Assembly: GCF_963676485.1 (NCBI RefSeq)
Contig: NZ_OY781114.1
Span: 1,054,001-1,118,000 of the forward strand
DNA from: an uncultured Cohaesibacter sp.
GTDB taxonomy: Bacteria > Pseudomonadota > Alphaproteobacteria > Rhizobiales > Cohaesibacteraceae
Length of the DNA stretch: 64,000 bases
Direction: 5' to 3'
The notes under the pieces were generated by a model. That model did not search any database. It was not told where the DNA came from and saw only the letters and a list, made by a program, of their open reading frames with translations. The translations under genes were made by a program, and so were the position numbers. Position 1 is the first letter of the stretch, and each line of letters starts with the position of its first letter. This document shows positions 1-64,000 of the stretch, piece after piece.

Positions 1-147
1 GGGGCCGTTCAAATAGTCAACGAGGCTGGACATGAAGCCGGTAGCCTCGGTTGCCTCATTGCTGGCATTTGCAGATTGCGCGCAGGCTGTACCACACAAC
101 AAAATGGAACCTATCGCAGCAATTATAGTGCCTTTTACTGTAGTCAT
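1..147 (-). CDS. Small exported protein, C-terminus outside window
   Basis: An open frame starts at 147 and runs off the window edge after 49 codons. It begins MTTVKGTIIAAIGSILLCG, a short basic start and a hydrophobic core, followed by a small-residue stretch (TACAQSANA) suited to signal peptidase I cleavage, so the product is probably exported. A Cys lies in this stretch, but the residues before it are a poor lipobox. An AGGAG ribosome site sits 12 bases upstream. The visible mature part (NEATEATGFMSSLVDYLNG) matches no family I recognise. Confidence 0.5.
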   Translation of the reverse strand, partial: MTTVKGTIIAAIGSILLCGTACAQSANASNEATEATGFMSSLVDYLNGP

Positions 148-553
148 GATGCGAATTGACTCCTGAGCATCGAAGACGCCGACGCAATCTGCGTGCGAGG
201 CTTTCTCTATGGTTATTGTCACCCGAACTCCTCCTGTCGAGTTATTCTTGATATCCCAACAGCCAAAACCGACAGGCTGTTCAGTAAAGAGCTAGCATCG
301 CATTTTGAAGGGGTCCAATTCTAACTAGGCAAGTGCTTATGCGGTAACGACATAACAAAATATTTTCATAGAAATCATGTATTCGCTTAAAACAGAATTG
401 TTTATAAATTTTAAATATGAAATCTGAACTATAATTATGTATATTTTTATTATTCAACAATAAGACCTAAAAACAAAATTACCTGACAGAAAATATTCTG
501 TCAGGTAATCGCGCTTTTACAAATATATATATTATTTATTTATAAAATCTATT
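148..553. other. AT-rich intergenic region
   Basis: No credible gene is seen in these 406 bases. The part from about 340 to 550 is very AT-rich. It contains the terminator of the dehydrogenase gene (479-508) and must contain the promoter of the small exported-protein gene that reads leftwards from 147. Confidence 0.6.
470..508 (-). terminator. Rho-independent terminator of SDR gene
   Basis: A perfect 12-bp stem (TTACCTGACAGA, 479-490, with its complement 497-508) and a 6-base loop lie 46 bases past the dehydrogenase stop codon. On the minus strand the stem is followed by a T-rich run, TTTTGTTTTT. Confidence 0.85.
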
Positions 554-1315
554 CTATAGCGTCCATCCATGATCGATAATCATGCATTGTCCCGTAACGG
601 CTCGAGCCTCGTCAGAAGCATAGAATAGAATACCATTGGCCTGGTCAATAACTTCAGATTCTGGCAGGGTCACATCCATATGGCGTCCCGTAATCTCGCG
701 CATTTCCTGATCGAATGTTGCCAGTTTATCAGGTGTGTTCAGCTCGGTTGGAGTCGGACCGGGAGCTGTCGCATTGCACCGGATACCGCGACCGGCATAC
801 TGGATGGCAATATTTTTGGTCATGCCAAGAACAGCAGATTTGGTTGCGGAGTAGGCAATGCCTGCGCTACCGAACACGCCGCCGATGGAGGAAACATTGA
901 CGATGGAGCCATCTCCTGCCTTTTCCATGTGGGGCAGGACTTCGCGGCACATCCAGAATAAGCTGGTCTGGTTCATCAGTACAACTTGATCCCAGAACGT
1001 GTCGCTGGTCGCAACGGCAGACTTGTGCATGTCTGCAATACCGGCATTGTTGACCAGAATGTCGATGCGCCCAAAGGCTTCAACCACCTTGGCAACGAGA
1101 TTTTTGCAGTCTTCAAGCTTGGTTACGTCGGTTTTAACAACGAGAGCCTTGCCACCTTTTGCTTCAATGGTGGTTTTGATTTCATTCAGTTTCTTTTCAC
1201 GACGGGCAGCGAGGACGACGGTTGCGCCTTCTTTTGCGAAAAGACAGGCCGTAGCCTCTCCGATACCGGCACTTGCGCCCGTGATAATGGCAATTTTTCC
1301 CTCAAGACGGGACAT
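554..1315 (-). CDS. Short-chain dehydrogenase/reductase (FabG-like)
   Basis: A 253-residue classical SDR, the usual length for the family. The NAD(P)-binding motif TGASAGIG lies near residues 12-19, NNAG near 90, the active-site serine in NVSSIGG and the catalytic pair in YSATK. It interconverts an alcohol and a ketone with NAD(P)(H); the substrate cannot be read from sequence. A GAGGAA ribosome site supports the ATG at 1315. It lies 120 bases behind the crotonase gene, in the same direction and before a shared terminator, so the two are probably co-transcribed and act on the same compound. A dehydrogenase making the ketone for that hydrolase is my inference. Confidence 0.85.
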   Translation of the reverse strand: MSRLEGKIAIITGASAGIGEATACLFAKEGATVVLAARREKKLNEIKTTIEAKGGKALVVKTDVTKLEDCKNLVAKVVEAFGRIDILVNNAGIADMHKSAVATSDTFWDQVVLMNQTSLFWMCREVLPHMEKAGDGSIVNVSSIGGVFGSAGIAYSATKSAVLGMTKNIAIQYAGRGIRCNATAPGPTPTELNTPDKLATFDQEMREITGRHMDVTLPESEVIDQANGILFYASDEARAVTGQCMIIDHGWTL

Positions 1316-1435
1316 GATATTTCCTCATTTCAAAGGGCTGCGCTTCTTACGCGCCCGATTCTTCAAAAAAACAGGCGGTGTCAACTGCTCGCCAATACCG
1401 CCTATCAGGAAATTTGGATGGCAAAAGTGCCTACA

Positions 1436-2431
1436 TTACTTGATCGGGGTTTCGAATTCGCCGCCACCAAGTCGTGGGCGTACCACCTTGCCTTCTGCTT
1501 CTGCCTTGCGAACCAGAGCAGCTTCCTCCTTGGCATCGTCCCAATATTTCGCTTCATGCGGAGAGTGGTCGGTTGCGGTCACGAACATCTCGGTGGAGAA
1601 TGCGTTGCGCAATTCGTTGGAGATATCCTCTTTCCAAGGTTTGCGCAGTTGCTGCACGGTCATGCGACGGGTAACGCGCGTACCGGTGCACATGATCAGT
1701 TCAGCAATTTCCCAAGCGCGCTTGTAGGCTGCATCCACATCGTCACAGATTTCGTTGACCATGCCCAGTTCCAGAGCCTTACGAGCGGTGATGATTTCAC
1801 CGGTAAGCTCGGCATAGGCAAAGCGCTTGCGGCCCATCAATTCACGCCATGCGATCTGGACGCCATCGCCAGGCACCATATTGGTACGGAAGTGCATTTC
1901 CGTGGTCCATGCATCTTCTGTACACAGGGTGATGTCGCTGAACAAAACAAGGTCAGAATGGAAGGTCGCACCGGCCCATACACCAATGGTTGGGACCTGC
2001 ACATCGAAGACCTGGCCCTCAATGTCTTTGGTGCCATCATAATACTGGTAGTTATACATCTTCCAGGATTCTTCAGGCTCGGAACCAAACTCGGTTGCCG
2101 GCACCCAGTTGCCGTCTTCGTCAACCCGGCCGATACCCTTGAAGGTGTCAGGGCCAATGCCGCCAAGAATAATGACCTCGTTGTCCGGATCACGACCTGC
2201 CCAGTCGAAGAAATAATGCAGGCCCTGATGCAGAGGGGCACCCCACTGGATAGGCCCGTTGTTGGTATGCATCTTGGCTTCGAGAATACCGTTCTTCCGG
2301 GTCAGCTTCATGCAATGTTTCAGCTTCTCAGCATATTCCTCAAAAGGCATGTGCGGGATCGTGCCGAGTTCTTTATGAGAATATTCTTTACGCTTGTCAT
2401 GATCAGAATCGTAGTTTTTCTTGATGACCAT
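1436..2431 (-). CDS. Crotonase-superfamily hydrolase, 6-oxocamphor hydrolase-like
   Basis: A 331-residue crotonase-fold protein, longer than a normal enoyl-CoA hydratase (about 260). The core holds VPTIGVWAGATFHSD, an oxyanion-hole region, then TTEMHFRTNMVPGDG, where His180 and Asp189 are nine residues apart. As I recall it, the beta-diketone hydrolase 6-oxocamphor hydrolase has the same block (HF....VPGDG, its His145 and Asp154) and a similar following stretch (LTG..., A.ALE.G.VNE). This suggests retro-Claisen C-C cleavage of a diketone rather than hydration of a CoA ester. About 60 extra N-terminal residues are unassigned. AAGGAG nine bases before the ATG fixes the start. The gene has its own promoter region behind the MFS terminator. 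Function is inferred from motifs only. Confidence 0.7.
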   Translation of the reverse strand: MVIKKNYDSDHDKRKEYSHKELGTIPHMPFEEYAEKLKHCMKLTRKNGILEAKMHTNNGPIQWGAPLHQGLHYFFDWAGRDPDNEVIILGGIGPDTFKGIGRVDEDGNWVPATEFGSEPEESWKMYNYQYYDGTKDIEGQVFDVQVPTIGVWAGATFHSDLVLFSDITLCTEDAWTTEMHFRTNMVPGDGVQIAWRELMGRKRFAYAELTGEIITARKALELGMVNEICDDVDAAYKRAWEIAELIMCTGTRVTRRMTVQQLRKPWKEDISNELRNAFSTEMFVTATDHSPHEAKYWDDAKEEAALVRKAEAEGKVVRPRLGGGEFETPIK

Positions 2432-2842
2432 TCAGGTTTCTCCTTTAGCCAATTTTATCTATTCACGCCTTCTACTTCCGACCATTGGAAAGAATCTTTA
2501 TAATTCTTCAAAATCGAAATTTTAAAAGACTACTACGCAATAAAACCCTTGCGTGTTCTTGAATTAGGCTATCATCGAAAATCAAGCGGCTGAAATTCTT
2601 TTTAAGTTATCGGCTATGTCGGCATGTAATAACCAAATCCGGAAAACAGTTGAGAGCGGCGGGAACCTCGAAAGAGAAAAAGTGAATGCAACGCGATAGA
2701 GAAACCCTAAGAAGAATGCGATGTGTGAATAGGGTGCCTGAAGCTAGCTAGACATGTCAGAAACAAAAAAAGCCCCTAAATTTTCAACCATTGTGGTCAA
2801 AGCTAGGGGCGTTTATTTGAAGTAGACTGAAAGACTTTCACT
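2432..2842. other. Intergenic region with promoter for crotonase gene
   Basis: No gene is seen here. The stretch holds the terminator of the transporter operon (2764-2820). The AT-rich sequence 2480-2620 is the likely place for the promoter of the crotonase-dehydrogenase transcript, which starts leftwards at 2431. Confidence 0.55.
2764..2820 (-). terminator. Terminator of BKACE-thiolase-transporter operon
   Basis: The outer stem is GCCCCTA with TAGGGGC (2772-2778 and 2814-2820); an inner imperfect stem lies between. On the minus strand it runs into seven T's. It sits 23 bases behind the MFS stop codon. Confidence 0.85.
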
Positions 2843-4153
2843 CTATCCTATTTTTCTTTCATCAAGGGACCAGATCATGACGACGGCAATCAGGTTGACG
2901 ACAATGAAAATGCTGTAGGCTCCGGCATAGCCTCCCATGTAGGTGAGGCCAAAGGCTAGAAGTGCGAAGGCGCAGGACCGCACGACTGATTGGATCGGGT
3001 TGATGATACCCCAAGCCTTGATAAAGGCCCCGCGGGTGAATTTTGTTGCCACGATCGATGTTGCCAGATTGCCGCAGCCGCCGATTCCAAAACCAATCAT
3101 GAACACTGAAATCCAGAGCGAGATTTCATTCAGTTCAAATATGTTAAGGGCCAGGGCGATAATATACCAAAACGAATAGATAAGCGAAGCCTTGCGTGTC
3201 CCTACCTTCTGGTCCAACCATCCCCAAGCGTAGGACCCGATGACCCCGACCAAAGCGACAATTGTCAGATAAGAAATGGCCGTTTGCAGATCATAGCCAA
3301 TCGACATGAGGCGGGGTACCAACTGACTGACCAGGCCGACCGTGACCATGTACAATGCCCCATAAGCCAGGCCGATATACCAAACGGCTTTCAAACCTAG
3401 CATTTCTTTTGTGCTCAAAGGACAGACATACTCGCGGTGCAAACAGGCGCTCTGAGCAATTTCCTCGGCTGACATAACGTCATTGTCCGGAGCGACACCT
3501 GCTTCTTCTGGGGTGTTTTTTGCGAACAGGCTAAACAGGATCATCAAGATGACGATGAGGGCAGTAATCCCCCAGAAAGCATATCTGGTGCCGAAAGTAG
3601 CCAGAAGCCAGGCCATAGCCGGGACGAAAAGCGCAGTGGAGAAATTCTGTCCCATCGTCGACCAGCCAAGAGCCAACCCTTTCTTGCGGGGGAACCATGT
3701 GGCAATCATGGCATTCCCACCAATATGGGCATAGCCGGTGGCACAAAAGCAGACTCCGGAAAAGAGAACCAGAAAGCCGAACATCGTGCCCCAGACACCC
3801 AGAAGACCGAAACAAGTTCCTCCTAGGCCAAGGCCGATCAATATTGCGGTTTTCGGACCGTAGCGCTGGCTGATCCAGGCAAAAACAGGTGCCGCCGGAA
3901 TGGAAAACAATGTGGCAGGCGTTGCCCATGCCAGCATGGTGTTATAGTCGAGCGCGAAAGTAGAAGAGAGAGCGCCTAAAATCACGTTGAGACCATCCAC
4001 GGTCGAGCCCGTGTTTATCCAGAACAAAAGTCCTGAAAATACGATCATGGTCCAGCCGTGCGGTCCAAAGTTACTGCGCAAATCGTTGACTGCTGCTGTG
4101 TTTGTCAGATTGCCGCCAATCCCCCCTGCGGCTTGGGTTCTTTCCTCGAGCAT
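2843..4153 (-). CDS. MFS transporter (first of a tandem pair)
   Basis: A polytopic membrane protein of 436 residues with about 12 hydrophobic segments and an MFS-type loop (RYGPKTA) between segments 2 and 3, with a repeat-related loop DQKVGTRKAS in the second half. I choose the ATG at 4153 (MLEERTQ...) because AGAGGA stands seven bases before it; the longer frame adds 37 basic, non-conserved codons. It resembles the oxalate/formate antiporter and monocarboxylate groups, which fits an operon of keto-acid enzymes. It is clearly homologous to the next gene (shared NTPEEAG, P.W.G, QTAI.Y), a tandem duplication. The substrate is not known. Confidence 0.85.
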   Translation of the reverse strand: MLEERTQAAGGIGGNLTNTAAVNDLRSNFGPHGWTMIVFSGLLFWINTGSTVDGLNVILGALSSTFALDYNTMLAWATPATLFSIPAAPVFAWISQRYGPKTAILIGLGLGGTCFGLLGVWGTMFGFLVLFSGVCFCATGYAHIGGNAMIATWFPRKKGLALGWSTMGQNFSTALFVPAMAWLLATFGTRYAFWGITALIVILMILFSLFAKNTPEEAGVAPDNDVMSAEEIAQSACLHREYVCPLSTKEMLGLKAVWYIGLAYGALYMVTVGLVSQLVPRLMSIGYDLQTAISYLTIVALVGVIGSYAWGWLDQKVGTRKASLIYSFWYIIALALNIFELNEISLWISVFMIGFGIGGCGNLATSIVATKFTRGAFIKAWGIINPIQSVVRSCAFALLAFGLTYMGGYAGAYSIFIVVNLIAVVMIWSLDERKIG

Positions 4154-4251
4154 AACGTTTCCTCTGCGTGCACCTACGAGTCCTCGAGCCCTGTGCACGA
4201 TAATCTGTTTATTGAGAAAAACAGATGTTGTTGGACCCCATAATAGGCCAG

Positions 4252-4276
4252 AACCGCGAGACAACGCCTCGCGGTT
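4252..4276 (-). promoter_or_regulatory. Intercistronic stem-loop between the two MFS genes
   Basis: AACCGCGAG and CTCGCGGTT form a perfect 9-bp stem with a 7-base loop, 12 bases behind the upstream MFS stop. No T-run follows, so it is more likely an mRNA-stability or processing hairpin than a terminator. Confidence 0.55.
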
Positions 4277-4288
4277 GATTTGGTCGTT

Positions 4289-5584
4289 TTACTCTACTGG
4301 TGTCGGATCAACCAGCAGATAGCAGACGACCGTGAGGACGCCAATACCACCAAGCAGAGCCCAAGCGCCAGCGAGCCCTCCCAGATAGTTGAGGCCAAGC
4401 GCCAGAATTGAGAAGGCAAAGCAGCGAACGATTGACTGGATCGGCGACACGACACCAAAGGCCGGAGCAAAGGCCTTGCGACGGAATTTGCCGGCGACCA
4501 CAGAGGTCGTCAAATTTGTTGCGCCTCCAAGGCTGAGACCGATCATCAACAGCGATACCCAGAGGATCACGACGCTGGAACCCGCCAGCAGATTTATGAC
4601 AATCGCCACAACCCACCAGGCTTCATAGAATGCAAGCGCCCATTTCGTTCCGATCTTCTGACCAAGCCAGCCCCAGAATGGCGCGCCAACGGTACCGATC
4701 AGAGCAGAAAGGCTCATGTACCAGATTGCAGTCTGCAGATCGAGCCCCATGTCCATCATACGAGGGACCAACTGACTGAGCACACCAACGAGCACGATAT
4801 AGACACCTCCGGCGCCAAGACCGAGCAACCAGACATCTTTGTTTCTAAGCAGAGCACCGGTGGTCAGGGCCGGATTGACAGCCCCCGCATTGCCTTCGTC
4901 AACAGCCGCATGCTGTTTCCAGTTCGGATCATTGTCCGGAAAGCAACCCGCTTCTTCAGGCGTATTCTTGGAAAACACCGCAAACAGCAAAAACAGGATG
5001 ACAAGCAGCACCGACATGCCCGAGAAGCCCCACTGGGGGCCAAATGTTGCGAGGAACCAGGCAAGCAGCATCACAAAGAAGGCCGAAGACAGGTTCTGGC
5101 CAATGGTGGTCCAACCAAAGGCAAGATCTTTCTTGTTGGGAAACCAGTTGGCAATGATCGACGGACCGGCAATATAAGCGCCACCCGAAGCAAAGAATGC
5201 GACACCGGAGAAAAAGAAGACGAACAGCATCATCGAGCTTGCATACCCCAATGCGGCATAGAAGACTGCAGTGAAAAGCAGGCAAACGAGGAGGGTGAGT
5301 TTTGCACCCCACTTCTCTGACGCCTTGGCAGCGAGATAACTTGAAACAATCCCTGCCCAAGAGGCAGGCGTTGCGAGCGCAAGCAGTTGCGCATAGTCTA
5401 GATTATATGTCTTAGACAATGTTGGAATAACAACATTAAGACCATGCGTCGTTACGCCTGCACCAAGGAAGAACAGCAATCCTTGAAAGATGATTACCTG
5501 CCAGTGTTTGCCAGTAAAGTTCGCCTTTGTGTCGGGAGCTCTGCCAAGCTCACTTGCGGCAATCGCCTCAGAATTATCGGTCAT
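4289..5584 (-). CDS. MFS transporter (second of a tandem pair)
   Basis: A 431-residue, 12-segment MFS permease, paralogous to the gene at 2843-4153. It has the MFS loop signature EKWGAKLT after segment 2 and QKIGTKWA in the second half. The N-terminus is hydrophilic until about residue 27, then IIFQGLLFFLGAG begins segment 1. The start at 5584 has a GGGAGA site before it. It probably imports the carboxylate or ketone substrate of the upstream enzymes. Two adjacent MFS genes may serve related substrates, or uptake and product export; sequence cannot decide. Confidence 0.85.
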   Translation of the reverse strand: MTDNSEAIAASELGRAPDTKANFTGKHWQVIIFQGLLFFLGAGVTTHGLNVVIPTLSKTYNLDYAQLLALATPASWAGIVSSYLAAKASEKWGAKLTLLVCLLFTAVFYAALGYASSMMLFVFFFSGVAFFASGGAYIAGPSIIANWFPNKKDLAFGWTTIGQNLSSAFFVMLLAWFLATFGPQWGFSGMSVLLVILFLLFAVFSKNTPEEAGCFPDNDPNWKQHAAVDEGNAGAVNPALTTGALLRNKDVWLLGLGAGGVYIVLVGVLSQLVPRMMDMGLDLQTAIWYMSLSALIGTVGAPFWGWLGQKIGTKWALAFYEAWWVVAIVINLLAGSSVVILWVSLLMIGLSLGGATNLTTSVVAGKFRRKAFAPAFGVVSPIQSIVRCFAFSILALGLNYLGGLAGAWALLGGIGVLTVVCYLLVDPTPVE

Positions 5585-5747
5585 TTCCCAGATCTCCCAT
5601 TTTGCGCCTTCCAGTGCTGGCGGCTCATCGTGTTTCGTGTTTTTGATACTGTAGCCAGATCGCCTGGCTTTCTCGCTCTGGTGTCTTCAGTCATGGCTAG
5701 TCCTCCCTGCCATACGTCCACATACATTTCCTATGGGCGCTAAAGAG

Positions 5748-5776
5748 GCCCGAGGGTGGCATTGCCGCCCTCAGGC
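5748..5776 (-). promoter_or_regulatory. Strong intercistronic stem-loop
   Basis: A GC-rich inverted repeat of 14 paired positions with one mismatch lies between the CoA-transferase beta gene and the MFS gene, in a 220-base gap. On the minus strand it is followed only by CTCTTTAG, so termination would be partial at most. It may lower transporter expression relative to the enzymes. Confidence 0.55.
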
Positions 5777-5804
5777 ACAGTTCGTGTCGTTGCGCCAAGG
5801 TGGC

Positions 5805-6449
5805 TCAGGCCTCCATGACCTTGAGGTCATCAGCGATGAGAAGATCTGGCTCGATCTTGCTTCTGATCGCGTCAGGGGTAACCCCTTCAAGAAGATCAGT
5901 CAGGACAAGACCTTTCGGAGTCACATCAATCACGCAGAACTCGGTAACGATGTGACTGACCACCTTCTTGCCGGTCAGCGGGAAAGAGCACTCCTTGAGA
6001 ATCTTCGGCTCGCCCTTCTTGGTGCAAAGCTCCATGGCGATGATGACGTTGGGAACCCCGGTTACCAGATCCATGGCACCACCCATACCAACCATGAAGC
6101 CGGGGCGGGCCCAGTTTGCCAGATCGCCATTCTCGGCCACTTGGAGCGCCCCCAGAACGGTAGCAGCCAGCCGGCCCGAGCGAACGATGGCAAAGGAGGT
6201 TGCGCTGTCAAAGGAGACGGCTCCGGCCAACGGGACGAAGGGTTGCCCAGATGCATTGGTGAAATTGTCACGAGAATGCAGCCCTGTTGCCGTCGCCCCG
6301 GTGCCGATCAGGCCGTTTTCCGTGTGGAACATGACGGACGGATCGGAATAGTTCGGACAAAGGCTCGGCATGCCGATGCCGAGATTCACAACATCGCCAG
6401 GCTTGAAGAAGGCGGCAACGCGTTTTGCAATTCTGTTGCGGATATCCAT
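5805..6449 (-). CDS. 3-oxoacid CoA-transferase subunit B
   Basis: A 214-residue beta subunit of a family I CoA-transferase (AtoA/ScoB type). It starts IRNRIAKRVAAFFKPGDVVNLGIGMP, as the family does, and carries TENGLIG, whose Glu is the family's covalent catalytic residue. GAGVSFD-like and GGAMDLV motifs follow. With the alpha subunit it moves CoA from an acyl-CoA donor to a 3-keto acid. AGGAG precedes the ATG at 6449. It starts 12 bases behind the alpha gene, so translation is coupled. Likely role: activating acetoacetate or a related keto acid for the thiolase of the operon. Confidence 0.9.
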   Translation of the reverse strand: MDIRNRIAKRVAAFFKPGDVVNLGIGMPSLCPNYSDPSVMFHTENGLIGTGATATGLHSRDNFTNASGQPFVPLAGAVSFDSATSFAIVRSGRLAATVLGALQVAENGDLANWARPGFMVGMGGAMDLVTGVPNVIIAMELCTKKGEPKILKECSFPLTGKKVVSHIVTEFCVIDVTPKGLVLTDLLEGVTPDAIRSKIEPDLLIADDLKVMEA

Positions 6450-6461
6450 CTCGCACTCCTC

Positions 6462-7115
6462 TTACTTGGCCAGAACCATGTCGATGAACACACCCGGTGT
6501 GTGGATGTGGTCGATACCGATTTCGTCCAGTTCCACGATCAGATCAGCATCCACAATCGTCAGATCCCCAGCCATGGCGACAAGGGCATTGGTGTTGCGG
6601 GAAGTGCCTCGGTAGGCAAGGTTGCCAAGCGGATCAGCCATGCGGCAGCGCACCATGGAGATATCTGCACGCAGGGCGGTCTCCAGAATGTAAGGCTGCC
6701 CATCCACTTCGATGATCTGCTTGCCTTCTTCCATCAGAGTGCCAAGGCCCGTCTTGGTCAGCACACCACCAAGCCCCGAGCCGCCGGCCCGGATGCGTTC
6801 CATCAGCGAACCTTGCGGACAGAACTCGATTGCGATCTTGCCCTCACGATAAAGGCCAACGGTTTCGCTGTTCATACCGATATGGGAACAGATGGCCTTG
6901 TCGATGCGGCCTTCATGCACGAGGCGGCCGACGGTTTCGTTGGGATCGCCGGTGTCGTTTGAGATCAGGGTAAGGTGGCGGGCGCCGCTTTCCAGAACGC
7001 AGTCGATGATTGCCTCCGGCATGCCCTTGTTTGCGAAGCCGCCATTCATGATGGTCATGCCATCCTTGAATTTGGCAATGATGGCGTCACGATTGGCCAA
7101 TTTTCCTGTTGTCAT
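6462..7115 (-). CDS. 3-oxoacid CoA-transferase subunit A
   Basis: A 217-residue alpha subunit (AtoD/ScoA type). The family glycine motif GGFANKGMPEAIID lies near residues 21-34, and IEFCPQGSLMERIRAGG and GVLTKTGLGT follow, all typical. The start at 7115 has GAGGGA upstream, and only two bases separate it from the thiolase stop codon, so the genes are tightly coupled. It forms the heteromeric transferase with the product of 5805-6449. The acid accepted cannot be told from sequence; acetoacetate is the default for this family. Confidence 0.9.
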   Translation of the reverse strand: MTTGKLANRDAIIAKFKDGMTIMNGGFANKGMPEAIIDCVLESGARHLTLISNDTGDPNETVGRLVHEGRIDKAICSHIGMNSETVGLYREGKIAIEFCPQGSLMERIRAGGSGLGGVLTKTGLGTLMEEGKQIIEVDGQPYILETALRADISMVRCRMADPLGNLAYRGTSRNTNALVAMAGDLTIVDADLIVELDEIGIDHIHTPGVFIDMVLAK

Positions 7116-7117
7116 GT

Positions 7118-8290
7118 TCAGTCCCTCGTCAAAAGCACCGAAACGCCCTGACCACCGCCAACACAGAAGGAAATGACCGCCTTGTTGATGTTGGAGTTGC
7201 GCTTCATCTCGTGTACAGTTTTGGCAGTAAGGATCGCGCCGGTGCCAGCCAATGGATGGCCCAGAGCCAGTGCGCCGCCATTCGGATTGACACGGTCAAG
7301 CGGCATGCCTATTTCCTTGATGCATGCCAGAGACTGGGCCGAGAAGGCCTCGTTCAGTTCCCAAAGGTCGATATCGTCAACCTTGAGGCCAGTCTGCCTC
7401 ATCAGCTTTTCCGTTGCAGCAATCGGACCAAGCCCCATGTAATGTGGATCAACGCCGGTTGCCGCATAGCCACGAAAGACACCGAGACAGTCAAGGCCTT
7501 CCGCTTCGGCCAGCGACCGCTCCATGATCACCATGGCGCCGGCGCCATCACTCATCGGTGAGGAGTTGCCCGCAGTGACAAGGCCATCCTTGATGAAGGC
7601 CGGACGCAGACCCGCCAGAGTTTCGACAGAACTCTCTGCACGGACACATTCGTCGCGGTCAACGAGGATCGGGGCCATTTTGCGTTGCGGCACCGAGATC
7701 GGAACAATCTGTTCAACAAACCGGCCAGCTTCAACTGCGGCAGCGGCCAGCTGGTGGCTGCGTACCGCAAACTCGTCAAGCTGGGTGCGGCTGAAGCCAT
7801 AGCGTTTGGCAATATTCTCGGCGGTAATCCCCATCGGCACGTTGCCCTTGCGGTCCGGAGCGGTCCAGCGGGCATCAATCACCGGAGGAGCAACAGAATA
7901 GGGCTGTTCCAGCTTCTGCATGGTGTAGGTGCGGCGACTGTCGCTTTCCACACCGCCAGCAACAATCACATCAGAAAAACCGCACATGATCTGCATCGCA
8001 CCATAAGCGAGCGCGTTGAGCGAGGCGGCACACTGGCGATCGAGAGTGATCCCCGGAACAGAGATCGGCAGATCGGCTTCCAGCGCCACCATACGCCCCA
8101 TATTCAGGATTTCATTGTTCATCAGGTTGCCGAAAATGCAATCCTCGATGCGATTGGGATCAATCCCGGAGCGACTTACAGCTTCCTTGACAGCCGCAGC
8201 GCCGAGAATATGCGCCGGGACAGAGGCCAGCTTGCCGCGGCATCGGCCAACAGGCGTGCGCACAGCAGATACAATAACTGCTTCTTTCAT
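7118..8290 (-). CDS. Thiolase / acetyl-CoA C-acyltransferase
   Basis: A 390-residue thiolase, the standard length. The nucleophilic Cys is in DRQCAASLNA near residue 89, the catalytic His in NGGALALGHPLAGTGA near 345 and the second Cys in CVGGGQG near 376. It cleaves a 3-ketoacyl-CoA with CoA to acetyl-CoA and a shortened acyl-CoA, or runs in reverse. Its place directly before a CoA-transferase pair points to degradation: the transferase makes the ketoacyl-CoA and this enzyme splits it. TTGGAG before the ATG at 8290 supports the start. Confidence 0.92.
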   Translation of the reverse strand: MKEAVIVSAVRTPVGRCRGKLASVPAHILGAAAVKEAVSRSGIDPNRIEDCIFGNLMNNEILNMGRMVALEADLPISVPGITLDRQCAASLNALAYGAMQIMCGFSDVIVAGGVESDSRRTYTMQKLEQPYSVAPPVIDARWTAPDRKGNVPMGITAENIAKRYGFSRTQLDEFAVRSHQLAAAAVEAGRFVEQIVPISVPQRKMAPILVDRDECVRAESSVETLAGLRPAFIKDGLVTAGNSSPMSDGAGAMVIMERSLAEAEGLDCLGVFRGYAATGVDPHYMGLGPIAATEKLMRQTGLKVDDIDLWELNEAFSAQSLACIKEIGMPLDRVNPNGGALALGHPLAGTGAILTAKTVHEMKRNSNINKAVISFCVGGGQGVSVLLTRD

Positions 8291-8330
8291 TGATATTACT
8301 CCAACTTGCTTATTATTAAGTCTCGCAGGC

Positions 8331-8373
8331 AGTCATGCCGCTCCAAGAGGAGGAAGGGCAGAGCGGCATGACT
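8331..8373 (-). promoter_or_regulatory. Intercistronic stem-loop with pyrimidine-rich loop
   Basis: AGTCATGCCGCT (8331-8342) pairs perfectly with 8362-8373, enclosing a 19-base loop. On the coding (minus) strand the loop contains CCTTCCTCCTC, complementary to a Shine-Dalgarno sequence. No T-run follows. It lies just behind the BKACE stop codon. Confidence 0.6.
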
Positions 8374-8379
8374 CAACTC

Positions 8380-9225
8380 TCAGCGCTTTAGGGCAGGAAG
8401 ACCGAGAATTTCGCGAGCTTCAGCAGGAGTGGCAGTCTGCTTTCCGAACACCTTGATGGCATCGGCGGCACGATTGACCAACTGGACGTTGGTGGCCTTC
8501 ACTCCCTTGGAGAAATAGATATTGTCTTCAAGGCCGACACGCAGATGTCCGCCGAGAGCCAGTGTGGCATACATGATTGGCAAATGACCGCGACCGATGC
8601 CGAAAGCGGACCAGGTTGATCCCTTCGGCAATTTGGATGACAGATACAGCAGGTTTTCGACGGTTGCTGGCATCGCACCGACAACACCGAGGCAGAGCTG
8701 GTAATGTGCGGGGGTCTTGATCTTTCCATCATTGATGAAATAGTTAGCAACCCCGAGCATGCCGGCGTCGAAGATCTCTATTTCCGGCTTGATATTCCTG
8801 TCGATCATCGCCTGGCCAAGCTTGGCAAGAAACTGCGGCGAGTTCGCAAAGATCCCCCCCGGCATCCAATTAAAGGAACCTGCGTCATAGGATGCGATTT
8901 CGATGCCGTCGAGCGTGCGTACATGCGCCATACGCAGATCGTCATCAGCGCGATGATCGCCAGAGGTGGTGCAGTTGATCACGAGATCGCAATCTTCATG
9001 AGCCCGGATCAGCTTGATGGTTTCCTCGAATCTGGCCGGGTCCATGACACCCATGCCTTCATCATCCCGCATATGCAGGTGAACCACAGCAGCACCGGCT
9101 TTCCAGCACTTGTAGGCATCTTCAGCGATTTCTTCTGGGGTAAGGGGAATTGCCTCGTTCGCACTTTTGGGCGTCATGGCACCAGTCAGCGCCGCAGAAA
9201 TAATGACTTTGTTTTCTAGACTCAT
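8380..9225 (-). CDS. BKACE family 3-keto acid cleavage enzyme (DUF849)
   Basis: A 281-residue DUF849 / beta-keto acid cleavage enzyme. The zinc-binding HLHMRD motif is near residues 48-53; TTSGDHRADDD, GSFNWMPGG and PEIEIFDAGML follow in family order. These enzymes condense a beta-keto acid with acetyl-CoA and split it into acetoacetate and a new acyl-CoA. The acetoacetate would then be used by the CoA-transferase and thiolase just downstream, so the four genes make a coherent route. I start at the ATG at 9225 (MSLENKVIISAALTGA), the family's conserved beginning; a frame extending to 9372 has no family similarity. The actual keto acid is unknown. Confidence 0.9.
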   Translation of the reverse strand: MSLENKVIISAALTGAMTPKSANEAIPLTPEEIAEDAYKCWKAGAAVVHLHMRDDEGMGVMDPARFEETIKLIRAHEDCDLVINCTTSGDHRADDDLRMAHVRTLDGIEIASYDAGSFNWMPGGIFANSPQFLAKLGQAMIDRNIKPEIEIFDAGMLGVANYFINDGKIKTPAHYQLCLGVVGAMPATVENLLYLSSKLPKGSTWSAFGIGRGHLPIMYATLALGGHLRVGLEDNIYFSKGVKATNVQLVNRAADAIKVFGKQTATPAEAREILGLPALKR

Positions 9226-9640
9226 CTGGATGACTCTTTGTTGTTCCTGAAAATGAAAGCGAAGCCGCGCCATCGAACGGATAGCGGGCCAATCGGGAAC
9301 ACTGCGGTCAATCGAAAACTGGTGGTAAAGCGAATGTGAAAAGTCGCTCAAAAAGACAGTATACGAAAACAACTTCGCACTGATCAGTAATTTTATCGCA
9401 ACTTTACATCTTGCATTCAGTCAATATCGAAATTGGATCTCGATATTACTTTATACAACACCATCGAAAATCAACTAACGTCCAGAAAGACTGCAGAATC
9501 CGTTTTGTAAATATAAAAAAGAGATCGTTTCAATGGTAATTCTTTTTATGTATTTGAATTATATGTTGCCGACATAACTGCATTTTATAAGGAGGGCTAA
9601 GAAGATCCTGTCGCAAAGCTTTATTGTCGACCGAGATTTG
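9226..9640. other. Intergenic region upstream of the catabolic operon
   Basis: No gene is seen. The AT-rich part (9380-9580) is the probable promoter region of the operon that starts leftwards at 9225. No clear operator was recognised. Confidence 0.5.
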
Positions 9641-9643
9641 AGA

Positions 9644-9960
9644 GGGGCCCGTTGCAAAGTTTTAGGCATGTCCTGTTTGTCTCGTAAACAGCGTCATTTT
9701 CATGCTTCGTTAACTTTTTGAAGTCCGAAGAGGAGAGCGATGAGATCATTCTGTTCGCGAACGGTTCTCTGGCCTGCGAAGTCAAAACCTTTCTTCAACC
9801 ACCCGGATGGAACCGCAATGGAGTTTGAAAAACCGACGCAACCGTTTCTCGATGTGGGGTGCGTAGGCCAAGACCCAGCGATTGATTGCGCGATGGTCAA
9901 CTTCAAAGCTGTGCTCAAACTCGAACTTTTCGGGCGGAACCGCCCTATGCCGTCAATCTC
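9644..9960 (-). mobile_element. IS6-family insertion sequence relic
   Basis: On the minus strand the frame ending with TGA at 9782-9784 reads FEVDHRAINRWVLAYAPHIEKRLRRF, the conserved N-terminal block of IS6-family transposases (VDH..I.RWV..YAP..EKR.R). The DETY catalytic part that should follow is missing, so most of the transposase is deleted. At 9644-9663 stands GGGGCCCGTTGCAAAGTTTT; GTTGCAAA is the core of IS6-family terminal repeats. The opposite end was not found. Confidence 0.6.
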
Positions 9961-10165
9961 GCTTGACGCCGCCGGTGGGACGTACGCTCCTCATTGGCTA
10001 TAGCATTGGCAATGTATCAGTCGAAAAGGTGATCAAGCCGCTTCTGCGCTTCTTTGAAATGCCGGTCTTGACGGTTCTGTTGATTGCCTATGTGCAAAAA
10101 ATCACTCTGTTCGTTCCAAGCCTGTTGCGGTGAACCGAACAACACTTTCAGCGCCGCAACACTGG

Positions 10166-10780
10166 TCAATCCGGGCATTCAGCCATGATGAAGCGCTTGA
10201 AGAGATCCGTTGCATTCTGCGCCTCGTAGCCAGCGACCTGCTCGACGAGTGCACGTAGATTGTCGCCCGCCACAGTCGGATTGGCGGAAAAGTCACCAGC
10301 GTGCCGCCGGATGGTCCGCCAATGGCTAACGGAGAAGGCGTTCGAAATGATCGGGTCCGGCATCAGGCCGGACATGATGAAATGCAGCCGATTTCTGATG
10401 TCGTACAGTGTGTTCAGATCGTCATCCTTGAAAAGATCGGCCATTGCGGCGGCGGCAACAATCTCTGAATGCTGGCCAATGGTCAGGTCTGGCAAGTCGA
10501 ACAACAGCGCCGCCTGCAAAATTCCTTTATGAGTCAGAAAGTCCCGCGCGCGATGCTCGGGCAGCAGCGGAACGACCACATTGCCCACGCCGCTGCGCGT
10601 TTCTACCAGACCTTCATAGGCAAGACGCTGCAAGATCTGGCGGATGGGCGTTCGCGACATGCCGAAGTCTTCGGCCAGAGAGGTTTCTCTGAGGATCATT
10701 TCCTCGTCGCTGTTCGCAAGGCAAATGGAACGGCGAATTGTATCAAGGGCTTGGCTGTATTTGGTTTCCTGCTTGCTCAC
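10166..10780 (-). CDS. GntR-family transcriptional regulator (FCD type)
   Basis: A winged-helix domain (ILRETSLAEDFGMSRTPIRQILQRLAYEGLVETRSGVGNVVVPL) is followed by an all-helical C-terminal part like the FCD ligand domain (DIRNRLHFIM, HWRTIRRHAG). I choose the GTG at 10780 because GGAAGGGCGG stands just before it; this gives 204 residues, somewhat short for the class. The longer frame from 10876 would begin inside the operator region. The gene is divergent from an amino-acid ABC transporter, and TGTATACA-type palindromes lie between them and again before the binding-protein gene, so it probably controls that transporter and itself. Confidence 0.85.
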   Translation of the reverse strand: MSKQETKYSQALDTIRRSICLANSDEEMILRETSLAEDFGMSRTPIRQILQRLAYEGLVETRSGVGNVVVPLLPEHRARDFLTHKGILQAALLFDLPDLTIGQHSEIVAAAAMADLFKDDDLNTLYDIRNRLHFIMSGLMPDPIISNAFSVSHWRTIRRHAGDFSANPTVAGDNLRALVEQVAGYEAQNATDLFKRFIMAECPD

Positions 10781-10834
10781 TTGTGACCGCCCTTCCCCTA
10801 GACTTTTTGCAGGCTCTTGGTTTACAAAAGCAAT

Positions 10835-10882
10835 GTGTACTTGTATACATCTATAGAGTTGATTTCTCGTATACATGTATAT
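10835..10882. promoter_or_regulatory. Two TGTATACA-type palindromes, probable GntR operators
   Basis: The divergent region has TGTATACA at 10842-10849 (within GTACTTGTATACATC) and the perfect 12-bp palindrome TATACATGTATA at 10870-10881. A related copy stands at 13199-13220, before the binding-protein gene. GntR-family proteins bind short palindromes of this type, and the regulator gene is adjacent. Confidence 0.65.
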
Positions 10883-12038
10883 TGTTATGATTCCTCCTCG
10901 TATGCCACCGCCCCGGAAAAGTCAATTCAAGCGCGCCGATATTGTCGCGGCGGGTTTGCTTTTGGCCTTCATTTTCTTCGCCGTTTCCAACATCCTGACG
11001 AACCTTGAGGCAGCAGGGGCCAAGCCCGGGTTTGGCTTTCTGAGCAAGGAAGCCGGGTTTGATGTCAGCGAGGCTCTGATCCCCTATTCCCCGAGTGAGC
11101 CCTATTTCCGCGTCATCATCGCCGGGGTGCTCAACACGCTCTGGCTTTCGGTGGTCTGCATCCTCTGCTCTACCGTCATCGGCGTTCTTTTCGGACTGCT
11201 TAGCGTTGGTCCGAGCCCGGTAGGTCGCTGGCTGGCGCGGTCCTATGTTGACCTTTTCCGGAACTTGCCGAAGATTCTCATTCTTCTGGTTCTCTATGTC
11301 ACTGCGGTCAATGGACTGCCCCATGTACGGCAGGCATTGTCATTGGGGCCATTCCACCTGTCCAATCGTTCGATCAACTTCCCGGTGCCGATCTGGCAGA
11401 TCAGTCATATCGCCGTCATCCTCTCTTGCCTCATCGGGGGCGTGATGTGGACCTGTCGGTCGAAATTTTCCAATCTTGTGAGGCCAAGTCGTCAGCCCTC
11501 AACGCGCGTCCTGTTCAAGCTGGTTGCCATCGCCACGCCGGTGCTGGTCGTCTGGGCAACCGGGGCAACGCTCAGCTTTGATGTTCCCGTGATGAAAGGA
11601 TTCGACTTCAGTGGCGGAGGTCGTGTCTCGCTGCAGTTTGCCGTGGTAGCGACAACATTGAGCATTTATCACGGGGCGCAGATCGCGGAAGTGGTCAGAG
11701 GGGGGCTTCTCGCGGTGCCTTCGGGGCAATTTGAAGCCTCACAAGCGCTGGGCCTGAAGAGTTGGCAAACCATCCGTCTGGTTATCCTGCCGCAGGTGAT
11801 GCGCATCGTCATCCCTCCGATGAACAACCAGTATGTCAACCTGATCAAGAACACGTCCATAGCCATCGCCGTGGGTTATTCCGACCTTATGTCAGTGTCG
11901 GGCACAATCATCAACCAGAGCTTCAAACCGCTTGAGATGATGCTCATCACCATGGCGATCTATCTAAGCCTGTGCCTTTCGCTCACCGCGTCGGTCAACC
12001 GTTGGCATCAGCATATCACGAAGCGAGAGAGCCGATGA
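10875..12038 (+). CDS. Amino-acid ABC transporter permease, AapQ-like
   Basis: A 387-residue membrane protein of the HisM/AapQ group. The long spacer between the first segments and the conserved C-terminal permease part is typical of AapQ rather than of short permeases. The ABC-docking loop is EVVRGGLLAVPSGQFEASQALGLKSWQTIRLVILPQ near residues 272-307. The start is uncertain: the ATG at 10875 lies inside an operator-like palindrome and none of the ATGs at 10875, 10887 or 10902 has a good ribosome site. It overlaps the next permease gene by four bases (ATGA). No ATPase gene is in this cluster. Confidence 0.88.
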   Translation: MYIVMIPPRMPPPRKSQFKRADIVAAGLLLAFIFFAVSNILTNLEAAGAKPGFGFLSKEAGFDVSEALIPYSPSEPYFRVIIAGVLNTLWLSVVCILCSTVIGVLFGLLSVGPSPVGRWLARSYVDLFRNLPKILILLVLYVTAVNGLPHVRQALSLGPFHLSNRSINFPVPIWQISHIAVILSCLIGGVMWTCRSKFSNLVRPSRQPSTRVLFKLVAIATPVLVVWATGATLSFDVPVMKGFDFSGGGRVSLQFAVVATTLSIYHGAQIAEVVRGGLLAVPSGQFEASQALGLKSWQTIRLVILPQVMRIVIPPMNNQYVNLIKNTSIAIAVGYSDLMSVSGTIINQSFKPLEMMLITMAIYLSLCLSLTASVNRWHQHITKRESR

Positions 12039-13114
12039 CCATGAGCACCACCGCGCGTTACTCGGCCCTCCGCCGCGTCGTCGTCTCCGCCTTTTCCTCA
12101 CCGATCGCTGCTGTGTTGTCTCTCCTGTCCGGAGCTGTGATGATAGTGGTGGCGTGGAACGCTTTTCGATGGATGGTGCTTGAGGCCATCTGGCCCTGGC
12201 AGGGCGCCGCACTTTGCGCTGAGGCGAGCGGCATGTGCTGGCCTTTCATCGTCGAGAAAATCCGTTTCATCCTGTTCGGCACCTTCCCCTATGAGGCCCA
12301 ATTCCGTCCTGCGCTGGTCTCGATCCTTTTGTGTGCATTGACCCTTTTGACCTGCAGGCAAATGCTTGGCAAAAGTCCACGCCTTCGTGTCAACCAGATG
12401 GTCGGCCTTTGGGCGCTCGGAATTTGCCTGAGCTTTAGCCTGATGGCAGGCGGCTTCTTGGGACTTGCTCCAGTCGACCCAGTGCGCTGGAACGGCCTTC
12501 CCGTGCTCCTGATGCTGTCGATTATCGCGATTGCCCTCGCTTTTCCGCTTGGCGTGCTTCTAGCGCTCGCTCGGGTGCAGAAGAGCCACTGGTTCCTTTC
12601 GCGGTTTGCCTCGACCTATATCGAGATCACGCGCGGTATTCCCATGCTGACGATCCTGTTTGTCGGAATATTCGTGCTGCCACTTCTGCTGCCTGCCAAC
12701 ACCAGTATTTCGCCCATCACGGCCACCCTGACAGTGTTGGTGCTGTTTCATGCCTCCTATTTTGCCGAGGACGTGCGCAGCGGGTTGCTGTCCCTCCCCA
12801 CCGGGCAAAGTGAAGCGGCCCAATCGCTCGGATTGCCCTATTGGAAAATGACGAGATTGATCGTGTTGCCGCAAGCGATCCAGCGCTGTCTCCCGTCATT
12901 GGTGAACAGCATCATTGGTGCCTACAAAGATACTTCGCTGGTGGTCGTCGTCGGCATTCTCGACCTGACTGCCACGGCCCGCATGTCGTTCGGCGATCCG
13001 GGTTGGCGCGCCTACGGGGTGGAAGCCTATCTCGTTGTCGGCATCTGGTTCTTCCTGTCCAGCGCCTATCTTTCTTCGGTGGGCAAGAGGCTGCAGAAGA
13101 ACGCGCCTCGCTGA
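12035..13114 (+). CDS. Amino-acid ABC transporter permease, AapM-like
   Basis: The second permease, 359 residues, with hydrophobic segments throughout and the docking loop EDVRSGLLSLPTGQSEAAQSLGLPYWKMTRLIVLPQ in its C-terminal third. I start at the ATG overlapping the stop of the upstream gene (ATGA at 12035); a frame from 11972 lies inside that gene. With the AapQ-like protein it would form the heterodimeric channel of a polar amino-acid importer. The proper order in rhizobial aap operons is J, Q, M, P; here it is Q, M, J and no P. Confidence 0.88.
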   Translation: MTMSTTARYSALRRVVVSAFSSPIAAVLSLLSGAVMIVVAWNAFRWMVLEAIWPWQGAALCAEASGMCWPFIVEKIRFILFGTFPYEAQFRPALVSILLCALTLLTCRQMLGKSPRLRVNQMVGLWALGICLSFSLMAGGFLGLAPVDPVRWNGLPVLLMLSIIAIALAFPLGVLLALARVQKSHWFLSRFASTYIEITRGIPMLTILFVGIFVLPLLLPANTSISPITATLTVLVLFHASYFAEDVRSGLLSLPTGQSEAAQSLGLPYWKMTRLIVLPQAIQRCLPSLVNSIIGAYKDTSLVVVVGILDLTATARMSFGDPGWRAYGVEAYLVVGIWFFLSSAYLSSVGKRLQKNAPR

Positions 13115-13198
13115 GCCGGGTTCGTTATTACGACCGGGAAAGGTTCCATTCTTTTCAAAAAAATACTCGACAAAAACGTCATAGAACTGCAACATTAA

Positions 13199-13220
13199 AC
13201 ATGTACACCTGTATACATGT
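13199..13220. promoter_or_regulatory. Operator-like inverted repeat before the binding-protein gene
   Basis: An imperfect 22-bp inverted repeat (ACATGTA ... TACATGT arms) contains TGTATACA at 13210-13217, the same core as in the regulator-permease region. It lies 47 bases before the binding-protein start and suggests that this gene has its own GntR-controlled promoter. Confidence 0.6.
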
Positions 13221-13266
13221 TCGCATTATAATTTGATCCCCATTGGCTAAAACGGAAAGACCCACA

Positions 13267-14304
13267 ATGAAACATATTTTGACTTCGGCTCTTCTGCTCT
13301 CCATGACGGCCTTCATCGCACCGGCTCATGCTGGCCCGATTCTTGACGACATCAAGGCCAACGACAAACTGATCTGCCTTGTAAACCCCAACTCTCCGGG
13401 CTTCTCGGTGCCTGACAGTCAGGGTATCTATCAGGGTTTCAATACAGACTTCTGCCGCATGGCCGCAGCTGCCATACTGGGCGATGCCAACAAGGCTGAC
13501 ATTCGCGGCATTGGCTTCTCAGACTCGATGAAAACCATCGTTGCTGGCGGTGCACATATGGCATCCCGCTCCATCACGGAAACCGGCACGCGCGATGCGG
13601 ACGCTGGTATGGCATTTGTCGTCACCACCTTCTTTGACGGTCAGGGCTTCATGGTACCGAATGCGCTCAATGTTTCGAGCGCAAAAGACCTCAACGGCGC
13701 GACCGTATGCGCAGAGGATGGCTCCACCACCCTGTTGAATATCGCAGACTGGTTCGGGGATCGCGGTATTGAATACCGGATTGAAAACATCGCCGACAAG
13801 ACCGCCCGTCTCGAGGCCTTCTTCTCTGGCAAATGCGATGTCTATGCCTCGGATGTCACGGCTCTCTTGAGCGACCGTCTGCTCTCCAAGGATCCATCCG
13901 CCTACAGCATCCTGCCTGAAGTGATTTCCGCCGAGCCTCTGACGCTCGTCACGCAACCGGATCAGGCTCTTGAATCTGCCGTCTTCTGGGCCTTTCAGGT
14001 GATGCTGAACGCGGACAAGTTCGGCATCACCTCCAAAACCGTCGACAAGATCGTGGCCGATCTAGAAAATCAGCCCAAAGGCGTCAAACGCCTGTTTGCC
14101 GAAGACAGTGCCACCGCTGAAATGGCCGACAAGCTCGGCATGCCCAAAGACTGGGCCTACAAGGTCATCAGCCAGGTCGGCGCCTACTCCGAAGTATTCG
14201 AGCGCCATCTTGGCAAAGGCACCCCCTTCGCTCTCGATCTGAAGAACTCAAGCAATGCGCTCGTTGCTGACGGTGGCGTGATGTACGCCTATCCCATTCG
14301 CTGA
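13267..14304 (+). CDS. Amino-acid ABC transporter substrate-binding protein, AapJ-like
   Basis: A 345-residue periplasmic binding protein of family 3. It starts MKHILTSALLLSMTAFIAPAHA with likely cleavage before GPILDD. The length and the order of blocks (GFNTDFCRMAAAAILGD, FTRSIT-like SRSITETGTRDA, GATVCAEDGSTTLLN, YASDVTALLSDR) match AapJ/BztA general amino-acid receptors. I choose the ATG at 13267 because GGAAAG precedes it; an upstream in-frame start at 13243 would spoil the signal peptide. It delivers ligand to the two upstream permeases. Its own operator suggests separate control. Confidence 0.88.
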   Translation: MKHILTSALLLSMTAFIAPAHAGPILDDIKANDKLICLVNPNSPGFSVPDSQGIYQGFNTDFCRMAAAAILGDANKADIRGIGFSDSMKTIVAGGAHMASRSITETGTRDADAGMAFVVTTFFDGQGFMVPNALNVSSAKDLNGATVCAEDGSTTLLNIADWFGDRGIEYRIENIADKTARLEAFFSGKCDVYASDVTALLSDRLLSKDPSAYSILPEVISAEPLTLVTQPDQALESAVFWAFQVMLNADKFGITSKTVDKIVADLENQPKGVKRLFAEDSATAEMADKLGMPKDWAYKVISQVGAYSEVFERHLGKGTPFALDLKNSSNALVADGGVMYAYPIR

Positions 14305-14411
14305 CTGCGGCCGAAAAGACAGATGTGGAACGCGCGGCGGGTGTCATTTCGGCACTCGCCGTGCCGGTCTTTTGACCGTTGGAAAACAATAACAAATTTG
14401 GTAGAGACTTG

Positions 14412-14990
14412 ATGGCTAAATATTCCCCTGAGACGCGCGAGCGGCTTATGAAAAACGAGACGAGCATACGGGCCGTCGTTCCCTTTTCCAACGGTCATAT
14501 CGTGACTTTGGGCTTCCCTGGGCTCGCCTTCGATATTCAGGGAGAGGCCTTCATCGACCCGGAACGGTTCCACGCAACGATGGACGCGCCGGAGTTCGAA
14601 CCTTGCCAGATCCTCATCGTCCTTGTCGAAACGGATGAGGTCCCGGAGGAAGGGTGGGCGCTGCTGAAAAACAAGGCGGCGGATAAGTCTTTCCGGTTAG
14701 AGCTTATGCCGATCGAAGATTATCAGGTGCCGGATCAGTCCTTCATGGCACGATGGGCAGCGATCAGCGCCAATATCGACGACTGCCTTGCCGAAGGCGG
14801 CACGGTGGCCCTCAGCTGCCACTACGGGGCTGGACGATCCGGCACGATGGCAGCGAGATTGCTCATGGATCGCGGCTACAGTATGCAACAGGCGGTAGAC
14901 GCTCTGCGCTCGCGCTTCCCGGAATCCATCGAGAGCGAGAAGCAGATCGAGTGGCTCGAGCAAGACACAGACGGATCTGACAACGCGTGA
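14412..14990 (+). CDS. Protein tyrosine / dual-specificity phosphatase
   Basis: A 192-residue protein with the phosphatase P-loop CHYGAGRSGT, nucleophile Cys136 and Arg142 (C-x5-R). The following helix (AARLLMDRGYSMQQAVDALRSRFP) is typical of dual-specificity phosphatases. No signal peptide, so probably cytoplasmic. I start at the ATG at 14412; the frame extends back to a TTG at 14379. It follows the binding-protein gene by about 100 bases in the same direction and may be co-transcribed, but any link to amino-acid uptake is unproven. Its stop codon lies right at the edge of a degenerate insertion sequence. Confidence 0.8.
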   Translation: MAKYSPETRERLMKNETSIRAVVPFSNGHIVTLGFPGLAFDIQGEAFIDPERFHATMDAPEFEPCQILIVLVETDEVPEEGWALLKNKAADKSFRLELMPIEDYQVPDQSFMARWAAISANIDDCLAEGGTVALSCHYGAGRSGTMAARLLMDRGYSMQQAVDALRSRFPESIESEKQIEWLEQDTDGSDNA

Positions 14991-14994
14991 AGGC

Positions 14995-15855
14995 GGCTGC
15001 GTAGAGTGTTGCCCTGACATCTCTATCTCCAGCTTTAGAGATATGGCCCGGGTTATCCTTTTCACCGGATTGGAACCTTCGTGGCGTCAGACCAAAGTGT
15101 GCCGCAACGGTGCGAGATTTCTTGAAGCGTGTAGGATCATCGACAGCGGCCTTAAAAGTCAACGCAGCAATCGGTCCGACGCCAGGAACCGTCATCATCC
15201 GCAAGCAAACTTCATCCCGGGCAGCGGCTCGTTTGACCCGACGATCCAGCTCCAGAAAGTGCTGATACAGAACAAGGCGCGCATCCAGCAGCGGGATTAA
15301 CGCATGCGCCAAGACCTCATCTATTTCAATCATGGGGCGGACCAGTTTGTCGAAGCTGCCGTTCTGCACTGACTTGGGCAGACGAAGGCCGAAGATCTTC
15401 AACAGCCCGCGCACCTCGTTGGCAAGATCGATTGTTTTGCTGAGCAGCGCTTTGCGGGTGCTAAGTAAGGCTCTTACACCATGCACTTCCCGGCTCTTTC
15501 ATGTAGACCGGGCTAAACCAGCCGGTGCGCAGAACATGGGCAATCCCACGTGCATCGTTTTTATCGGTCTTGTTGCGCATCGCTGAAAAGAGCAGCATTC
15601 ACTTGGCGAGCTTCCATGCAAACGACATCAAAATCTTCGTTGGTCAGACCATAAAAAAAGATGCTGGATCGGTGAGCCTGCCTCAAAACCAATGCGCTCG
15701 ACTGGATAGCCGGAAGTGTTCAGCCAGTCGGCAATATCGACAACTTCACAAGGCAATTCCTTCTCAAGCATCACTTTACCTTTAGGTCAACGACACAGAT
15801 AGTGCATGAGCGCAGTGAAACATCCAGACCGGCGAAATATTCCATTGTTCATCTC
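14995..15855 (-). pseudogene. IS110-family transposase, frameshifted relic
   Basis: The minus strand encodes pieces of an IS110-type transposase in several frames. The N-terminal part reads FAGLDVSLRSCTICVVDLK near 15850-15790, then VMLEKELPCEVVDIADWLN and YPVERIGFEAGSPIQHLF in the next frame, then NEDFDVVCMEARQVNAALFS, and MRNKTDKNDARGIAHVLRTGW after another shift. The C-terminal half (15486-14995) is open and has VPGVGPIAALTFKAAVDDPTRF and HFGLTPRRFQSGEKDNPGHISKAGD, typical of the Transposase_20 domain. At least three frameshifts and a lost C-terminus show it is dead. Confidence 0.82.
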
Positions 15856-16160
15856 CCTTGTTCACAAACTAAATGTAATGCTAACGGGAGCTTGACCTCT
15901 GAACAGGCGCATCCCAATTACGCATGCTTGGGGCCGCGGTTTCCAGGCACTCCATACCGGACACTCGGTAGAGGCTACATACCAAATGCATGCTTCCCCA
16001 TTCCTGCCATTCGATTGAAGCATCGCAAAACTGTATGATGATGCGCCAGTTTTTACACTTCACTTACCAAAACAAAAACTACCGTCGACATTTATTTGAA
16101 TTTATTCTTCACTCAACCTTTTGAATGTATAAAAATATCATTCAACTTGGAGAACGTATT
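15856..16160. other. Intergenic region before EF-hand gene
   Basis: No gene is seen. It holds the left copy (15992-16011) of an imperfect repeat that recurs at 18417-18436, and an AT-rich stretch (16040-16135) that is the likely promoter of the EF-hand gene. Confidence 0.5.
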
Positions 16161-17642
16161 GTGAAAAATAAATTGCTATCACTTGTTGCTTGCCTCGTAT
16201 TGTTCGATGCGCCCTATGCGCATGCCTCTGAAACGCCATCCATTTTTAGCGCGACGGAACTGAAGCAGATAGCCAAGGACCGAGAAAGATTTCTCGTCGG
16301 TCTTTCCCATACGTTCAAGAGACGTGCTGCTGATGGCGTATTTACGCAAAGCATGCTGGATAGGGAAAATCAGTGGAGCGTTGCAAAAGCGCGCACAATG
16401 CTAGCCGCAGGCATTCTTTTATATGACTTCAATGCGGATGGTTTCATTGATAATACGGATTATAACAGTCTTTCGGCTCTTATACCCGAGCAACGCCTAA
16501 AGAAAGCAAAAGTCCTACTTAGCAAAATTGACGCGGCTGGAAATGGAGACGGAAAAGTTTCTTTTGGAGAACTATATCAGTATTCTTCCGAGACCGCTCA
16601 ACACCAAGAAGACCAGAAAAAGAGGCCTGACAGCCTCATGCGCTTTGACACCAACCATGATGGGAAGGTGGTATTTGAAGAAATTTTGAAAGCGGTTCAT
16701 TCCGTTCAAGGAACACAATCCCTATCCACCAAGGAAACTTCAGTTAAAGACACAGTACCTCAAAAACCCAAGACAAAAGCAGCAGCTGTTGCATCCAAAG
16801 AACAGGCCTGCATTTTACCGCAACCGTCAGAAAAAGCGGAAATCATCTACCTGAACGGATCTGCCTCCAAAGCTCTCTCATCGGTTGCCGTGAATGGCTT
16901 TGAAGATGAAACATCCGCCGCAAGGATCAACATTGAATCAGGCAACAGGCCCCTTTTCATCGTCAGTGCTTTTGACGGATCTGTTGTTTTGAAATTTACC
17001 GGCGATACGAGCCGGATTGAAAAACTTGTTGTTTCTGAAGTTGAGGGTAAGCGGCAGGGGATCGTAGGCCTAAAGAGCGATCAGGTAGAATTCACGGCAC
17101 AAGAAAACTGCGCTCCTCCCTATATAGGCAGCCCTAAATCTGGAAAAGCGCAACTGGCAAAAAGCCGTTTGGCGCTGGCTCTAGGCCACGCAGTTGACAA
17201 GGTAATAGTTGCTCGGGCTCTTCATACTATCGGACTTCCATCTGGTACAATCGGTGAAAATAAGCGCTGGAAGCTCGACTATAGAACGAGAGATCCGCGC
17301 AGAATAATTGAGAATAAATTTCGGGACTTCTACCCATATGGGGTGGAACAGTTCGCGGTGAATGATGTGATCGCATCAGGGAAAGCCGCAACTTACGACA
17401 TTCTTCCCCACATTGCAGGGCTTATACAACTGCTTGATGCAGGCTCGTTGAGCCTTACGAAAGACTCATATTTCATCATTAAAAAAACTATAGCGCATTT
17501 TCCTGCAGGTATGCACGGAACCTTTGGCGCTATGTTTCTCTTGGAAGAAGGGATTCCTCTTCCTGCGGGCGACCCGGGACATGCGCAAGTCTATGACCTT
17601 GCTACAGGCAAGTGCCACGAAGGTTTCTTTTGTTCGCAATAA
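16161..17642 (+). CDS. Exported EF-hand domain protein of unknown function
   Basis: A 493-residue protein starting MKNKLLSLVACLVLFDAPYAHA, a clear signal peptide. I use the GTG at 16161 because TTGGAG stands eight bases before it. Three calcium-binding EF-hand loops are visible: DFNADGFIDNTD (about 92-103), DAAGNGDGKVSFGE (about 125-138) and DTNHDGKVVFEE (about 164-175). A Lys/Ala-rich linker follows, then a domain of about 280 residues that I do not recognise; it has Cys residues that could form disulfides (ENCAPPY, GKCHEGFFC). The product is probably periplasmic or secreted and calcium-responsive. It lies 90 bases before a small membrane-protein gene. Confidence 0.75.
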   Translation: MKNKLLSLVACLVLFDAPYAHASETPSIFSATELKQIAKDRERFLVGLSHTFKRRAADGVFTQSMLDRENQWSVAKARTMLAAGILLYDFNADGFIDNTDYNSLSALIPEQRLKKAKVLLSKIDAAGNGDGKVSFGELYQYSSETAQHQEDQKKRPDSLMRFDTNHDGKVVFEEILKAVHSVQGTQSLSTKETSVKDTVPQKPKTKAAAVASKEQACILPQPSEKAEIIYLNGSASKALSSVAVNGFEDETSAARINIESGNRPLFIVSAFDGSVVLKFTGDTSRIEKLVVSEVEGKRQGIVGLKSDQVEFTAQENCAPPYIGSPKSGKAQLAKSRLALALGHAVDKVIVARALHTIGLPSGTIGENKRWKLDYRTRDPRRIIENKFRDFYPYGVEQFAVNDVIASGKAATYDILPHIAGLIQLLDAGSLSLTKDSYFIIKKTIAHFPAGMHGTFGAMFLLEEGIPLPAGDPGHAQVYDLATGKCHEGFFCSQ

Positions 17643-17732
17643 GCGCGGCCACTTCTTGAAAGGTAAACAAAGCAAACTTCTTCGAAAAATCATTAGAACA
17701 AGTCTTTGCAAACATTTTAAAAGGGGCTCCTA

Positions 17733-18101
17733 ATGTCTATTTTCTCCCGAACGCTGCGAATCGCCTTGATCGCCTCGCTGTGCATGTTCGGAATATATAT
17801 TCTTTTGAATATACCGATCATTCCTGTCAAAGTAGAGAGACCTCTGAGCAAGACCTATAACGGTCCAGGCTTCTCGGAACTGTCCAAACAGATAGCGTCA
17901 CCCTCCGATATAGCTGCGCCCTCTGGTAAACAGGCTATTCAAATGTGTGACCCGGAGAATCCTGTCACGACCGATGAACCGAATGTTTTAAAAATCTTAC
18001 AAAAGGGCGGGCACGATGCATCTGTTGTCCGCGAAATGCTGAGAGACGGCAGAGGCACATGCGATATTCTGAGGAAGTTGGCCCGCCTTCATGGTCGCTG
18101 A
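17733..18101 (+). CDS. Small membrane-anchored protein of unknown function
   Basis: A 122-residue protein with one N-terminal hydrophobic segment (LRIALIASLCMFGIYILLNIPIIPV, about residues 8-31) and no evident cleavage site, so probably an inner-membrane anchor with a periplasmic tail of about 90 residues. The tail has two Cys (QMCDPENP and GTCDIL) that could pair. The start has an AAGGGG site. It follows the EF-hand gene in the same direction and the two are likely co-transcribed. I know no family for it. Confidence 0.65.
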   Translation: MSIFSRTLRIALIASLCMFGIYILLNIPIIPVKVERPLSKTYNGPGFSELSKQIASPSDIAAPSGKQAIQMCDPENPVTTDEPNVLKILQKGGHDASVVREMLRDGRGTCDILRKLARLHGR

Positions 18102-18849
18102 ACTGCCAAAGCATGGGTATTTTGCTTAATTCCCTAAATGTCTGCTTCCTCTTGAAGCATCAAAAATCTCGCATCCGCAGCAGATGGCAGCCTCCCTCTC
18201 GCTTTGCCATAAGCGCACACCGACGCCATGAAATTTCGGCGCAGCAGCGGATGTCCGTTTCTCCGCATAGTTTGAATTCGTTGATCGTGCAGCGAATTTA
18301 CCAAAAGAGCCCGATCGAGCCGTTCAAAATTAGATCGCATTCGCATACGCAATAAGGTGCGACAGGAATTGCCGGCCCGTTCCAACCATTCGCCTATGGG
18401 CATGCGCGACAAAGAAGCTTCCTCATTCCTGCCATTGGCAGTGAAGCGCTGCATTTTCAGTAGTCAAGTGACGGCTGGCGGGCTTTGCTGACTTTGCTGT
18501 GATCTAGCTAATGACGGTTATCTTTATAAGTTTGATCGGTTGGTGTTTTAGATCTCACGACCAATAAAGAGGTGCCATCATTTTTGTGAAATCAAAGGGC
18601 ATAGGAGCTGTGCTGATACAAGCACAATTCGATATAATCGAAACATTGGCCCCTAAGGGTCTGCGGTAGCCCATGTTGCTAGAGACCTAAGAAAAGCCGG
18701 TATTCTGTGAAGGCCTCCACTGAAGATCTCTAGAGTATATCCCTGAAAAGTGTGTGTGGTTTGCTCTCAAAAATCCTGCGAGTTTCATGCTCGCAGGATC
18801 GGTTTCGGGGCCTTTTGGTTTTTGGCTGTGTTTTCTGTAAACTGGCAGA
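18102..18849. other. Intergenic region with terminator and repeat copy
   Basis: No convincing gene in 748 bases. It holds the right copy of the repeat found at 15992-16011 (18417-18436) and the terminator of the dimethylarginine hydrolase gene (18773-18799). A minus-strand frame of 106 codons (18134-18454) is open, but its Arg-rich product looks random. Confidence 0.5.
18766..18799 (-). terminator. Terminator of dimethylarginine hydrolase gene
   Basis: A perfect 10-bp stem (ATCCTGCGAG, 18773-18782, with 18790-18799) has a 7-base loop and is followed on the minus strand by TTTTGAG. It lies 50 bases behind the stop codon of the gene reading leftwards from 19665. Confidence 0.8.
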
Positions 18850-19665
18850 CTATTTCTTGATTGGAGAAAAACGCAGGGAGAGGCATGACATGCCGCCATC
18901 AAGCTTGGCCGCTTCGGTGTTGCCGACCGTCACAACGTCATAGCCAGCCTCGCGTACGGCTTGTTCTGTCTTGGGAAATCCTGCAGGCATTATAACTTTT
19001 TCGTTGAAGCGAATTGTGTTTGCACAAGCTTCTTCACCATCGGCTACCAGAATAACGTTATACCCTTCAAAACAGCCGGCATTTGCCAGCCGTCTTGTCG
19101 ATAGAATCGTATTCTCGTCCAGTAGCGAACAATCAGTTTTGAAATGCAGCACACCCTCTGGCGTGTTGAGTTTACGCACCTTGTAGCCCCATTGTGCAAC
19201 CCGATCAGCAAGCTCCTTGATACCGGCATCATCCGTTCTTGCGGATGTGCCCACGATAACTTCCGTCTCTGTTGTCAGAATGTCTCCGCCTTCGATATGG
19301 CCGGGCCCTTCAATGGTCAGAACTTCATCGTAAAGCTCGTGCAGGGTAGGCGCCATCGCTTCGGCTTCTTTGAGACGTGTCGGCGCACCAGGACGCAACA
19401 CCACGGCACCTTCCTGCAAGCAGAGCGCGGTATCTTCGACGAAAACAGAATCAGGAAAGTCTTCCAACGCTTCCAGCTCTGTCACCACGGCTCCGGTCGC
19501 TTTGAGCGCAGCGATATAATCAGCATGGTGCGACAGGAAGGTATCAAGGTCAGGGGTGCCTGTGTCCACGGCACGCAAGCCATCAACGGCGGATTTTCCT
19601 GGCTTTCGGGTAATCGCATGCGTGAAGCTGTAAGAACGATTTGACACTGTTTTCTCCGTTTTCAT
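18850..19665 (-). CDS. ddaH: Dimethylarginine dimethylaminohydrolase / arginine-modifying enzyme
   Basis: A 271-residue protein of the guanidino-modifying (pentein) superfamily. It has DFPDSVFVEDTA (about 69-80) with substrate-binding acids, HIEGGD (about 123-128), the catalytic His174 in HFKTD and the nucleophile Cys261 in LDGGMSCLSLRF. This set is that of DDAH, which hydrolyses methylated arginine to citrulline and a methylamine. Arginine deiminase is less likely: the protein is too short. It is divergent from a complete amino-acid ABC transporter, which suggests uptake and use of methylarginines or related guanidino compounds; that link is inference. Confidence 0.88.
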   Translation of the reverse strand: MKTEKTVSNRSYSFTHAITRKPGKSAVDGLRAVDTGTPDLDTFLSHHADYIAALKATGAVVTELEALEDFPDSVFVEDTALCLQEGAVVLRPGAPTRLKEAEAMAPTLHELYDEVLTIEGPGHIEGGDILTTETEVIVGTSARTDDAGIKELADRVAQWGYKVRKLNTPEGVLHFKTDCSLLDENTILSTRRLANAGCFEGYNVILVADGEEACANTIRFNEKVIMPAGFPKTEQAVREAGYDVVTVGNTEAAKLDGGMSCLSLRFSPIKK

Positions 19666-19707
19666 GAAATAACCTGCTGCCTACTAGCACTGTACAGGAT
19701 ATTGTTG

Positions 19708-19751
19708 TTGACTCTTACTTTATACAATTGCATAAAATTATACAACTGTAT
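19708..19751 (+). promoter_or_regulatory. Promoter and operator-like repeats of ABC transporter operon
   Basis: TTGACT (19708-19713) and CATAAA (19731-19736) are spaced by 17 bases, a plausible sigma-70 promoter. Overlapping it are two direct repeats, TTATACAATTG (19720-19730) and TTATACAACTG (19738-19748); the second lies in the palindrome ATACA-AC-TGTAT (19740-19751). These are likely regulator sites, perhaps for the TetR protein of this cluster or for a GntR protein, since the core resembles the TGTATACA sites at 10.8 and 13.2 kb. Confidence 0.5.
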
Positions 19752-19771
19752 CATTTAGAGGTGGAAAACTG

Positions 19772-20563
19772 GTGTCTGGTCATCCCGTCGTCCCTGTCAT
19801 GGAAGTGCGGGACCTTCATAAATCATTTGCTGGCAACGAAGTTCTTAAGGGCGTCGACGTAATCGCACATCCAGGCGAGGTCATCTCGATTATCGGAGGG
19901 TCCGGGTCTGGCAAGTCAACCACCTTGCGCTGCCTCAATTTGCTTGAGGTGCCCAATGGTGCGGGCGTATTCAAGCTGCTCGGCGAAAAAGTCCATTTCA
20001 AGTCAGATCGACGCGGGAATAGCTTGGTTACGGACAAGCGACAACTACGCCGGTTGCGCAGCCGCATCGGCATGGTGTTTCAGAATTTCAATCTATGGCC
20101 GCATATGACGTTGGAACAAAATGTCATGGAAGCGCAGGTTCAGGTTCTGGGGCGTTCCAAAGCCGATGCGCGAGAACAGGCCAGACAACTGCTTGACCGG
20201 GTTGGGCTGTCTGACAGGCTTGAAATGTATCCTTCCTATCTATCTGGCGGACAACAGCAGCGCGGTGCAATTGCGCGTGTATTGGCGGTTGATCCGGAAG
20301 TCATGCTGTTTGACGAGCCAACATCAGCCCTTGATCCGGAGCTGGTCGGTGAGGTGCTGTCGGTGATGAAAGATCTCGCCGAAGAAGGCCGAACGATGGT
20401 GATCGTAACTCACGAGATGCAGTTTGCTGCCAATGTGTCGGACAAAGTCATGTTTCTCAATGATGGACGCGTTGAAGAAGCGGGAACCGCAAACGAGATC
20501 TTTCAAGCTCCGAAATCTGAACGCCTCAAGCAGTTCATTCAATCAACAACTCAAAACCAATAA
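19772..20563 (+). CDS. Polar amino-acid ABC transporter ATP-binding protein
   Basis: A 263-residue ATPase of the HisP/GlnQ/ArtP group. Walker A is GGSGSGKST (about 42-50), the signature is LSGGQQQR, Walker B is [13 protein letters not shown] and the H-loop is VTHEM. It begins at a GTG at 19772 with AGAGGTGG before it; an ATG at 19799 is the alternative. First gene of an operon with a binding protein and two permeases. It is the only ATPase gene of this class in the window, so it might also serve the ATPase-less transporter at 10.9-14.3 kb; that is a guess. Confidence 0.92.
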
Positions 20564-20595
20564 AACACCCCAGAAAACACATCCAAGAGGACACC

Positions 20596-21366
20596 ATGAA
20601 TATCAAGTCCATTCTCGCAGCAACCTTTATCGCAGTCGGCCTCAGTTCCGTTGCATCTGCTGAAACTGTTCGTATTGGTATCGCAACCGAGCCCTATCCG
20701 CCGTTTGCCACACCTGATGCTGAAGGCAATTATGTCGGTTGGGAAATCGACATGACAAAAGCGATCTGTGAGGAAGCCAAACTCGATTGCAAGTTTGTGG
20801 CAACAGCGTGGGACAGCATTATCCCGACTTTGCAAAAAGAAGAAATTGATGTGATTGCCGCTTCTCTGAGCATCACCGAAGATCGTCTCAAGGTGATTGA
20901 TTTCTCCAACAAATACTACCAGACCGGCGTTTCAATTGCTGCTGCCAAGGGCAGTGGGCTTGAACCAAACCCCAAAGGCGTTGCTGGCAAAATCATCGGG
21001 GTTCAATCCGCGTCTATTCATCAGGCTTATGCCCTTAAATATTTCAAGGATGCAAAAATCCGTGAATATCAGACACAGGATGAAGCCAATCAGGATCTGT
21101 TCGCAGGCCGCATTGATGGAACGTTGGCGGATGTATTGGTTCTTGATGAATTCCTGAAAAGTGATGAGGGGCAACTGTGCTGTGAAAGCGCAGGTCTCGT
21201 TGCCAAGGACGAAGCCATCCATGGACCGGGTGTCGGTTTTGGTCTGCGCAAGGGAAGCGATGCGTTGAAAACAAAGCTGAATGCTGCGATAGACGCTGTA
21301 CGGGCTAGTGGTAAGTATAACGAAATATCCAAAAAATATTTTGATTTCAATATCTTCGGTGAATAG
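20596..21366 (+). CDS. Polar amino-acid ABC transporter substrate-binding protein
   Basis: A 256-residue family 3 binding protein with signal peptide MNIKSILAATFIAVGLSSVASA and mature start ETVRIGIATE. Typical blocks are YPPFATPDAEGNYVGWEID, DSIIPTLQKEEIDVIAASLSIT and RLKVIDFSNKYYQTG, whose acid and Arg side chains bind amino-acid carboxylate and side chain in arginine/ornithine-type receptors. Its place beside a DDAH gene favours arginine-like ligands. A stem-loop follows it (21377-21400), which may stabilise this part of the mRNA so that binding protein outnumbers permease. Confidence 0.9.
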   Translation: MNIKSILAATFIAVGLSSVASAETVRIGIATEPYPPFATPDAEGNYVGWEIDMTKAICEEAKLDCKFVATAWDSIIPTLQKEEIDVIAASLSITEDRLKVIDFSNKYYQTGVSIAAAKGSGLEPNPKGVAGKIIGVQSASIHQAYALKYFKDAKIREYQTQDEANQDLFAGRIDGTLADVLVLDEFLKSDEGQLCCESAGLVAKDEAIHGPGVGFGLRKGSDALKTKLNAAIDAVRASGKYNEISKKYFDFNIFGE

Positions 21367-21376
21367 ATGACTTAAT

Positions 21377-21400
21377 ATCAGAGGTCTTCGGGCCTCTGAT
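21377..21400 (+). promoter_or_regulatory. Stem-loop with UUCG loop behind the binding-protein gene
   Basis: ATCAGAGGTC and GGCCTCTGAT pair over ten positions around a TTCG tetraloop closed by C-G, an unusually stable hairpin. No T-run follows directly. Such hairpins behind binding-protein genes protect the upstream mRNA or reduce read-through into the permease genes. Confidence 0.65.
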
Positions 21401-21433
21401 CGCCTGTTTTGAGACTATACGTTCGGATCCAAT

Positions 21434-22162
21434 ATGACCATCAACTACAAAAATATGAGCGCAATGGAATTGCTGTCTTTGGTGCCCCCCGGGTGGGGTG
21501 GAACCTTGCTCAAGGGCTTGATGGTTTCTCTGGAGGTGGCGCTGATCGGGTATGTCCTAGGGTTAGTTATTGGTCTTGGTGGTGCAACCCTGAAACGCCA
21601 CGGCGGACCTGTTTCTCGGGATTTGATGACAGTATACACAACACTTGCACGCGCAATTCCTGAACTGGTTCTTATTATGCTGGCATATTTCGCATTGCCG
21701 GATCTGATCAATCAGCTATTCGCAAAGCTCGGGCTGGATCAAATCCAGATCAACGGTTTTCTGGCAGGTGTTATTGTTATTGCCTTCGTACAAGGTGCCT
21801 ATGCGACAGAGGTTTTTCGTGGTGCAATGGCAACCGTACCCAGAGGACATGTTGAAGCAGCCCAGAGTTTCGGAATGCATCCGTTTCGTGTGTTCTACAG
21901 AATAATTCTTCCTGAGATGCTTCCCTCGGCGTTGCCCGGACTTTCCAATCTCTGGCTTATCGCAACCAAAGACACAGCACTCCTTGCGGTCGTTGGTTTT
22001 GTCGAGCTTACGCTTGCTGCACGACAGGCAGCAGGTGCCACCAAGCATTATTTTCTCTTCCTTATCGCGGCTGGCGCCCTCTACCTGCTTGTGACGTTGC
22101 TTTCGCAATATGTGTTCTCACTGGTTGAAAACCGCTTCAACAAAGGAGCGCGTCATGGATAG
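21434..22162 (+). CDS. Amino-acid ABC transporter permease (HisQ-like)
   Basis: A 242-residue permease of the HisQ/ArtQ group with about five membrane segments. The docking loop EVFRGAMATVPRGHVEAAQSFGMHPFRVFYRIILPEML lies near residues 119-156. The ribosome site before the ATG at 21434 is weak; expression may depend on the upstream gene. It overlaps the next permease gene by eight bases, so the two are co-translated. Together they form the membrane channel for the ATPase and receptor encoded upstream. Confidence 0.9.
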   Translation: MTINYKNMSAMELLSLVPPGWGGTLLKGLMVSLEVALIGYVLGLVIGLGGATLKRHGGPVSRDLMTVYTTLARAIPELVLIMLAYFALPDLINQLFAKLGLDQIQINGFLAGVIVIAFVQGAYATEVFRGAMATVPRGHVEAAQSFGMHPFRVFYRIILPEMLPSALPGLSNLWLIATKDTALLAVVGFVELTLAARQAAGATKHYFLFLIAAGALYLLVTLLSQYVFSLVENRFNKGARHG

Positions 22163-22928
22163 GAACTCCTTTATTCAGCCCCATCGGGTTGTGATGGTAA
22201 TCAGCGCGCTGGCTCTTGTTATCGCCGCAAGTTTCAACATGGACTGGTCCTGGATACCGCGCTATGCGCCCGATATCCTCGATGCCATCGGTGTCACAGC
22301 AACGCTCCTCGTCAGCTCAATTGTTGCCGGTTTCCTGCTCGCCGTTCCGGTCGGCTTGGTGCAGGTTACAGGACCGTGGCCTCTCGCGTGGGCCGCCAAA
22401 ATCTTCTGCACGGTGATCCGAGGCACGCCGATCCTGTTGCAAATGTGGGTTTTGTATTACGGTCTGGGGGCGATGTTCCCCTATATGCCAGGGCTTCGGC
22501 AAAGCTGGATTTGGCCCTACCTGATCGAAGCATGGCCCTATGCCCTTGTGGCACTCACGCTTTCCTTCGTTGGCTATGAGGGTGAGGTTATGCGTGGTGC
22601 CTTCAAGGGCGTCCCATTCGGAGAGCTGGAAGCTGCTCAGGCAATGGGCATGCATCCTTTCACCATCCTTCGTCGTATATGGTTGCCACGGGCGTTACAG
22701 CGGGTTCTGCCGACACTTGGTGGCGAACTGATTTTGCAACTGAAAGCAACGCCGTTGGTTGCGACCATTGCTGTTGTCGACACATTCGCAATCTTTTCCC
22801 GGATCAGGCAGGAAACGTTCATAACTTATGAGCCGCTTTTGCTTTTGGCGCTGATCTATCTTGTTTTTGCCGGTGCAATTGCGGGCATTTTTCGTTTGTT
22901 GGAAACGCGAAATCCTGTGCGCGATTAA
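22155..22928 (+). CDS. Amino-acid ABC transporter permease (HisM-like)
   Basis: The second permease, 257 residues, with the docking loop EVMRGAFKGVPFGELEAAQAMGMHPFTILRRIWLPRAL near residues 147-184. AAGGAG precedes the ATG at 22155, which overlaps the end of the first permease gene; a frame from 22110 is not needed. It completes a four-gene importer (ATPase, receptor, two permeases). Confidence 0.9.
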   Translation: MDRNSFIQPHRVVMVISALALVIAASFNMDWSWIPRYAPDILDAIGVTATLLVSSIVAGFLLAVPVGLVQVTGPWPLAWAAKIFCTVIRGTPILLQMWVLYYGLGAMFPYMPGLRQSWIWPYLIEAWPYALVALTLSFVGYEGEVMRGAFKGVPFGELEAAQAMGMHPFTILRRIWLPRALQRVLPTLGGELILQLKATPLVATIAVVDTFAIFSRIRQETFITYEPLLLLALIYLVFAGAIAGIFRLLETRNPVRD

Positions 22929-23022
22929 TGGCGCTGACCTCAGCTGACATTCGTTTGCCCATTATACTCTTTCCTGTGCTATCCCAATACTTAACCAACA
23001 CCAGGACGATAAAACCGGTTTG

Positions 23023-23664
23023 ATGCAAGACACGAGCGGCAAAATCAGAAAAGAGAATACGGATCAGCAGCGGTCTCGACTGATCGACGCGACTTTGCGT
23101 GTGATCGCAAAGGAAGGTGTCAAGGCAGCGACGGTGCGCAAGATCTCAGAAGAGGCCGATGTCACGCAGGGCCTGATCAGATACTATTTCCATTCGAAAT
23201 ACGAGCTCTTAGCCGCAGCATATGAAACCTACATGGGCGGTTTGGTTCAAATCGCCGATGATGCGTCAAAGGGTACAGGCGTCGCCAGTGTCAGACTGGC
23301 AAACTTCATCAAGGCATCATTGCAAGCCCCAGTCACCAGTCATGATACAGTCGCGATCTGGGCTGCCTTTTTTGAGCTGTTGTTGCACGACAAAGATCTG
23401 ACCGCCAGTCATGAACGTGGCTACGACCTGCTTCGATTACACCTGCGCGTTCTGATCGCTGATGTCCTGACGGAGCAGGGCGTAGAGGCCAGTGAAGACA
23501 GGCTTCGCCGCTTGAGTATAGCTGGCAATGCTATTCTGGATGGGCTTTGGATGGAAGGAGGAGCCCTGCCTGACGCGTTTAAAAAGGGAGAACTCGTTCG
23601 TGTAGGACTGGAAAGCTTTGGAGCCTTGCTTGATATCGAGCTTCTCAGTTTGATTGAAGATTAA
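23023..23664 (+). CDS. TetR-family transcriptional regulator (BetI-like)
   Basis: A 213-residue regulator. The N-terminal helix-turn-helix is RLIDATLRVIAKEGVKAATVRKISEEADVTQGLIRYYFHSKYELLAAAYETY, close to the BetI/TetR_C_6 kind. The C-terminal part is helical and would bind a small ligand. I start at the ATG at 23023; a TTG stands right before it. It follows the transporter genes by about 95 bases in the same direction and is probably their regulator, with the repeats at 19720-19751 as candidate sites. Confidence 0.85.
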   Translation: MQDTSGKIRKENTDQQRSRLIDATLRVIAKEGVKAATVRKISEEADVTQGLIRYYFHSKYELLAAAYETYMGGLVQIADDASKGTGVASVRLANFIKASLQAPVTSHDTVAIWAAFFELLLHDKDLTASHERGYDLLRLHLRVLIADVLTEQGVEASEDRLRRLSIAGNAILDGLWMEGGALPDAFKKGELVRVGLESFGALLDIELLSLIED

Positions 23665-24013
23665 AACTCAAGAACGCGTGGTTTGGTTCCAGTCTTTGCC
23701 TGCCATATAAGGCTGGCTATGGTGGATAAGAACGAACAAGCGTAGCTGGTTTTCAACTCTCGATACGCCAGCAAGTGCCTCTCAAAGCTCTGCCGTGTGG
23801 CGGTAAGCACACCCGAGCCTTTATCTGCAGGTTACCTCCAGATACTTTGAATAGCTGCTTTTGACGACGACGTCCGATATTTCGCATCCGCAAGGAACGA
23901 CGGCTCCTCCGCTCGACTTGCCAGTGACACCTTCGTTTTCGTTGAAATTTAGGAACTGCGGCGAATGTCACAAAAGTCTGCGCTCCTGTCGGGGGTATCG
24001 CAAAGTTTGAGTA
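23665..24013. other. Intergenic region, possible rearrangement scar
   Basis: No gene is recognised. The shortened end of the YdcF-family gene borders this stretch, and its missing C-terminal coding part is not found here on either strand. A 72-codon minus-strand frame (23753-23971) gives an Arg-rich product with no family features. Confidence 0.5.
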
Positions 24014-24601
24014 TTAACCCAGCTTTGAGATTCTTACAGCGAGAAGGCGCGCCGAGAATATGGCATTTTCAGCAGTGTTGCGTGATTTGCTCTCTATCTG
24101 GATACGGCTAGCATCCACGCCCATCCCGACCAGCAAATCTCGGGTCATCTCCGCTTCGCTCGCTCCCTTGTTGCCAAGCACGAGATCAAGAGGGGATGCA
24201 TTTCCCCCCGATATTAAAATCGGAATGTCAGGCAACTTGCGCGCAAGACGGACCGCTTCCGTGATCCGCTCTCCGGCATGGTTGAGTTCGGGCTGCTTCC
24301 AAGTTTGGGAATGGCCGGTTACGATGCTGCCGCCCAAAACGAGAATGCCTTCAATCGGCTCACCCTTAGAAAGGTCGGGATTGGTCGGATAGGCGGTTTC
24401 CAGTTTGGCCAACACGATGTCTGTCACCGGGGAAAGCACAAGCACGAGAATAAGGAGGGTTATAGTCACCCCCCATCTTGCTGGCACCAGTGCGCCTGTG
24501 AACAGCATCACCAGACTGAATATCAGCCCCAGAACAAGCCAGCTCTCCACCAGGAGCAGCAATCCGACAATCTTGGAGAGAACAAAAAAGACCGTGCCCA
24601 T
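24014..24601 (-). CDS. YdcF/SanA-family (DUF218) protein, C-terminally truncated
   Basis: Two or three N-terminal hydrophobic segments (LSKIVGLLLLVESWLVLGLIFSLV and ITLLILVLVLSPVTDIVL) precede a DUF218 domain: GILVLGGSI, ERITEAVRLARKLPDIPILISGG, MGVDASRIQIESKSRNTAENA. Family members, such as those acting in envelope maintenance, continue for about 60-80 residues with a motif near W.LVTSA.HMPR; here the frame ends seven or so residues after SARLL. The product of 195 residues therefore lacks the last part of the fold and is probably inactive. It starts at 24601, six bases behind the SDR stop codon. Confidence 0.65.
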   Translation of the reverse strand: MGTVFFVLSKIVGLLLLVESWLVLGLIFSLVMLFTGALVPARWGVTITLLILVLVLSPVTDIVLAKLETAYPTNPDLSKGEPIEGILVLGGSIVTGHSQTWKQPELNHAGERITEAVRLARKLPDIPILISGGNASPLDLVLGNKGASEAEMTRDLLVGMGVDASRIQIESKSRNTAENAIFSARLLAVRISKLG

Positions 24602-24607
24602 CAGCTA

Positions 24608-25303
24608 TTACCATCCATGGGGTTCGCCATTCCATTTGAAGAAGCTGCCATTGTCTTTGCACGTTGCCTTGTCGATGGTTGCGGCAATGCCTCTGGCGCT
24701 TTCCTTTGGCGTGATGTCGGCTTGCGCGCCCCCCATGTCGGTCTGCACCCAACCCGGATGCAACAGGATGCACGTGAGCCCGTCGGCTGCGACTTCCTGC
24801 GCCAGAATGGACATGACCTTGTTCACCGCTGCCTTGGATGAGCGATAGGCATATTGGCCAGTGCCCTTATGGCAAATGGCGCCCATCTGGCTGGAAATGG
24901 TCGCGATCTTGGCCCCTTCAGCGGCTTTTAGCCGGGGCAGCAATGCCTCGGTGACGCGCAGAGGCGCCATGGCATTGACAGCAAAGGTTTCGGCCCATGC
25001 GTCATAATCCATATCGCTGCGCGATTGGTGCTCGGAGCCCATGATGCCCGCATTGTTGATCAACAGGTCGATGGGCTGATTTTTAAGGGCGTTAGCCAGC
25101 TTGTCGACTTCAGCCTGATCAAGCACGTCAAGCCTATGAAGCGTAATGCGCCCCAAGTGGCTTGTTACCAGTTCGCGCAGGGCATCTGCCTTTTCTGGCT
25201 GGCGACAGCAGGCATGCACATGCCAATCGCCCTTTTCCAGATAGTCAGCCACAAGGGCAAGACCTACACCGCGGTTGGCTCCGGTTACAATGCAATGCTT
25301 CAT
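24608..25303 (-). CDS. Short-chain dehydrogenase/reductase (CsgA-like)
   Basis: A 231-residue SDR with TGANRGVG (about 7-14), NNAG (about 85), catalytic Ser in ISSQMG and YRSSK as the Tyr-Lys pair. It is of the C-factor/CsgA-like single-domain type, close to carbonyl reductases. It lies just before the shortened YdcF gene in the same direction, perhaps one transcript. The substrate is unknown. A GAGAGGAAC-like site stands before the ATG at 25303. Confidence 0.82.
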   Translation of the reverse strand: MKHCIVTGANRGVGLALVADYLEKGDWHVHACCRQPEKADALRELVTSHLGRITLHRLDVLDQAEVDKLANALKNQPIDLLINNAGIMGSEHQSRSDMDYDAWAETFAVNAMAPLRVTEALLPRLKAAEGAKIATISSQMGAICHKGTGQYAYRSSKAAVNKVMSILAQEVAADGLTCILLHPGWVQTDMGGAQADITPKESARGIAATIDKATCKDNGSFFKWNGEPHGW

Positions 25304-25675
25304 TTGTTCCTCTCCTGCGGCTTGATGAACTGCCTTGCTGGCCAGTTTGGCTTTGCAAAAAGGCGGGGTTGTTCCTGATCGTCCTTTGTCAATGGTTACA
25401 CAAAACGGAGGTAATATGACAGAGAGCGCATTTGTTCCATCTCAAGCCAAATGGGGATGCAAGGGCCGGATTGTTCAACAGATTTTGTACCATTTACACA
25501 TTATATATCATATAAAGATTTCTTTATATCATTATTGCTTTGATAAGCCATGCAGGGTATAGCTGGGGCAACATCGGGCGGATCATGAAACCATTTCTGA
25601 TTTTCCGCCGTAAGACCTGACATGTTTGAATAAGGAGCGGGCGATGAAACCGGCTCCGGAATTTGAGGAACCACT
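25304..25675. other. Leader and promoter region of ahcY
   Basis: No ordinary gene. It contains a 20-bp inverted repeat (25510-25529) in a very AT-rich stretch, and a short reading frame with its own AAGGAG site (25644-25733) that overlaps the ahcY start. I looked for a SAH or SAM riboswitch and do not see one. Confidence 0.55.
25510..25529. promoter_or_regulatory. Inverted repeat, possible operator upstream of ahcY
   Basis: ATATAAAG and CTTTATAT flank ATTT, a perfect 8-bp inverted repeat about 150 bases before ahcY. In several proteobacteria ahcY is controlled by the ArsR-family SahR or similar repressors binding AT-rich palindromes; whether this is such a site is a guess. Confidence 0.4.
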
Positions 25676-25733
25676 ATGGCTGATTATGTCGTCAAAGATC
25701 TGTCCCTGGCTGATTGGGGACGCAAGGAAATAA
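25644..25733 (+). other. Possible 29-codon leader frame overlapping ahcY
   Basis: The ATG at 25644 has a better ribosome site (AAGGAG, seven bases away) than ahcY itself. The frame reads [20 protein letters not shown] and on to a TAA at 25731-25733, crossing the ahcY ATG at 25676 in another frame. It could reduce or couple ahcY translation, or be fortuitous. Confidence 0.35.
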
Positions 25734-27067
25734 CCATTGCCGAAACCGAAATGCCCGGCCTGATGCAGACCCGCGCCGAATATGGCCCCACCCAACCGCT
25801 CAAGGGCGCACGGATCACCGGTTCCCTGCATATGACCATTCAGACAGCCGTTCTGATTGAAACACTGACAGCCCTTGGCGCTGAAGTGCGCTGGGCAACC
25901 TGCAATATCTTTTCTACGCAGGACCATGCCGCAGCAGCCATTGCTGCCACCGGGGTTCCTGTTTACGCGATCAAGGGCGAGAGCCTTGAAGACTATTGGG
26001 CCTATGTCGACCGCATTTTCGATTGGCCAGATGGAGAAGGTCCGAACCTCATTCTGGACGATGGCGGCGATGCCACCATGTATGTGCTGCTAGGCGCTAA
26101 GGTGGATGCTGGCGAAGAGATCATTCCAAATCCTGAAAATGAGGAAGAGGAAGTGGTCAAGGCACAGATCCTGAAGCGCGCCAAGGAAACGCCGGGCTGG
26201 TTCACCAAGATCCGCGATGGCATCCTTGGGGTTTCCGAGGAAACCACCACGGGCGTGCATCGCCTGTATCATCTGGCAAAAGCAGGTGATCTGCCCTTCC
26301 CGGCCATCAACGTCAATGACTCGGTCACCAAATCCAAATTCGACAACCTTTATGGCTGCCGCGAATCCCTGGTGGATGGCATCAAGCGTGCCACTGACGT
26401 GATGATCTCTGGTAAGGTGGCTGTGGTTGCCGGCTTCGGCGATGTTGGCAAGGGCTCGGCTGAATCCCTGCGCTCGCAGGGTGCACGCGTTCTGGTTACA
26501 GAAATTGATCCGATCTGCGCCCTTCAAGCCTCCATGCAGGGCTATGAAGTGGTCACCATGGACGAAGCCGCCCCCAAAGGTGACATCTTCGTGACCACCA
26601 CCGGCAACAAGGATGTCATCACCCACGACCATATGCGCGCCATGAAAGATCGTGCGATCGTTTCCAACATTGGCCATTTCGACAGTGAAATCCAGATCGG
26701 AGCCCTGCGGAACTATAAATGGCACAATGTGAAACCGCAGGTGGATGAAGTGGAATTTCCAGATGGCAAGCGCATCATCGTGTTGGCTGAAGGCCGCCTC
26801 GTGAATTTGGGTTGCGCCACCGGCCACCCATCTTTCGTCATGAGCGCCAGCTTCACCAACCAGACCCTTGCACAGATCGAACTTTTCACCAACCACGACA
26901 GCTACGGCAAGGATGTATATGTGCTTCCGAAGTCCCTCGACGAGAAGGTTGCCATGCTGCATTTGGAAAAACTCGGCGTCAAATTGACCAAGCTCAATAA
27001 GGAACAGGCCGACTATATTGGCGTACCTGTGGAAGGACCGTTCAAACCGGACCATTACCGCTATTAG
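25676..27067 (+). CDS. ahcY: Adenosylhomocysteinase
   Basis: A 463-residue S-adenosylhomocysteine hydrolase, which splits SAH to homocysteine and adenosine with bound NAD. Family blocks are in order: [71 protein letters not shown], the NAD fold GFGDVGKGS (from about residue 253), [31 protein letters not shown] and the C-terminal KPDHYRY. GAGGA seven bases before the ATG sets the start. It is followed by a strong terminator. Confidence 0.97.
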
Positions 27068-27597
27068 GAGTTTCCTTAATCTTTTGTTAAGGAATGGCGG
27101 AAAACCAACATCTTAACCCATGTGGTTGGTTAACCAGACATCAGGCACCCTTTTCCCAATGTGAAAAGGGTGCTTTTTTTTGGCCATTTTTACACACGGA
27201 CTCTTCTGCCCGAGTCGCGGAAAGGTTAATGTAAAGTGATTCGATTTGGCGCGGTGGAGGCCCCGACCCAAATCTCATAGTGGCGTGTATTCAAGCAGTA
27301 TCAAATGCGTTGGGCCTAAGGCTTCTCCCCTGTTTGCACCATTCAGGGAGCGATGGAGGAGTCTGAGTCTTTTACGGATTCTGTCCGTAGCCGACGAGAA
27401 TAAGACAGCCGAACAGGTTAGGCTGAGAATGAAGAACCGGTCATGGTGTGTTGGGCATCTTTCATGACCAATTGGGCAGATTGACTGGCCATAGGCCAGT
27501 CCCGGGCATGGACTCTCGTAAAGAAGGGCCAGTTCGGAGATTTTAAAATTGAACGACCGTTGAGCGGTCTTTCGAAGCGGCGGAAAGGACGAGCAAG
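27068..27597. other. Intergenic region between ahcY and divL
   Basis: Apart from the ahcY terminator (27145-27181) I see nothing recognisable in these 530 bases; the divL promoter must lie here. Open frames on both strands are short and without family features. Confidence 0.5.
27145..27181 (+). terminator. ahcY terminator
   Basis: GCACCCTTTT and AAAAGGGTGC make a perfect 10-bp stem with a 9-base loop, followed by eight T's. Confidence 0.92.
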
Positions 27598-30294
27598 ATG
27601 CCGAAAAACGGCCTGTTCGGAGATATAACAACACCCCATCGTCTCGGTAGATCCAAGGCCAGTCCCTTTTCATTCAAGGGCCTTTCATCGCGTGACGCCT
27701 CCTCTTGTCCTTCGTTTCGTTTTTTTCTGACCATCATGGCGATCTCCAGCCTTTTCCCTGCCGCAGCTTTTGCGCAGACCGAGGAGGCAACGGCCCCTTT
27801 AACTGATGCCGCACAGCAAAAGCTGGTTGCCGGAGAGCTTCTGCCATCCATCCCTGCCCTTATCGAACGCCCCACCTCTTCGCTTATGGAAACCTTCGGC
27901 GGCAATCCTTTGCAATGGGAAATGCTCGGGCTCGCCCTTATCTGCGCCCTCACGATTTTTGTGTTGATTGCCGGCTGGGCCGTCATGCGCGAACGGAGAC
28001 GCAGCCACGACCGTCTGATTTCAGCCACGGAGACAATCCAGACCCTGCAGACAAAACTGGATCGCTCGGAAAGCCTTCTGGATGCGACAGATCAGCTTAT
28101 GATCATCTGGAACGGCAATCAGGAACAGCCCGTGGTGATTGGCAATCTGGTCTCCAATGATCATCTGCTGCCCGTGGGCAACGCCATTCTTGCCTTTGGC
28201 AACTGGTTACAGATCGACAGTGTGCAGGATATCGAGGCGGCCATCGCCAAGCTTCGTGCAACGGGCCAGCGCTTTGTCCAGTCTGCCCAGACGCTGAATG
28301 GCAACCTTGTCGAGTTCCGAGGCAGGACATCAGGCGGTCGGGCGCTTGTGCAGTTGCGCGTTCTGGAAGGCGACGAGCATGATCGCGTTCGGCTTGAGCA
28401 TGAAGCGGCTCGCCAGCGCAAGGAACTTGCCCGGATGAGCACCCTGCTCAACTCCATGCCCATGCCGGTCTGGTCTCGCGATGAAGACGGCCAGCTGACC
28501 TGGGCCAATGATGCCTATGTGAAGGCCGTGGATGGCAACGATCTGGAAGCGGTTCTGGAAGACCAATCCGAGCTACTCGACCAGCGCGGCCGGGAAGCCG
28601 TTTTCCAGATCCACGAACGCCGCAGTCAGACCGGTGGTGACAAGGATCTGGCCATCAAGCGTCTGCCGATCATCGCTGAAGGCAAGCGCAAGATCTTTGA
28701 TGTCACGGATATTTATCTGCATCCGGGCTCTGTTGGCATCGCAACAGATGTATCCGATCTGGAATCGGCCGAGAAGGCGCTCGATCGCATGCATCTGTTC
28801 TACGCCAATACGTTGGATCAACTGACCACTCCGGTGGCCATTTTTGATTCGTCCCAGCAGTTGCAGTTCTACAATGCCGCTTACAGCAGCCAGTTCAATC
28901 TGGATCCGGCATTCCTTGATAGCAATCCCGACGAGAATGCCATTCTGGAAAAACTGCGTATCAATCGCAGCCTGCCGGAACAGGCCAATTTCCACGAATG
29001 GAAAAAGAAATTCCTGTCATCCTATCGCGATGTGGAAGCCCATGAGCATTGGTGGCATCTGCCCGATGGGCAATCCCTGCGCGTCATTGCTGCGCCCAAT
29101 CCGGATGCTGGCGTTATCTATATCTTTGAGAATGTCACAGAACGACTGGATCTGGAAAAGCGCTACAACGCCCTTATCCGCATGCAGAGTGAAACGCTCG
29201 ATCACCTCAATGACGGGGTTGTCGTGTTCGGCTCGGATGGCCGCCTGCGTATGTCCAACCCGGCCTTCAGCCGCCTGTGGGATTTCCAGGAAGACCAGTT
29301 GGAAGGCGAGCCGCATGTCGCCGCCGTTCTGGAGCTATGCCGCCGCAAATATGATTCCACCAAGGTGTGGGCCACATTGATCGGCAGCGTCGTCGGGCTG
29401 GAAGACAAGCGCGAAGGCGTGATGGGCCGCATGGACTGTATCGACGGGCGCTTCCTTGATTATGCCTCCATTCCGCTGCCTGATGGTGCAACCATGATAA
29501 CCTTTGTCGATGTGACGGGGAATGTCACCGTCGAGAGAAGCCTGCAAGAGCGCAACGAGGCGCTGCTGGCCGCAGATCAGCTCAAGAACACCTTCATTCA
29601 GCATGTTTCCTACGAACTGCGCTCGCCTCTGACCAATATCATCGGCTTTACCGAGCTGCTTACCAGCGAGTCCTTCGGCTCTCTTAATGAGCGTCAGCGC
29701 GAATATACTGACCATATCATGACGTCCAGTTCGTCGCTGCTGGCTATCGTCAACGACATCCTCGATCTGGCGACCATCGATGCGGGAATCGTTGTGCTGG
29801 AGCTGACAGAGGTGGATCCGGTGGATGCCATTCGCGCCGCCGCAGAAGGCCTTCAGGACAGGTTGGCTGAAAAGACGATCCATCTCGATATCTCGGTTGC
29901 CGAAAGCATGGGGCAATTCAGGGGCGACTCCAAACGGGTGCGGCAGGTTCTCTTCAACCTCATCTCCAACGCCATCTCCTTCTCCGATCCGGAATCGACG
30001 ATTTCCATCGTGGCCGAGCGCACCCCGAACGACATCATTTTCACCGTGTCGGATCGCGGCTGCGGTATGCCTGAGGAATATCTCGATTCGGCCTTTGATC
30101 GTTTCGAGAGCCGCACAACGGAGACGAATCGAGGCGGAGCGGGCCTTGGACTGTCAATCGTGAAGAGTTTTGTGGAGCTGCATGGGGGTAAAGTGACCAT
30201 CTCCAGCAATAAGGGAAAGGGTACGAGCGTAATCTGTAGCTTTCCCATTAATCCCCAAATAGACGCCCAATCCACCACAGCCGCCGCGGAATGA
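27598..30294 (+). CDS. divL: DivL-type PAS sensor kinase with Tyr in place of the phospho-His
   Basis: An 898-residue protein: a signal-like or membrane segment (about 42-60), a transmembrane segment (about 109-129), PAS-type regions (about 280-380, 400-520 and 530-640), a HisKA-like helix pair and a HATPase domain (about 775-885: NLISNAISF, DRGCGMPEEY, GGAGLGLSIVK). The H-box reads HVSYELRSPLTNI: where histidine kinases have the phosphorylated His, residue 672 is Tyr. This is the hallmark of DivL, which acts in the CckA-CtrA cell-cycle pathway, binding DivK and tuning CckA. Position next to tsaE also fits DivL of related bacteria. The first 41 residues are of doubtful use; ATG at 27736 is an alternative start. 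Confidence 0.85.
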   Translation: MPKNGLFGDITTPHRLGRSKASPFSFKGLSSRDASSCPSFRFFLTIMAISSLFPAAAFAQTEEATAPLTDAAQQKLVAGELLPSIPALIERPTSSLMETFGGNPLQWEMLGLALICALTIFVLIAGWAVMRERRRSHDRLISATETIQTLQTKLDRSESLLDATDQLMIIWNGNQEQPVVIGNLVSNDHLLPVGNAILAFGNWLQIDSVQDIEAAIAKLRATGQRFVQSAQTLNGNLVEFRGRTSGGRALVQLRVLEGDEHDRVRLEHEAARQRKELARMSTLLNSMPMPVWSRDEDGQLTWANDAYVKAVDGNDLEAVLEDQSELLDQRGREAVFQIHERRSQTGGDKDLAIKRLPIIAEGKRKIFDVTDIYLHPGSVGIATDVSDLESAEKALDRMHLFYANTLDQLTTPVAIFDSSQQLQFYNAAYSSQFNLDPAFLDSNPDENAILEKLRINRSLPEQANFHEWKKKFLSSYRDVEAHEHWWHLPDGQSLRVIAAPNPDAGVIYIFENVTERLDLEKRYNALIRMQSETLDHLNDGVVVFGSDGRLRMSNPAFSRLWDFQEDQLEGEPHVAAVLELCRRKYDSTKVWATLIGSVVGLEDKREGVMGRMDCIDGRFLDYASIPLPDGATMITFVDVTGNVTVERSLQERNEALLAADQLKNTFIQHVSYELRSPLTNIIGFTELLTSESFGSLNERQREYTDHIMTSSSSLLAIVNDILDLATIDAGIVVLELTEVDPVDAIRAAAEGLQDRLAEKTIHLDISVAESMGQFRGDSKRVRQVLFNLISNAISFSDPESTISIVAERTPNDIIFTVSDRGCGMPEEYLDSAFDRFESRTTETNRGGAGLGLSIVKSFVELHGGKVTISSNKGKGTSVICSFPINPQIDAQSTTAAAE

Positions 30295-30496
30295 TAGGCC
30301 CCGAAGGCCCATTCCCGAAGGCGGCAGACCAACGCGCTTAATCTACAACAAGATGATGAGCGTCTTGCTCATGGCTCACATGCCGCAAGCAGCTTGCAGT
30401 TTTTCACCATAAGAGTCGACAAGCTCCCCATTCCTGCTATATCCAGTGCCCAGAACATGGCTTTGCATTTTCATCGCGCTGATAGCAGGGTGCCTG

Positions 30497-32122
30497 ATGG
30501 CTGACCAAACATTCTCTTCTTCCCATAACGACTCTGATTGGTCCTTCACATTTGACCAGTTATCTGAAGCAGCAAGCGCGGCTCTGGCTGCGGACATTGC
30601 TCCGCTGCTCGCAGCCGGTGATGTGCTTGCGCTGGAAGGGGATCTGGGCATGGGCAAGAGCTTTTTTGCCCGCGCTCTGCTGCGTGCGCGCGCAGATGAT
30701 CCCTTGATGGAAGTGCCCAGTCCGACCTTCACACTGGTGCAGGGATATGACATTGCTTCGGGCGATGAAACGCTGGAGCTCTTCCATTTCGATCTTTACC
30801 GAATCAGCGACAGCGAAGAGCTTTATGAGATCGGCTTCGAGGAAGCATGGGAAACGGGAGCGGCCCTTGTGGAATGGCCCGACCGCGCCGATTATCTGAT
30901 GCCCGCCTCGACACTCTGGCTGTCCTTTGTTCCCTCTCAAAGCGATGAAGCACGCAGGCTCACCCTTTCAGGCAATGCCAGCTGGGGCGAGCGCCTTGAG
31001 CGTCTTTGTGCCAAACGGCAATTGCTGATCGAGGCTGGTTGGGGCGATGCCCAGCGCAAGCCTATGGCCTCAGATCTGTCCCCACGTAGCTATGACCGCG
31101 TCCGGCATGCAGCCGACATGACGGTAGAGAGCAACGAGACCGCGCCCGCAAACAGCGACGCTCAAGAAGATCTCAATGGCCCGCATACTGCCATTTTAAT
31201 GGATATGCCTGAGCGTGAGCCCGGCCCGCAACTTGCCGACGGACGTCTTTATGATCAGGCAGCCCATCGCGTGACAAAGCTTGCCCCGATGCTCTCCATT
31301 AGCGAAGGGCTAGAATCCTTGGGACTGAGAATTCCCGAACGCTATGGTGTGGCGGTTGATAAGGGCTTGATGTTGTGGGAAGACTTTGGCGCCATGACCC
31401 TTGCTGAAGGGCCGGAGACCCCTGTTGAGGCGCGTTATATGGCAACGGTCACAGCGCTGGCCGCTTTGCATCAACAGCCACTTCCTGATGCATTTGATGG
31501 CTCCGGTGGGCACCATGTCCTCTCCCGTTATGACAAAGCGGCATTCGAGGTCGAGCTGGATGTTTTCCTCGATCATTACTGGCCTCATATACACGGCCAG
31601 CCCTGCCCTCAAGACAAGCGGGCAGACTTCAAGGCCCTCTGGTCGCCGCTGCTTGATCGATTGGTGGAGGCGGAACTGGCTCTTGTTCTGCGCGATGTGC
31701 AAAACCCGAATTGCTTCTGGCTGGAAGCAGAAAAGGATGGGGGACGCATCGGCTTCATTGACTTTCAGGATTGTCTCATCGGACCGAGCGCCTACGATCT
31801 TGCGGCCCTCTGCATGGATGCCCGCGTAACCATTCCCGGCTCGCTCGCTCACGCGATGCTTGAGCATTACAAGGCCATCCGTGCGCTTGACAAAGCCCAG
31901 CGCACGGCCTTTGACGCAGCCTATCATCTTGCAGCCGCCCAGCGCATTTCGAAGAATCTAGGAGCCTTTGCCCGAGCAGCCAATCAAGCGGGGCGGACCT
32001 CCTATTTATCGCACATTCCACGCAGCCTTGCCTATCTGGCACGTAGCATGGACCACCCTCTTTTGAAGACCCTGCATGACTGGTATCAAGCTGAACAGCT
32101 GATACCGCTTTCTTCTGTCTGA
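30497..32122 (+). CDS. tsaE: Fusion of TsaE (t6A synthesis) and AmgK-type sugar kinase
   Basis: A 541-residue fused protein. Residues 1-160 are TsaE, the ATPase of tRNA threonylcarbamoyladenosine synthesis: GDLGMGKS (48-55), PSPTFTLVQGY, HFDLYRI and EWPDR. After a linker of about 60 residues comes an aminoglycoside-phosphotransferase fold (about 225-530) with LRDVQNPN as catalytic loop and IGFIDFQD as metal-binding motif, as in AmgK, the anomeric MurNAc/GlcNAc kinase. The next gene is murU, its usual partner, which supports this. I start at the ATG at 30497, with AGGG before it; a frame from 30446 adds an unrelated hydrophobic stretch. Confidence 0.9.
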   Translation: MADQTFSSSHNDSDWSFTFDQLSEAASAALAADIAPLLAAGDVLALEGDLGMGKSFFARALLRARADDPLMEVPSPTFTLVQGYDIASGDETLELFHFDLYRISDSEELYEIGFEEAWETGAALVEWPDRADYLMPASTLWLSFVPSQSDEARRLTLSGNASWGERLERLCAKRQLLIEAGWGDAQRKPMASDLSPRSYDRVRHAADMTVESNETAPANSDAQEDLNGPHTAILMDMPEREPGPQLADGRLYDQAAHRVTKLAPMLSISEGLESLGLRIPERYGVAVDKGLMLWEDFGAMTLAEGPETPVEARYMATVTALAALHQQPLPDAFDGSGGHHVLSRYDKAAFEVELDVFLDHYWPHIHGQPCPQDKRADFKALWSPLLDRLVEAELALVLRDVQNPNCFWLEAEKDGGRIGFIDFQDCLIGPSAYDLAALCMDARVTIPGSLAHAMLEHYKAIRALDKAQRTAFDAAYHLAAAQRISKNLGAFARAANQAGRTSYLSHIPRSLAYLARSMDHPLLKTLHDWYQAEQLIPLSSV

Positions 32123-32257
32123 CAATGCTTCGCAAGCATTTACCCTTGTCTGCGGATTTTGCAGACAGAGACCGCATAGAATGATAACCACAGCCAAGCC
32201 CCGGTGCTTCCTGTTGCACCACCGGGGGAAAATAACGACTAAAGCACGGACAAAACC

Positions 32258-33001
32258 ATGACCACGCTCAAACGCCCCAAAACCGGAATGATCCTCGCTG
32301 CCGGAATGGGCAAACGCATGCGACCTCTTTCTGCGATTACGCCCAAGCCCCTGATTCCGGTAGACGGAAAGGCGATCATCGACCGGCCTCTCACCGCGCT
32401 GGAACGGGCTGGAGTGGACCGCACTGTTATCAACGTGCATTATCTGGCCGACCTCATCGAGGTGCATGTCAGACAGTATGATCAATTCGAGATCGTCATT
32501 TCAGACGAGCGGGATGCCCTTCTGGAAACGGGCGGCGGCGTCAACAAGGCCCTGCCTCATCTGGGCAATGAGCCTTTCTATCTGCTCAATTCCGATAGCT
32601 TCTGGATGGAAGGATCGGTTCCCAACCTTGATCTTCTCGCGCATTACTGGGTCGAGGAAACAATGGACGCCCTGTTGCTTCTGGCTCCGACGGTAACTGC
32701 CGTTGGCTATAAAGGCCGGGGTGATTTTCTGCTTGACCCACATGGACGCCTACGGCGCCGCAAGGCGCACGAAGTCTCCCCATATGTCTATTGCGGTGCT
32801 GCCATCATGCATCCGCGCCTGTTCAAAGATGCTCCTGCAGGAGCCCACTCCCTGAATGTCGAATTCGACAAAGCCATTGAGAATGGTCGCCTCTATGGCC
32901 TCATCATGGATGGCACATGGATGCATGTGGGCACACCGCGTGATATCTGTAGCGCCGAGCGGGCGCTCGCCGAAAGCGCAACCGGTGGACGCCTACCCTG
33001 A
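32258..33001 (+). CDS. murU: N-acetylmuramate alpha-1-phosphate uridylyltransferase
   Basis: A 247-residue nucleotidyltransferase. The nucleotide-binding motif GMILAAGMGKRMRPL and the lysine in TPKPLIPVDGK mark the family; ETGGGVNKAL, NSDSFW and MDGTWMHVGTPRD follow in order. With the AmgK domain upstream it would turn recycled MurNAc into UDP-MurNAc, a route that avoids the fosfomycin-sensitive de novo steps. The closeness to the kinase gene (135 bases) and the family motifs agree. A strong terminator follows. Confidence 0.87.
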   Translation: MTTLKRPKTGMILAAGMGKRMRPLSAITPKPLIPVDGKAIIDRPLTALERAGVDRTVINVHYLADLIEVHVRQYDQFEIVISDERDALLETGGGVNKALPHLGNEPFYLLNSDSFWMEGSVPNLDLLAHYWVEETMDALLLLAPTVTAVGYKGRGDFLLDPHGRLRRRKAHEVSPYVYCGAAIMHPRLFKDAPAGAHSLNVEFDKAIENGRLYGLIMDGTWMHVGTPRDICSAERALAESATGGRLP

Positions 33002-33062
33002 TTTCGGTATCTGTCGCCTTGCGTCTTGGGGCGAACTGGCTTCAAATACGCTCACAGATGAA

Positions 33063-33098
33063 TCAGTTGGCCGATATCCGTCGGCCAACTGATTTTTT
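33063..33098 (+). terminator. murU terminator
   Basis: A perfect 12-bp stem (TCAGTTGGCCGA with its complement 33081-33092) with a 6-base loop, followed by six T's, lies 62 bases behind murU. Confidence 0.9.
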
Positions 33099-33170
33099 GG
33101 GCTTGCTTTAACGCGAGCTTGCCGGGTTTGATCCGGATAATGGGCGAAGAAACCGCAAGGAGAGTGTCTG

Positions 33171-36100
33171 ATGCGCGACGCACCGAATGTTTTTACCATC
33201 TCTCCTTCCTGCTCCTTCCTGACCACACTGATCGACGCTCTGATCGATGGCCGCTTGATCGAAGGCTTCAGCGCCCGAAATCCTTCTGATCTGGGACGCG
33301 CCATCATCTATGTACCGACGCGGCGTACAGCAGAAGCGCTCAAGGAAGCCTTTCTGCCACATTTGCGCAAGCGCGGATGGCAAAGCGCCATCCTCCCCAA
33401 AATCCACGTGATCGGGGATGCACAAGAGGATCTGCTACCTTTCAAGGTTGCGGCCAGCAGCGGCAAGGATTTCGACCAATTGCCAACTGCGATGGACAGC
33501 GTCGAACGACGCCTCACCATGACGCGGCTTGTGCATCACTGGGCCGAGACGGTGGCCCGTCAGGTGCTGGCGCTGGGGCCGGACCAGCCGCTTCATGTTT
33601 CCGGCCGACCAACCGATGCCGCCTATTTGGCCATTGACCTTCTGGCACTCATCGATGCTGTACATCGTGAACGCTCCGACTGGGCCTATCTGGACAGTCT
33701 GGTGCCTGAGGAATATGGCGCTTTCTGGCAGATGAGCCTTGATTTTCTCAAGATCGCCACCGCCACATGGCCCGAACATCTCAAAGGCTTGGGTCTGGTT
33801 GATCCGGTTGAGCGACGCAACGCCGTTCTCTCCGCCGAGATCAAGGCCATTGACCACTATGACGGACCGATCATTGCGGCAGGATCAACCGGCTCCATTC
33901 CCGCAACAGCAGATCTGCTTGAAGCGGTGGCTCGGCACCCCAAAGGCGCGCTCATCTTGCCCGGTCTTGACGAAAAGCTTGACGAGGAAAGCTGGCAGGC
34001 CATCGGCCATCTGCACCCGGAATTGGGACAAGCGGACCCGGCCGCCGGGCATCCCCAGTTCAACCTCAAGCAACTGCTTGACCGCATGGCTCTCAAGCGA
34101 ACGGATGTAACCAATCTTGGTGACGTATCCGTGCCGCAGGCCTTGCGTGAAAAACTGGTCAGCGAAGCGCTGCGCCCTGCGGAAACCACAGAGCATTGGC
34201 GCACCAGCCTTGAAACGATGCCTCTCGCAGAGCGCGCCAGCGCCCTTGCAGGCGTGACGCTGGCAGAGGCCAACAACGAGCAGGAAGAGGCCCGCATCGC
34301 GGCGCTAGCCTTGCGCGAAATGTTGGAACAGCCGGGCGCCCGCACAGCGCTTGTCACGCCCGATCGTGCCCTTGCCCGCCGCGTCCTTCTCGAGCTCAAG
34401 CGCTGGGGCATCAATGTGGAAGATACCGCTGGCATGCCGCTCGCCGAAACACCTCCGGCGCTGCTCATGCGCCTGATGATCGACTGTGTGGTCAGTGGCT
34501 TTGATCCGGTCAAGCTGCTTTCTCTGCTCAAGCATCCACTGGCCTCTTTCGGTATGCCTCGGGCGGACGTGCGCCGTGCGGCCCGTTTTCTCGAGTTGCG
34601 CATTTTGCGTGGTCCGCGCCTTGGTGATGGCCTCAAACCATTGCTGGATGAATTTGATCGCAAGCGCGATAAGGAGCAGGAAAAGCTCGGCGCTGAAATC
34701 GCCCTACCTGAAGTCTGGCAGATTGCCGCGCATCTGCTTGATCGCTTTTCAGCAGCCATCGCTCCTCTGCTCTCTCTCATGGATGCTGAGGATGATCCCT
34801 CCTTTGCAGATTGGCTCAGAGGGGTCATCACCGCCCTTGAGGCTGTCGCAAAGGACAAGGACGGCTTGCCCGACCGGCTTTATGACGAGGCCGCCGGCCG
34901 CTCCATTCAGGATTTCTTTGATCGCGCCTCGCTGGCAGCGCGTATTTCTTCGGATTTGTCCGCGCAGGATCTCGAACCTTTTCTGGTGGCCATGATGTCG
35001 GGTGAAACGGTCCTCTCCCATGGCGAGGGAGATCCGCGCATTCAGTTGCTCGGTACACTGGAAGCCCGGCTTCTGGATGTAGATCGGGTGGTGATTGGCG
35101 GCCTCAATGAAGGCTCATGGCCAGCGGAGACCAAGACCGACGCATGGCTGTCGCGCCCAATGCGGGCGCAGATGAAGCTTGAGCCCCCCGAGCGCAGGAT
35201 CGGGCTGGCCGCCCATGACTTTGCGCAGGCCATGGGCCGAAGCGAGGTCGTGTTGATCCGTGCGCTCAAAACCGGTGGCGAACCCACCGTGCCCAGCCGT
35301 TGGCTGCAGCGACTGGAAGCCGTTGCCGGCGCCGATGCTCGTCAGGCCATGCATGAGAAGGGCGCGCAGCTGAAACGGTGGGCCGAAAAGCTGGACGCCG
35401 CACGCACCCAGATCACGATCAAGCGCCCAGCCCCCTGCCCGCCGCTTGAGGCAAGGCCGCGGTCGCTTTCGGTCACGGAAATAGAGACATGGGTGCGCGA
35501 TCCCTATGCCCTTTATGCCAAGCATGTTCTGGGCCTCAGAGATCTCGACCCTATCGGTTCGGCTCCGGGCGGCGCAGAAAAAGGCTCGATCATTCACGAT
35601 ATCCTTGGACGCTTCACTCAGGATTGGACTGGCCCCTTTGATGAAAGCGCCGTTGAGCAGCTTCTCGAGATGGGGCGGGAAGCCTTTGCCCAATGGGAGA
35701 ATTTTCCCGATTTGCTCGCTTTCTGGTGGCCTCGCTTCGAACGCATAGCCCGATGGTTCATTCTCGAATGGGAAGCCGAACGGGAAAGCCATGTTGCAGG
35801 CCGTCATGCCGAAATATCAGGCCGCATCACCCTGCCTGTGCGCGGGGGTGATTTCGTGCTGAGAGGTCGCGCCGACCGGCTCGACATCACAAAGGATGAC
35901 CGGCTCGAAGTGATCGACTTCAAGACCGGCCAGCCCCCTTCCGCCAAGCAGGTATTGCCCGGCTTTGCGCCCCAATTGGCGCTGGAAGGCTATATGGCCA
36001 AGCTTGGCGGCTTTGAGGCCATCCCGCGAGGCATAGAAGTGGGCGATATGGTCTGGATACGTCTTTCCGGAGGCCGAAAGGCAGGCGAACGCAAGCCGGG

Positions 36101-36293
36101 GGTGGAAAAGGACTACGCCGCCGAGGATATTGTTGAGTTGATCGGCAAGCGTCTGCTTGCACTGATCACCGCCTATGACGATCCAGCCAAGAGCTACCCA
36201 TCGCGGGCGCGCCCCATGTTCGAGCGGTTTGAAAGCCCCTATGATCATCTGGCGCGGGTCAAGGAATGGTCGCAGCAAGGCGGGGAGGAATAG
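33171..36293 (+). CDS. addB: Double-strand break repair protein AddB
   Basis: A 1040-residue protein of the alphaproteobacterial AddB type, length as usual. The N-terminal part is a degenerate helicase (YVPTRRTAEALKEAF), the middle holds RIQLLGTLEARLLDVDRVVIGGLNEGSWP, and the C-terminal RecB-like nuclease has SVTEIETWVRDPYALYAKH, GSIIHDIL and VIDFKTGQPPSAKQ with the catalytic D and K. The Cys residues that hold an iron-sulfur cluster in Bacillus AddB are not seen in this nuclease region. It works with AddA to process broken ends for RecA. Three bases separate it from addA. Confidence 0.93.
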   Translation: MRDAPNVFTISPSCSFLTTLIDALIDGRLIEGFSARNPSDLGRAIIYVPTRRTAEALKEAFLPHLRKRGWQSAILPKIHVIGDAQEDLLPFKVAASSGKDFDQLPTAMDSVERRLTMTRLVHHWAETVARQVLALGPDQPLHVSGRPTDAAYLAIDLLALIDAVHRERSDWAYLDSLVPEEYGAFWQMSLDFLKIATATWPEHLKGLGLVDPVERRNAVLSAEIKAIDHYDGPIIAAGSTGSIPATADLLEAVARHPKGALILPGLDEKLDEESWQAIGHLHPELGQADPAAGHPQFNLKQLLDRMALKRTDVTNLGDVSVPQALREKLVSEALRPAETTEHWRTSLETMPLAERASALAGVTLAEANNEQEEARIAALALREMLEQPGARTALVTPDRALARRVLLELKRWGINVEDTAGMPLAETPPALLMRLMIDCVVSGFDPVKLLSLLKHPLASFGMPRADVRRAARFLELRILRGPRLGDGLKPLLDEFDRKRDKEQEKLGAEIALPEVWQIAAHLLDRFSAAIAPLLSLMDAEDDPSFADWLRGVITALEAVAKDKDGLPDRLYDEAAGRSIQDFFDRASLAARISSDLSAQDLEPFLVAMMSGETVLSHGEGDPRIQLLGTLEARLLDVDRVVIGGLNEGSWPAETKTDAWLSRPMRAQMKLEPPERRIGLAAHDFAQAMGRSEVVLIRALKTGGEPTVPSRWLQRLEAVAGADARQAMHEKGAQLKRWAEKLDAARTQITIKRPAPCPPLEARPRSLSVTEIETWVRDPYALYAKHVLGLRDLDPIGSAPGGAEKGSIIHDILGRFTQDWTGPFDESAVEQLLEMGREAFAQWENFPDLLAFWWPRFERIARWFILEWEAERESHVAGRHAEISGRITLPVRGGDFVLRGRADRLDITKDDRLEVIDFKTGQPPSAKQVLPGFAPQLALEGYMAKLGGFEAIPRGIEVGDMVWIRLSGGRKAGERKPGVEKDYAAEDIVELIGKRLLALITAYDDPAKSYPSRARPMFERFESPYDHLARVKEWSQQGGEE

Positions 36294-36295
36294 AG

Positions 36296-39200
36296 ATGGC
36301 GATGCAAATCCCGCAGGAAACCAAAGACGCTCAGGCGCGTGCCTCCGATCCAGAAAACTCCGCATGGGTGAGCGCCAATGCGGGCTCGGGCAAGACCTTT
36401 GTGCTGGCGCGGCGCGTCATCCGGCTGTTGTTGGCAGGCACAGAGCCGTCCAAGATCCTGTGCCTGACATTCACCAAAGCGGCTGCGGCGGAAATGTCAA
36501 ACCGCGTGTTCAAATTGCTGGCAGGCTGGACCGAGCTGAGTGATGACGAACTGCGCAAGGAGCTTTTCGAGCTGGATGGCAAGCCCCCCAGTGACGCCCA
36601 GTTGCAGCGAGCACGGCGCTTGTTTGCCCGTGCGCTGGAAACGCCGGGCGGGTTGAAAATCCAGACAATCCATGCCTTTGCCGAACGGCTGTTGCATCAG
36701 TTCCCGCTGGAAGCCAACGTGCCTGCGCATTTCGAGATTCTCGATGACCAGCTGGCAGCGGATCTTCAGGCGGCGGCTCTGGCCCATGTCATGCGCGCCG
36801 CACGGCTGCAAACGCGCCCGCAATGGAGCGCGGCGCTGACGCTTCTGGTGGACCATATGGGCGATATGGATATCCAGAATGCGCTCATTTCTCTGGTCTA
36901 TGACCGGGAAGGCTTTGGCCGCTTCATGGAAGGGGGCGAAAGCTCCAAGGCGGGAGCTGGATCAACAGGGCTCGACGCCGCGGTTGCCAATCTCGCCCAG
37001 AGATTGGGGCTGTCCGGCGCAGACACCATCGAAGCGCTGGAAGCGGATATCCCGTTTGGTCCGTTTTTCCCTGCCACCTATCTTGGCGCGCTGGCTCCCC
37101 TGTTTGAGACCGGCGGCAAACGGGACAAGGCACAGGCCGTTCTGATGCGTGGCCTGCTCGCCCACCCGCCGCTTGAAGAACAGACACGGTTGTGGCTTGA
37201 GCTGTTTCGCAAGAAGGATGGGGCGGCCAAGTCCCTCTCCTATACTGCATCAAAAAAGATGCTGGAAGGCGATCTCGGTCTGGCCGACGCAATCGAGCGG
37301 GAACAGAGGCGGCTTGATGCCCTGTTTGACAAGCGCAATGCTCTCGTCACGCTAGAAGTCAGTCGAGCTCTCTTTACTCTTGCCGAAGGGGTAATCGGTT
37401 ATTACCAGCGGGCAAAAGCTGCGCGCGGGCTGATGGATTTTGAAGACCTGATCATGAAAGCGGCGCAGATGTTGCGCCCCGTTCAGGCGGCGGCCTGGGT
37501 GCATTACAAACTCGATCAGGGTATCGACCACATTCTTGTCGATGAGGCACAGGACACCAACCCCTATCAGTGGGAAATCATTCAGCGCCTGGGTGAAGAG
37601 TTTTTTTCCGGAGACAGTGCGCGCGAGGTCAATCGAACCGTCTTTGCGGTGGGCGATGAAAAGCAGTCCATCTATTCCTTCCAGGGAGCAGAGCCGAAAT
37701 GGTTTGCCTATATGCGTGATTTTTTCCGCAGCAGAGCCAATGCGGCGGAAAAACCCTTCCATGACATCAAGCTCAGGCTTTCTTTCCGCTCGACGCCCCA
37801 TGTGCTCAAATCAGTCGATCAGGTCTTTTCCAGCGCAGCAACTTACGAAGCGCTCTCATCGGACAAGGAGCGCACCGACCATGAGCCGATCCGCGGGCGC
37901 GATCCCGGTCTTGTGGAGATCTGGCCGCTCCATGAGCCAATCGAACAGGAAATGGACGAGGACTGGGCCAAGCCACTGGATGCACAGGGCGAAGCAGATC
38001 CTCAGGTGAGGCTGGCGCAGGACATTGCCAAGACCATTCGCCATTGGCTGGAGAGCGGGCAGCATCTTGAAGGTAGCGGGCGCAAGATTTCGGCCGGTGA
38101 CGTGCTCATTCTGGTGCGCAAGCGCGGGGCCTTTGTGACGGCGGTCAACAGGGCGCTCAAGGAGGCCGGTTTGCCGGTGGCCGGGGCTGACAGGCTGGCC
38201 CTGCTCGATCATATCGCGGTGCAGGATCTGTTGGCACTGGGCGATGTGATGCTGTTGCCAGAAGATGATCTTTCGCTTGCAGCCGTGTTGCGCAGCCCTC
38301 TTTTCGGCCTCTCGGATGAACGCCTTTTCGACCTTGCCTACGACCCCAATGGACGCCACACAAGCCTTTGGGATTGCTTGCGAAAAAGGGCCGATAGTGC
38401 GGCTCCTGCCGATGCGGATTTTGTCGAGATTTTCGCCCATCTCAGCCGTTGGCAAGGGCAGGTGGATTTCCAACCGCCGTTTGACTTCTTCGCCCAGATT
38501 CTGGGGCCGGAAGGCAAGCGTCGCGCCTTCATTGAGCGCCTCGGGCCGGAAGCGGATGAGGTCATTGACGAGCTCTTGTCTCGCGCTCTGGATTTCGAGA
38601 AAAAGCAGACACCGAACCTTCAGGCTTTCCTTGCCTCCATGCGACAGGGCGGAGCGGAAATCAAGCGCGACATGGGCGCAGCAGAAGGCCAGATCCGCGT
38701 GATGACTGTGCATGGGTCCAAAGGACTTGAAGCACCGATCGTGTTTCTGGTGGATGGCACCGGCAAGCCTGCCAGCGCCAGCCATCATCCTCATCTGGTG
38801 GAGTTGGAAGCGGCTGAGGGCGGCCCGGCCATGATGGCCTGGAAGGCCCCAGCGGCCAACCAGCCCTCCCCTGTTTCTGCAAGCCTTAATAAACTCGACG
38901 CGGAAGCCGAAGAAGAATATTTGCGCCTGCTTTATGTGGGCATGACCCGTGCCGAAGATCGGCTTTATCTTTGTGGCTTTGCCGGCGTGCGCGGGCCTGC
39001 GGAGAATTGCTGGTATGAGGTCGGGCGGCGTGCGCTCTCTGACCATCTGGAAGAAGTGCCCCACCCGGTGACCGGCGAGCCCATCCATCGATGGCATCTG
39101 GAAGGGCGCTTTCAAGAGCGCCCCGCGCAGGATCCGCAACTTCTCTCCCCCACAGAAGAAGCCACCAAACTGCCAGCATGGGTCTTGCAACCGGCAAGCA

Positions 39201-39856
39201 CGCCGCCCAATCCGATGACGTTCCTTCAGCCCTCCAAAGCGGCGGAGAAAATCGAAGGGGATCTTGGCGCCATGCAACTTGTTGCCAGCGGTCCCAGCCG
39301 CAGCCTGGTGCATGACTGGGAGCCGCGCAGACGGGGAACCGTCATTCATGCCCTGATTGAACATCTTCCTCAACTCTCTGAAACAGAAAGACAAAAGGCA
39401 GGATTGGCTTATCTGGCACATGTTGCCAAGGATATGTCTTTGCAAAGCCGTGAGGCCATTCTGGAAGAGGTTTTGCAGCTGCTTTCGCGCCCTGAACTGA
39501 CAGCTCTGTTCAGCCCTCAAGGGCTTGCCGAGGTGTCCATCGCGGGAATGGTCAACATCAATGGCGAGGAGCATGCCGTGTCCGGCCAGATTGACCGGCT
39601 GCTCGTTGGCGAGCAGTCTGTCACCATTGTGGACTACAAGACGAATCGCCTGGTGCCACACTCTGCGGCAGAAGCGCCCCTTGCCTACCGCACGCAGATG
39701 GCGCTCTATGCCCGCCTGCTGGCACCGCTTTATCCGGGCAAGACTGTTGAAACTCTATTGCTGTGGACTGCCGAGCCAAGCATAATGGCGATTCCAGAGG
39801 CTCTGCGGCAATCCGCGCTCGACGAGATTGGCGTCAATCGACCTATTGCTCCTTGA
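36296..39856 (+). CDS. addA: Double-strand break repair helicase-nuclease AddA
   Basis: An 1186-residue UvrD-like helicase with C-terminal nuclease. Walker A is ANAGSGKT (27-34); motif Ia LCLTFTKAAAAEMSNR, motif II ILVDEAQDTNPYQW, motif III AVGDEKQSIYSFQGA, motif V RVMTVHGSKGLEAPIVFL and motif VI LLYVGMTRAEDRLYLCG are present. The nuclease has IVDYKTNR. I use the ATG at 36296, which has GGAGG just upstream at the end of addB. It forms AddAB with the previous product, the counterpart of RecBCD. Confidence 0.95.
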   Translation: MAMQIPQETKDAQARASDPENSAWVSANAGSGKTFVLARRVIRLLLAGTEPSKILCLTFTKAAAAEMSNRVFKLLAGWTELSDDELRKELFELDGKPPSDAQLQRARRLFARALETPGGLKIQTIHAFAERLLHQFPLEANVPAHFEILDDQLAADLQAAALAHVMRAARLQTRPQWSAALTLLVDHMGDMDIQNALISLVYDREGFGRFMEGGESSKAGAGSTGLDAAVANLAQRLGLSGADTIEALEADIPFGPFFPATYLGALAPLFETGGKRDKAQAVLMRGLLAHPPLEEQTRLWLELFRKKDGAAKSLSYTASKKMLEGDLGLADAIEREQRRLDALFDKRNALVTLEVSRALFTLAEGVIGYYQRAKAARGLMDFEDLIMKAAQMLRPVQAAAWVHYKLDQGIDHILVDEAQDTNPYQWEIIQRLGEEFFSGDSAREVNRTVFAVGDEKQSIYSFQGAEPKWFAYMRDFFRSRANAAEKPFHDIKLRLSFRSTPHVLKSVDQVFSSAATYEALSSDKERTDHEPIRGRDPGLVEIWPLHEPIEQEMDEDWAKPLDAQGEADPQVRLAQDIAKTIRHWLESGQHLEGSGRKISAGDVLILVRKRGAFVTAVNRALKEAGLPVAGADRLALLDHIAVQDLLALGDVMLLPEDDLSLAAVLRSPLFGLSDERLFDLAYDPNGRHTSLWDCLRKRADSAAPADADFVEIFAHLSRWQGQVDFQPPFDFFAQILGPEGKRRAFIERLGPEADEVIDELLSRALDFEKKQTPNLQAFLASMRQGGAEIKRDMGAAEGQIRVMTVHGSKGLEAPIVFLVDGTGKPASASHHPHLVELEAAEGGPAMMAWKAPAANQPSPVSASLNKLDAEAEEEYLRLLYVGMTRAEDRLYLCGFAGVRGPAENCWYEVGRRALSDHLEEVPHPVTGEPIHRWHLEGRFQERPAQDPQLLSPTEEATKLPAWVLQPASTPPNPMTFLQPSKAAEKIEGDLGAMQLVASGPSRSLVHDWEPRRRGTVIHALIEHLPQLSETERQKAGLAYLAHVAKDMSLQSREAILEEVLQLLSRPELTALFSPQGLAEVSIAGMVNINGEEHAVSGQIDRLLVGEQSVTIVDYKTNRLVPHSAAEAPLAYRTQMALYARLLAPLYPGKTVETLLLWTAEPSIMAIPEALRQSALDEIGVNRPIAP

Positions 39857-39987
39857 CGAGGGAATGGTGAATACCTACCTTCAGGACAACAAAGCAATAT
39901 TCACATATCAATGAATATTGATAGAAACCAGCCCAGATCCGTTCGCTTGTGGAACTCGGAAAGGGGCGCATTGAAAAGAGGCAAGCT

Positions 39988-40305
39988 ATGGCTATCGTAA
40001 ATGCAACCGACGCAACCTTCGCTCAGGATGTCCAGGGTGATGTTCCTGTAGTTGTCGATTTCTGGGCAGAATGGTGCGGTCCATGCAAGATGATTGCGCC
40101 TATTCTGGACGAAATCTCCAAAGAAAAAGCCGATGGTGTGAAAATCGTCAAGGTCAATGTTGACGAAAACCCGAACACAGCCGCTCAGTATGGCGTTCGC
40201 TCCATTCCAACGCTCCTGCTCTTCAAGGGCGGTGAAGCGGTTGCCATGAAAGTTGGCGCTGCACCGAAAACCGATCTGGTCAAATGGATCGAAACCGGCG
40301 CCTGA
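39988..40305 (+). CDS. trxA: Thioredoxin
   Basis: A 105-residue thioredoxin with active site WCGPCK (Cys30 and Cys33), buried Asp in VVDFWAEW and the cis-proline of RSIPTLLLF. It reduces protein disulfides in the cytoplasm. The ATG at 39988 (MAIVNATD) has AGAGGC before it; a longer frame from 39949 is not supported. It follows addA in the same order as in related bacteria. An AT-rich 8-bp inverted repeat (39896-39919) lies in the gap and may be part of its promoter. Confidence 0.95.
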
Positions 40306-40332
40306 TCGCTTCGGCACATACAAGATATTGCA

Positions 40333-40366
40333 AACCCGGTCAGCAGCTCTGGCCGGGTTTTCTTTT
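40333..40366 (+). terminator. trxA terminator
   Basis: AACCCGGTCA (40333-40342) pairs with TGGCCGGGTT (40350-40359), one G-T pair, 7-base loop, then TTCTTTT. Confidence 0.88.
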
Positions 40367-40444
40367 GCCTATAGAGCAAGAATGGGAAAGACGCGCAAAA
40401 GCGACGCTTTGACGCAAAAAAGAAGAGGAAATCGGGAGGCCAGA

Positions 40445-40491
40445 CAAACGAAAGCCCACCGGGGGAGGAGGTCCGGTGGGCTTCGTTGGAG
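40445..40491 (-). ncRNA. CcsR-like small RNA hairpin 3 (CCTCCTCCC loop)
   Basis: AAGCCCACCGG (40452-40462) pairs perfectly with 40473-40483; with one bulge the stem extends to ACGAA/TTCGT. The 10-base loop reads ACCTCCTCCC on the minus strand, an anti-Shine-Dalgarno motif. The minus strand continues TTTCGTTTG, so this last hairpin may also be the terminator of the whole transcript. Third of three such hairpins behind the DUF1127 gene. Confidence 0.7.
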
Positions 40492-40523
40492 GATCCAAAA
40501 CCGGGAGGAGGAAGTTTTGGATC
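40492..40523 (-). ncRNA. CcsR-like small RNA hairpin 2 (CCTCCTCCC loop)
   Basis: GATCCAAAAC (40492-40501) pairs perfectly with 40514-40523. The 12-base loop reads TTCCTCCTCCCG on the minus strand. The stem sequence is unlike those of its neighbours while the loop is the same, so the loop is what selection keeps. Confidence 0.7.
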
Positions 40524-40526
40524 GGA

Positions 40527-40554
40527 TCAGGCTTTGGGAGGAGGTAAAGCCTGA
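40527..40554 (-). ncRNA. CcsR-like small RNA hairpin 1 (CCTCCTCCC loop)
   Basis: TCAGGCTTT (40527-40535) pairs perfectly with AAAGCCTGA (40546-40554). The loop reads ACCTCCTCCC on the minus strand. First of three hairpins 57 bases behind the DUF1127 stop codon. In Rhodobacter the CcsR RNAs have this loop motif and are processed from the transcript of a DUF1127 gene; the arrangement here is the same. Confidence 0.72.
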
Positions 40555-40611
40555 ATTCTTAAGAAACTCGTGGCTTTCGCTTGGACTTTTGATCGTCAGC
40601 GAAAGACTTTT

Positions 40612-40767
40612 TTATTTTGCAGTAGCAGCTTCACGTGCAATGTCGCTGATGTCTGAACGGGAGATGCCCAGATCGTTAAGATCGCGGGTGCTCAAACGGT
40701 TCAGTTCTTCAACAGTGTCACGGTAGTTGCGCCACTGACGGTAGTTCTTCACAACAGTATTCATCAT
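40612..40767 (-). CDS. Small DUF1127 protein
   Basis: A 51-residue basic protein containing VVKNYRQWRNYRDTVEELNRLSTRDLNDLGISRSDISDIAREA, a clear DUF1127 (YjiS-like) domain. I take the ATG at 40767, because AAAGG lies nine bases before it; an in-frame ATG at 40776 directly abuts that site and is less likely. In related bacteria such proteins take part in stress adaptation and bind RNA or affect phosphate and carbon control. Three small-RNA hairpins follow on the same strand, and another stem (CTTTCGCT/AGCGAAAG, 40574-40605) lies right behind the stop codon. Confidence 0.88.
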   Translation of the reverse strand: MMNTVVKNYRQWRNYRDTVEELNRLSTRDLNDLGISRSDISDIAREAATAK

Positions 40768-40776
40768 TGTCGTCAT

Positions 40777-41372
40777 CCTTTGTTGCTATGTGGCATTTGA
40801 GGTTCAACTGCTTTTTCGAAAGCGTCTGATCTGTAACTCGTTTTAAAGTTCCTCATCACTTTCTTGATTATGTATATAGAACATGGCTCGGATTTTTTCA
40901 TCCCACAAGATTGCATAGCTGTCTTGACGATCATGCAATTCAATCCCATCTAAAAATCAAGCTATGCATTTTTGTAATGTCTAAATTTTTCGAAATAAAT
41001 TATCATTATTTTTCAATCACTTAAAAATGACCTTCTATACAACTATGGTACTAGGTAGATCCCACCGGCGGTTTTCATTGCATGGAACGCAAGGCTTGTT
41101 GGGCGGAAAAACGTCGTCTCCGGTGCAAAATCCTCTTTGAAACCACTTGAGAGAGACCATTTTTGACCCTCTCCAGCCCGCAAATCTGGATTTATATCGA
41201 TATAATTATTAGGCCAACACCAAAAAATGCATGGTATCTGCATGAAACTCTACAGACCGGACAGCACTCTTGGAACCAATGCGTGCCTCGACACCAAGGG
41301 GTAGGCGTCAAGATGCCAGAGGCATCTGCACGATACCCGCCGAAACAATGAAGGATGGAGAAATGAGAGCGA
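40777..41372. other. Intergenic region upstream of DUF1127 gene
   Basis: No gene is seen. The AT-rich part (40850-41040) should hold the promoter of the DUF1127-small RNA transcript; I could not fit a convincing sigma-32-type or sigma-70 promoter by eye. No terminator for folC, which ends at 41373 on the minus strand, was found. Confidence 0.45.
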
Positions 41373-42683
41373 TTACTGCGGCAGCGTGCCGTTGTCCTTG
41401 AGGATATTGCCCGCCAGATAGAGCGAGCCAGCCACCAGAATGCGAGGCGCCGGTTTCATATTCATCAGGGTAAGGCGCTTGAATGCCTCTTCAATAGATC
41501 CTGCGGCTGAGGCAGGAATACCTGCCTGTTGCGCGATCTGGGCCAGATCAACCGGATCGAGCGCAGCGTCATTGCCCTCGATAGGCACAGTGATGATATC
41601 TTTGGCCAACCCTTTGAAAGGCGCAAAATAGCCAGCAGGATCTTTGGTGTTGAGCATCCCCACGATCATATGCAGCGTGCGAGGGGCCTTTTCTTCCAAA
41701 TCGGCAAAAGCAGATGCCACCGCCAGACCCGCATGCGGATTATGGCCACCGTCGAGCCAAAATTCCGAGCCTTTGGGCAATTGATCGAACAGATGCCCCG
41801 ACGTCAGTCTTTGCAAGCGCGCAGGCCAATCAACAGATATTAGCCCCTTGGCGATCTGCTCATCGGATATTTCCGGCAGAACCTGACGGACGGTAGCAAT
41901 CGCGGTTCCAGCATTGGAAAGCTGGTGGCGTCCGCCAAGGCGGGGCATTGGCAGGTCCAACAAGCCACTCTCACCCTGAAAAATCAGGCTGCCATGCTCT
42001 TCATAGCTCATCCAGTCCTGCCCACCAATGGAGAGAGGCTGTGCGCCAACCTTGGCTGCCTCGCTTTCCAGAACCGCACGGACTTCGTCTTCCTGTTGCG
42101 CCCAGATAGATGGGACATCCTTTTTCATGATGCCCGCCTTTTCCCAAGCGATGCGGGAAATCTTGCTGCCGAAGAAGCCTTCATGGTCATGGGCGATTGG
42201 TGTGATCACGGTCGCCAGCACGTCCTTGATGACGTTGGTCGCGTCAAATCGGCCCCCTAGCCCCACCTCCAAGATCAGAAGATCGGCGGGCTGTTCGGAG
42301 AAGAGCAGAAAGGCTGCTGTGGTGGTGATTTCGAAAAAGGTGATAGGCTCGCCAGCGTTGGCCTGTTCGCAGCGGTGCAAAGCGTCGATCAGGGTTCCAT
42401 CGGAAACCAGCTCGCCTGCCAGCCGGATGCGCTCGCGAAAATGCACCAGATGGGGTGAAGTATAGACATGCACTTTCTTGCCAGCGGCTTCTGCCATGGC
42501 GCGCAGGAAAGCGGAGGTCGACCCCTTGCCGTTGGTGCCTGCAATATGGATGGTTGGCGGCAAGGAAAGATGCGGATTGCCCAATTTGGCCAGCAGCCGC
42601 TCGATGCGCCCTACCTCAAGATCAATGCTTTTGGGATGGAGGCCAACGAGGCGTTCCAGAATGGCTTCTGTCTGTTCGGTCAT
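41373..42683 (-). CDS. folC: Bifunctional folylpolyglutamate / dihydrofolate synthase
   Basis: A 436-residue Mur-ligase-type enzyme. The P-loop is HIAGTNGKGSTSAFLRA (about 46-62), followed by YTSPHLVHFRERIRL, the acidic ADLLILEVGLGGRFDATN, the HDHEGF metal region and WLDGGHNPHA. It adds glutamate to dihydropteroate and to folates. It follows accD by about 235 bases, the usual order in this group. Confidence 0.95.
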   Translation of the reverse strand: MTEQTEAILERLVGLHPKSIDLEVGRIERLLAKLGNPHLSLPPTIHIAGTNGKGSTSAFLRAMAEAAGKKVHVYTSPHLVHFRERIRLAGELVSDGTLIDALHRCEQANAGEPITFFEITTTAAFLLFSEQPADLLILEVGLGGRFDATNVIKDVLATVITPIAHDHEGFFGSKISRIAWEKAGIMKKDVPSIWAQQEDEVRAVLESEAAKVGAQPLSIGGQDWMSYEEHGSLIFQGESGLLDLPMPRLGGRHQLSNAGTAIATVRQVLPEISDEQIAKGLISVDWPARLQRLTSGHLFDQLPKGSEFWLDGGHNPHAGLAVASAFADLEEKAPRTLHMIVGMLNTKDPAGYFAPFKGLAKDIITVPIEGNDAALDPVDLAQIAQQAGIPASAAGSIEEAFKRLTLMNMKPAPRILVAGSLYLAGNILKDNGTLPQ

Positions 42684-42918
42684 TATCTTATGTCGCTATC
42701 CAGATCGGGGAAACCGCAAGAGAGCCAAGCTTTGGCAGCCATAGCCCATCCATGCCGTCATTCCTCAAAAGCAGCAGGCCACATGGCAAGGTGGCCCAGA
42801 ATCAAGAACATCCCGTGTTTTCCAACAACAGGATGCTCGGGTATGATATGTCGACAGGCCGTCTGCGCAGGCCTTCGGCTGGCGCTCATCCCGCCATGGC
42901 AGTCAGGGATCAGAAGGA

Positions 42919-43965
42919 TCAATCAGCCTTCTTGACGGTGTCTTTTTCCGTGTCTTTCTTTTCCCCTTCAGCAGCGCCATCTTCGGGCATCTTTGCAGAC
43001 GCGACGTCAGAGGATGCTTCGGCAGCGCCGTCCGGGCTGTTGTCAGGAATGTCGGCCATGGCCTTTTCGATGGCAACCTGCTCAGAGGTCAGCTCTTCGC
43101 AAATATCTTCAGGAACATCAGTGTTGGTGAAGAAGCGGCAAAGGCGCGCAATGACCTTCTTGAGGTCATGACGATGGACGACCATGTCCACCATGCCATG
43201 ATCCTTGAGATATTCAGCGCGCTGGAAGCCTTCAGGCAATTTCTCGCGGATGGTCTGCTCAATCACCCGCTGACCGGCGAAACCGATAAGGGCACCCGGC
43301 TCGGCGATATGGATATCCCCCAGCATGGCATAAGATGCCGTCACACCGCCCGTGGTTGGATCGGTCAACACAACGATATAGGGAAGGTCCGCTTCACGCA
43401 GCGCCTGAACGGCAATGGTTACGCGCGGCATCTGCATCAGAGACAGAATACTCTCCTGCATGCGCGCGCCACCGGACGCGGAAAAGAGAACAAATGGCGT
43501 TTTGTCTTCCACCGCTTTCATCATGCCCTTGATCAGCGCTTCGCCTGCGGCCATGCCCAGCGTCCCAATCATGAAATTGGGGTCCTGCACGGCGGCGGTC
43601 AGCAACAGACCTTCCACATCGCCCTGCGCCACTTGCACAGCGTCTTTGTAGCCGGTTTTGGACCGGGCTTCTTTCAGGCGATCCGAATAGCGTTTGATGT
43701 CGCGGAATTTCAGCGGATCATCAACCACCTCAGGTGCTTCCAGAAGAGTATAGTCCGCATTGTCGAACAAATACTGGAAGCGCTGGGACGCGTTGATCCG
43801 CATATGGAAGTTGGAATTGGGAACAACATACTGATTGTTTTCGAGATCCCGATGGAACACCATTTCACCGGTGACCGGATCTTTGATCCAAAGATTTTCC
43901 GGGACGTCCCGGCGATTCAAAAACGAACGAATTTTCGGTCGAACGACAGTGTTAATCCAGTTCAC
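42919..43965 (-). CDS. accD: Acetyl-CoA carboxylase, carboxyltransferase beta subunit
   Basis: A 348-residue carboxyltransferase beta subunit. I choose the GTG at 43965, giving [16 protein letters not shown], the family's common start in alphaproteobacteria, with AGGA nine bases before it; a frame reaching 44193 is spurious. The core holds [35 protein letters not shown] and [40 protein letters not shown]. The four zinc-ribbon Cys of the E. coli protein are absent ([18 protein letters not shown]...). The tail after residue 300 is acidic and low in complexity. It makes malonyl-CoA with AccA. Confidence 0.95.
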
Positions 43966-44357
43966 GAACCAATTCCTGACTTGAGCCTTAAAACAGTCTT
44001 GACGGGGCAAACCCCATATTTGCTTCCCTGTCTTACCGTATTGCAGCTGGGGATGCAATCTGATGGTTTCAAGGCCAGATATTAGTATAGGCCTTGCCAC
44101 ACGAGCCGCGGTCCCCTTGCGCCCGGAATAGCAAATCTCTGCTTTTTCGTGATCTTGTCCGGGCCGGAGACGTCGGAACTTCAGGAGTAACACTCAATTG
44201 TGGTCAGGGCACGCCCTATTTTCCCACGCACAGCTTTTTTTTGCCCCACCCTTAACAAGCATGCGGCAGAAATAAGAGCGCATAACGCTATTGTTCAAAG
44301 ATAAACCCCGGACAAAGACCGGGGCTCTATTCTGGATCTTGAGATGCGTCAGGCCTC
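43966..44357. other. Intergenic region between accD and trpA
   Basis: It holds the accD promoter region and, near its right end, the trpA terminator hairpin (44304-44326). The frame that extends accD upstream through this region is not conserved coding sequence in my reading. Confidence 0.5.
44297..44326 (-). terminator. Probable trpA terminator
   Basis: CCCCGG (44306-44311) pairs with CCGGGG (44319-44324) around a 7-base loop; the minus strand continues TTTATCTTT. It lies 31 bases behind the trpA stop codon. The stem is short. Confidence 0.6.
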
Positions 44358-45188
44358 TTATGCCTTTGTGCGCTTGCAGCCTTCAGCCAATCCCTTGACG
44401 ATATCGGTCACTGCAGACACGGTTTTGTCTGTTGCCTTGCCATCGGCATCAAGGCTGTCCTTGATGGCATTGACGAGCACTGAGCCGACGACCACACCAT
44501 CGGCGTTGCGTCCTATATCTTCTGCCTGCTGAGGCGTTTTCACGCCAAAGCCAACAGCAACCGGCAGATCCGTGTGGTCCTTTATGCTGTTGACGGCGAT
44601 GGCCACCTTGTCAGCATCCAGAGCACCCGAGCCGGTGATACCGGTCACAGAGACATAGTAAACAAAGCCTGAGGTATTGGCCAAAACCTTGGGAAGGCGT
44701 TTTTCGTCGGTTGTCGGTGTTGCCAGACGGATGAAATTGATACCCGCCTCTCTTGCCGGAATGCATAATTCATCATCATGCTCGGGCGGCACATCAACCA
44801 CGATCATGCCATCAACGCCCGCTTCCTTGGCATCTTTCACAAAGGCTTTCGGATCGCGCACATAGATGGGATTGTAATAGCCCATCAAAATGATCGGTGT
44901 TTCATTATCCTCCTTGCGGAAGGCGCGGACCATATCGAAGGTCTTGGCCATGGTGTGGCCACCGGCAAGCGCCCGCTGAGTGGCAAGCTGGATAGGAACC
45001 CCTTCGGCCATCGGATCGGAGAAGGGCATACCCAGCTCGATCACGTCAACGCCAGCCTTGGGCAGAGCCTTGAAGATTTCCAGCGAGGTGTCCAGATCAG
45101 GGTCGCCGGCCGTGATGAAACCAACCAGTGCGGCGCGATTTTCTGCTTTGCAGGCAGCAAAGCGGGTATCAATGCGTGTTTTTTCCAT
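44358..45188 (-). CDS. trpA: Tryptophan synthase alpha subunit
   Basis: A 276-residue TIM barrel. The catalytic Glu is in [16 protein letters not shown] (about 50-65) and the Asp near [28 protein letters not shown]-like [11 protein letters not shown] and [11 protein letters not shown] bind the phosphate. It splits indole-3-glycerol phosphate and passes indole to TrpB. It starts 17 bases behind trpB, as usual. Confidence 0.96.
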
Positions 45189-45205
45189 TGCTTTTACTCC
45201 TGCCC

Positions 45206-46438
45206 TTATTCCGCAAGGGGACCCTTGCCGAGAAACTTGCTCACGGTGTTCACATCCTTGTCACCACGACCGGACAGATTGACGACGATAATCTGGTCCT
45301 TGTCCATGGTCGGAGCCCGCTTGATGACTTCGGCGATGGCGTGAGAGCTTTCAAGAGCAGGAATGATCCCCTCGGTCTGACAGAGCAACTGGAAAGCTTC
45401 GAGCGCTTCGGTGTCGGTTGCCGAAACATACTCGACCCGCCCACTATCCCTGAGGAAGGAATGCTCCGGTCCGATACCCGGATAGTCCAGACCGGCGGAA
45501 ATGGAATGGCCTTCAAGGATCTGGCCATCATCATCCTGTAGCAGATAGGTGCGGTTGCCATGTAGAACGCCCGGCTTGCCCGCATTGAGAGACGCGCAAT
45601 GCTCTTCGGTATCAAGGCCATAGCCAGCCGCTTCGACACCGACAATCTGCACATCCGTATCATCAAGGAACGGATGGAACAGGCCGATGGCATTGGACCC
45701 ACCGCCAAGACAGGCACAAAGCATATCTGGCAGACGCCCTTCGGCAGCCAACATCTGCTCTTTTGTCTCCTGCCCGATGATCGACTGGAAGTCACGCACC
45801 ATTGCGGGATATGGATGAGGACCTGCGGCCGTACCGATGATGTAATAGGTGTCGGCCACGTTGGTCACCCAATCGCGCAGGGCTTCATTCATGGCGTCCT
45901 TGAGGGTGCCTGCCCCCGCAGTAACGGGATGCACCACACCACCAAGCAGGTTCATGCGAAAGACATTTGGGGCCTGACGCTCTACGTCTGTTGCGCCCAT
46001 ATAGACCTCGCAAGGGAAGCCGAAGCGAGCACAGACAGTGGCCGTTGCGACTCCATGCTGGCCAGCGCCGGTTTCGGCGATGATACGGGTCTTGCCCATG
46101 CGTTTGGCCAAAAGGATCTGGCCGAGGCAATTGTTAATCTTGTGGCTACCGGTGTGGTTCAGTTCTTCGCGCTTGAGATAGATCTTCGCGCCGCCCAGAT
46201 GCTCGGTCAACCGTTCGGCAAAATAGAGCGGGCTCTGTCGGCCGACATAATCCTTATGCAGCTTGGCAAGTTCCTTGTGGAACTCGGGATCTTCCTTGGC
46301 CTCGCGATAAGCAGTATCCAGCTCGAGGATAAGCGGCATCAGGGTTTCGGAGACGAAGCGTCCCCCGTAAATGCCGAAAAAGCCACGATCATCGGGGCCC
46401 TGGCTGACGCTGTTGGGCAGAGTGGTCGGGTCAGTCAT
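45206..46438 (-). CDS. trpB: Tryptophan synthase beta subunit
   Basis: A 410-residue PLP enzyme. The Lys that binds PLP is in [14 protein letters not shown], the catalytic Glu in [13 protein letters not shown] and the phosphate-binding loop is [11 protein letters not shown] start at [10 protein letters not shown] (46438) with AGGA eight bases before it; the frame opens 18 bases earlier. It joins indole and serine into tryptophan together with TrpA. Confidence 0.96.
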
Positions 46439-46482
46439 TAGTGCTTCCTTGTTCAAAAGCTGTCCACACCTGACCGCATTCC

Positions 46483-47136
46483 CTAAAGCTCTTGAGCGGC
46501 GGCCTTGGCGGCATGGACGAAATCCATGATTTTCTGCCGGTCTTTGATGCCCGGCGCGCTTTCAATACCCGAGGAGACATCGACTCCTTGCGGGCGGGTC
46601 AGACGGATGGCCTCGGCGACATTGTCCGGATTAAGGCCCCCTGACAGGACGAATGGTTTCTTGAGCTTGAGATTTTGTATCAGGCGCCAGTCGAAGGTGA
46701 TGCCGTTGCCACCGGGAAGATCTGTCTTCATGTCTTTTGGTGGCTTGGCGTCGAACAGCAGGATATCGCACACATCCTCATAGGCGGGAATGGGGGCGAG
46801 GTCTGCTTCATCCCGAATGGACAAGGCTTTCATGACAGGGCGTTTGAACCGCGCCTTGATTTCAGAAACGCGCTCGGGCGTTTCCTTGCCATGCAATTGC
46901 CAGATATCGGGATCGATCGACCGGTCGATGGCCTCAAGCTCATCGTCACTCGCGTTGACAGTGAGGGCTACTATGGACGCTTTGCCGCGTACCGGACCCA
47001 CCAGTTCCTGCGCTTTCCCATACTCCACATGCCTCGGGCTTTTCGGAAAGAAAACAAATCCAATCCAGTTGGCACCACATTGCAGGCCCGTTGCGATCGC
47101 CTCTGGCGTCGATAGCCCACAGATCTTTACATACAT
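46483..47136 (-). CDS. trpF: Phosphoribosylanthranilate isomerase
   Basis: A 217-residue TIM barrel with the catalytic Cys in [13 protein letters not shown] (residue 6) and the catalytic Asp near [23 protein letters not shown] and [16 protein letters not shown] bind phosphate. It converts N-(5-phosphoribosyl)anthranilate to CdRP. It heads the trpF-trpB-trpA group. Confidence 0.95.
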
Positions 47137-47303
47137 TGGGAACCCTCTTGTTGCAATGGCTTTGTCATCACGTGTTCTCGAGCGCCTGGCAATTCGCCGC
47201 AGGTTTCAGCTCGGCCCTACAGGCTTACAATAGGTCGTCGCAATCTGGCTACGCCCTCCTCTCGCAGAAAAAATTGAGAGAAGAAAGCGCCTACAGCCGA
47301 GGC

Positions 47304-47334
47304 CAAACAGAAATGCCAGCCCTTGAGGCTGGCA
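47304..47334 (-). terminator. lapA terminator
   Basis: ATGCCAGCC (47312-47320) pairs perfectly with GGCTGGCAT (47326-47334) around a 5-base loop; the minus strand goes on TTCTGTTT. It separates the lapA transcript from trpF. Confidence 0.8.
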
Positions 47335-47416
47335 TCAATTCTAGTCAGATCGCATTGCAATTCCAGGTCTTTCAGACCAATCCCGAAAAGGCTCCGGCTT
47401 TTCAAACCAGCCCGGA

Positions 47417-47806
47417 CTACATCGCGACCTTGGTAACGGCGGTCGACCCTGCAGCAGGCAAGGCCGGAACGTCGCGCTTTGGATCAGCGGCAACCTTTTC
47501 GAGGCGCTTTTGCTGGCGATCTGCTTCGTTGCGCCACTTTTGCGCCTCGTAGCGTTTTTCGCGCGCAGCCTTACGATGGCGCCCCTGCTTGAGCCAAGCC
47601 ATGAAACCGCCAATGAAAATACCGATCAGCAATGCACCAAAGATCACCACATAGAGCGGCACCGTGAAATCCAAAACAGGTTGTTCAGGAGAGAACGGGT
47701 CCAGAGCAAGTTTGACACTGTGGCGGTTCGCCACCGCCAGAGAAATGGCAATAATGGCAAATGGCACCAGAATGATGAGCTGCAAAAAGCGTTTGATTAT
47801 TTTCAT
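47417..47806 (-). CDS. lapA: LapA-domain (DUF1049) membrane protein
   Basis: A 129-residue protein with two membrane segments (LIILVPFAIIAISLAVA, about 9-25, and VPLYVVIFGALLIGIFIGGFMAWL, about 49-72) and the NRHSVKLALDPF link typical of the LapA/DUF1049 family, which acts in envelope and LPS assembly in E. coli. A coiled, charged tail rich in Arg, Lys and Glu follows (about 73-120). It lies 32 bases behind ihfB, a common association. Confidence 0.78.
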   Translation of the reverse strand: MKIIKRFLQLIILVPFAIIAISLAVANRHSVKLALDPFSPEQPVLDFTVPLYVVIFGALLIGIFIGGFMAWLKQGRHRKAAREKRYEAQKWRNEADRQQKRLEKVAADPKRDVPALPAAGSTAVTKVAM

Positions 47807-47838
47807 AATCGAAAGATATCCAGTCTTGATCGGCAGGC

Positions 47839-48132
47839 TTATTCGCTTGCGTCCCCGTCATTGAGACGCTCGCGCATTTCCTTACCGGTTTTGAAGAAAG
47901 GAACATATTTTTCAGCCACCGGAACCTTCTCACCGGTCCTCGGATTGCGGCCAATGCGCGCTGGGCGGTTCTTGACCGAAAAGGCGCCGAAGCCACGCAA
48001 CTCAACGCGATCACCGCGCGCCAGAGCGTCGGAAATCTCATCGAGAATGGCATTCACAATATGTTCTACATCTCTCTGATAGAGATGCGGGTTTTGTTCT
48101 GCGATATGTTGTACCAATTCGGACTTGATCAT
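47839..48132 (-). CDS. ihfB: Integration host factor beta subunit
   Basis: A 97-residue DNA-bending protein: [47 protein letters not shown], and the conserved arm [18 protein letters not shown] with the intercalating proline. Length and start are those of IHF beta. It functions as a heterodimer with IHF alpha, not encoded here. Confidence 0.94.
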
Positions 48133-48216
48133 CGTCCGCTCCCCTTCATTGCTACGCTTACAGATTTGAATTTGTTATCGAGCAGATCCCAACGTAATAA
48201 AATGCGTAAAATGCTC

Positions 48217-49182
48217 TTATTGTTCGTTTTTTTGAGCCTGCCAAACTGAAACCAGTCCGTCAAGTTGCACTGCGGCATTTCGTTGGTCAAATAGGTCAAT
48301 AATTGGTTGAGGAAGCAAGCTGGCAGCGATCCTGCTTGCAAATCCAAATGGAAAACTTTCCGATATCGGTTCCGGCTTCCACTCGATCAATTGCAAATTT
48401 TCATCCAGATTATGCTTTTGAATCAACCAGTTCTTGGCTTCTTCAGGACCACCCAGCTCGTCCACCAACTGCAGATCAACGGCCTGTCCGCCTGTGACAA
48501 TTCGGCCATCGGCCAATTCCAATGCCCTTTCCCTGTCAAAGGGACGATTTTCCGCAACAAGGTCAACAAACCACTGGAAAGAATCATCAATCATTTTGGC
48601 GATCATCGCCTCAGCTTCGGGATTCTGACCGGAAAACGGGTTGGGCTCGGCTTTCAGCGGGGCGCTTTTGATGCTGCGCATCTTCACGCCCACTGTATCC
48701 ATCAAGCCTGTGAGATCGGTATATTGAAACAACACGCCAATGGAGCCAGTAATCGATGTGCGCCTTGCAAAAATGCGCTCGGATGGCAATGCGATGATGT
48801 AACCGGCCGACGCTGCCAAAGCATCCATGCTGGCAACAACAGGCTTTTTCTCGCCCAACTGTTTGAGGGCATCATAGATTGCCTCGCCACCGGAGGTTGC
48901 TCCGCCGGGGCTATTGATCGAAACGACGACGCCCTTGACGCTGTCATTTTTCTCCAGCTGCCGGATCAGCTTGAGTTTGCGCTCCTGACCAATGATAGTG
49001 CCGGAAAAGACGATCTTGGCTATATGGTCTCTTTTGTGGGACAGGCTGTCCTCGTCCACGACAAAACTCAGCGATGCGGCGCCAACCAGAACAATCATTG
49101 CCAGTACGGCCACTATACGCCAGACCGACAATTTGCGCCGTAGCTTGCGTCGCTCGATCAAATGATCCATATCGAAAGCCAT
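48217..49182 (-). CDS. sppA: Signal peptide peptidase SppA, S49 family
   Basis: A 321-residue short-form SppA. One N-terminal membrane segment (WRIVAVLAMIVLVGAASLSFVV, about 22-43) anchors it; the protease domain has VVVSINSPGGATSGGEAIYDAL, the nucleophile region MDALAASAGYIIALPSERIFA and the ITGSIGVLFQ block. It degrades cleaved signal peptides at the inner membrane. It lies between rpsA and ihfB. Confidence 0.92.
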   Translation of the reverse strand: MAFDMDHLIERRKLRRKLSVWRIVAVLAMIVLVGAASLSFVVDEDSLSHKRDHIAKIVFSGTIIGQERKLKLIRQLEKNDSVKGVVVSINSPGGATSGGEAIYDALKQLGEKKPVVASMDALAASAGYIIALPSERIFARRTSITGSIGVLFQYTDLTGLMDTVGVKMRSIKSAPLKAEPNPFSGQNPEAEAMIAKMIDDSFQWFVDLVAENRPFDRERALELADGRIVTGGQAVDLQLVDELGGPEEAKNWLIQKHNLDENLQLIEWKPEPISESFPFGFASRIAASLLPQPIIDLFDQRNAAVQLDGLVSVWQAQKNEQ

Positions 49183-49289
49183 GGTTGTATTTCCCTCAAG
49201 CTGTTCCTGTTTGGTTTATCGCCCGCGCAAACTTTTTTTGCAACGCCAATATAGCCTGCCTATCGAAAAAGAGTTTGAAAAGAAATAAC

Positions 49290-49327
49290 AAATAAAAAAA
49301 TGCCGCAGGTGATCTCACCCGCGGCAT
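49290..49327 (-). terminator. rpsA terminator
   Basis: ATGCCGC (49300-49306) pairs with GCGGCAT (49321-49327), with a further GGTGA/TCACC stem inside; the minus strand continues in seven T's. It lies 36 bases behind rpsA. Confidence 0.9.
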
Positions 49328-49362
49328 CCGATTTATTGACAAGGCCTATAAGGCAGAGCGAC

Positions 49363-51060
49363 TTATTCGTCGTCGCCGCGTGCTTTAAGGGCTGCACCCA
49401 GAATATCACCGAGGGAAGCGCCAGCGTCGGAAGAACCGAACTGTGCAATGGCTTCTTTCTCTTCAGCAACTTCAAGCGCCTTGATGGAAACACCAAGTTT
49501 ACGGTTTTTCTTGTCGAACTGGGTAATCCGAGCGTCAACCGTTTCACCAACCTGGAAGCGGTCGGTGCGCTGGTCAGCGCGGTCACGGGCCAGATCGGCA
49601 CGACGGATGAAGGCAGTCATGTCGGAACCGACAACCTTGACTTCCAGACCGTTTTCTTTCACTTCGGTGATTTCGCAGGAGACAATTGCACCGCGTTTCA
49701 TTTCGCCGGAAGCGTCTTCGAACGGATCGGATTCAAGCTGCTTGATACCCAGGGAGATACGTTCCTTGTCGACATCCACATCGAGGATGACGGCTTTGAC
49801 AACGTCGCCCTTGTTGAATTCTTCCAGAACCTGCTCGCCAGGACGGTTCCAGTCCAGATCGGACAGGTGAACCATGCCGTCGACTTCGCCTTCCAGACCG
49901 ATGAAGAGACCGAATTCGGTCTTGTTCTTCACTTCGCCTTCGACGACAGTGCCTGCTGGATGATTTTCTGCAAAAACAGCCCATGGGTTGTCGAGGGTCT
50001 GTTTCAGGCCCAGAGACACGCGGCGTTTTACAGGATCGACTTCCAGGATCATCACTTCTACTTCCTGAGAGGTAGAAACGATTTTGCCCGGATGAACGTT
50101 TTTCTTGGTCCAGGACATTTCGGAAACGTGGATCAGGCCTTCGATGCCTGGTTCCAGTTCGAGGAATGCACCATAGTCGGTGATGTTGGTCACGCGGCCG
50201 GTGAATTTCTCGCCCACTGGGTAACGCTGCTCGATTTCAGACCATGGGTCTACTTCAAGCTGCTTCATGCCCAGAGAAATACGATGTGTTTCCTGGTTGA
50301 CGCGAACGATCTGAACCTTGACCGTCTGGCCGATGGACAGAACTTCGCTCGGATGGTTGATACGACGCCATGCAATGTCGGTGACATGCAACAGGCCATC
50401 GATGCCGCCCAGATCCACGAAAGCACCATAATCGGTGATGTTTTTGACAACACCCTCGACGGTCTGACCTTCTTTGAGGTTCTGAACCAGTTCGGTGCGC
50501 AGTTCGGCGCGGGTTTCTTCCAGAATAACACGACGGGAAACAACGATGTTGCCGCGACGTTTGTCCATTTTCAGGATCTGGAAAGGCTGTGGCGTATGCA
50601 TCAGAGGGGTCACGTCGCGAACCGGACGGATATCCACCTGAGAGCGAGGCAGGAAGGCAACGGCGCCATCCAGATCGACGGTGAAACCACCCTTGACCTG
50701 GTTGAAGATGGTACCAGTAACTTTTTCTTCTGCTTCGAACGCTTTTTCGAGCTTGCCCCAGCTTTCTTCGCGGCGGGCTTTGTCGCGTGACAGAACAGCT
50801 TCGCCCATCGCATTTTCGATACGCTCGAGGTAGACTTCAACCTCGGAGCCAATCTCAAGACCACCGTCTTTTGCCTGAGCACCAAACTCCTTCAGTGCTA
50901 CGCGGCCTTCAACTTTCAAGCCAACATCGATGATAGCCATGTCTTTTTCGATGCCGACGACGGTCCCTTTGATAACCGCACCTTCATGAGGTGAGGTTTC
51001 GCTAAAGGACTCGTCGAGAAGGGCGGCAAAATCTTCCATGGACGGATTAAGATCGCTCAT
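49363..51060 (-). CDS. rpsA: 30S ribosomal protein S1
   Basis: A 565-residue protein with six S1 RNA-binding repeats, seen in the recurring G.V..I.DYGAF.DL.G..GL.H.S blocks. The ATG at 51060 has TAGGAG before it; the longer frame from 51123 includes the ribosome site and is wrong. It binds mRNA on the 30S subunit. The leader has a small CCCC/GGGG hairpin right before the ribosome site (51077-51092), which might serve control by S1 itself. Confidence 0.96.
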   Translation of the reverse strand: MSDLNPSMEDFAALLDESFSETSPHEGAVIKGTVVGIEKDMAIIDVGLKVEGRVALKEFGAQAKDGGLEIGSEVEVYLERIENAMGEAVLSRDKARREESWGKLEKAFEAEEKVTGTIFNQVKGGFTVDLDGAVAFLPRSQVDIRPVRDVTPLMHTPQPFQILKMDKRRGNIVVSRRVILEETRAELRTELVQNLKEGQTVEGVVKNITDYGAFVDLGGIDGLLHVTDIAWRRINHPSEVLSIGQTVKVQIVRVNQETHRISLGMKQLEVDPWSEIEQRYPVGEKFTGRVTNITDYGAFLELEPGIEGLIHVSEMSWTKKNVHPGKIVSTSQEVEVMILEVDPVKRRVSLGLKQTLDNPWAVFAENHPAGTVVEGEVKNKTEFGLFIGLEGEVDGMVHLSDLDWNRPGEQVLEEFNKGDVVKAVILDVDVDKERISLGIKQLESDPFEDASGEMKRGAIVSCEITEVKENGLEVKVVGSDMTAFIRRADLARDRADQRTDRFQVGETVDARITQFDKKNRKLGVSIKALEVAEEKEAIAQFGSSDAGASLGDILGAALKARGDDE

Positions 51061-51394
51061 AAAAACTCCTAAATAACCCCATTTTTCGGGGCTCTTCGCG
51101 CCAATTGGTTCGTGTTTCACCATGCTCTCTTCCCGACCATGTCCAACTTAAGGACAAGTCCACCCTTTGTGGTAAAGGAGTGGTCCGGCGCGTATGCGGT
51201 CGGTAGGGAGCGCAAATTTAAAGGCATTCCGCAAGGATGCCCGTCGAGATCAGAAAACAGGAAAAATACCGGAAAGCAAAATCCGCCTGAAACATCCCCC
51301 AACGTAACAGACTGAAAGACATAAGAAATAACCGGAATTATGCAAGTGAGCGCATAGCAAAAAGGGTAACAATCAGAGATTGATTGCCACTCTT
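51061..51394. other. rpsA leader and promoter region
   Basis: No gene is seen in these 334 bases between cmk and rpsA. The last bases before rpsA can form a short hairpin (CCCC, 51077-51080, with GGGG, 51088-51091) just upstream of the AGGAG site. A separate rpsA promoter probably lies here. Confidence 0.5.
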
Positions 51395-52021
51395 TTATTT
51401 ATTCTGGCTTTCCTCAACAATCCTAACAGCTTGCTGGAATGCGCCTTCTATATCCAATTTTGTTGTATCAAGCAAGTGGGCATCTGCCGCAGGCACAAGG
51501 GGAGCCACATCTCTGTTCTGGTCGCGCTCGTCCCGTTTCTTCACATCGGCAAGGATTTGCGCATAGTCCGCTTGCTCGCCCTTGGCAAGGATCTCGTCGG
51601 TGCGGCGCTGGGCGCGTTCCTCTGCGCTGGCTGTCACAAACAGCTTCACGTCCGCATCAGGGCAGACAACAGTGCCAATGTCGCGCCCATCCAGTATCGC
51701 CCCACCCGGGCGACCAGCAAATCCGCGCTGGGCTTCCAGAAGAGCCTGACGCACACGTGGCATCACGGCCACCGTGGAGGCAGCCTCACCGATGGCATGT
51801 GCCGAGAGCACCGAACGATCCAGTGCGCCCAGATCCAGCCCGCGCGCGGCCTCCTCTGCAATATCCTCATCGTCTAGCGGGTTACCAGCTGTAACAAGCG
51901 CATGAGCCACTGCCCGGAATGTCAACCCAGTATCCAGATGCGGTAAATTGAAACGCTCCGCCAGCCGACGCGCCATGGTGCCTTTGCCAGAGGCCGCCGG
52001 GCCATCAATTGCGATGATCAT
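51395..52021 (-). CDS. cmk: Cytidylate kinase
   Basis: A 208-residue kinase with P-loop GPAASGKGT (about 7-15), the CMP-binding [11 protein letters not shown] and [22 protein letters not shown]. It phosphorylates CMP and dCMP. The ATG at 52021 (MIIAIDGP) has AAGGAG upstream; the frame open to 52099 is not conserved. It precedes rpsA as in most proteobacteria. Confidence 0.95.
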
Positions 52022-52095
52022 TGGACATTCCACTCCTTGAAAGTCTTTTCTAAAGCCTTTTTCTCTTTGAACCGGTAGGTCCGGACCTACCCGCC

Positions 52096-52857
52096 TCATT
52101 TCAGCTCAGTGCCCAGCTCCCGCTCCAGAAACTCAAGGCTCCGGATGCCATACCAGCTGAGCCATTCGCCATTAACGAAGGCGAGGGCAAAGGGCAACTC
52201 GGACAGAAGATGTTTCCTGGCATGAAATGGATAGGGCTCAGAGGAGCACAATAGGAGAGTCGTTTCCGGATCGAAAGCATCGAGATCGATTGCCGGATAT
52301 TTTTCGTCAAATTGCACAATATCCACCCCAAGTCGGGCGAGGCTATCGCCGATGAAGCTATCCCGGCTCACGGCCATCCAGGGTTTGCGCCAGATGAGAT
52401 AGAGGATACGCTCCGGTCGCAGCTCTGGTCTGCGGCCCCACTCTATCAAGGCAGGCAAAGGAGCCTCTGGTTGCCAACAGGTCCTCTGGCGATCCAACAG
52501 CGCCCTGCTCCGTTCAGCCATTAGCTGCAACTTGTCATTTTCCAGCACGCGCGCCAGATCAGCAAAGGTCAAAGCCATATCTTCCAGAGAGGTGACATGC
52601 GTGGCATGACAGGGAATATCCATCTGCTCGGCCATGAAGCGGGCATTCTCTTCCCTGTCCAGCAGGATGAGATCCGGCTTTGTAGCCAGAACTTTGTCCC
52701 AGTCCCAATCCTTGGTGCCGCCAACCACGGGTATGTCAGCAACCGCCTTGTCGGGATGGATGCAAAAGCGCGTGCGGCCCACCGGCACGATATCGGCGGC
52801 CAGCAGGGTTTCGGTCCAGCTAGGGACAAGAGAGATCACGCGCTTGGGTGTCGGCAT
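52096..52857 (-). CDS. Helical-backbone metal receptor (BtuF/TroA-like) without signal peptide
   Basis: A 253-residue protein with the fold signs of cobalamin/ferrichrome receptors: [17 protein letters not shown] at the start, a [17 protein letters not shown] middle and a C-terminal lobe ([33 protein letters not shown]). Yet there is no signal peptide: the conserved fold begins at residue 6. It is therefore probably cytoplasmic or uses another partner, not a typical ABC receptor. It lies five bases behind aroA and before cmk, so it is in the aroA operon. Its role is unknown. Confidence 0.75.
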
Positions 52858-52862
52858 CGGGT

Positions 52863-54317
<1,455 letters not shown>

Positions 54318-54457
54318 CTACGTCACGCCAACTTCGAAAGAAAAGAGTAAATTGACTCTGTTTTCGACTTTTAGCTTTTGACAGGCCGCATAAGGTTAGC
54401 TAATGGAGTTGGTCAAATCTTAGAATCGAAAACCTTGCTAGGTGAAGAGGCAAAGCT

Positions 54458-54841
54458 GTGGCACGACCAGAACTTGGAACCAAACGCGTCTGTGCAGATT
54501 GCGGCGCTAAATATTACGATCTGAACCGCGATCCGATTGTTTGTCCCAAATGCGGGACAATTTTCGAATTGGCCAAACCATTGGCTGCTGAAGTGGCTGA
54601 GGTCGAAGAAAAAGAAGAAGAAGTTGTTGCGACCACTGTGGCTGCGGACGACGACGCTGATGCGGAAGTCATCTCTCTTGAAGATGCCGACGCTGAGCAG
54701 GCTTCTGACATTGATGTGCCGGATCTCGATGACGACGACAATAGTGATGACGCTGATGTCTTCCTTGACGATGAAGAAGACGAAGAAGCCCTTGACGCTA
54801 TCGGCCTTGATGTGGCTGTAACAAGCGAAGACGAAGAATAA
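54458..54841 (+). CDS. TIGR02300/FYDLN acid domain protein
   Basis: A 127-residue protein. The first 40 residues are conserved and carry two CxxC pairs (CADCG and CPKCG) around KYYDLNRDPIV, a zinc-ribbon like motif. The rest is almost wholly acidic (Asp, Glu, Ala, Val). Such proteins are known from alphaproteobacteria by sequence, with no firm function. It reads on the plus strand opposite aroA and ends before a strong terminator. Confidence 0.88.
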   Translation: MARPELGTKRVCADCGAKYYDLNRDPIVCPKCGTIFELAKPLAAEVAEVEEKEEEVVATTVAADDDADAEVISLEDADAEQASDIDVPDLDDDDNSDDADVFLDDEEDEEALDAIGLDVAVTSEDEE

Positions 54842-55211
54842 TCGATACGCGCTGTTCTCAGATGGCTTGTCGCCTTCTGTGAAGAGCATGGCGCATTGAC
54901 CGATCCTTCCTCTCGACATGCTTCTTATGTCAATTGTAAAGCGCAGCCGGAAACCGCTGCGCTTTTTCTTTATGCTCTTTTGAGTGCATTCACCTCCTCC
55001 TCCCTATCTTTTCTGCCAAGCCTTTCTGTCCCTTGGTAAGCCTGCTATCGGGAGGTCAAAGGCACAGTCACTTGGCCTTTGGGACCAGCCATTGAGAATG
55101 ACATCATCTATCTGGGGAAAGAATCCACATTTTCATGACAATGGGGATTGATTTCACATAAGCGCTTCAATATGTTCCGCTCACCACGAAGCGAATATGA
55201 CGCTTTGATGT
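54842..55211. other. Intergenic region before tRNA-Ala
   Basis: No gene. It contains the terminator of the acidic-protein gene (54938-54973) and the promoter region of the tRNA. Confidence 0.55.
54938..54973 (+). terminator. Terminator of FYDLN acid gene
   Basis: AAAGCGCAGC and GCTGCGCTTT form a perfect 10-bp stem with an 8-base loop, followed by TTCTTTA. Confidence 0.88.
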
Positions 55212-55287
55212 GGGGCTATAGCTCAGTTGGGAGAGCGCGTGAATGGCATTCACGAGGTCAGCGGTTCGATCCCGCTTAGCTCCACCA
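55212..55287 (+). tRNA. tRNA-Ala (anticodon GGC)
   Basis: A 76-base cloverleaf. The acceptor stem GGGGCTA pairs with TAGCTCC, the D-arm has GCTC AGTTGGGA GAGC, the anticodon stem CGTGA/TCACG encloses ATGGCAT with anticodon GGC, the T-arm is AGCGG TTCGATC CCGCT, and CCA is encoded. It borders the restriction-modification island, and its 3' end is a likely attachment site. Confidence 0.95.
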
Positions 55288-55525
55288 TTTTTCTTTCCAT
55301 GAAGATTTTTTCAATAAATTCAATATCTTATGAGATGTGAGATTTTTGGTGCGTACCCACGTTCGTACCCAGATTGCGTACCCATGTGGATAAACGCAAG
55401 CCCCTCCTAGCGCTGTAAGCCCGAAGCATCCCTTTTCCTGCACTGCCTCGCTCGAATGGTTGTGTTGCTCCCGCATCTTCGCCTTGATAGTGTAGAGCCG
55501 TTCGCTTCCACTCTCAGGCATTCCC

Positions 55526-56443
55526 ATGATCCCCGACTATCAAACACTCATGCTCCCAGTCCTGCAAACGGCCGCCAACTCAGAAATCAGCACCAAGCAG
55601 GTGGTCGAATTACTAGCCGAGGAGTTTTCGCTATCCGAAGATGAACGAGAAGAGCTCCTTCCGAGCGGACGGCAAAGGCGTTTCGACAATAGGGTGGCTT
55701 GGGCGAAGGGCTATTTGAAGCAGGCAGGTTTGGTGACCTACACCAAGCGTGGCTTTTTCATTGCAACTGACAAAGGAAGACAAGTCCTCTCAACCGGGCC
55801 ACAACGCATCGACAACGAATTTCTCTCGCAGTTCTCTGCGTTCCAAGATTTTCGAAGCAGAACCGGCACAATGACCGAAAAACGCTTGGCAGAAGCGCCT
55901 TTACCAGCTGAACAAGAGCACCATTCAACACCTGATGAAGTTCTCAGAGAGGCGTACACCAAGATCAATGGATCCTTAGCTGACGATCTTCTCGAACGTG
56001 TCAGAAGCGCAAGTCCAACATTCTTCGAAGAGCTCATTATCGAGCTTCTACTCGGCATGGGCTACGGGGGTACATCCAAGGAGGCTGGGCATGCTCTCGG
56101 GCGCTCCGGTGACAATGGGGTGGATGGAGTGATCGATCAAGATCCTCTCGGTGTTGATCAAATCTATGTTCAAGCCAAACGTTATGCCGAAGGCAACAAT
56201 GTCGGAGCCGGTGAACTTCGAGATTTCTTTGGCGCTCTACACCTCAAGAAAGCGACCAAAGGCATCTTTTTCACGACATCGAGTTTCAGTCCTGCAGCAA
56301 CGCAAACTGCCAAGGACCTCGGCTTGCGCATCGTGCTGATTGATGGCCAGAAACTAGCTGCTCTCATGATCCGCTACAATATTGGTTGCAGAACAGAGGA
56401 AGTCCTGCACCTGAAGAAAGTCGATGAAGATTTCTTTGGCTAG
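55526..56443 (+). CDS. mrr: Mrr-type restriction endonuclease
   Basis: A 305-residue protein. The N-terminal part (about 1-95) is a winged-helix Mrr_N domain (DYQTLMLPVLQTAAN, VAWAKGYLKQAGLVTYTKRGFFIATDKGRQVL). The C-terminal part (about 165-300) is an Mrr_cat nuclease: LLLGMGYGG, GRSGDNGVDGVIDQDPLG and VQAKRY, giving the D and QxK active-site residues. It would cut DNA with foreign methylation. It points at the YgjP gene on the other strand, with three bases between the two ends. Confidence 0.9.
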   Translation: MIPDYQTLMLPVLQTAANSEISTKQVVELLAEEFSLSEDEREELLPSGRQRRFDNRVAWAKGYLKQAGLVTYTKRGFFIATDKGRQVLSTGPQRIDNEFLSQFSAFQDFRSRTGTMTEKRLAEAPLPAEQEHHSTPDEVLREAYTKINGSLADDLLERVRSASPTFFEELIIELLLGMGYGGTSKEAGHALGRSGDNGVDGVIDQDPLGVDQIYVQAKRYAEGNNVGAGELRDFFGALHLKKATKGIFFTTSSFSPAATQTAKDLGLRIVLIDGQKLAALMIRYNIGCRTEEVLHLKKVDEDFFG

Positions 56444-56446
56444 CCC

Positions 56447-57199
56447 CTACTCGTTCAGCAATACCTCGGCCCAATCATCAAGCTTGGCCTTGATGGGCTG
56501 CCAGCCGGGTTGGTAACGGTCTAGCAGATCATAAAAAGCCTTGCTGTGATTGTGCTCCTTGAGATGGCAAAGCTCGTGCAGGAGAACATGATCGATGCAA
56601 TCACGAGGAGCTCGAACCAAAAAGGGATGCAGCCGAACTATGCCGTCGGTTGCGCAACTTCCCCATCGTTTCTGCATCTCGAGAAGTTCAAACCTGGGTG
56701 GTGTCTCGATCCAGGGCAATTTGGCAGAAATCTCCTTGATCCCTTTGGAGAAAACCTGCTGGGCACGAAACTTGTGCCAGGCCCGTATCCTTACCCGGAT
56801 GGCATCGGGATCGCGGGTCTCTGTAAAAATCTCCAGACTGCCACGATAGAGGCGCGTTCTTCGCTCCGCCTTAGGGACATCGATCAGCTTGAGCTGATAG
56901 CGTCGACCAAGATAGAAGATCTCCTCACCACTCACATATTCACGCTCGAGAACATTACTGAGTCGTTCCTGCGCTTGAACCACATTATCGAAGATCCACC
57001 GGGCTTTAGAGTGAACCGCTTTCTGGATCGCCGCAAGGGATGCCCCAGCACTGGCCAGCACCTGAACGGTTCCATCAGGCTCCACGTTGATGGCGATCTT
57101 GCCTGAAGGGCGGTCCTCGCGAAGAACAACGTAAGGCAGCCTTGTGTTACCGTACAAAAGCAGATAGCGCTCTGGTTCGGTTTCTTCAGAAGCTGCCAT
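56447..57199 (-). CDS. YgjP/SprT-type zinc metallopeptidase-like protein (DUF45)
   Basis: A 250-residue protein with the zinc motif HELCH and downstream His (VLLHELCHLKEHNHSKAFYDLL, about 199-220), typical of YgjP/DUF45. RWGSC, near residue 181, is the second conserved mark. The protein starts at 57199 inside the end of hsdR, an overlap of 14 bases, so it is translated with it. YgjP-like genes are often found with type I restriction systems; the function there is unknown. Confidence 0.85.
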   Translation of the reverse strand: MAASEETEPERYLLLYGNTRLPYVVLREDRPSGKIAINVEPDGTVQVLASAGASLAAIQKAVHSKARWIFDNVVQAQERLSNVLEREYVSGEEIFYLGRRYQLKLIDVPKAERRTRLYRGSLEIFTETRDPDAIRVRIRAWHKFRAQQVFSKGIKEISAKLPWIETPPRFELLEMQKRWGSCATDGIVRLHPFLVRAPRDCIDHVLLHELCHLKEHNHSKAFYDLLDRYQPGWQPIKAKLDDWAEVLLNE

Positions 57200-60100
57200 T
57201 GGTTGCCCCTGCTCTCACCTTGTCCTGGATCGCAGCGATCAGCTTTTGCGCTATCGTTATGTCGCCATAGGTTTTGAAGAAAGGAGGCAGCAGGCTCCTG
57301 CTGATGTCATTCATGATGTCTTCCTGGCTGAGTGAATTGGCGGCAATGGCATTCATCACTACGCCGTCCACCAGTTGGGCCTCGGCAATGAAATGGCCTT
57401 CTCCCAGTTCCTCGAAGCGAACCGGATCAACCTGCTGTTTGAAAATGCCGAAGTAGGCTCGAACGTGACGGTTTTCCTTGATTGCTTCGGGGATGTCCGC
57501 CGGAGCACCACCTTTCACCTGCTCTTCAAGATCCTTGAACAGATCGTATTGCTTTCCAGGGAAGTCGAACATGGCCTCGGCTTCGGCGATGGCCTCTCGC
57601 AATAGCTCCGAAAAGACTGCCTGGGCGTAGGGATCATCAGCAAGATCCACCTCGATGGTTTGGGTGACTCGGGTACGGATGAGATCGGCCTCGTTCTTCT
57701 TCTTCTCATCGCTCCAGTCTTCAGGAGCCTCGGAGTTATCGCCTGTGTTTCCGCCAACTTGAATCAAGCCATCAGGGTCTTTGATGGCAACTCCGGTGAC
57801 CTGATCGTCGAGCAGGTTACGGATCTGCTTCTCATATTGAGAGAAGTCCACTGTCTCCATTGCGTCAGCTCTTGCCTGTTGTCGGATTGCCATGAAAAAC
57901 TTGAGATCAGCCTTGTAGCGGTTCAACTTCACCTCATCAAAACCGGGATCTTCGAAGAAGGCACGGGTCGAGGTCGCCAGTTTGAGGCACATGCCGAAAT
58001 TGGTCAGAGCGACGTAGAAATCCTCGCGGAACTTAAGGTTGGCGTCAAAGCTCATCTCCTCTTCGGTCACCATCTTCGGCACAAGAAGGCGGCGGAACTG
58101 CTCCTTGTCGGCCTTGTTCTGGACGCCAGCAAACAGTGCCCAAAGCTCACGATGCAGTTTCGGAAGCTGGAGATACTCGGTGCTGACATTGGCGTAAATG
58201 CCCTCGAGATCCTCGGGGTCGTAACCATCACGGGTCTCTTCAGCCAGCTTCTGATAGTCATGCAGTGAGGTATCGAGCTCCTTGAGGATGCCGCGATAGT
58301 CAACCAGATAGCCGAACTTCTTATCCTCATGCAGCCGATTCACACGGGCGATGGCCTGGAGCAGGTTATGCTGCTTGAGGTCCTTGTCGATATAGAGCAC
58401 GGCATTGCGCGGCTCATCAAAGCCGGTGAGCAGTTTGTCGACCACAATCAGGATATCCGGAGGTCCAACCAGGGAGAAGCCTGAGACGACGCCTTCTTCA
58501 TAGGCGTCTGCATCATTGCCGACATTATCCGCCCACCAGGTCTGCACCTCAGGCGCATTGGCGGCGTTGGTGTCTTCGTGGCCTTCGCGGGTGTCGGGTG
58601 GCGAGATAATCACGGCAGACGTGACCATGCCCGTTTCATCCAACACCTTCTTGTAGCGGATGGCCGAGAGCTTGCTATCCGTCGCCAATTGGCCCTTGAG
58701 GCCGATATCCTTGAAACTGTCGCAGAAGTGTGTGGCGATGTCGTAGGCAATCAAGCGGATGCGCTGCTCTGCGCCATAAACCTGTCCCTTGCTGGAGAAC
58801 TTGCGCTTGAGGTCGGCTTTCTGTTCATCGGTGAGGTCATTGGTGATTTTCTCGAACCAGTTATCGATGGCCTTGTCATTGATATCGAGCTGTGGCTGGC
58901 GCTCTTCATAGAGGAGAGGTGTCACGGTGCCATCATCCACGGCCTCACGCATGGTGTAGGCGTGAAGGATCTTGCCGAATTTGTTCTCGGTCTTGCGCTC
59001 TTTGAGCAGCGGCGTCCCAGTGAAGGCGATGAAGGCGGCATTGGGCAGAGCAAGCTGCATCCGCTCGTGGTTCTCGCCGCCCTGGCTGCGGTGGCCTTCA
59101 TCCACCAGCACGATCATGTCCTCGCTGTCATTCTTGCACTCGGGGTATTTGGTGGCCGAGTTGAACTTCTGCAGCAGAGTGAAGATGATCCGGTCGGTTC
59201 CTGCCCCGATCCGCTTTGCAAGATCCTGTCCGCTCTCTGCCCTGGCCTTCTCGCCTTCCTTCTTGGTCGCAATAGCCGAACCGAAGGCACCACCGGTGCG
59301 GAAGGTGGCCGCCAGCTGCTTCTCAAGGTCTGTGCGGTCGAGCACGATGAGCAATCGGCATTTGGCAAGGTCTGGGTTGTGCAACAGGGCGCGGCAGAGG
59401 AACACCATGGTGTAGCTTTTGCCCGAGCCGGTGGTGTGCCAAATGATGCCGCCCTTGCGTTTCCTGCCTGAGGCGCTTGTCTCGTCACGCTGCTGCACCT
59501 GGGCCAGCATGGCGCGAACGCCGAAGAACTGCTGATACCGAGCCGCGATCTTGCCCACCTTGCTGTCAAACAGCAGGAAGTAGCGAACGAACTCGAGCAG
59601 CCGGTCCGGCCTGGCGATGCCGATCAACAGCCGATCCTGTTCGGTGATTGCCATATCGGCAGACCATAGCGCTGTAAGGTGGGCCTTCACCTTCGCCGGG
59701 AGCCCTGCCAACAATGCCGACTTCTGCGCTGCATCAAGTGGCCTGTTCTTGATCGCCAGCATATCGGCCTCAGAGATTTCTTCCTCATGCCATGCGGCCC
59801 AAAATTTCTTCGGCGTCTCGGTAGTGCCATATCGGGCCTGGCTTTCGGCCAACGCCATCAACACCTGACCGTATGCGTATAGGCTCTGGATGCCGTTGGG
59901 CATCTGGTTGCGGATATGCTGGGAGATGGCCTCTTCCACCATCTTGTCCTTGTTGGCCGTCACCGCCTTCTTGGCCTCGATGATCAGCAGCGGCAGCCCA
60001 TTGACGAAGCCAACGATGTCCGGGCGGAAAGTTGCCGTTTGCCCCTGCCGTTCGACACTCATCTCTTCGGTCACCTCGAACCGATTGGCGCTGATGTTCT

Positions 60101-60482
60101 GCCAATCCACCAATGACACGGTAACAGACTGCTTGTAGCCGTCGGGCATGAATTCGGAAACGGTGATGCCGAGGGTGAGGATGGTGTGCAGCGTCTCATT
60201 GGCCTTGGCGAGCCCTTGCGCAAGCCCAAGATTGGTGACGCCCTTCATCACCTGCGCCTTGCCATCATCGGACAGCGGATAGAGCCTGCCGCGATAATCA
60301 AAGCGATAGGCATCGAGCCACACCCGAAGGCTATCCTCCAGCAGCACCGAGCGATTGGACCCGCGCCGGGCGAAGCAGTCTTCGGCGGAGACATAGGCCC
60401 AGCCCATATTGATCAACAGCGCCAACGCCGGAATTTTGGAGGCGGCATCTTCGGTGGTGATGGGCGTGGGTTGATTAATCAT
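57186..60482 (-). CDS. hsdR: Type I restriction enzyme HsdR subunit
   Basis: A 1098-residue motor and nuclease subunit. The N-terminal nuclease has FRPDIVGFVNGLPLLIIEAKKA (about 145-166), with D and ExK. The helicase has Walker A HTTGSGKSYT, DEGHRSQ (motif II) and FTGTPLL (motif III), then LIVVDKLLTGFDEP and QAIARVNR. I start at the ATG at 60482 (MINQPTP...), with a GAGG site; a frame from 60539 adds 19 unlike residues. It needs HsdM and HsdS, encoded just upstream. Confidence 0.93.
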   Translation of the reverse strand: MINQPTPITTEDAASKIPALALLINMGWAYVSAEDCFARRGSNRSVLLEDSLRVWLDAYRFDYRGRLYPLSDDGKAQVMKGVTNLGLAQGLAKANETLHTILTLGITVSEFMPDGYKQSVTVSLVDWQNISANRFEVTEEMSVERQGQTATFRPDIVGFVNGLPLLIIEAKKAVTANKDKMVEEAISQHIRNQMPNGIQSLYAYGQVLMALAESQARYGTTETPKKFWAAWHEEEISEADMLAIKNRPLDAAQKSALLAGLPAKVKAHLTALWSADMAITEQDRLLIGIARPDRLLEFVRYFLLFDSKVGKIAARYQQFFGVRAMLAQVQQRDETSASGRKRKGGIIWHTTGSGKSYTMVFLCRALLHNPDLAKCRLLIVLDRTDLEKQLAATFRTGGAFGSAIATKKEGEKARAESGQDLAKRIGAGTDRIIFTLLQKFNSATKYPECKNDSEDMIVLVDEGHRSQGGENHERMQLALPNAAFIAFTGTPLLKERKTENKFGKILHAYTMREAVDDGTVTPLLYEERQPQLDINDKAIDNWFEKITNDLTDEQKADLKRKFSSKGQVYGAEQRIRLIAYDIATHFCDSFKDIGLKGQLATDSKLSAIRYKKVLDETGMVTSAVIISPPDTREGHEDTNAANAPEVQTWWADNVGNDADAYEEGVVSGFSLVGPPDILIVVDKLLTGFDEPRNAVLYIDKDLKQHNLLQAIARVNRLHEDKKFGYLVDYRGILKELDTSLHDYQKLAEETRDGYDPEDLEGIYANVSTEYLQLPKLHRELWALFAGVQNKADKEQFRRLLVPKMVTEEEMSFDANLKFREDFYVALTNFGMCLKLATSTRAFFEDPGFDEVKLNRYKADLKFFMAIRQQARADAMETVDFSQYEKQIRNLLDDQVTGVAIKDPDGLIQVGGNTGDNSEAPEDWSDEKKKNEADLIRTRVTQTIEVDLADDPYAQAVFSELLREAIAEAEAMFDFPGKQYDLFKDLEEQVKGGAPADIPEAIKENRHVRAYFGIFKQQVDPVRFEELGEGHFIAEAQLVDGVVMNAIAANSLSQEDIMNDISRSLLPPFFKTYGDITIAQKLIAAIQDKVRAGATNGSF

Positions 60483-60617
60483 GGTGGCCTCGGGCAAGAA
60501 ACTGGGCTTTGCGAAAGCAGGACGGCGGAGCGACCGCAAGTTGTTGTCATGTCAGCACAACAGCGCGGCAAGGAGCAAGGTGTGGTTGAAGAAAAAGACC
60601 TTTTGCCACCGAAAAGG

Positions 60618-60893
60618 TCAGTCGCTCACCATCTCATGGGGCCAATTGAAATGGGAATAGAGGAAGGGTTTGCTGCCTTCTCGGCTGGTCTCCTTGGCAT
60701 AGATGCGGAAGCGGGTGCCGACCGGATAGTGCTTGCGCATGGAGCGCGAACACTCCACGTCCATAGTCGTTGGATAGGCCTCGCCTTCGACCGGGCGCAC
60801 ATGGATTGCCCTGCCCCTGCCGTGCCGACTGGCCTCATAGGTTTCGACGATAACCTGCTGATAATCGCTCCATAGGGCTTTCACGGTAGACAT
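60618..60893 (-). CDS. Small hypothetical protein between hsdS and hsdR
   Basis: A 91-residue protein whose ATG overlaps the end of hsdS by one base (ATGA-like junction at 60893), so it is translated with it. It has no signal peptide or membrane segment; it is rich in charged and aromatic residues (YSHFNWPHEM near the end; RGRAIHVRPVEGEAYPT in the middle). I do not recognise the family. Its position in the hsd operon suggests an accessory role in the restriction system. Confidence 0.72.
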   Translation of the reverse strand: MSTVKALWSDYQQVIVETYEASRHGRGRAIHVRPVEGEAYPTTMDVECSRSMRKHYPVGTRFRIYAKETSREGSKPFLYSHFNWPHEMVSD

Positions 60894-62080
60894 CAGACCT
60901 TGACCCGCTTCTTGCCCGTCAGCAGCTGTTGCATGAGGGCGCGTTTCTCGGTGCGGAGGTGGAAGAGTTTACGGCTGCAGTTATTTTCATTTTGAAGAAA
61001 AAGCGCCATTGTACTAGCGATTTTCTTCTGTTCATCCAACCGAGGGATTGCAAGAAATCGCTTTTCCATCTCCCTCTTCTGAGTATGCACCAAAGCGGCT
61101 GCTCCATGTGCCGAGTCTTCGATTAATGCTGTGATTTGCTGCAATAGCCAGTAGAAGAATATCTTGTCGAGGTCCTCTCGCGGCTTCACATTCCATGTGT
61201 GATAATTCAACACAGCCTCTGGGCCATTCCATATATGCGGGCCAAATGAAGTACCGCGACTGCCAGACCATGCAAACAACAAGTCTCCAGGAAGCACCAA
61301 AAGCTTGGGATTGAATGATCCGTTGAAGTAATTAAACTCATCGCTTCCGTTTAGGTTTTGAATGCGGATGATTGGGTAGCCTTCATCGCTCCACTCATGT
61401 GGCTTAAAGCCCCGCCCGTTAACAAGCTCGCATATATCCCCCAGCTTCACAGTCTTCCACTCGCCATCAAATCCGGGGAGGCGGCGGGTGCCGGTTAGGA
61501 GCTGTTGCATCAGGGCCTTCTTCTGAAGCCGCGCAGTCTCCAACTGCCGCTCCGCCACCTCAATCGCCCGGTCCCACGTTGACAGGATCTCGGCGATCTT
61601 CTTCTGTTCGGGGAGTGGGGGGAGAAGGATATGGAAAGCCGAACAATCAGGCACCTTGATATGACCAACTGTTCCGCCGATAGTATGCTCAAGAAATTGG
61701 GATTGTAGGTAGCGCCCCATCATTGATTGGTACAGAAACAGCTGGTCCAGTTTATCGGGAGCCGCTCGGTAAAGCATAGTCCGTTGCCCCAGAAACAGAC
61801 CGTCAGAATTTTTCACAATTCCTATCTCACCAACTGGGGCCTCTCGCGTTAGGATCACATCATTGTCTTGCAAACGCCCACGTCTTGTCCAAGTCTCAAA
61901 GGTGTCGGCTTCAACATAACGAAGCCCTTCCATGGAAAGCTTTCCATCGCGAACATTTGACGTCCTAATCATCCGGTATGGGGTCTCATAAGGGACGACC
62001 GGGGCTGTCTTGTTTACGCAGTCCACCACGGAGGCACACACCTCACCTAGAGGCCTCTTCTCCCATCCCTCAGGCACCAT
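60893..62080 (-). CDS. hsdS: Type I restriction enzyme specificity subunit HsdS
   Basis: A 395-residue specificity subunit with two target-recognition regions, each followed by a conserved helix. The first conserved region is LPPLPEQKKIAEILSTWDRAIEVAERQ ... KKALMQQLLTG (about 165-205), the second PRLDEQKKIASTMALFLQ ... KRALMQQLLTGKK (about 345-393). The repeats agree with the usual pseudo-symmetric build. I use the ATG at 62080, overlapping the hsdM stop, with AAGGAG seven bases before it. It sets the DNA site of HsdM and HsdR. Confidence 0.93.
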   Translation of the reverse strand: MVPEGWEKRPLGEVCASVVDCVNKTAPVVPYETPYRMIRTSNVRDGKLSMEGLRYVEADTFETWTRRGRLQDNDVILTREAPVGEIGIVKNSDGLFLGQRTMLYRAAPDKLDQLFLYQSMMGRYLQSQFLEHTIGGTVGHIKVPDCSAFHILLPPLPEQKKIAEILSTWDRAIEVAERQLETARLQKKALMQQLLTGTRRLPGFDGEWKTVKLGDICELVNGRGFKPHEWSDEGYPIIRIQNLNGSDEFNYFNGSFNPKLLVLPGDLLFAWSGSRGTSFGPHIWNGPEAVLNYHTWNVKPREDLDKIFFYWLLQQITALIEDSAHGAAALVHTQKREMEKRFLAIPRLDEQKKIASTMALFLQNENNCSRKLFHLRTEKRALMQQLLTGKKRVKV

Positions 62081-63584
62081 AACCGAGCTCCTTGAGATAG
62101 GCATCCATCTTGGCTTCCAGCTTTGCCATTTCCTTGTTCAGCGCCTTGCGCCCCCTATGGACGGCTTCAAGGTCGATCTCCTCTTCTTCCTCAAAGGTGT
62201 CGACATAGCGCGGGATGTTGAGGTTGAAGTCGTTTTCGGCGATCTCCTCAAGGCTGGCGCGATAGGCGTATTTGTCGGCACTCTCTCGGGCGCGATAGGT
62301 GGCGAGGATCTTGGAGATCTGTTCCTGCCCCAGCTTGTTCTGGTTCTTGCCGTCTTCGTATTCGCGGCTGGCATCGATGAACAGCACCGAGCTGTCTGGC
62401 TTATTGTGTTTGAAAATGAGGATCGCCGCCGGGATGCCCGTGCCGAAGAACAGCTTTTCGGGCAGACCGATGACGGCGTCCAGCAGGTTCGCCTCGATCA
62501 GCGCCTTGCGGATCTTGCCTTCCGATGAGGCACGGAACAGCACACCATGAGGCACCACCACCGCCATACGACCCGTGTCAGGCTTCAGGGTCTCCACCAT
62601 GTGGGAGATGAAGGCATAGTCGCCCTTGGTCTTTGGTGGCAGACCGCGCCAGAAGCGTTTGTGAGGGTCCTTCTCGGCGCTGCCGATGCCCCATTTGTCG
62701 AGACTGAAAGGCGGATTGGCCACCACCACGTCGAAATGCAGCAGTCTGGCTTTGTCATCCTGGAGCTTGGGGTTGCGGATGGTGTCGCCCCATTCAATGC
62801 GATGGTTGGTCTCGCCATGCAGGAACATGTTCATCTTGGCCAATGCCCAAGTCGACCCGATGGCCTCCTGACCATAGAGCTCGTAGGTCCGTTTGCCGGT
62901 TTCTTCCAGAATGCGCCGACCGCATTTCATCAAAAGGGAGCCGGAGCCGCATGTCGGATCGCAGATCTGATCGCCCTCCTTCGGATCGACCAGATGGGAC
63001 ATGAGCGTGGACACCTCCGCTGGGGTGTAGAATTCCCCTGCCGATTTGCCAGCCTCTGAGGCAAAGCGCGAGATGAGATATTCATATGCCCCACCGATGA
63101 CATCGAGCGCCCCTACCCGGCTTGGGCGCAGATCGAGTTCATCCCTAGCGAAGTCCTCAAGCAGGAAGCGCAGGGTGTCGTTCTTCTGATCCTCATCGCC
63201 GAGCTTGTTCGAGTTGAAGCTGATGTCCTGGAACACGTCACGCAGCTTGGTGCCGTTGGCGTCTTCGATGGCGTGAAGCGCCTTGTCGATGCGCTCGCCA
63301 TTCTTGGGCTCATGCCGGTGTTCATAGAGGAAGCTGAAGCTCGACTGAGGCGGCAGGACGAAGTTCTCCTTGGCCATCATTGCCTCGATCAGCTCGGGGG
63401 CGTCGCCATGTTCCGCCTTGTAGCCCTCGTAATGGTCGCGCCAAACGTCGGAGATATATTTGAGGAACAGCATGGTGAGGACGTAGTTCTTGTAGTCCGC
63501 TGCATCCACGACACCCCGGAAGGTGTCACACACCGCCCAGGCGGCCTTGTTGATCTGATCCTGGGTGACGAGACGATCCGCCAT
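62070..63584 (-). CDS. hsdM: Type I DNA methyltransferase HsdM subunit
   Basis: A 504-residue N6-adenine methyltransferase. The N-terminal HsdM domain (AWAVCDTFRGVVDAADYKNYVLTMLFLKYISD) comes first; the SAM site has DPTCGSGSLLMK (about 208-219) and the catalytic motif is VVANPPFS (about 288-295). The C-terminal tail is charged (EEEEIDLEAVHRGRKALNKEMAKLEAKM), a coiled coil for HsdS. It is the first gene of the operon hsdM-hsdS-91 aa-hsdR-ygjP. Confidence 0.95.
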   Translation of the reverse strand: MADRLVTQDQINKAAWAVCDTFRGVVDAADYKNYVLTMLFLKYISDVWRDHYEGYKAEHGDAPELIEAMMAKENFVLPPQSSFSFLYEHRHEPKNGERIDKALHAIEDANGTKLRDVFQDISFNSNKLGDEDQKNDTLRFLLEDFARDELDLRPSRVGALDVIGGAYEYLISRFASEAGKSAGEFYTPAEVSTLMSHLVDPKEGDQICDPTCGSGSLLMKCGRRILEETGKRTYELYGQEAIGSTWALAKMNMFLHGETNHRIEWGDTIRNPKLQDDKARLLHFDVVVANPPFSLDKWGIGSAEKDPHKRFWRGLPPKTKGDYAFISHMVETLKPDTGRMAVVVPHGVLFRASSEGKIRKALIEANLLDAVIGLPEKLFFGTGIPAAILIFKHNKPDSSVLFIDASREYEDGKNQNKLGQEQISKILATYRARESADKYAYRASLEEIAENDFNLNIPRYVDTFEEEEEIDLEAVHRGRKALNKEMAKLEAKMDAYLKELGYGA

Positions 63585-63784
63585 GCTTCTTCCTTGCCTT
63601 GTTCCTCGTGTGCTCCGCGAAGCACTTCATGCGGGACAGACTAGGCGTTTGCTCGGCTGGTGGGAAGAGGCCGAAGGGCGAACTTTCACAGACTGGTAGG
63701 CTCACAAAGCACAATCAATGGCTCCTTTCTCAAGCACACTATTATCGAGCAGCGGCCCATCATTTTCCACCACAGATTTTAGTT

Positions 63785-63819
63785 GCGTTTAGTGACATAC
63801 CAAACGCGGTTTCGACCGC
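63785..63819. promoter_or_regulatory. Overlapping inverted repeats before partial gene
   Basis: GCGTTT and AAACGC (63785-63790 and 63802-63807) and, overlapping, the hairpin GCGGT-TTCG-ACCGC (63806-63819) lie 20-55 bases before the ATG at 63841. They may be an operator for autoregulation or part of the promoter. Confidence 0.45.
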
Positions 63820-63840
63820 TCATTCAACGCAAGGAGCATC

Positions 63841-64000
63841 ATGTCAAACACCCCAAACATCCCCACAGAACCGCCCTCTGCTGACGACGAACTCTCGGAA
63901 GCCATCGCCAAGCTAACTGAGGAAGCAGCCAAAGGCACCCGAGAGGATCGCCCTGATCGATTGCCCATAGCTGACATCATCGAATGCCCGGAAGCCTTCA
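63841..64000 (+). CDS. Partial gene, ParB-like N-terminus
   Basis: The ATG at 63841 has AAGGAG before it; 53 codons are visible before the window ends. The beginning is polar and acidic (PPSADDELSEAIAKLTEEAAKG), and the last residues, RLPIADIIECPEAF, resemble the first strand of ParB/Spo0J-type N-terminal domains (L.I..I...P..FQPR). Assignment is tentative because only the start is seen. It is divergent from the hsd operon. Confidence 0.5.
   Translation, partial: MSNTPNIPTEPPSADDELSEAIAKLTEEAAKGTREDRPDRLPIADIIECPEAF

Follow-up and report, generated by a model that had tools for sequence, protein, structure and literature searches.

Among the closest known anti-Shine-Dalgarno (aSD) sRNAs is NfeR1 (Smr14C2) of Sinorhizobium meliloti, a member of the alpha-r14 family, which folds into three hairpins with variable stems and CCUCCUCCC in each loop and is reported to be activated by LsrB from its own promoter, carrying an LsrB-type box and a CTATAT element (PMC10746234). 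Its three loops are described as acting redundantly on translation-start regions (PMC7143759, PMC10746234), and alpha-r14 RNAs are defined as expressed, Hfq-independent RNAs of ~115-123 nt whose targets are repressed through the loops. SmelA075 and SmelA099 of the same species are likewise three- and four-hairpin aSD RNAs found in several copies per genome; the term DUF1127 has no occurrence in the main text of the report concerned (PMC3927594). In Rhodobacter sphaeroides, the arrangement defined as CIN1, or cuckoo RNA (RF02791), consists of a short DUF1127 gene followed on the same strand by CcsR-like aSD hairpins, with an RpoHI/RpoHII promoter (PMC10253847), and the four sRNAs CcsR1-4 are reported to be cut from the DUF1127 transcript by RNase E, with the help of the DUF1127 protein CcaF1 (PMC10253847, PMC8625941). 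Three-hairpin aSD RNAs and the link to DUF1127 are thus already in print (PMC3927594, PMC10253847). Small DUF1127 genes activated by VtlR (PMC12595884) are known from Brucella and Agrobacterium (atu1667), behind the same kind of box (PMC12595884, PMC7486931), given as GCAT-N3-TG-N3-T (PMC8844928, PMC7486931). In their accessible portions, these two accounts describe small proteins and the AbcR/VrsA RNAs, with no mention of aSD hairpins behind the genes (PMC12595884, PMC7486931), and DUF1127 proteins and an aSD sRNA are reported as separate LsrB/VtlR-controlled genes in other Hyphomicrobiales (PMC10746234, PMC12595884). Cohaesibacter was not named among the listed literature matches on sRNA, DUF1127 or LsrB, and its locus may nonetheless have been reported.

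The genome analysed here is that of an uncultured Cohaesibacter sp. (Cohaesibacteraceae, Hyphomicrobiales; 5.08 Mb in two contigs), and the window is the 64-kb stretch of it in which the locus was found (Table 1). The AddA protein encoded in the window shares 94% identity with its C. marisflavi counterpart, and a scan of named genomes yielded only four loci, of which two belong to Cohaesibacter. Both strands of the window were scanned for hairpins with a stem of 6 or more pairs and CTCCTCC in a loop no longer than 16 nt; the three matches are exactly hairpins 1 to 3, with no further hairpin of this type, and CCTCCTCCC lies within the 10-nt loop of all three, with CCUCCUCCC in each. Together with the PF06568 match, the scan confirms the three minus-strand hairpins with a shared loop core that the initial annotation had seen behind a 51-codon DUF1127 gene. 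Their stems had been called perfect, which holds for hairpin 1; the other two contain one G-U pair each.

Table 1. Coordinates of the features of the DUF1127-alpha-r14 locus (positions in the 64-kb window)
Feature	Coordinates	Strand	Remarks
Conserved upstream half, TTGCAT...	40938-40926	minus	TTGCAT in 13/14 orthologues
Putative LsrB/VtlR-type LysR operator	40927-40911	minus	TCAAGACAGCTATGCAA; conserved; best match in the 64-kb window
Published box GCAT-N3-TG-N3-T	40913-40925	read on plus	full fit
Probable -10 element	40879-40874	minus	CTATAT; within conserved block
DUF1127 gene	40767-40612	minus	51 codons + stop; PF06568, 55.6 bits (cut-off 23.3)
Fourth stem	40605-40574	minus	CTTTCGCT (40605-40598) with AGCGAAAG (40581-40574); 6 nt past stop codon
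alpha-r14 sRNA, whole Rfam match	40447-40559	minus	RF02344, 91.8 bits, full model 1-123
Hairpin 1	40554-40527	minus	9 pairs; aSD loop ACCTCCTCCC
Hairpin 2	40523-40492	minus	11 pairs incl. one G-U; aSD loop TCCTCCTCCC
Hairpin 3	40484-40451	minus	12 pairs incl. one G-U; aSD loop ACCTCCTCCC
Hairpin 3, 3' flank		minus	TTTCGTTTG after G+C-rich stem

The initial annotation had assigned the hairpins to a CcsR/cuckoo-type cluster and proposed a covariance-model search. This search gave a score of 33.0 bits (E 5e-06) with the CcsR1 model RF02791, under its cut-off of 65.3 bits, and of 91.8 bits with the alpha-r14 model RF02344, whose cut-off is 58.8 bits. The aSD hairpins behind a DUF1127 gene are as described, but the proper family is alpha-r14. 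The three copies, which the initial annotation had set against CcsR1-4 as standing in another order, do not amount to a reshuffled CcsR set, three hairpins being the alpha-r14 norm in the reported cases (PMC10746234, PMC3927594). Like NfeR1, the RNA has three hairpins with CCUCCUCCC in every loop on variable stems, and, as in the cuckoo RNA arrangement, they follow a short DUF1127 gene on one strand. Judged from its sequence, the locus is an alpha-r14, or 'cuckoo', RNA in the known DUF1127 plus CcsR-like ('CIN1') arrangement, here in Cohaesibacter. Matches to the 6C RNA and RNAI families of Rfam stayed below their own cut-offs and were rejected as apparent chance resemblances due to the C-rich hairpins.

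The 168-nt block folds at -63.1 kcal/mol, compared to a mean of -34.8 kcal/mol for shuffled sequences (z -8.25), and none of the 200 shuffles was equally good. Among 37 distinct family sequences, 97.3% of the stem cells are paired and 13 of the 32 stem pairs show changes on both sides. Double-change cells amount to 81, against a shuffled mean of 29.2 and 10 or fewer in slid controls, a comparison that is biased toward the real over the slid versions because the reference structure came from the window copy. The loops vary slightly: three exact copies of CCTCCTCCC are present in 16 of the 37 sequences, and the pattern [CT][CT]TCCTCCC, which overlooks loops such as ATCCTCCC, matches three times in 25 rows and twice in the other 12. 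The loop core is thus kept while the stems covary, in line with the constant loops on diverging stems that the initial annotation had seen in the window. The loop 9-mer is not enriched genome-wide (25 sites, and 25 for the reversed control), but 9 of its 25 sites fall in four hairpin loci.

With its 3' flank, hairpin 3 resembles a terminator and probably doubles as one; its 10-nt loop exceeds the loop limit of the terminator scan, which detected no minus-strand terminator-like site for DUF1127 between 40250 and 41300. Both observations would agree with hairpins whose role is confined to stabilising or terminating the DUF1127 mRNA, with no action in trans. We regard this as highly improbable, since a stabiliser has no need of a constant loop, whereas here the loop core persists on covarying stems and is retained even at loci in which DUF1127 was not detected, and since the NfeR1 loops are reported to work in trans (PMC10746234). 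A plus-strand terminator-like hairpin, distinct from hairpin 3, was found after trxA at 40332-40360 (1 site, 1.2 expected in shuffles), and the convergent units therefore seem to have their own ends.

Over 45 codons of the DUF1127 gene in 14 orthologues, the number of variable sites is 7 at the first, 8 at the second and 31 at the third codon position, which shows constraint at the protein level. A second in-frame ATG at 40776 is not kept in all orthologues. The plus-strand neighbour is trxA (thioredoxin) and the other neighbour is a Mur-ligase-type gene, consistent with folC. Both adjoin 13 of the 14 orthologues; in the remaining one, the available stretch includes only folC. The placement between trxA and folC given in the initial annotation holds for the window copy; two more copies above the cut-off sit elsewhere in the genome. 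A protein of this family from Salmonella has been reported without evidence of RNA binding (PMC12501420), which calls for caution against over-reading an RNA role of the small protein.

The 5' leader of the gene carries GATGAGGAACTTTAAAACGA at 40833-40857, which is identical in 9 of the 14 orthologues and partly retained in the others, with no conserved reading frame seen over this stretch in the 14. A leader uORF as reported for the S. meliloti DUF1127 attenuator (PMC12218461) was considered and rejected by eye, because indels and the loss of start codons disrupt the upstream frames, for example a 58-aa ORF at 40773-40949, across the 14 orthologues.

Upstream of the DUF1127 gene lies a putative LysR-type operator. 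Read on the opposite strand, it is GCATAGCTGTCTT and fits the VtlR/LsrB box fully; the box consensus is present in all 14 aligned orthologues, with the core CAAGACAGCTATGCAA in 12 and CAAGCCAGTCATGCAA in the other two. The conserved TTGCAT half and the ATGCAA of the operator form an interrupted palindrome. About 33 nt after the operator core, CTATATACA is found in 14/14 orthologues; its CTATAT is the same hexamer as in the published alpha-r14 promoter (PMC10746234) and would place the start of transcription near 40867. The operator, sited upstream of CTATAT like the LsrB/VtlR box in Sinorhizobium, would then span -58 to -46, compared to -61 to -49 in the abcR1 promoter of S. meliloti as reported (PMC8844928). 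By eye, the window site agrees with the VtlR motif CAATGCAGCCATGCA (PMC12595884) at 12 of its 15 positions and that of copy 2 at 13. The operator block is also present in the paralogues, in varied form. Little can be recognised in the -35 region, where a TTGACA-type scan gave no match.

Bases CTTG...CCAT, which resemble sites of the heat-shock sigma factor RpoH, occur at 40909-40883 and are kept in 10 of the 14 orthologues, so that RpoH may still contribute to control. The RpoH-type promoter that the initial annotation had expected upstream of 40767 was not found in convincing form; the LysR-type box and CTATAT stand there instead. This bears on the possibility that the locus is a strict Rhodobacter CcsR-type unit, that is a stress operon driven by RpoHI/RpoHII whose transcript is cut into a number of separate small RNAs. 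The order of DUF1127 and aSD hairpins is that of the Rhodobacter operon (PMC10253847), and the CcsR1 match and the CTTG...CCAT bases would fit. However, the CcsR1 score falls under its cut-off whereas alpha-r14 clears its own by a wide margin, more orthologues retain the LysR box consensus and CTATATACA than retain CTTG...CCAT, and three joined hairpins are found here in contrast to four sRNAs in Rhodobacter, all of which makes this explanation unlikely.

The alpha-r14 combination of LsrB-type box and CTATAT is present by sequence and conservation, upstream of DUF1127 and not, as in NfeR1, directly before the sRNA. In a stand-alone mode like that of NfeR1, a separate sRNA promoter would lie between DUF1127 and hairpin 1, the DUF1127 gene forming a separate unit. 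Such alpha-r14 loci do exist: in two loci (L077 and L083) no DUF1127 gene was detected and the operator lies ~95 nt ahead of the first aSD loop, so that the gene may have disappeared from between promoter and sRNA or may never have been acquired. For the window copy we consider such a mode very doubtful, as its operator and -10 element sit upstream of DUF1127 and the 57-nt gap contains just the fourth stem and a short linker, and as the stem of hairpin 1 in copy 3 begins only 16 nt past the stop codon.

The window operator scores 26.0 bits, against 11.8 bits for the runner-up in 64 kb, with a matrix whose training excluded its own genome and included its orthologues. The consensus GCAT-N3-TG-N3-T by itself is weak, with 16 sites in the window. 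By pattern search, the operator is found in 38 of the 39 loci of the family above the alpha-r14 cut-off; since the boxes were picked by pattern, the agreement among training boxes is partly built in. With an 18-box matrix, an upstream site was obtained at no more than 1 in 100 first-order shuffles in 11 of 22 non-training loci (21 from other families, and L054), and the other 11 failed. The passing sites vary in distance from the first aSD motif (73-498 nt) and in score (7.8-20.9 bits). Downstream controls exceeded 10 bits in 3 of the 22 loci (L059, 23.6; L097, 11.9; L095, 10.8), that of L059 outscoring every upstream site; each of these three holds a further DUF1127 match downstream. Genome-wide, seven operator-like sites with at most 2 mismatches were found, compared to one for the control. 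Two of them are alpha-r14 promoters and one (C1:2480335) lies inside a gene, while the operator of copy 2 has more than 2 mismatches and hence is absent from the seven. In 93 kb of the other loci of this genome there are 13 operator matches of at least 9 bits. At this level, neither the fourth DUF1127 gene (C1:607515) nor the weak fourth hairpin locus has a match in its 3-kb stretch.

A LysR gene of this genome adjoins trxB (TIGR01292, 405.9 bits), as lsrB is reported to do in Rhizobiales (PMC11975290); its putative orthology to lsrB is drawn from synteny and family membership. Since LsrB activates NfeR1 and VtlR activates DUF1127 genes in the reports cited above, control of the DUF1127-alpha-r14 unit by this trxB-linked LysR regulator would be the simplest reading, and a redox-linked regulator probably switches the locus on. 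Beside the LysR gene lies an alpha-r15 (AbcR-like) match of 33.2 bits, below its cut-off of 40. An operator match ~47 nt upstream of it is weak (9.8 bits), the best one of that 8.5-kb stretch (16.5 bits) being elsewhere.

Three alpha-r14 loci of the genome are above the cut-off, in addition to a weak fourth of 31.7 bits and a doubtful fifth of 21.5 bits. Three of the four DUF1127 matches lie just upstream of the three alpha-r14 loci above the cut-off; the other, at C1:607515-607595 (L033), is in a 151-aa open frame with no alpha-r14 match nearby. Across 101 genomes, RF02344 matched 43 at E <=0.001 and 27 above the cut-off, the latter including the 20 listed as own genome, same genus or same family, in a listing that leaves out 38 genomes with no match. 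A total of 68 hairpin loci, drawn from the matching genomes and not comprising every match, were compared. Five of them (L005, L076, L085, L098 and L100), weak matches whose aSD hairpins are absent or doubtful, were set aside. DUF1127 lies within 400 nt upstream in 47 of the 63 others (46 automatically and L086 by inspection) and in 37 of the 39 family loci above the cut-off. Those 39 exclude the family loci below the cut-off, among which L089 has four DUF1127 matches and L004, L082, L088 and L090 gave none. The sub-threshold fourth aSD locus of this genome (L004, C1:4475296-4475397), one of these loci with no DUF1127 detected, has TTGACA and a GTTCACATTTAGTGAAC palindrome close downstream of it, and its relative L082 has another palindrome-like stretch in the same place; this different promoter suggests a different regulator.

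A fourth stem without the loop motif, which had been pointed out at 40574-40605, lies exactly there. Its exact arms occur in 19 of the 39 family loci, of which 14 belong to the window type and 5 to the copy-2 type, so that two of the three copy types have them; the search, being for exact arms, could overlook variants in the remaining 20. The loop ranges from 4 to 16 nt, and arms that stay fixed around such a variable loop suggest that the stem matters as a structure. None of its pairs covaries, so that the support for it is conservation alone. The alignment of the copy-3 group leaves no room for the stem, with 16 nt from the stop codon to hairpin 1 in the copy of this genome. The fourth stem may thus be a 3'-end stabiliser or a processing element, and from its distribution it cannot be essential for all family members.

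The explanation that we favour, and hold to be probable, is that of a trans-acting alpha-r14/cuckoo sRNA that forms the 3' part of a LysR-activated DUF1127 transcript and is freed from it by cutting. Transcription would proceed from the CTATAT promoter, starting near 40867, with an LsrB/VtlR-type LysR regulator bound at 40911-40927 as the putative activator. The predicted transcript comprises, in this order, the DUF1127 message, the short stem, an unpaired linker and the three aSD hairpins, the last of which is probably the terminator. A nuclease, by analogy RNase E, would cut the linker at ~40573-40555 and release an RNA of ~110-120 nt, whose three equivalent CCUCCUCCC loops, as in NfeR1, would base-pair with many mRNAs at the Shine-Dalgarno region and prevent their translation. 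By analogy with CcaF1 in Rhodobacter, the small DUF1127 protein may bind RNA and aid this maturation. It is a tentative extension, on the unlikely side, that Cohaesibacter fuses an LsrB/VtlR-controlled DUF1127 gene and an aSD sRNA in one operon in which the fourth stem is the cut site, or the site of action of the protein, so that the protein would set the yield of its own sRNA.

If the fused-operon reading is true, one gene order answers to a redox-linked LysR regulator in Cohaesibacter and to heat-shock sigma factors in Rhodobacter. The locus places a well-studied family of rhizobial sRNAs, together with its regulator box, in Cohaesibacter, a marine genus, and it suggests that different bacterial orders have wired the DUF1127-sRNA unit to different stress inputs. 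The operator and the fourth stem are the parts worth testing, and the copies with and without this stem offer a natural comparison set for the cutting of an sRNA from the mRNA of a small protein.

Candidate targets were listed as sites of the form GGGAGGAG-N5-11-ATG, of which the genome contains 16, compared to 3 for the control. Six of them head open frames of at least 140 aa, which encode a universal stress protein, a DctP solute-binding protein, a zinc dehydrogenase, an aldo/keto reductase, an FAD enzyme and one protein without Pfam match. Shine-Dalgarno sites being common, these are candidates and not evidence of regulation.

Behind two DUF1127 matches, L036 (genome G087, ~1500-1975) has an array of three alpha-r14 units with nine aSD motifs. 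L099 (genome G029, ~1470-1900) contains nine CTCCTCCC motifs, three of which were scored as hairpins, and L086 has an extra CTCCTCCC near 1265, in the 5' leader of its DUF1127-alpha-r14 locus.
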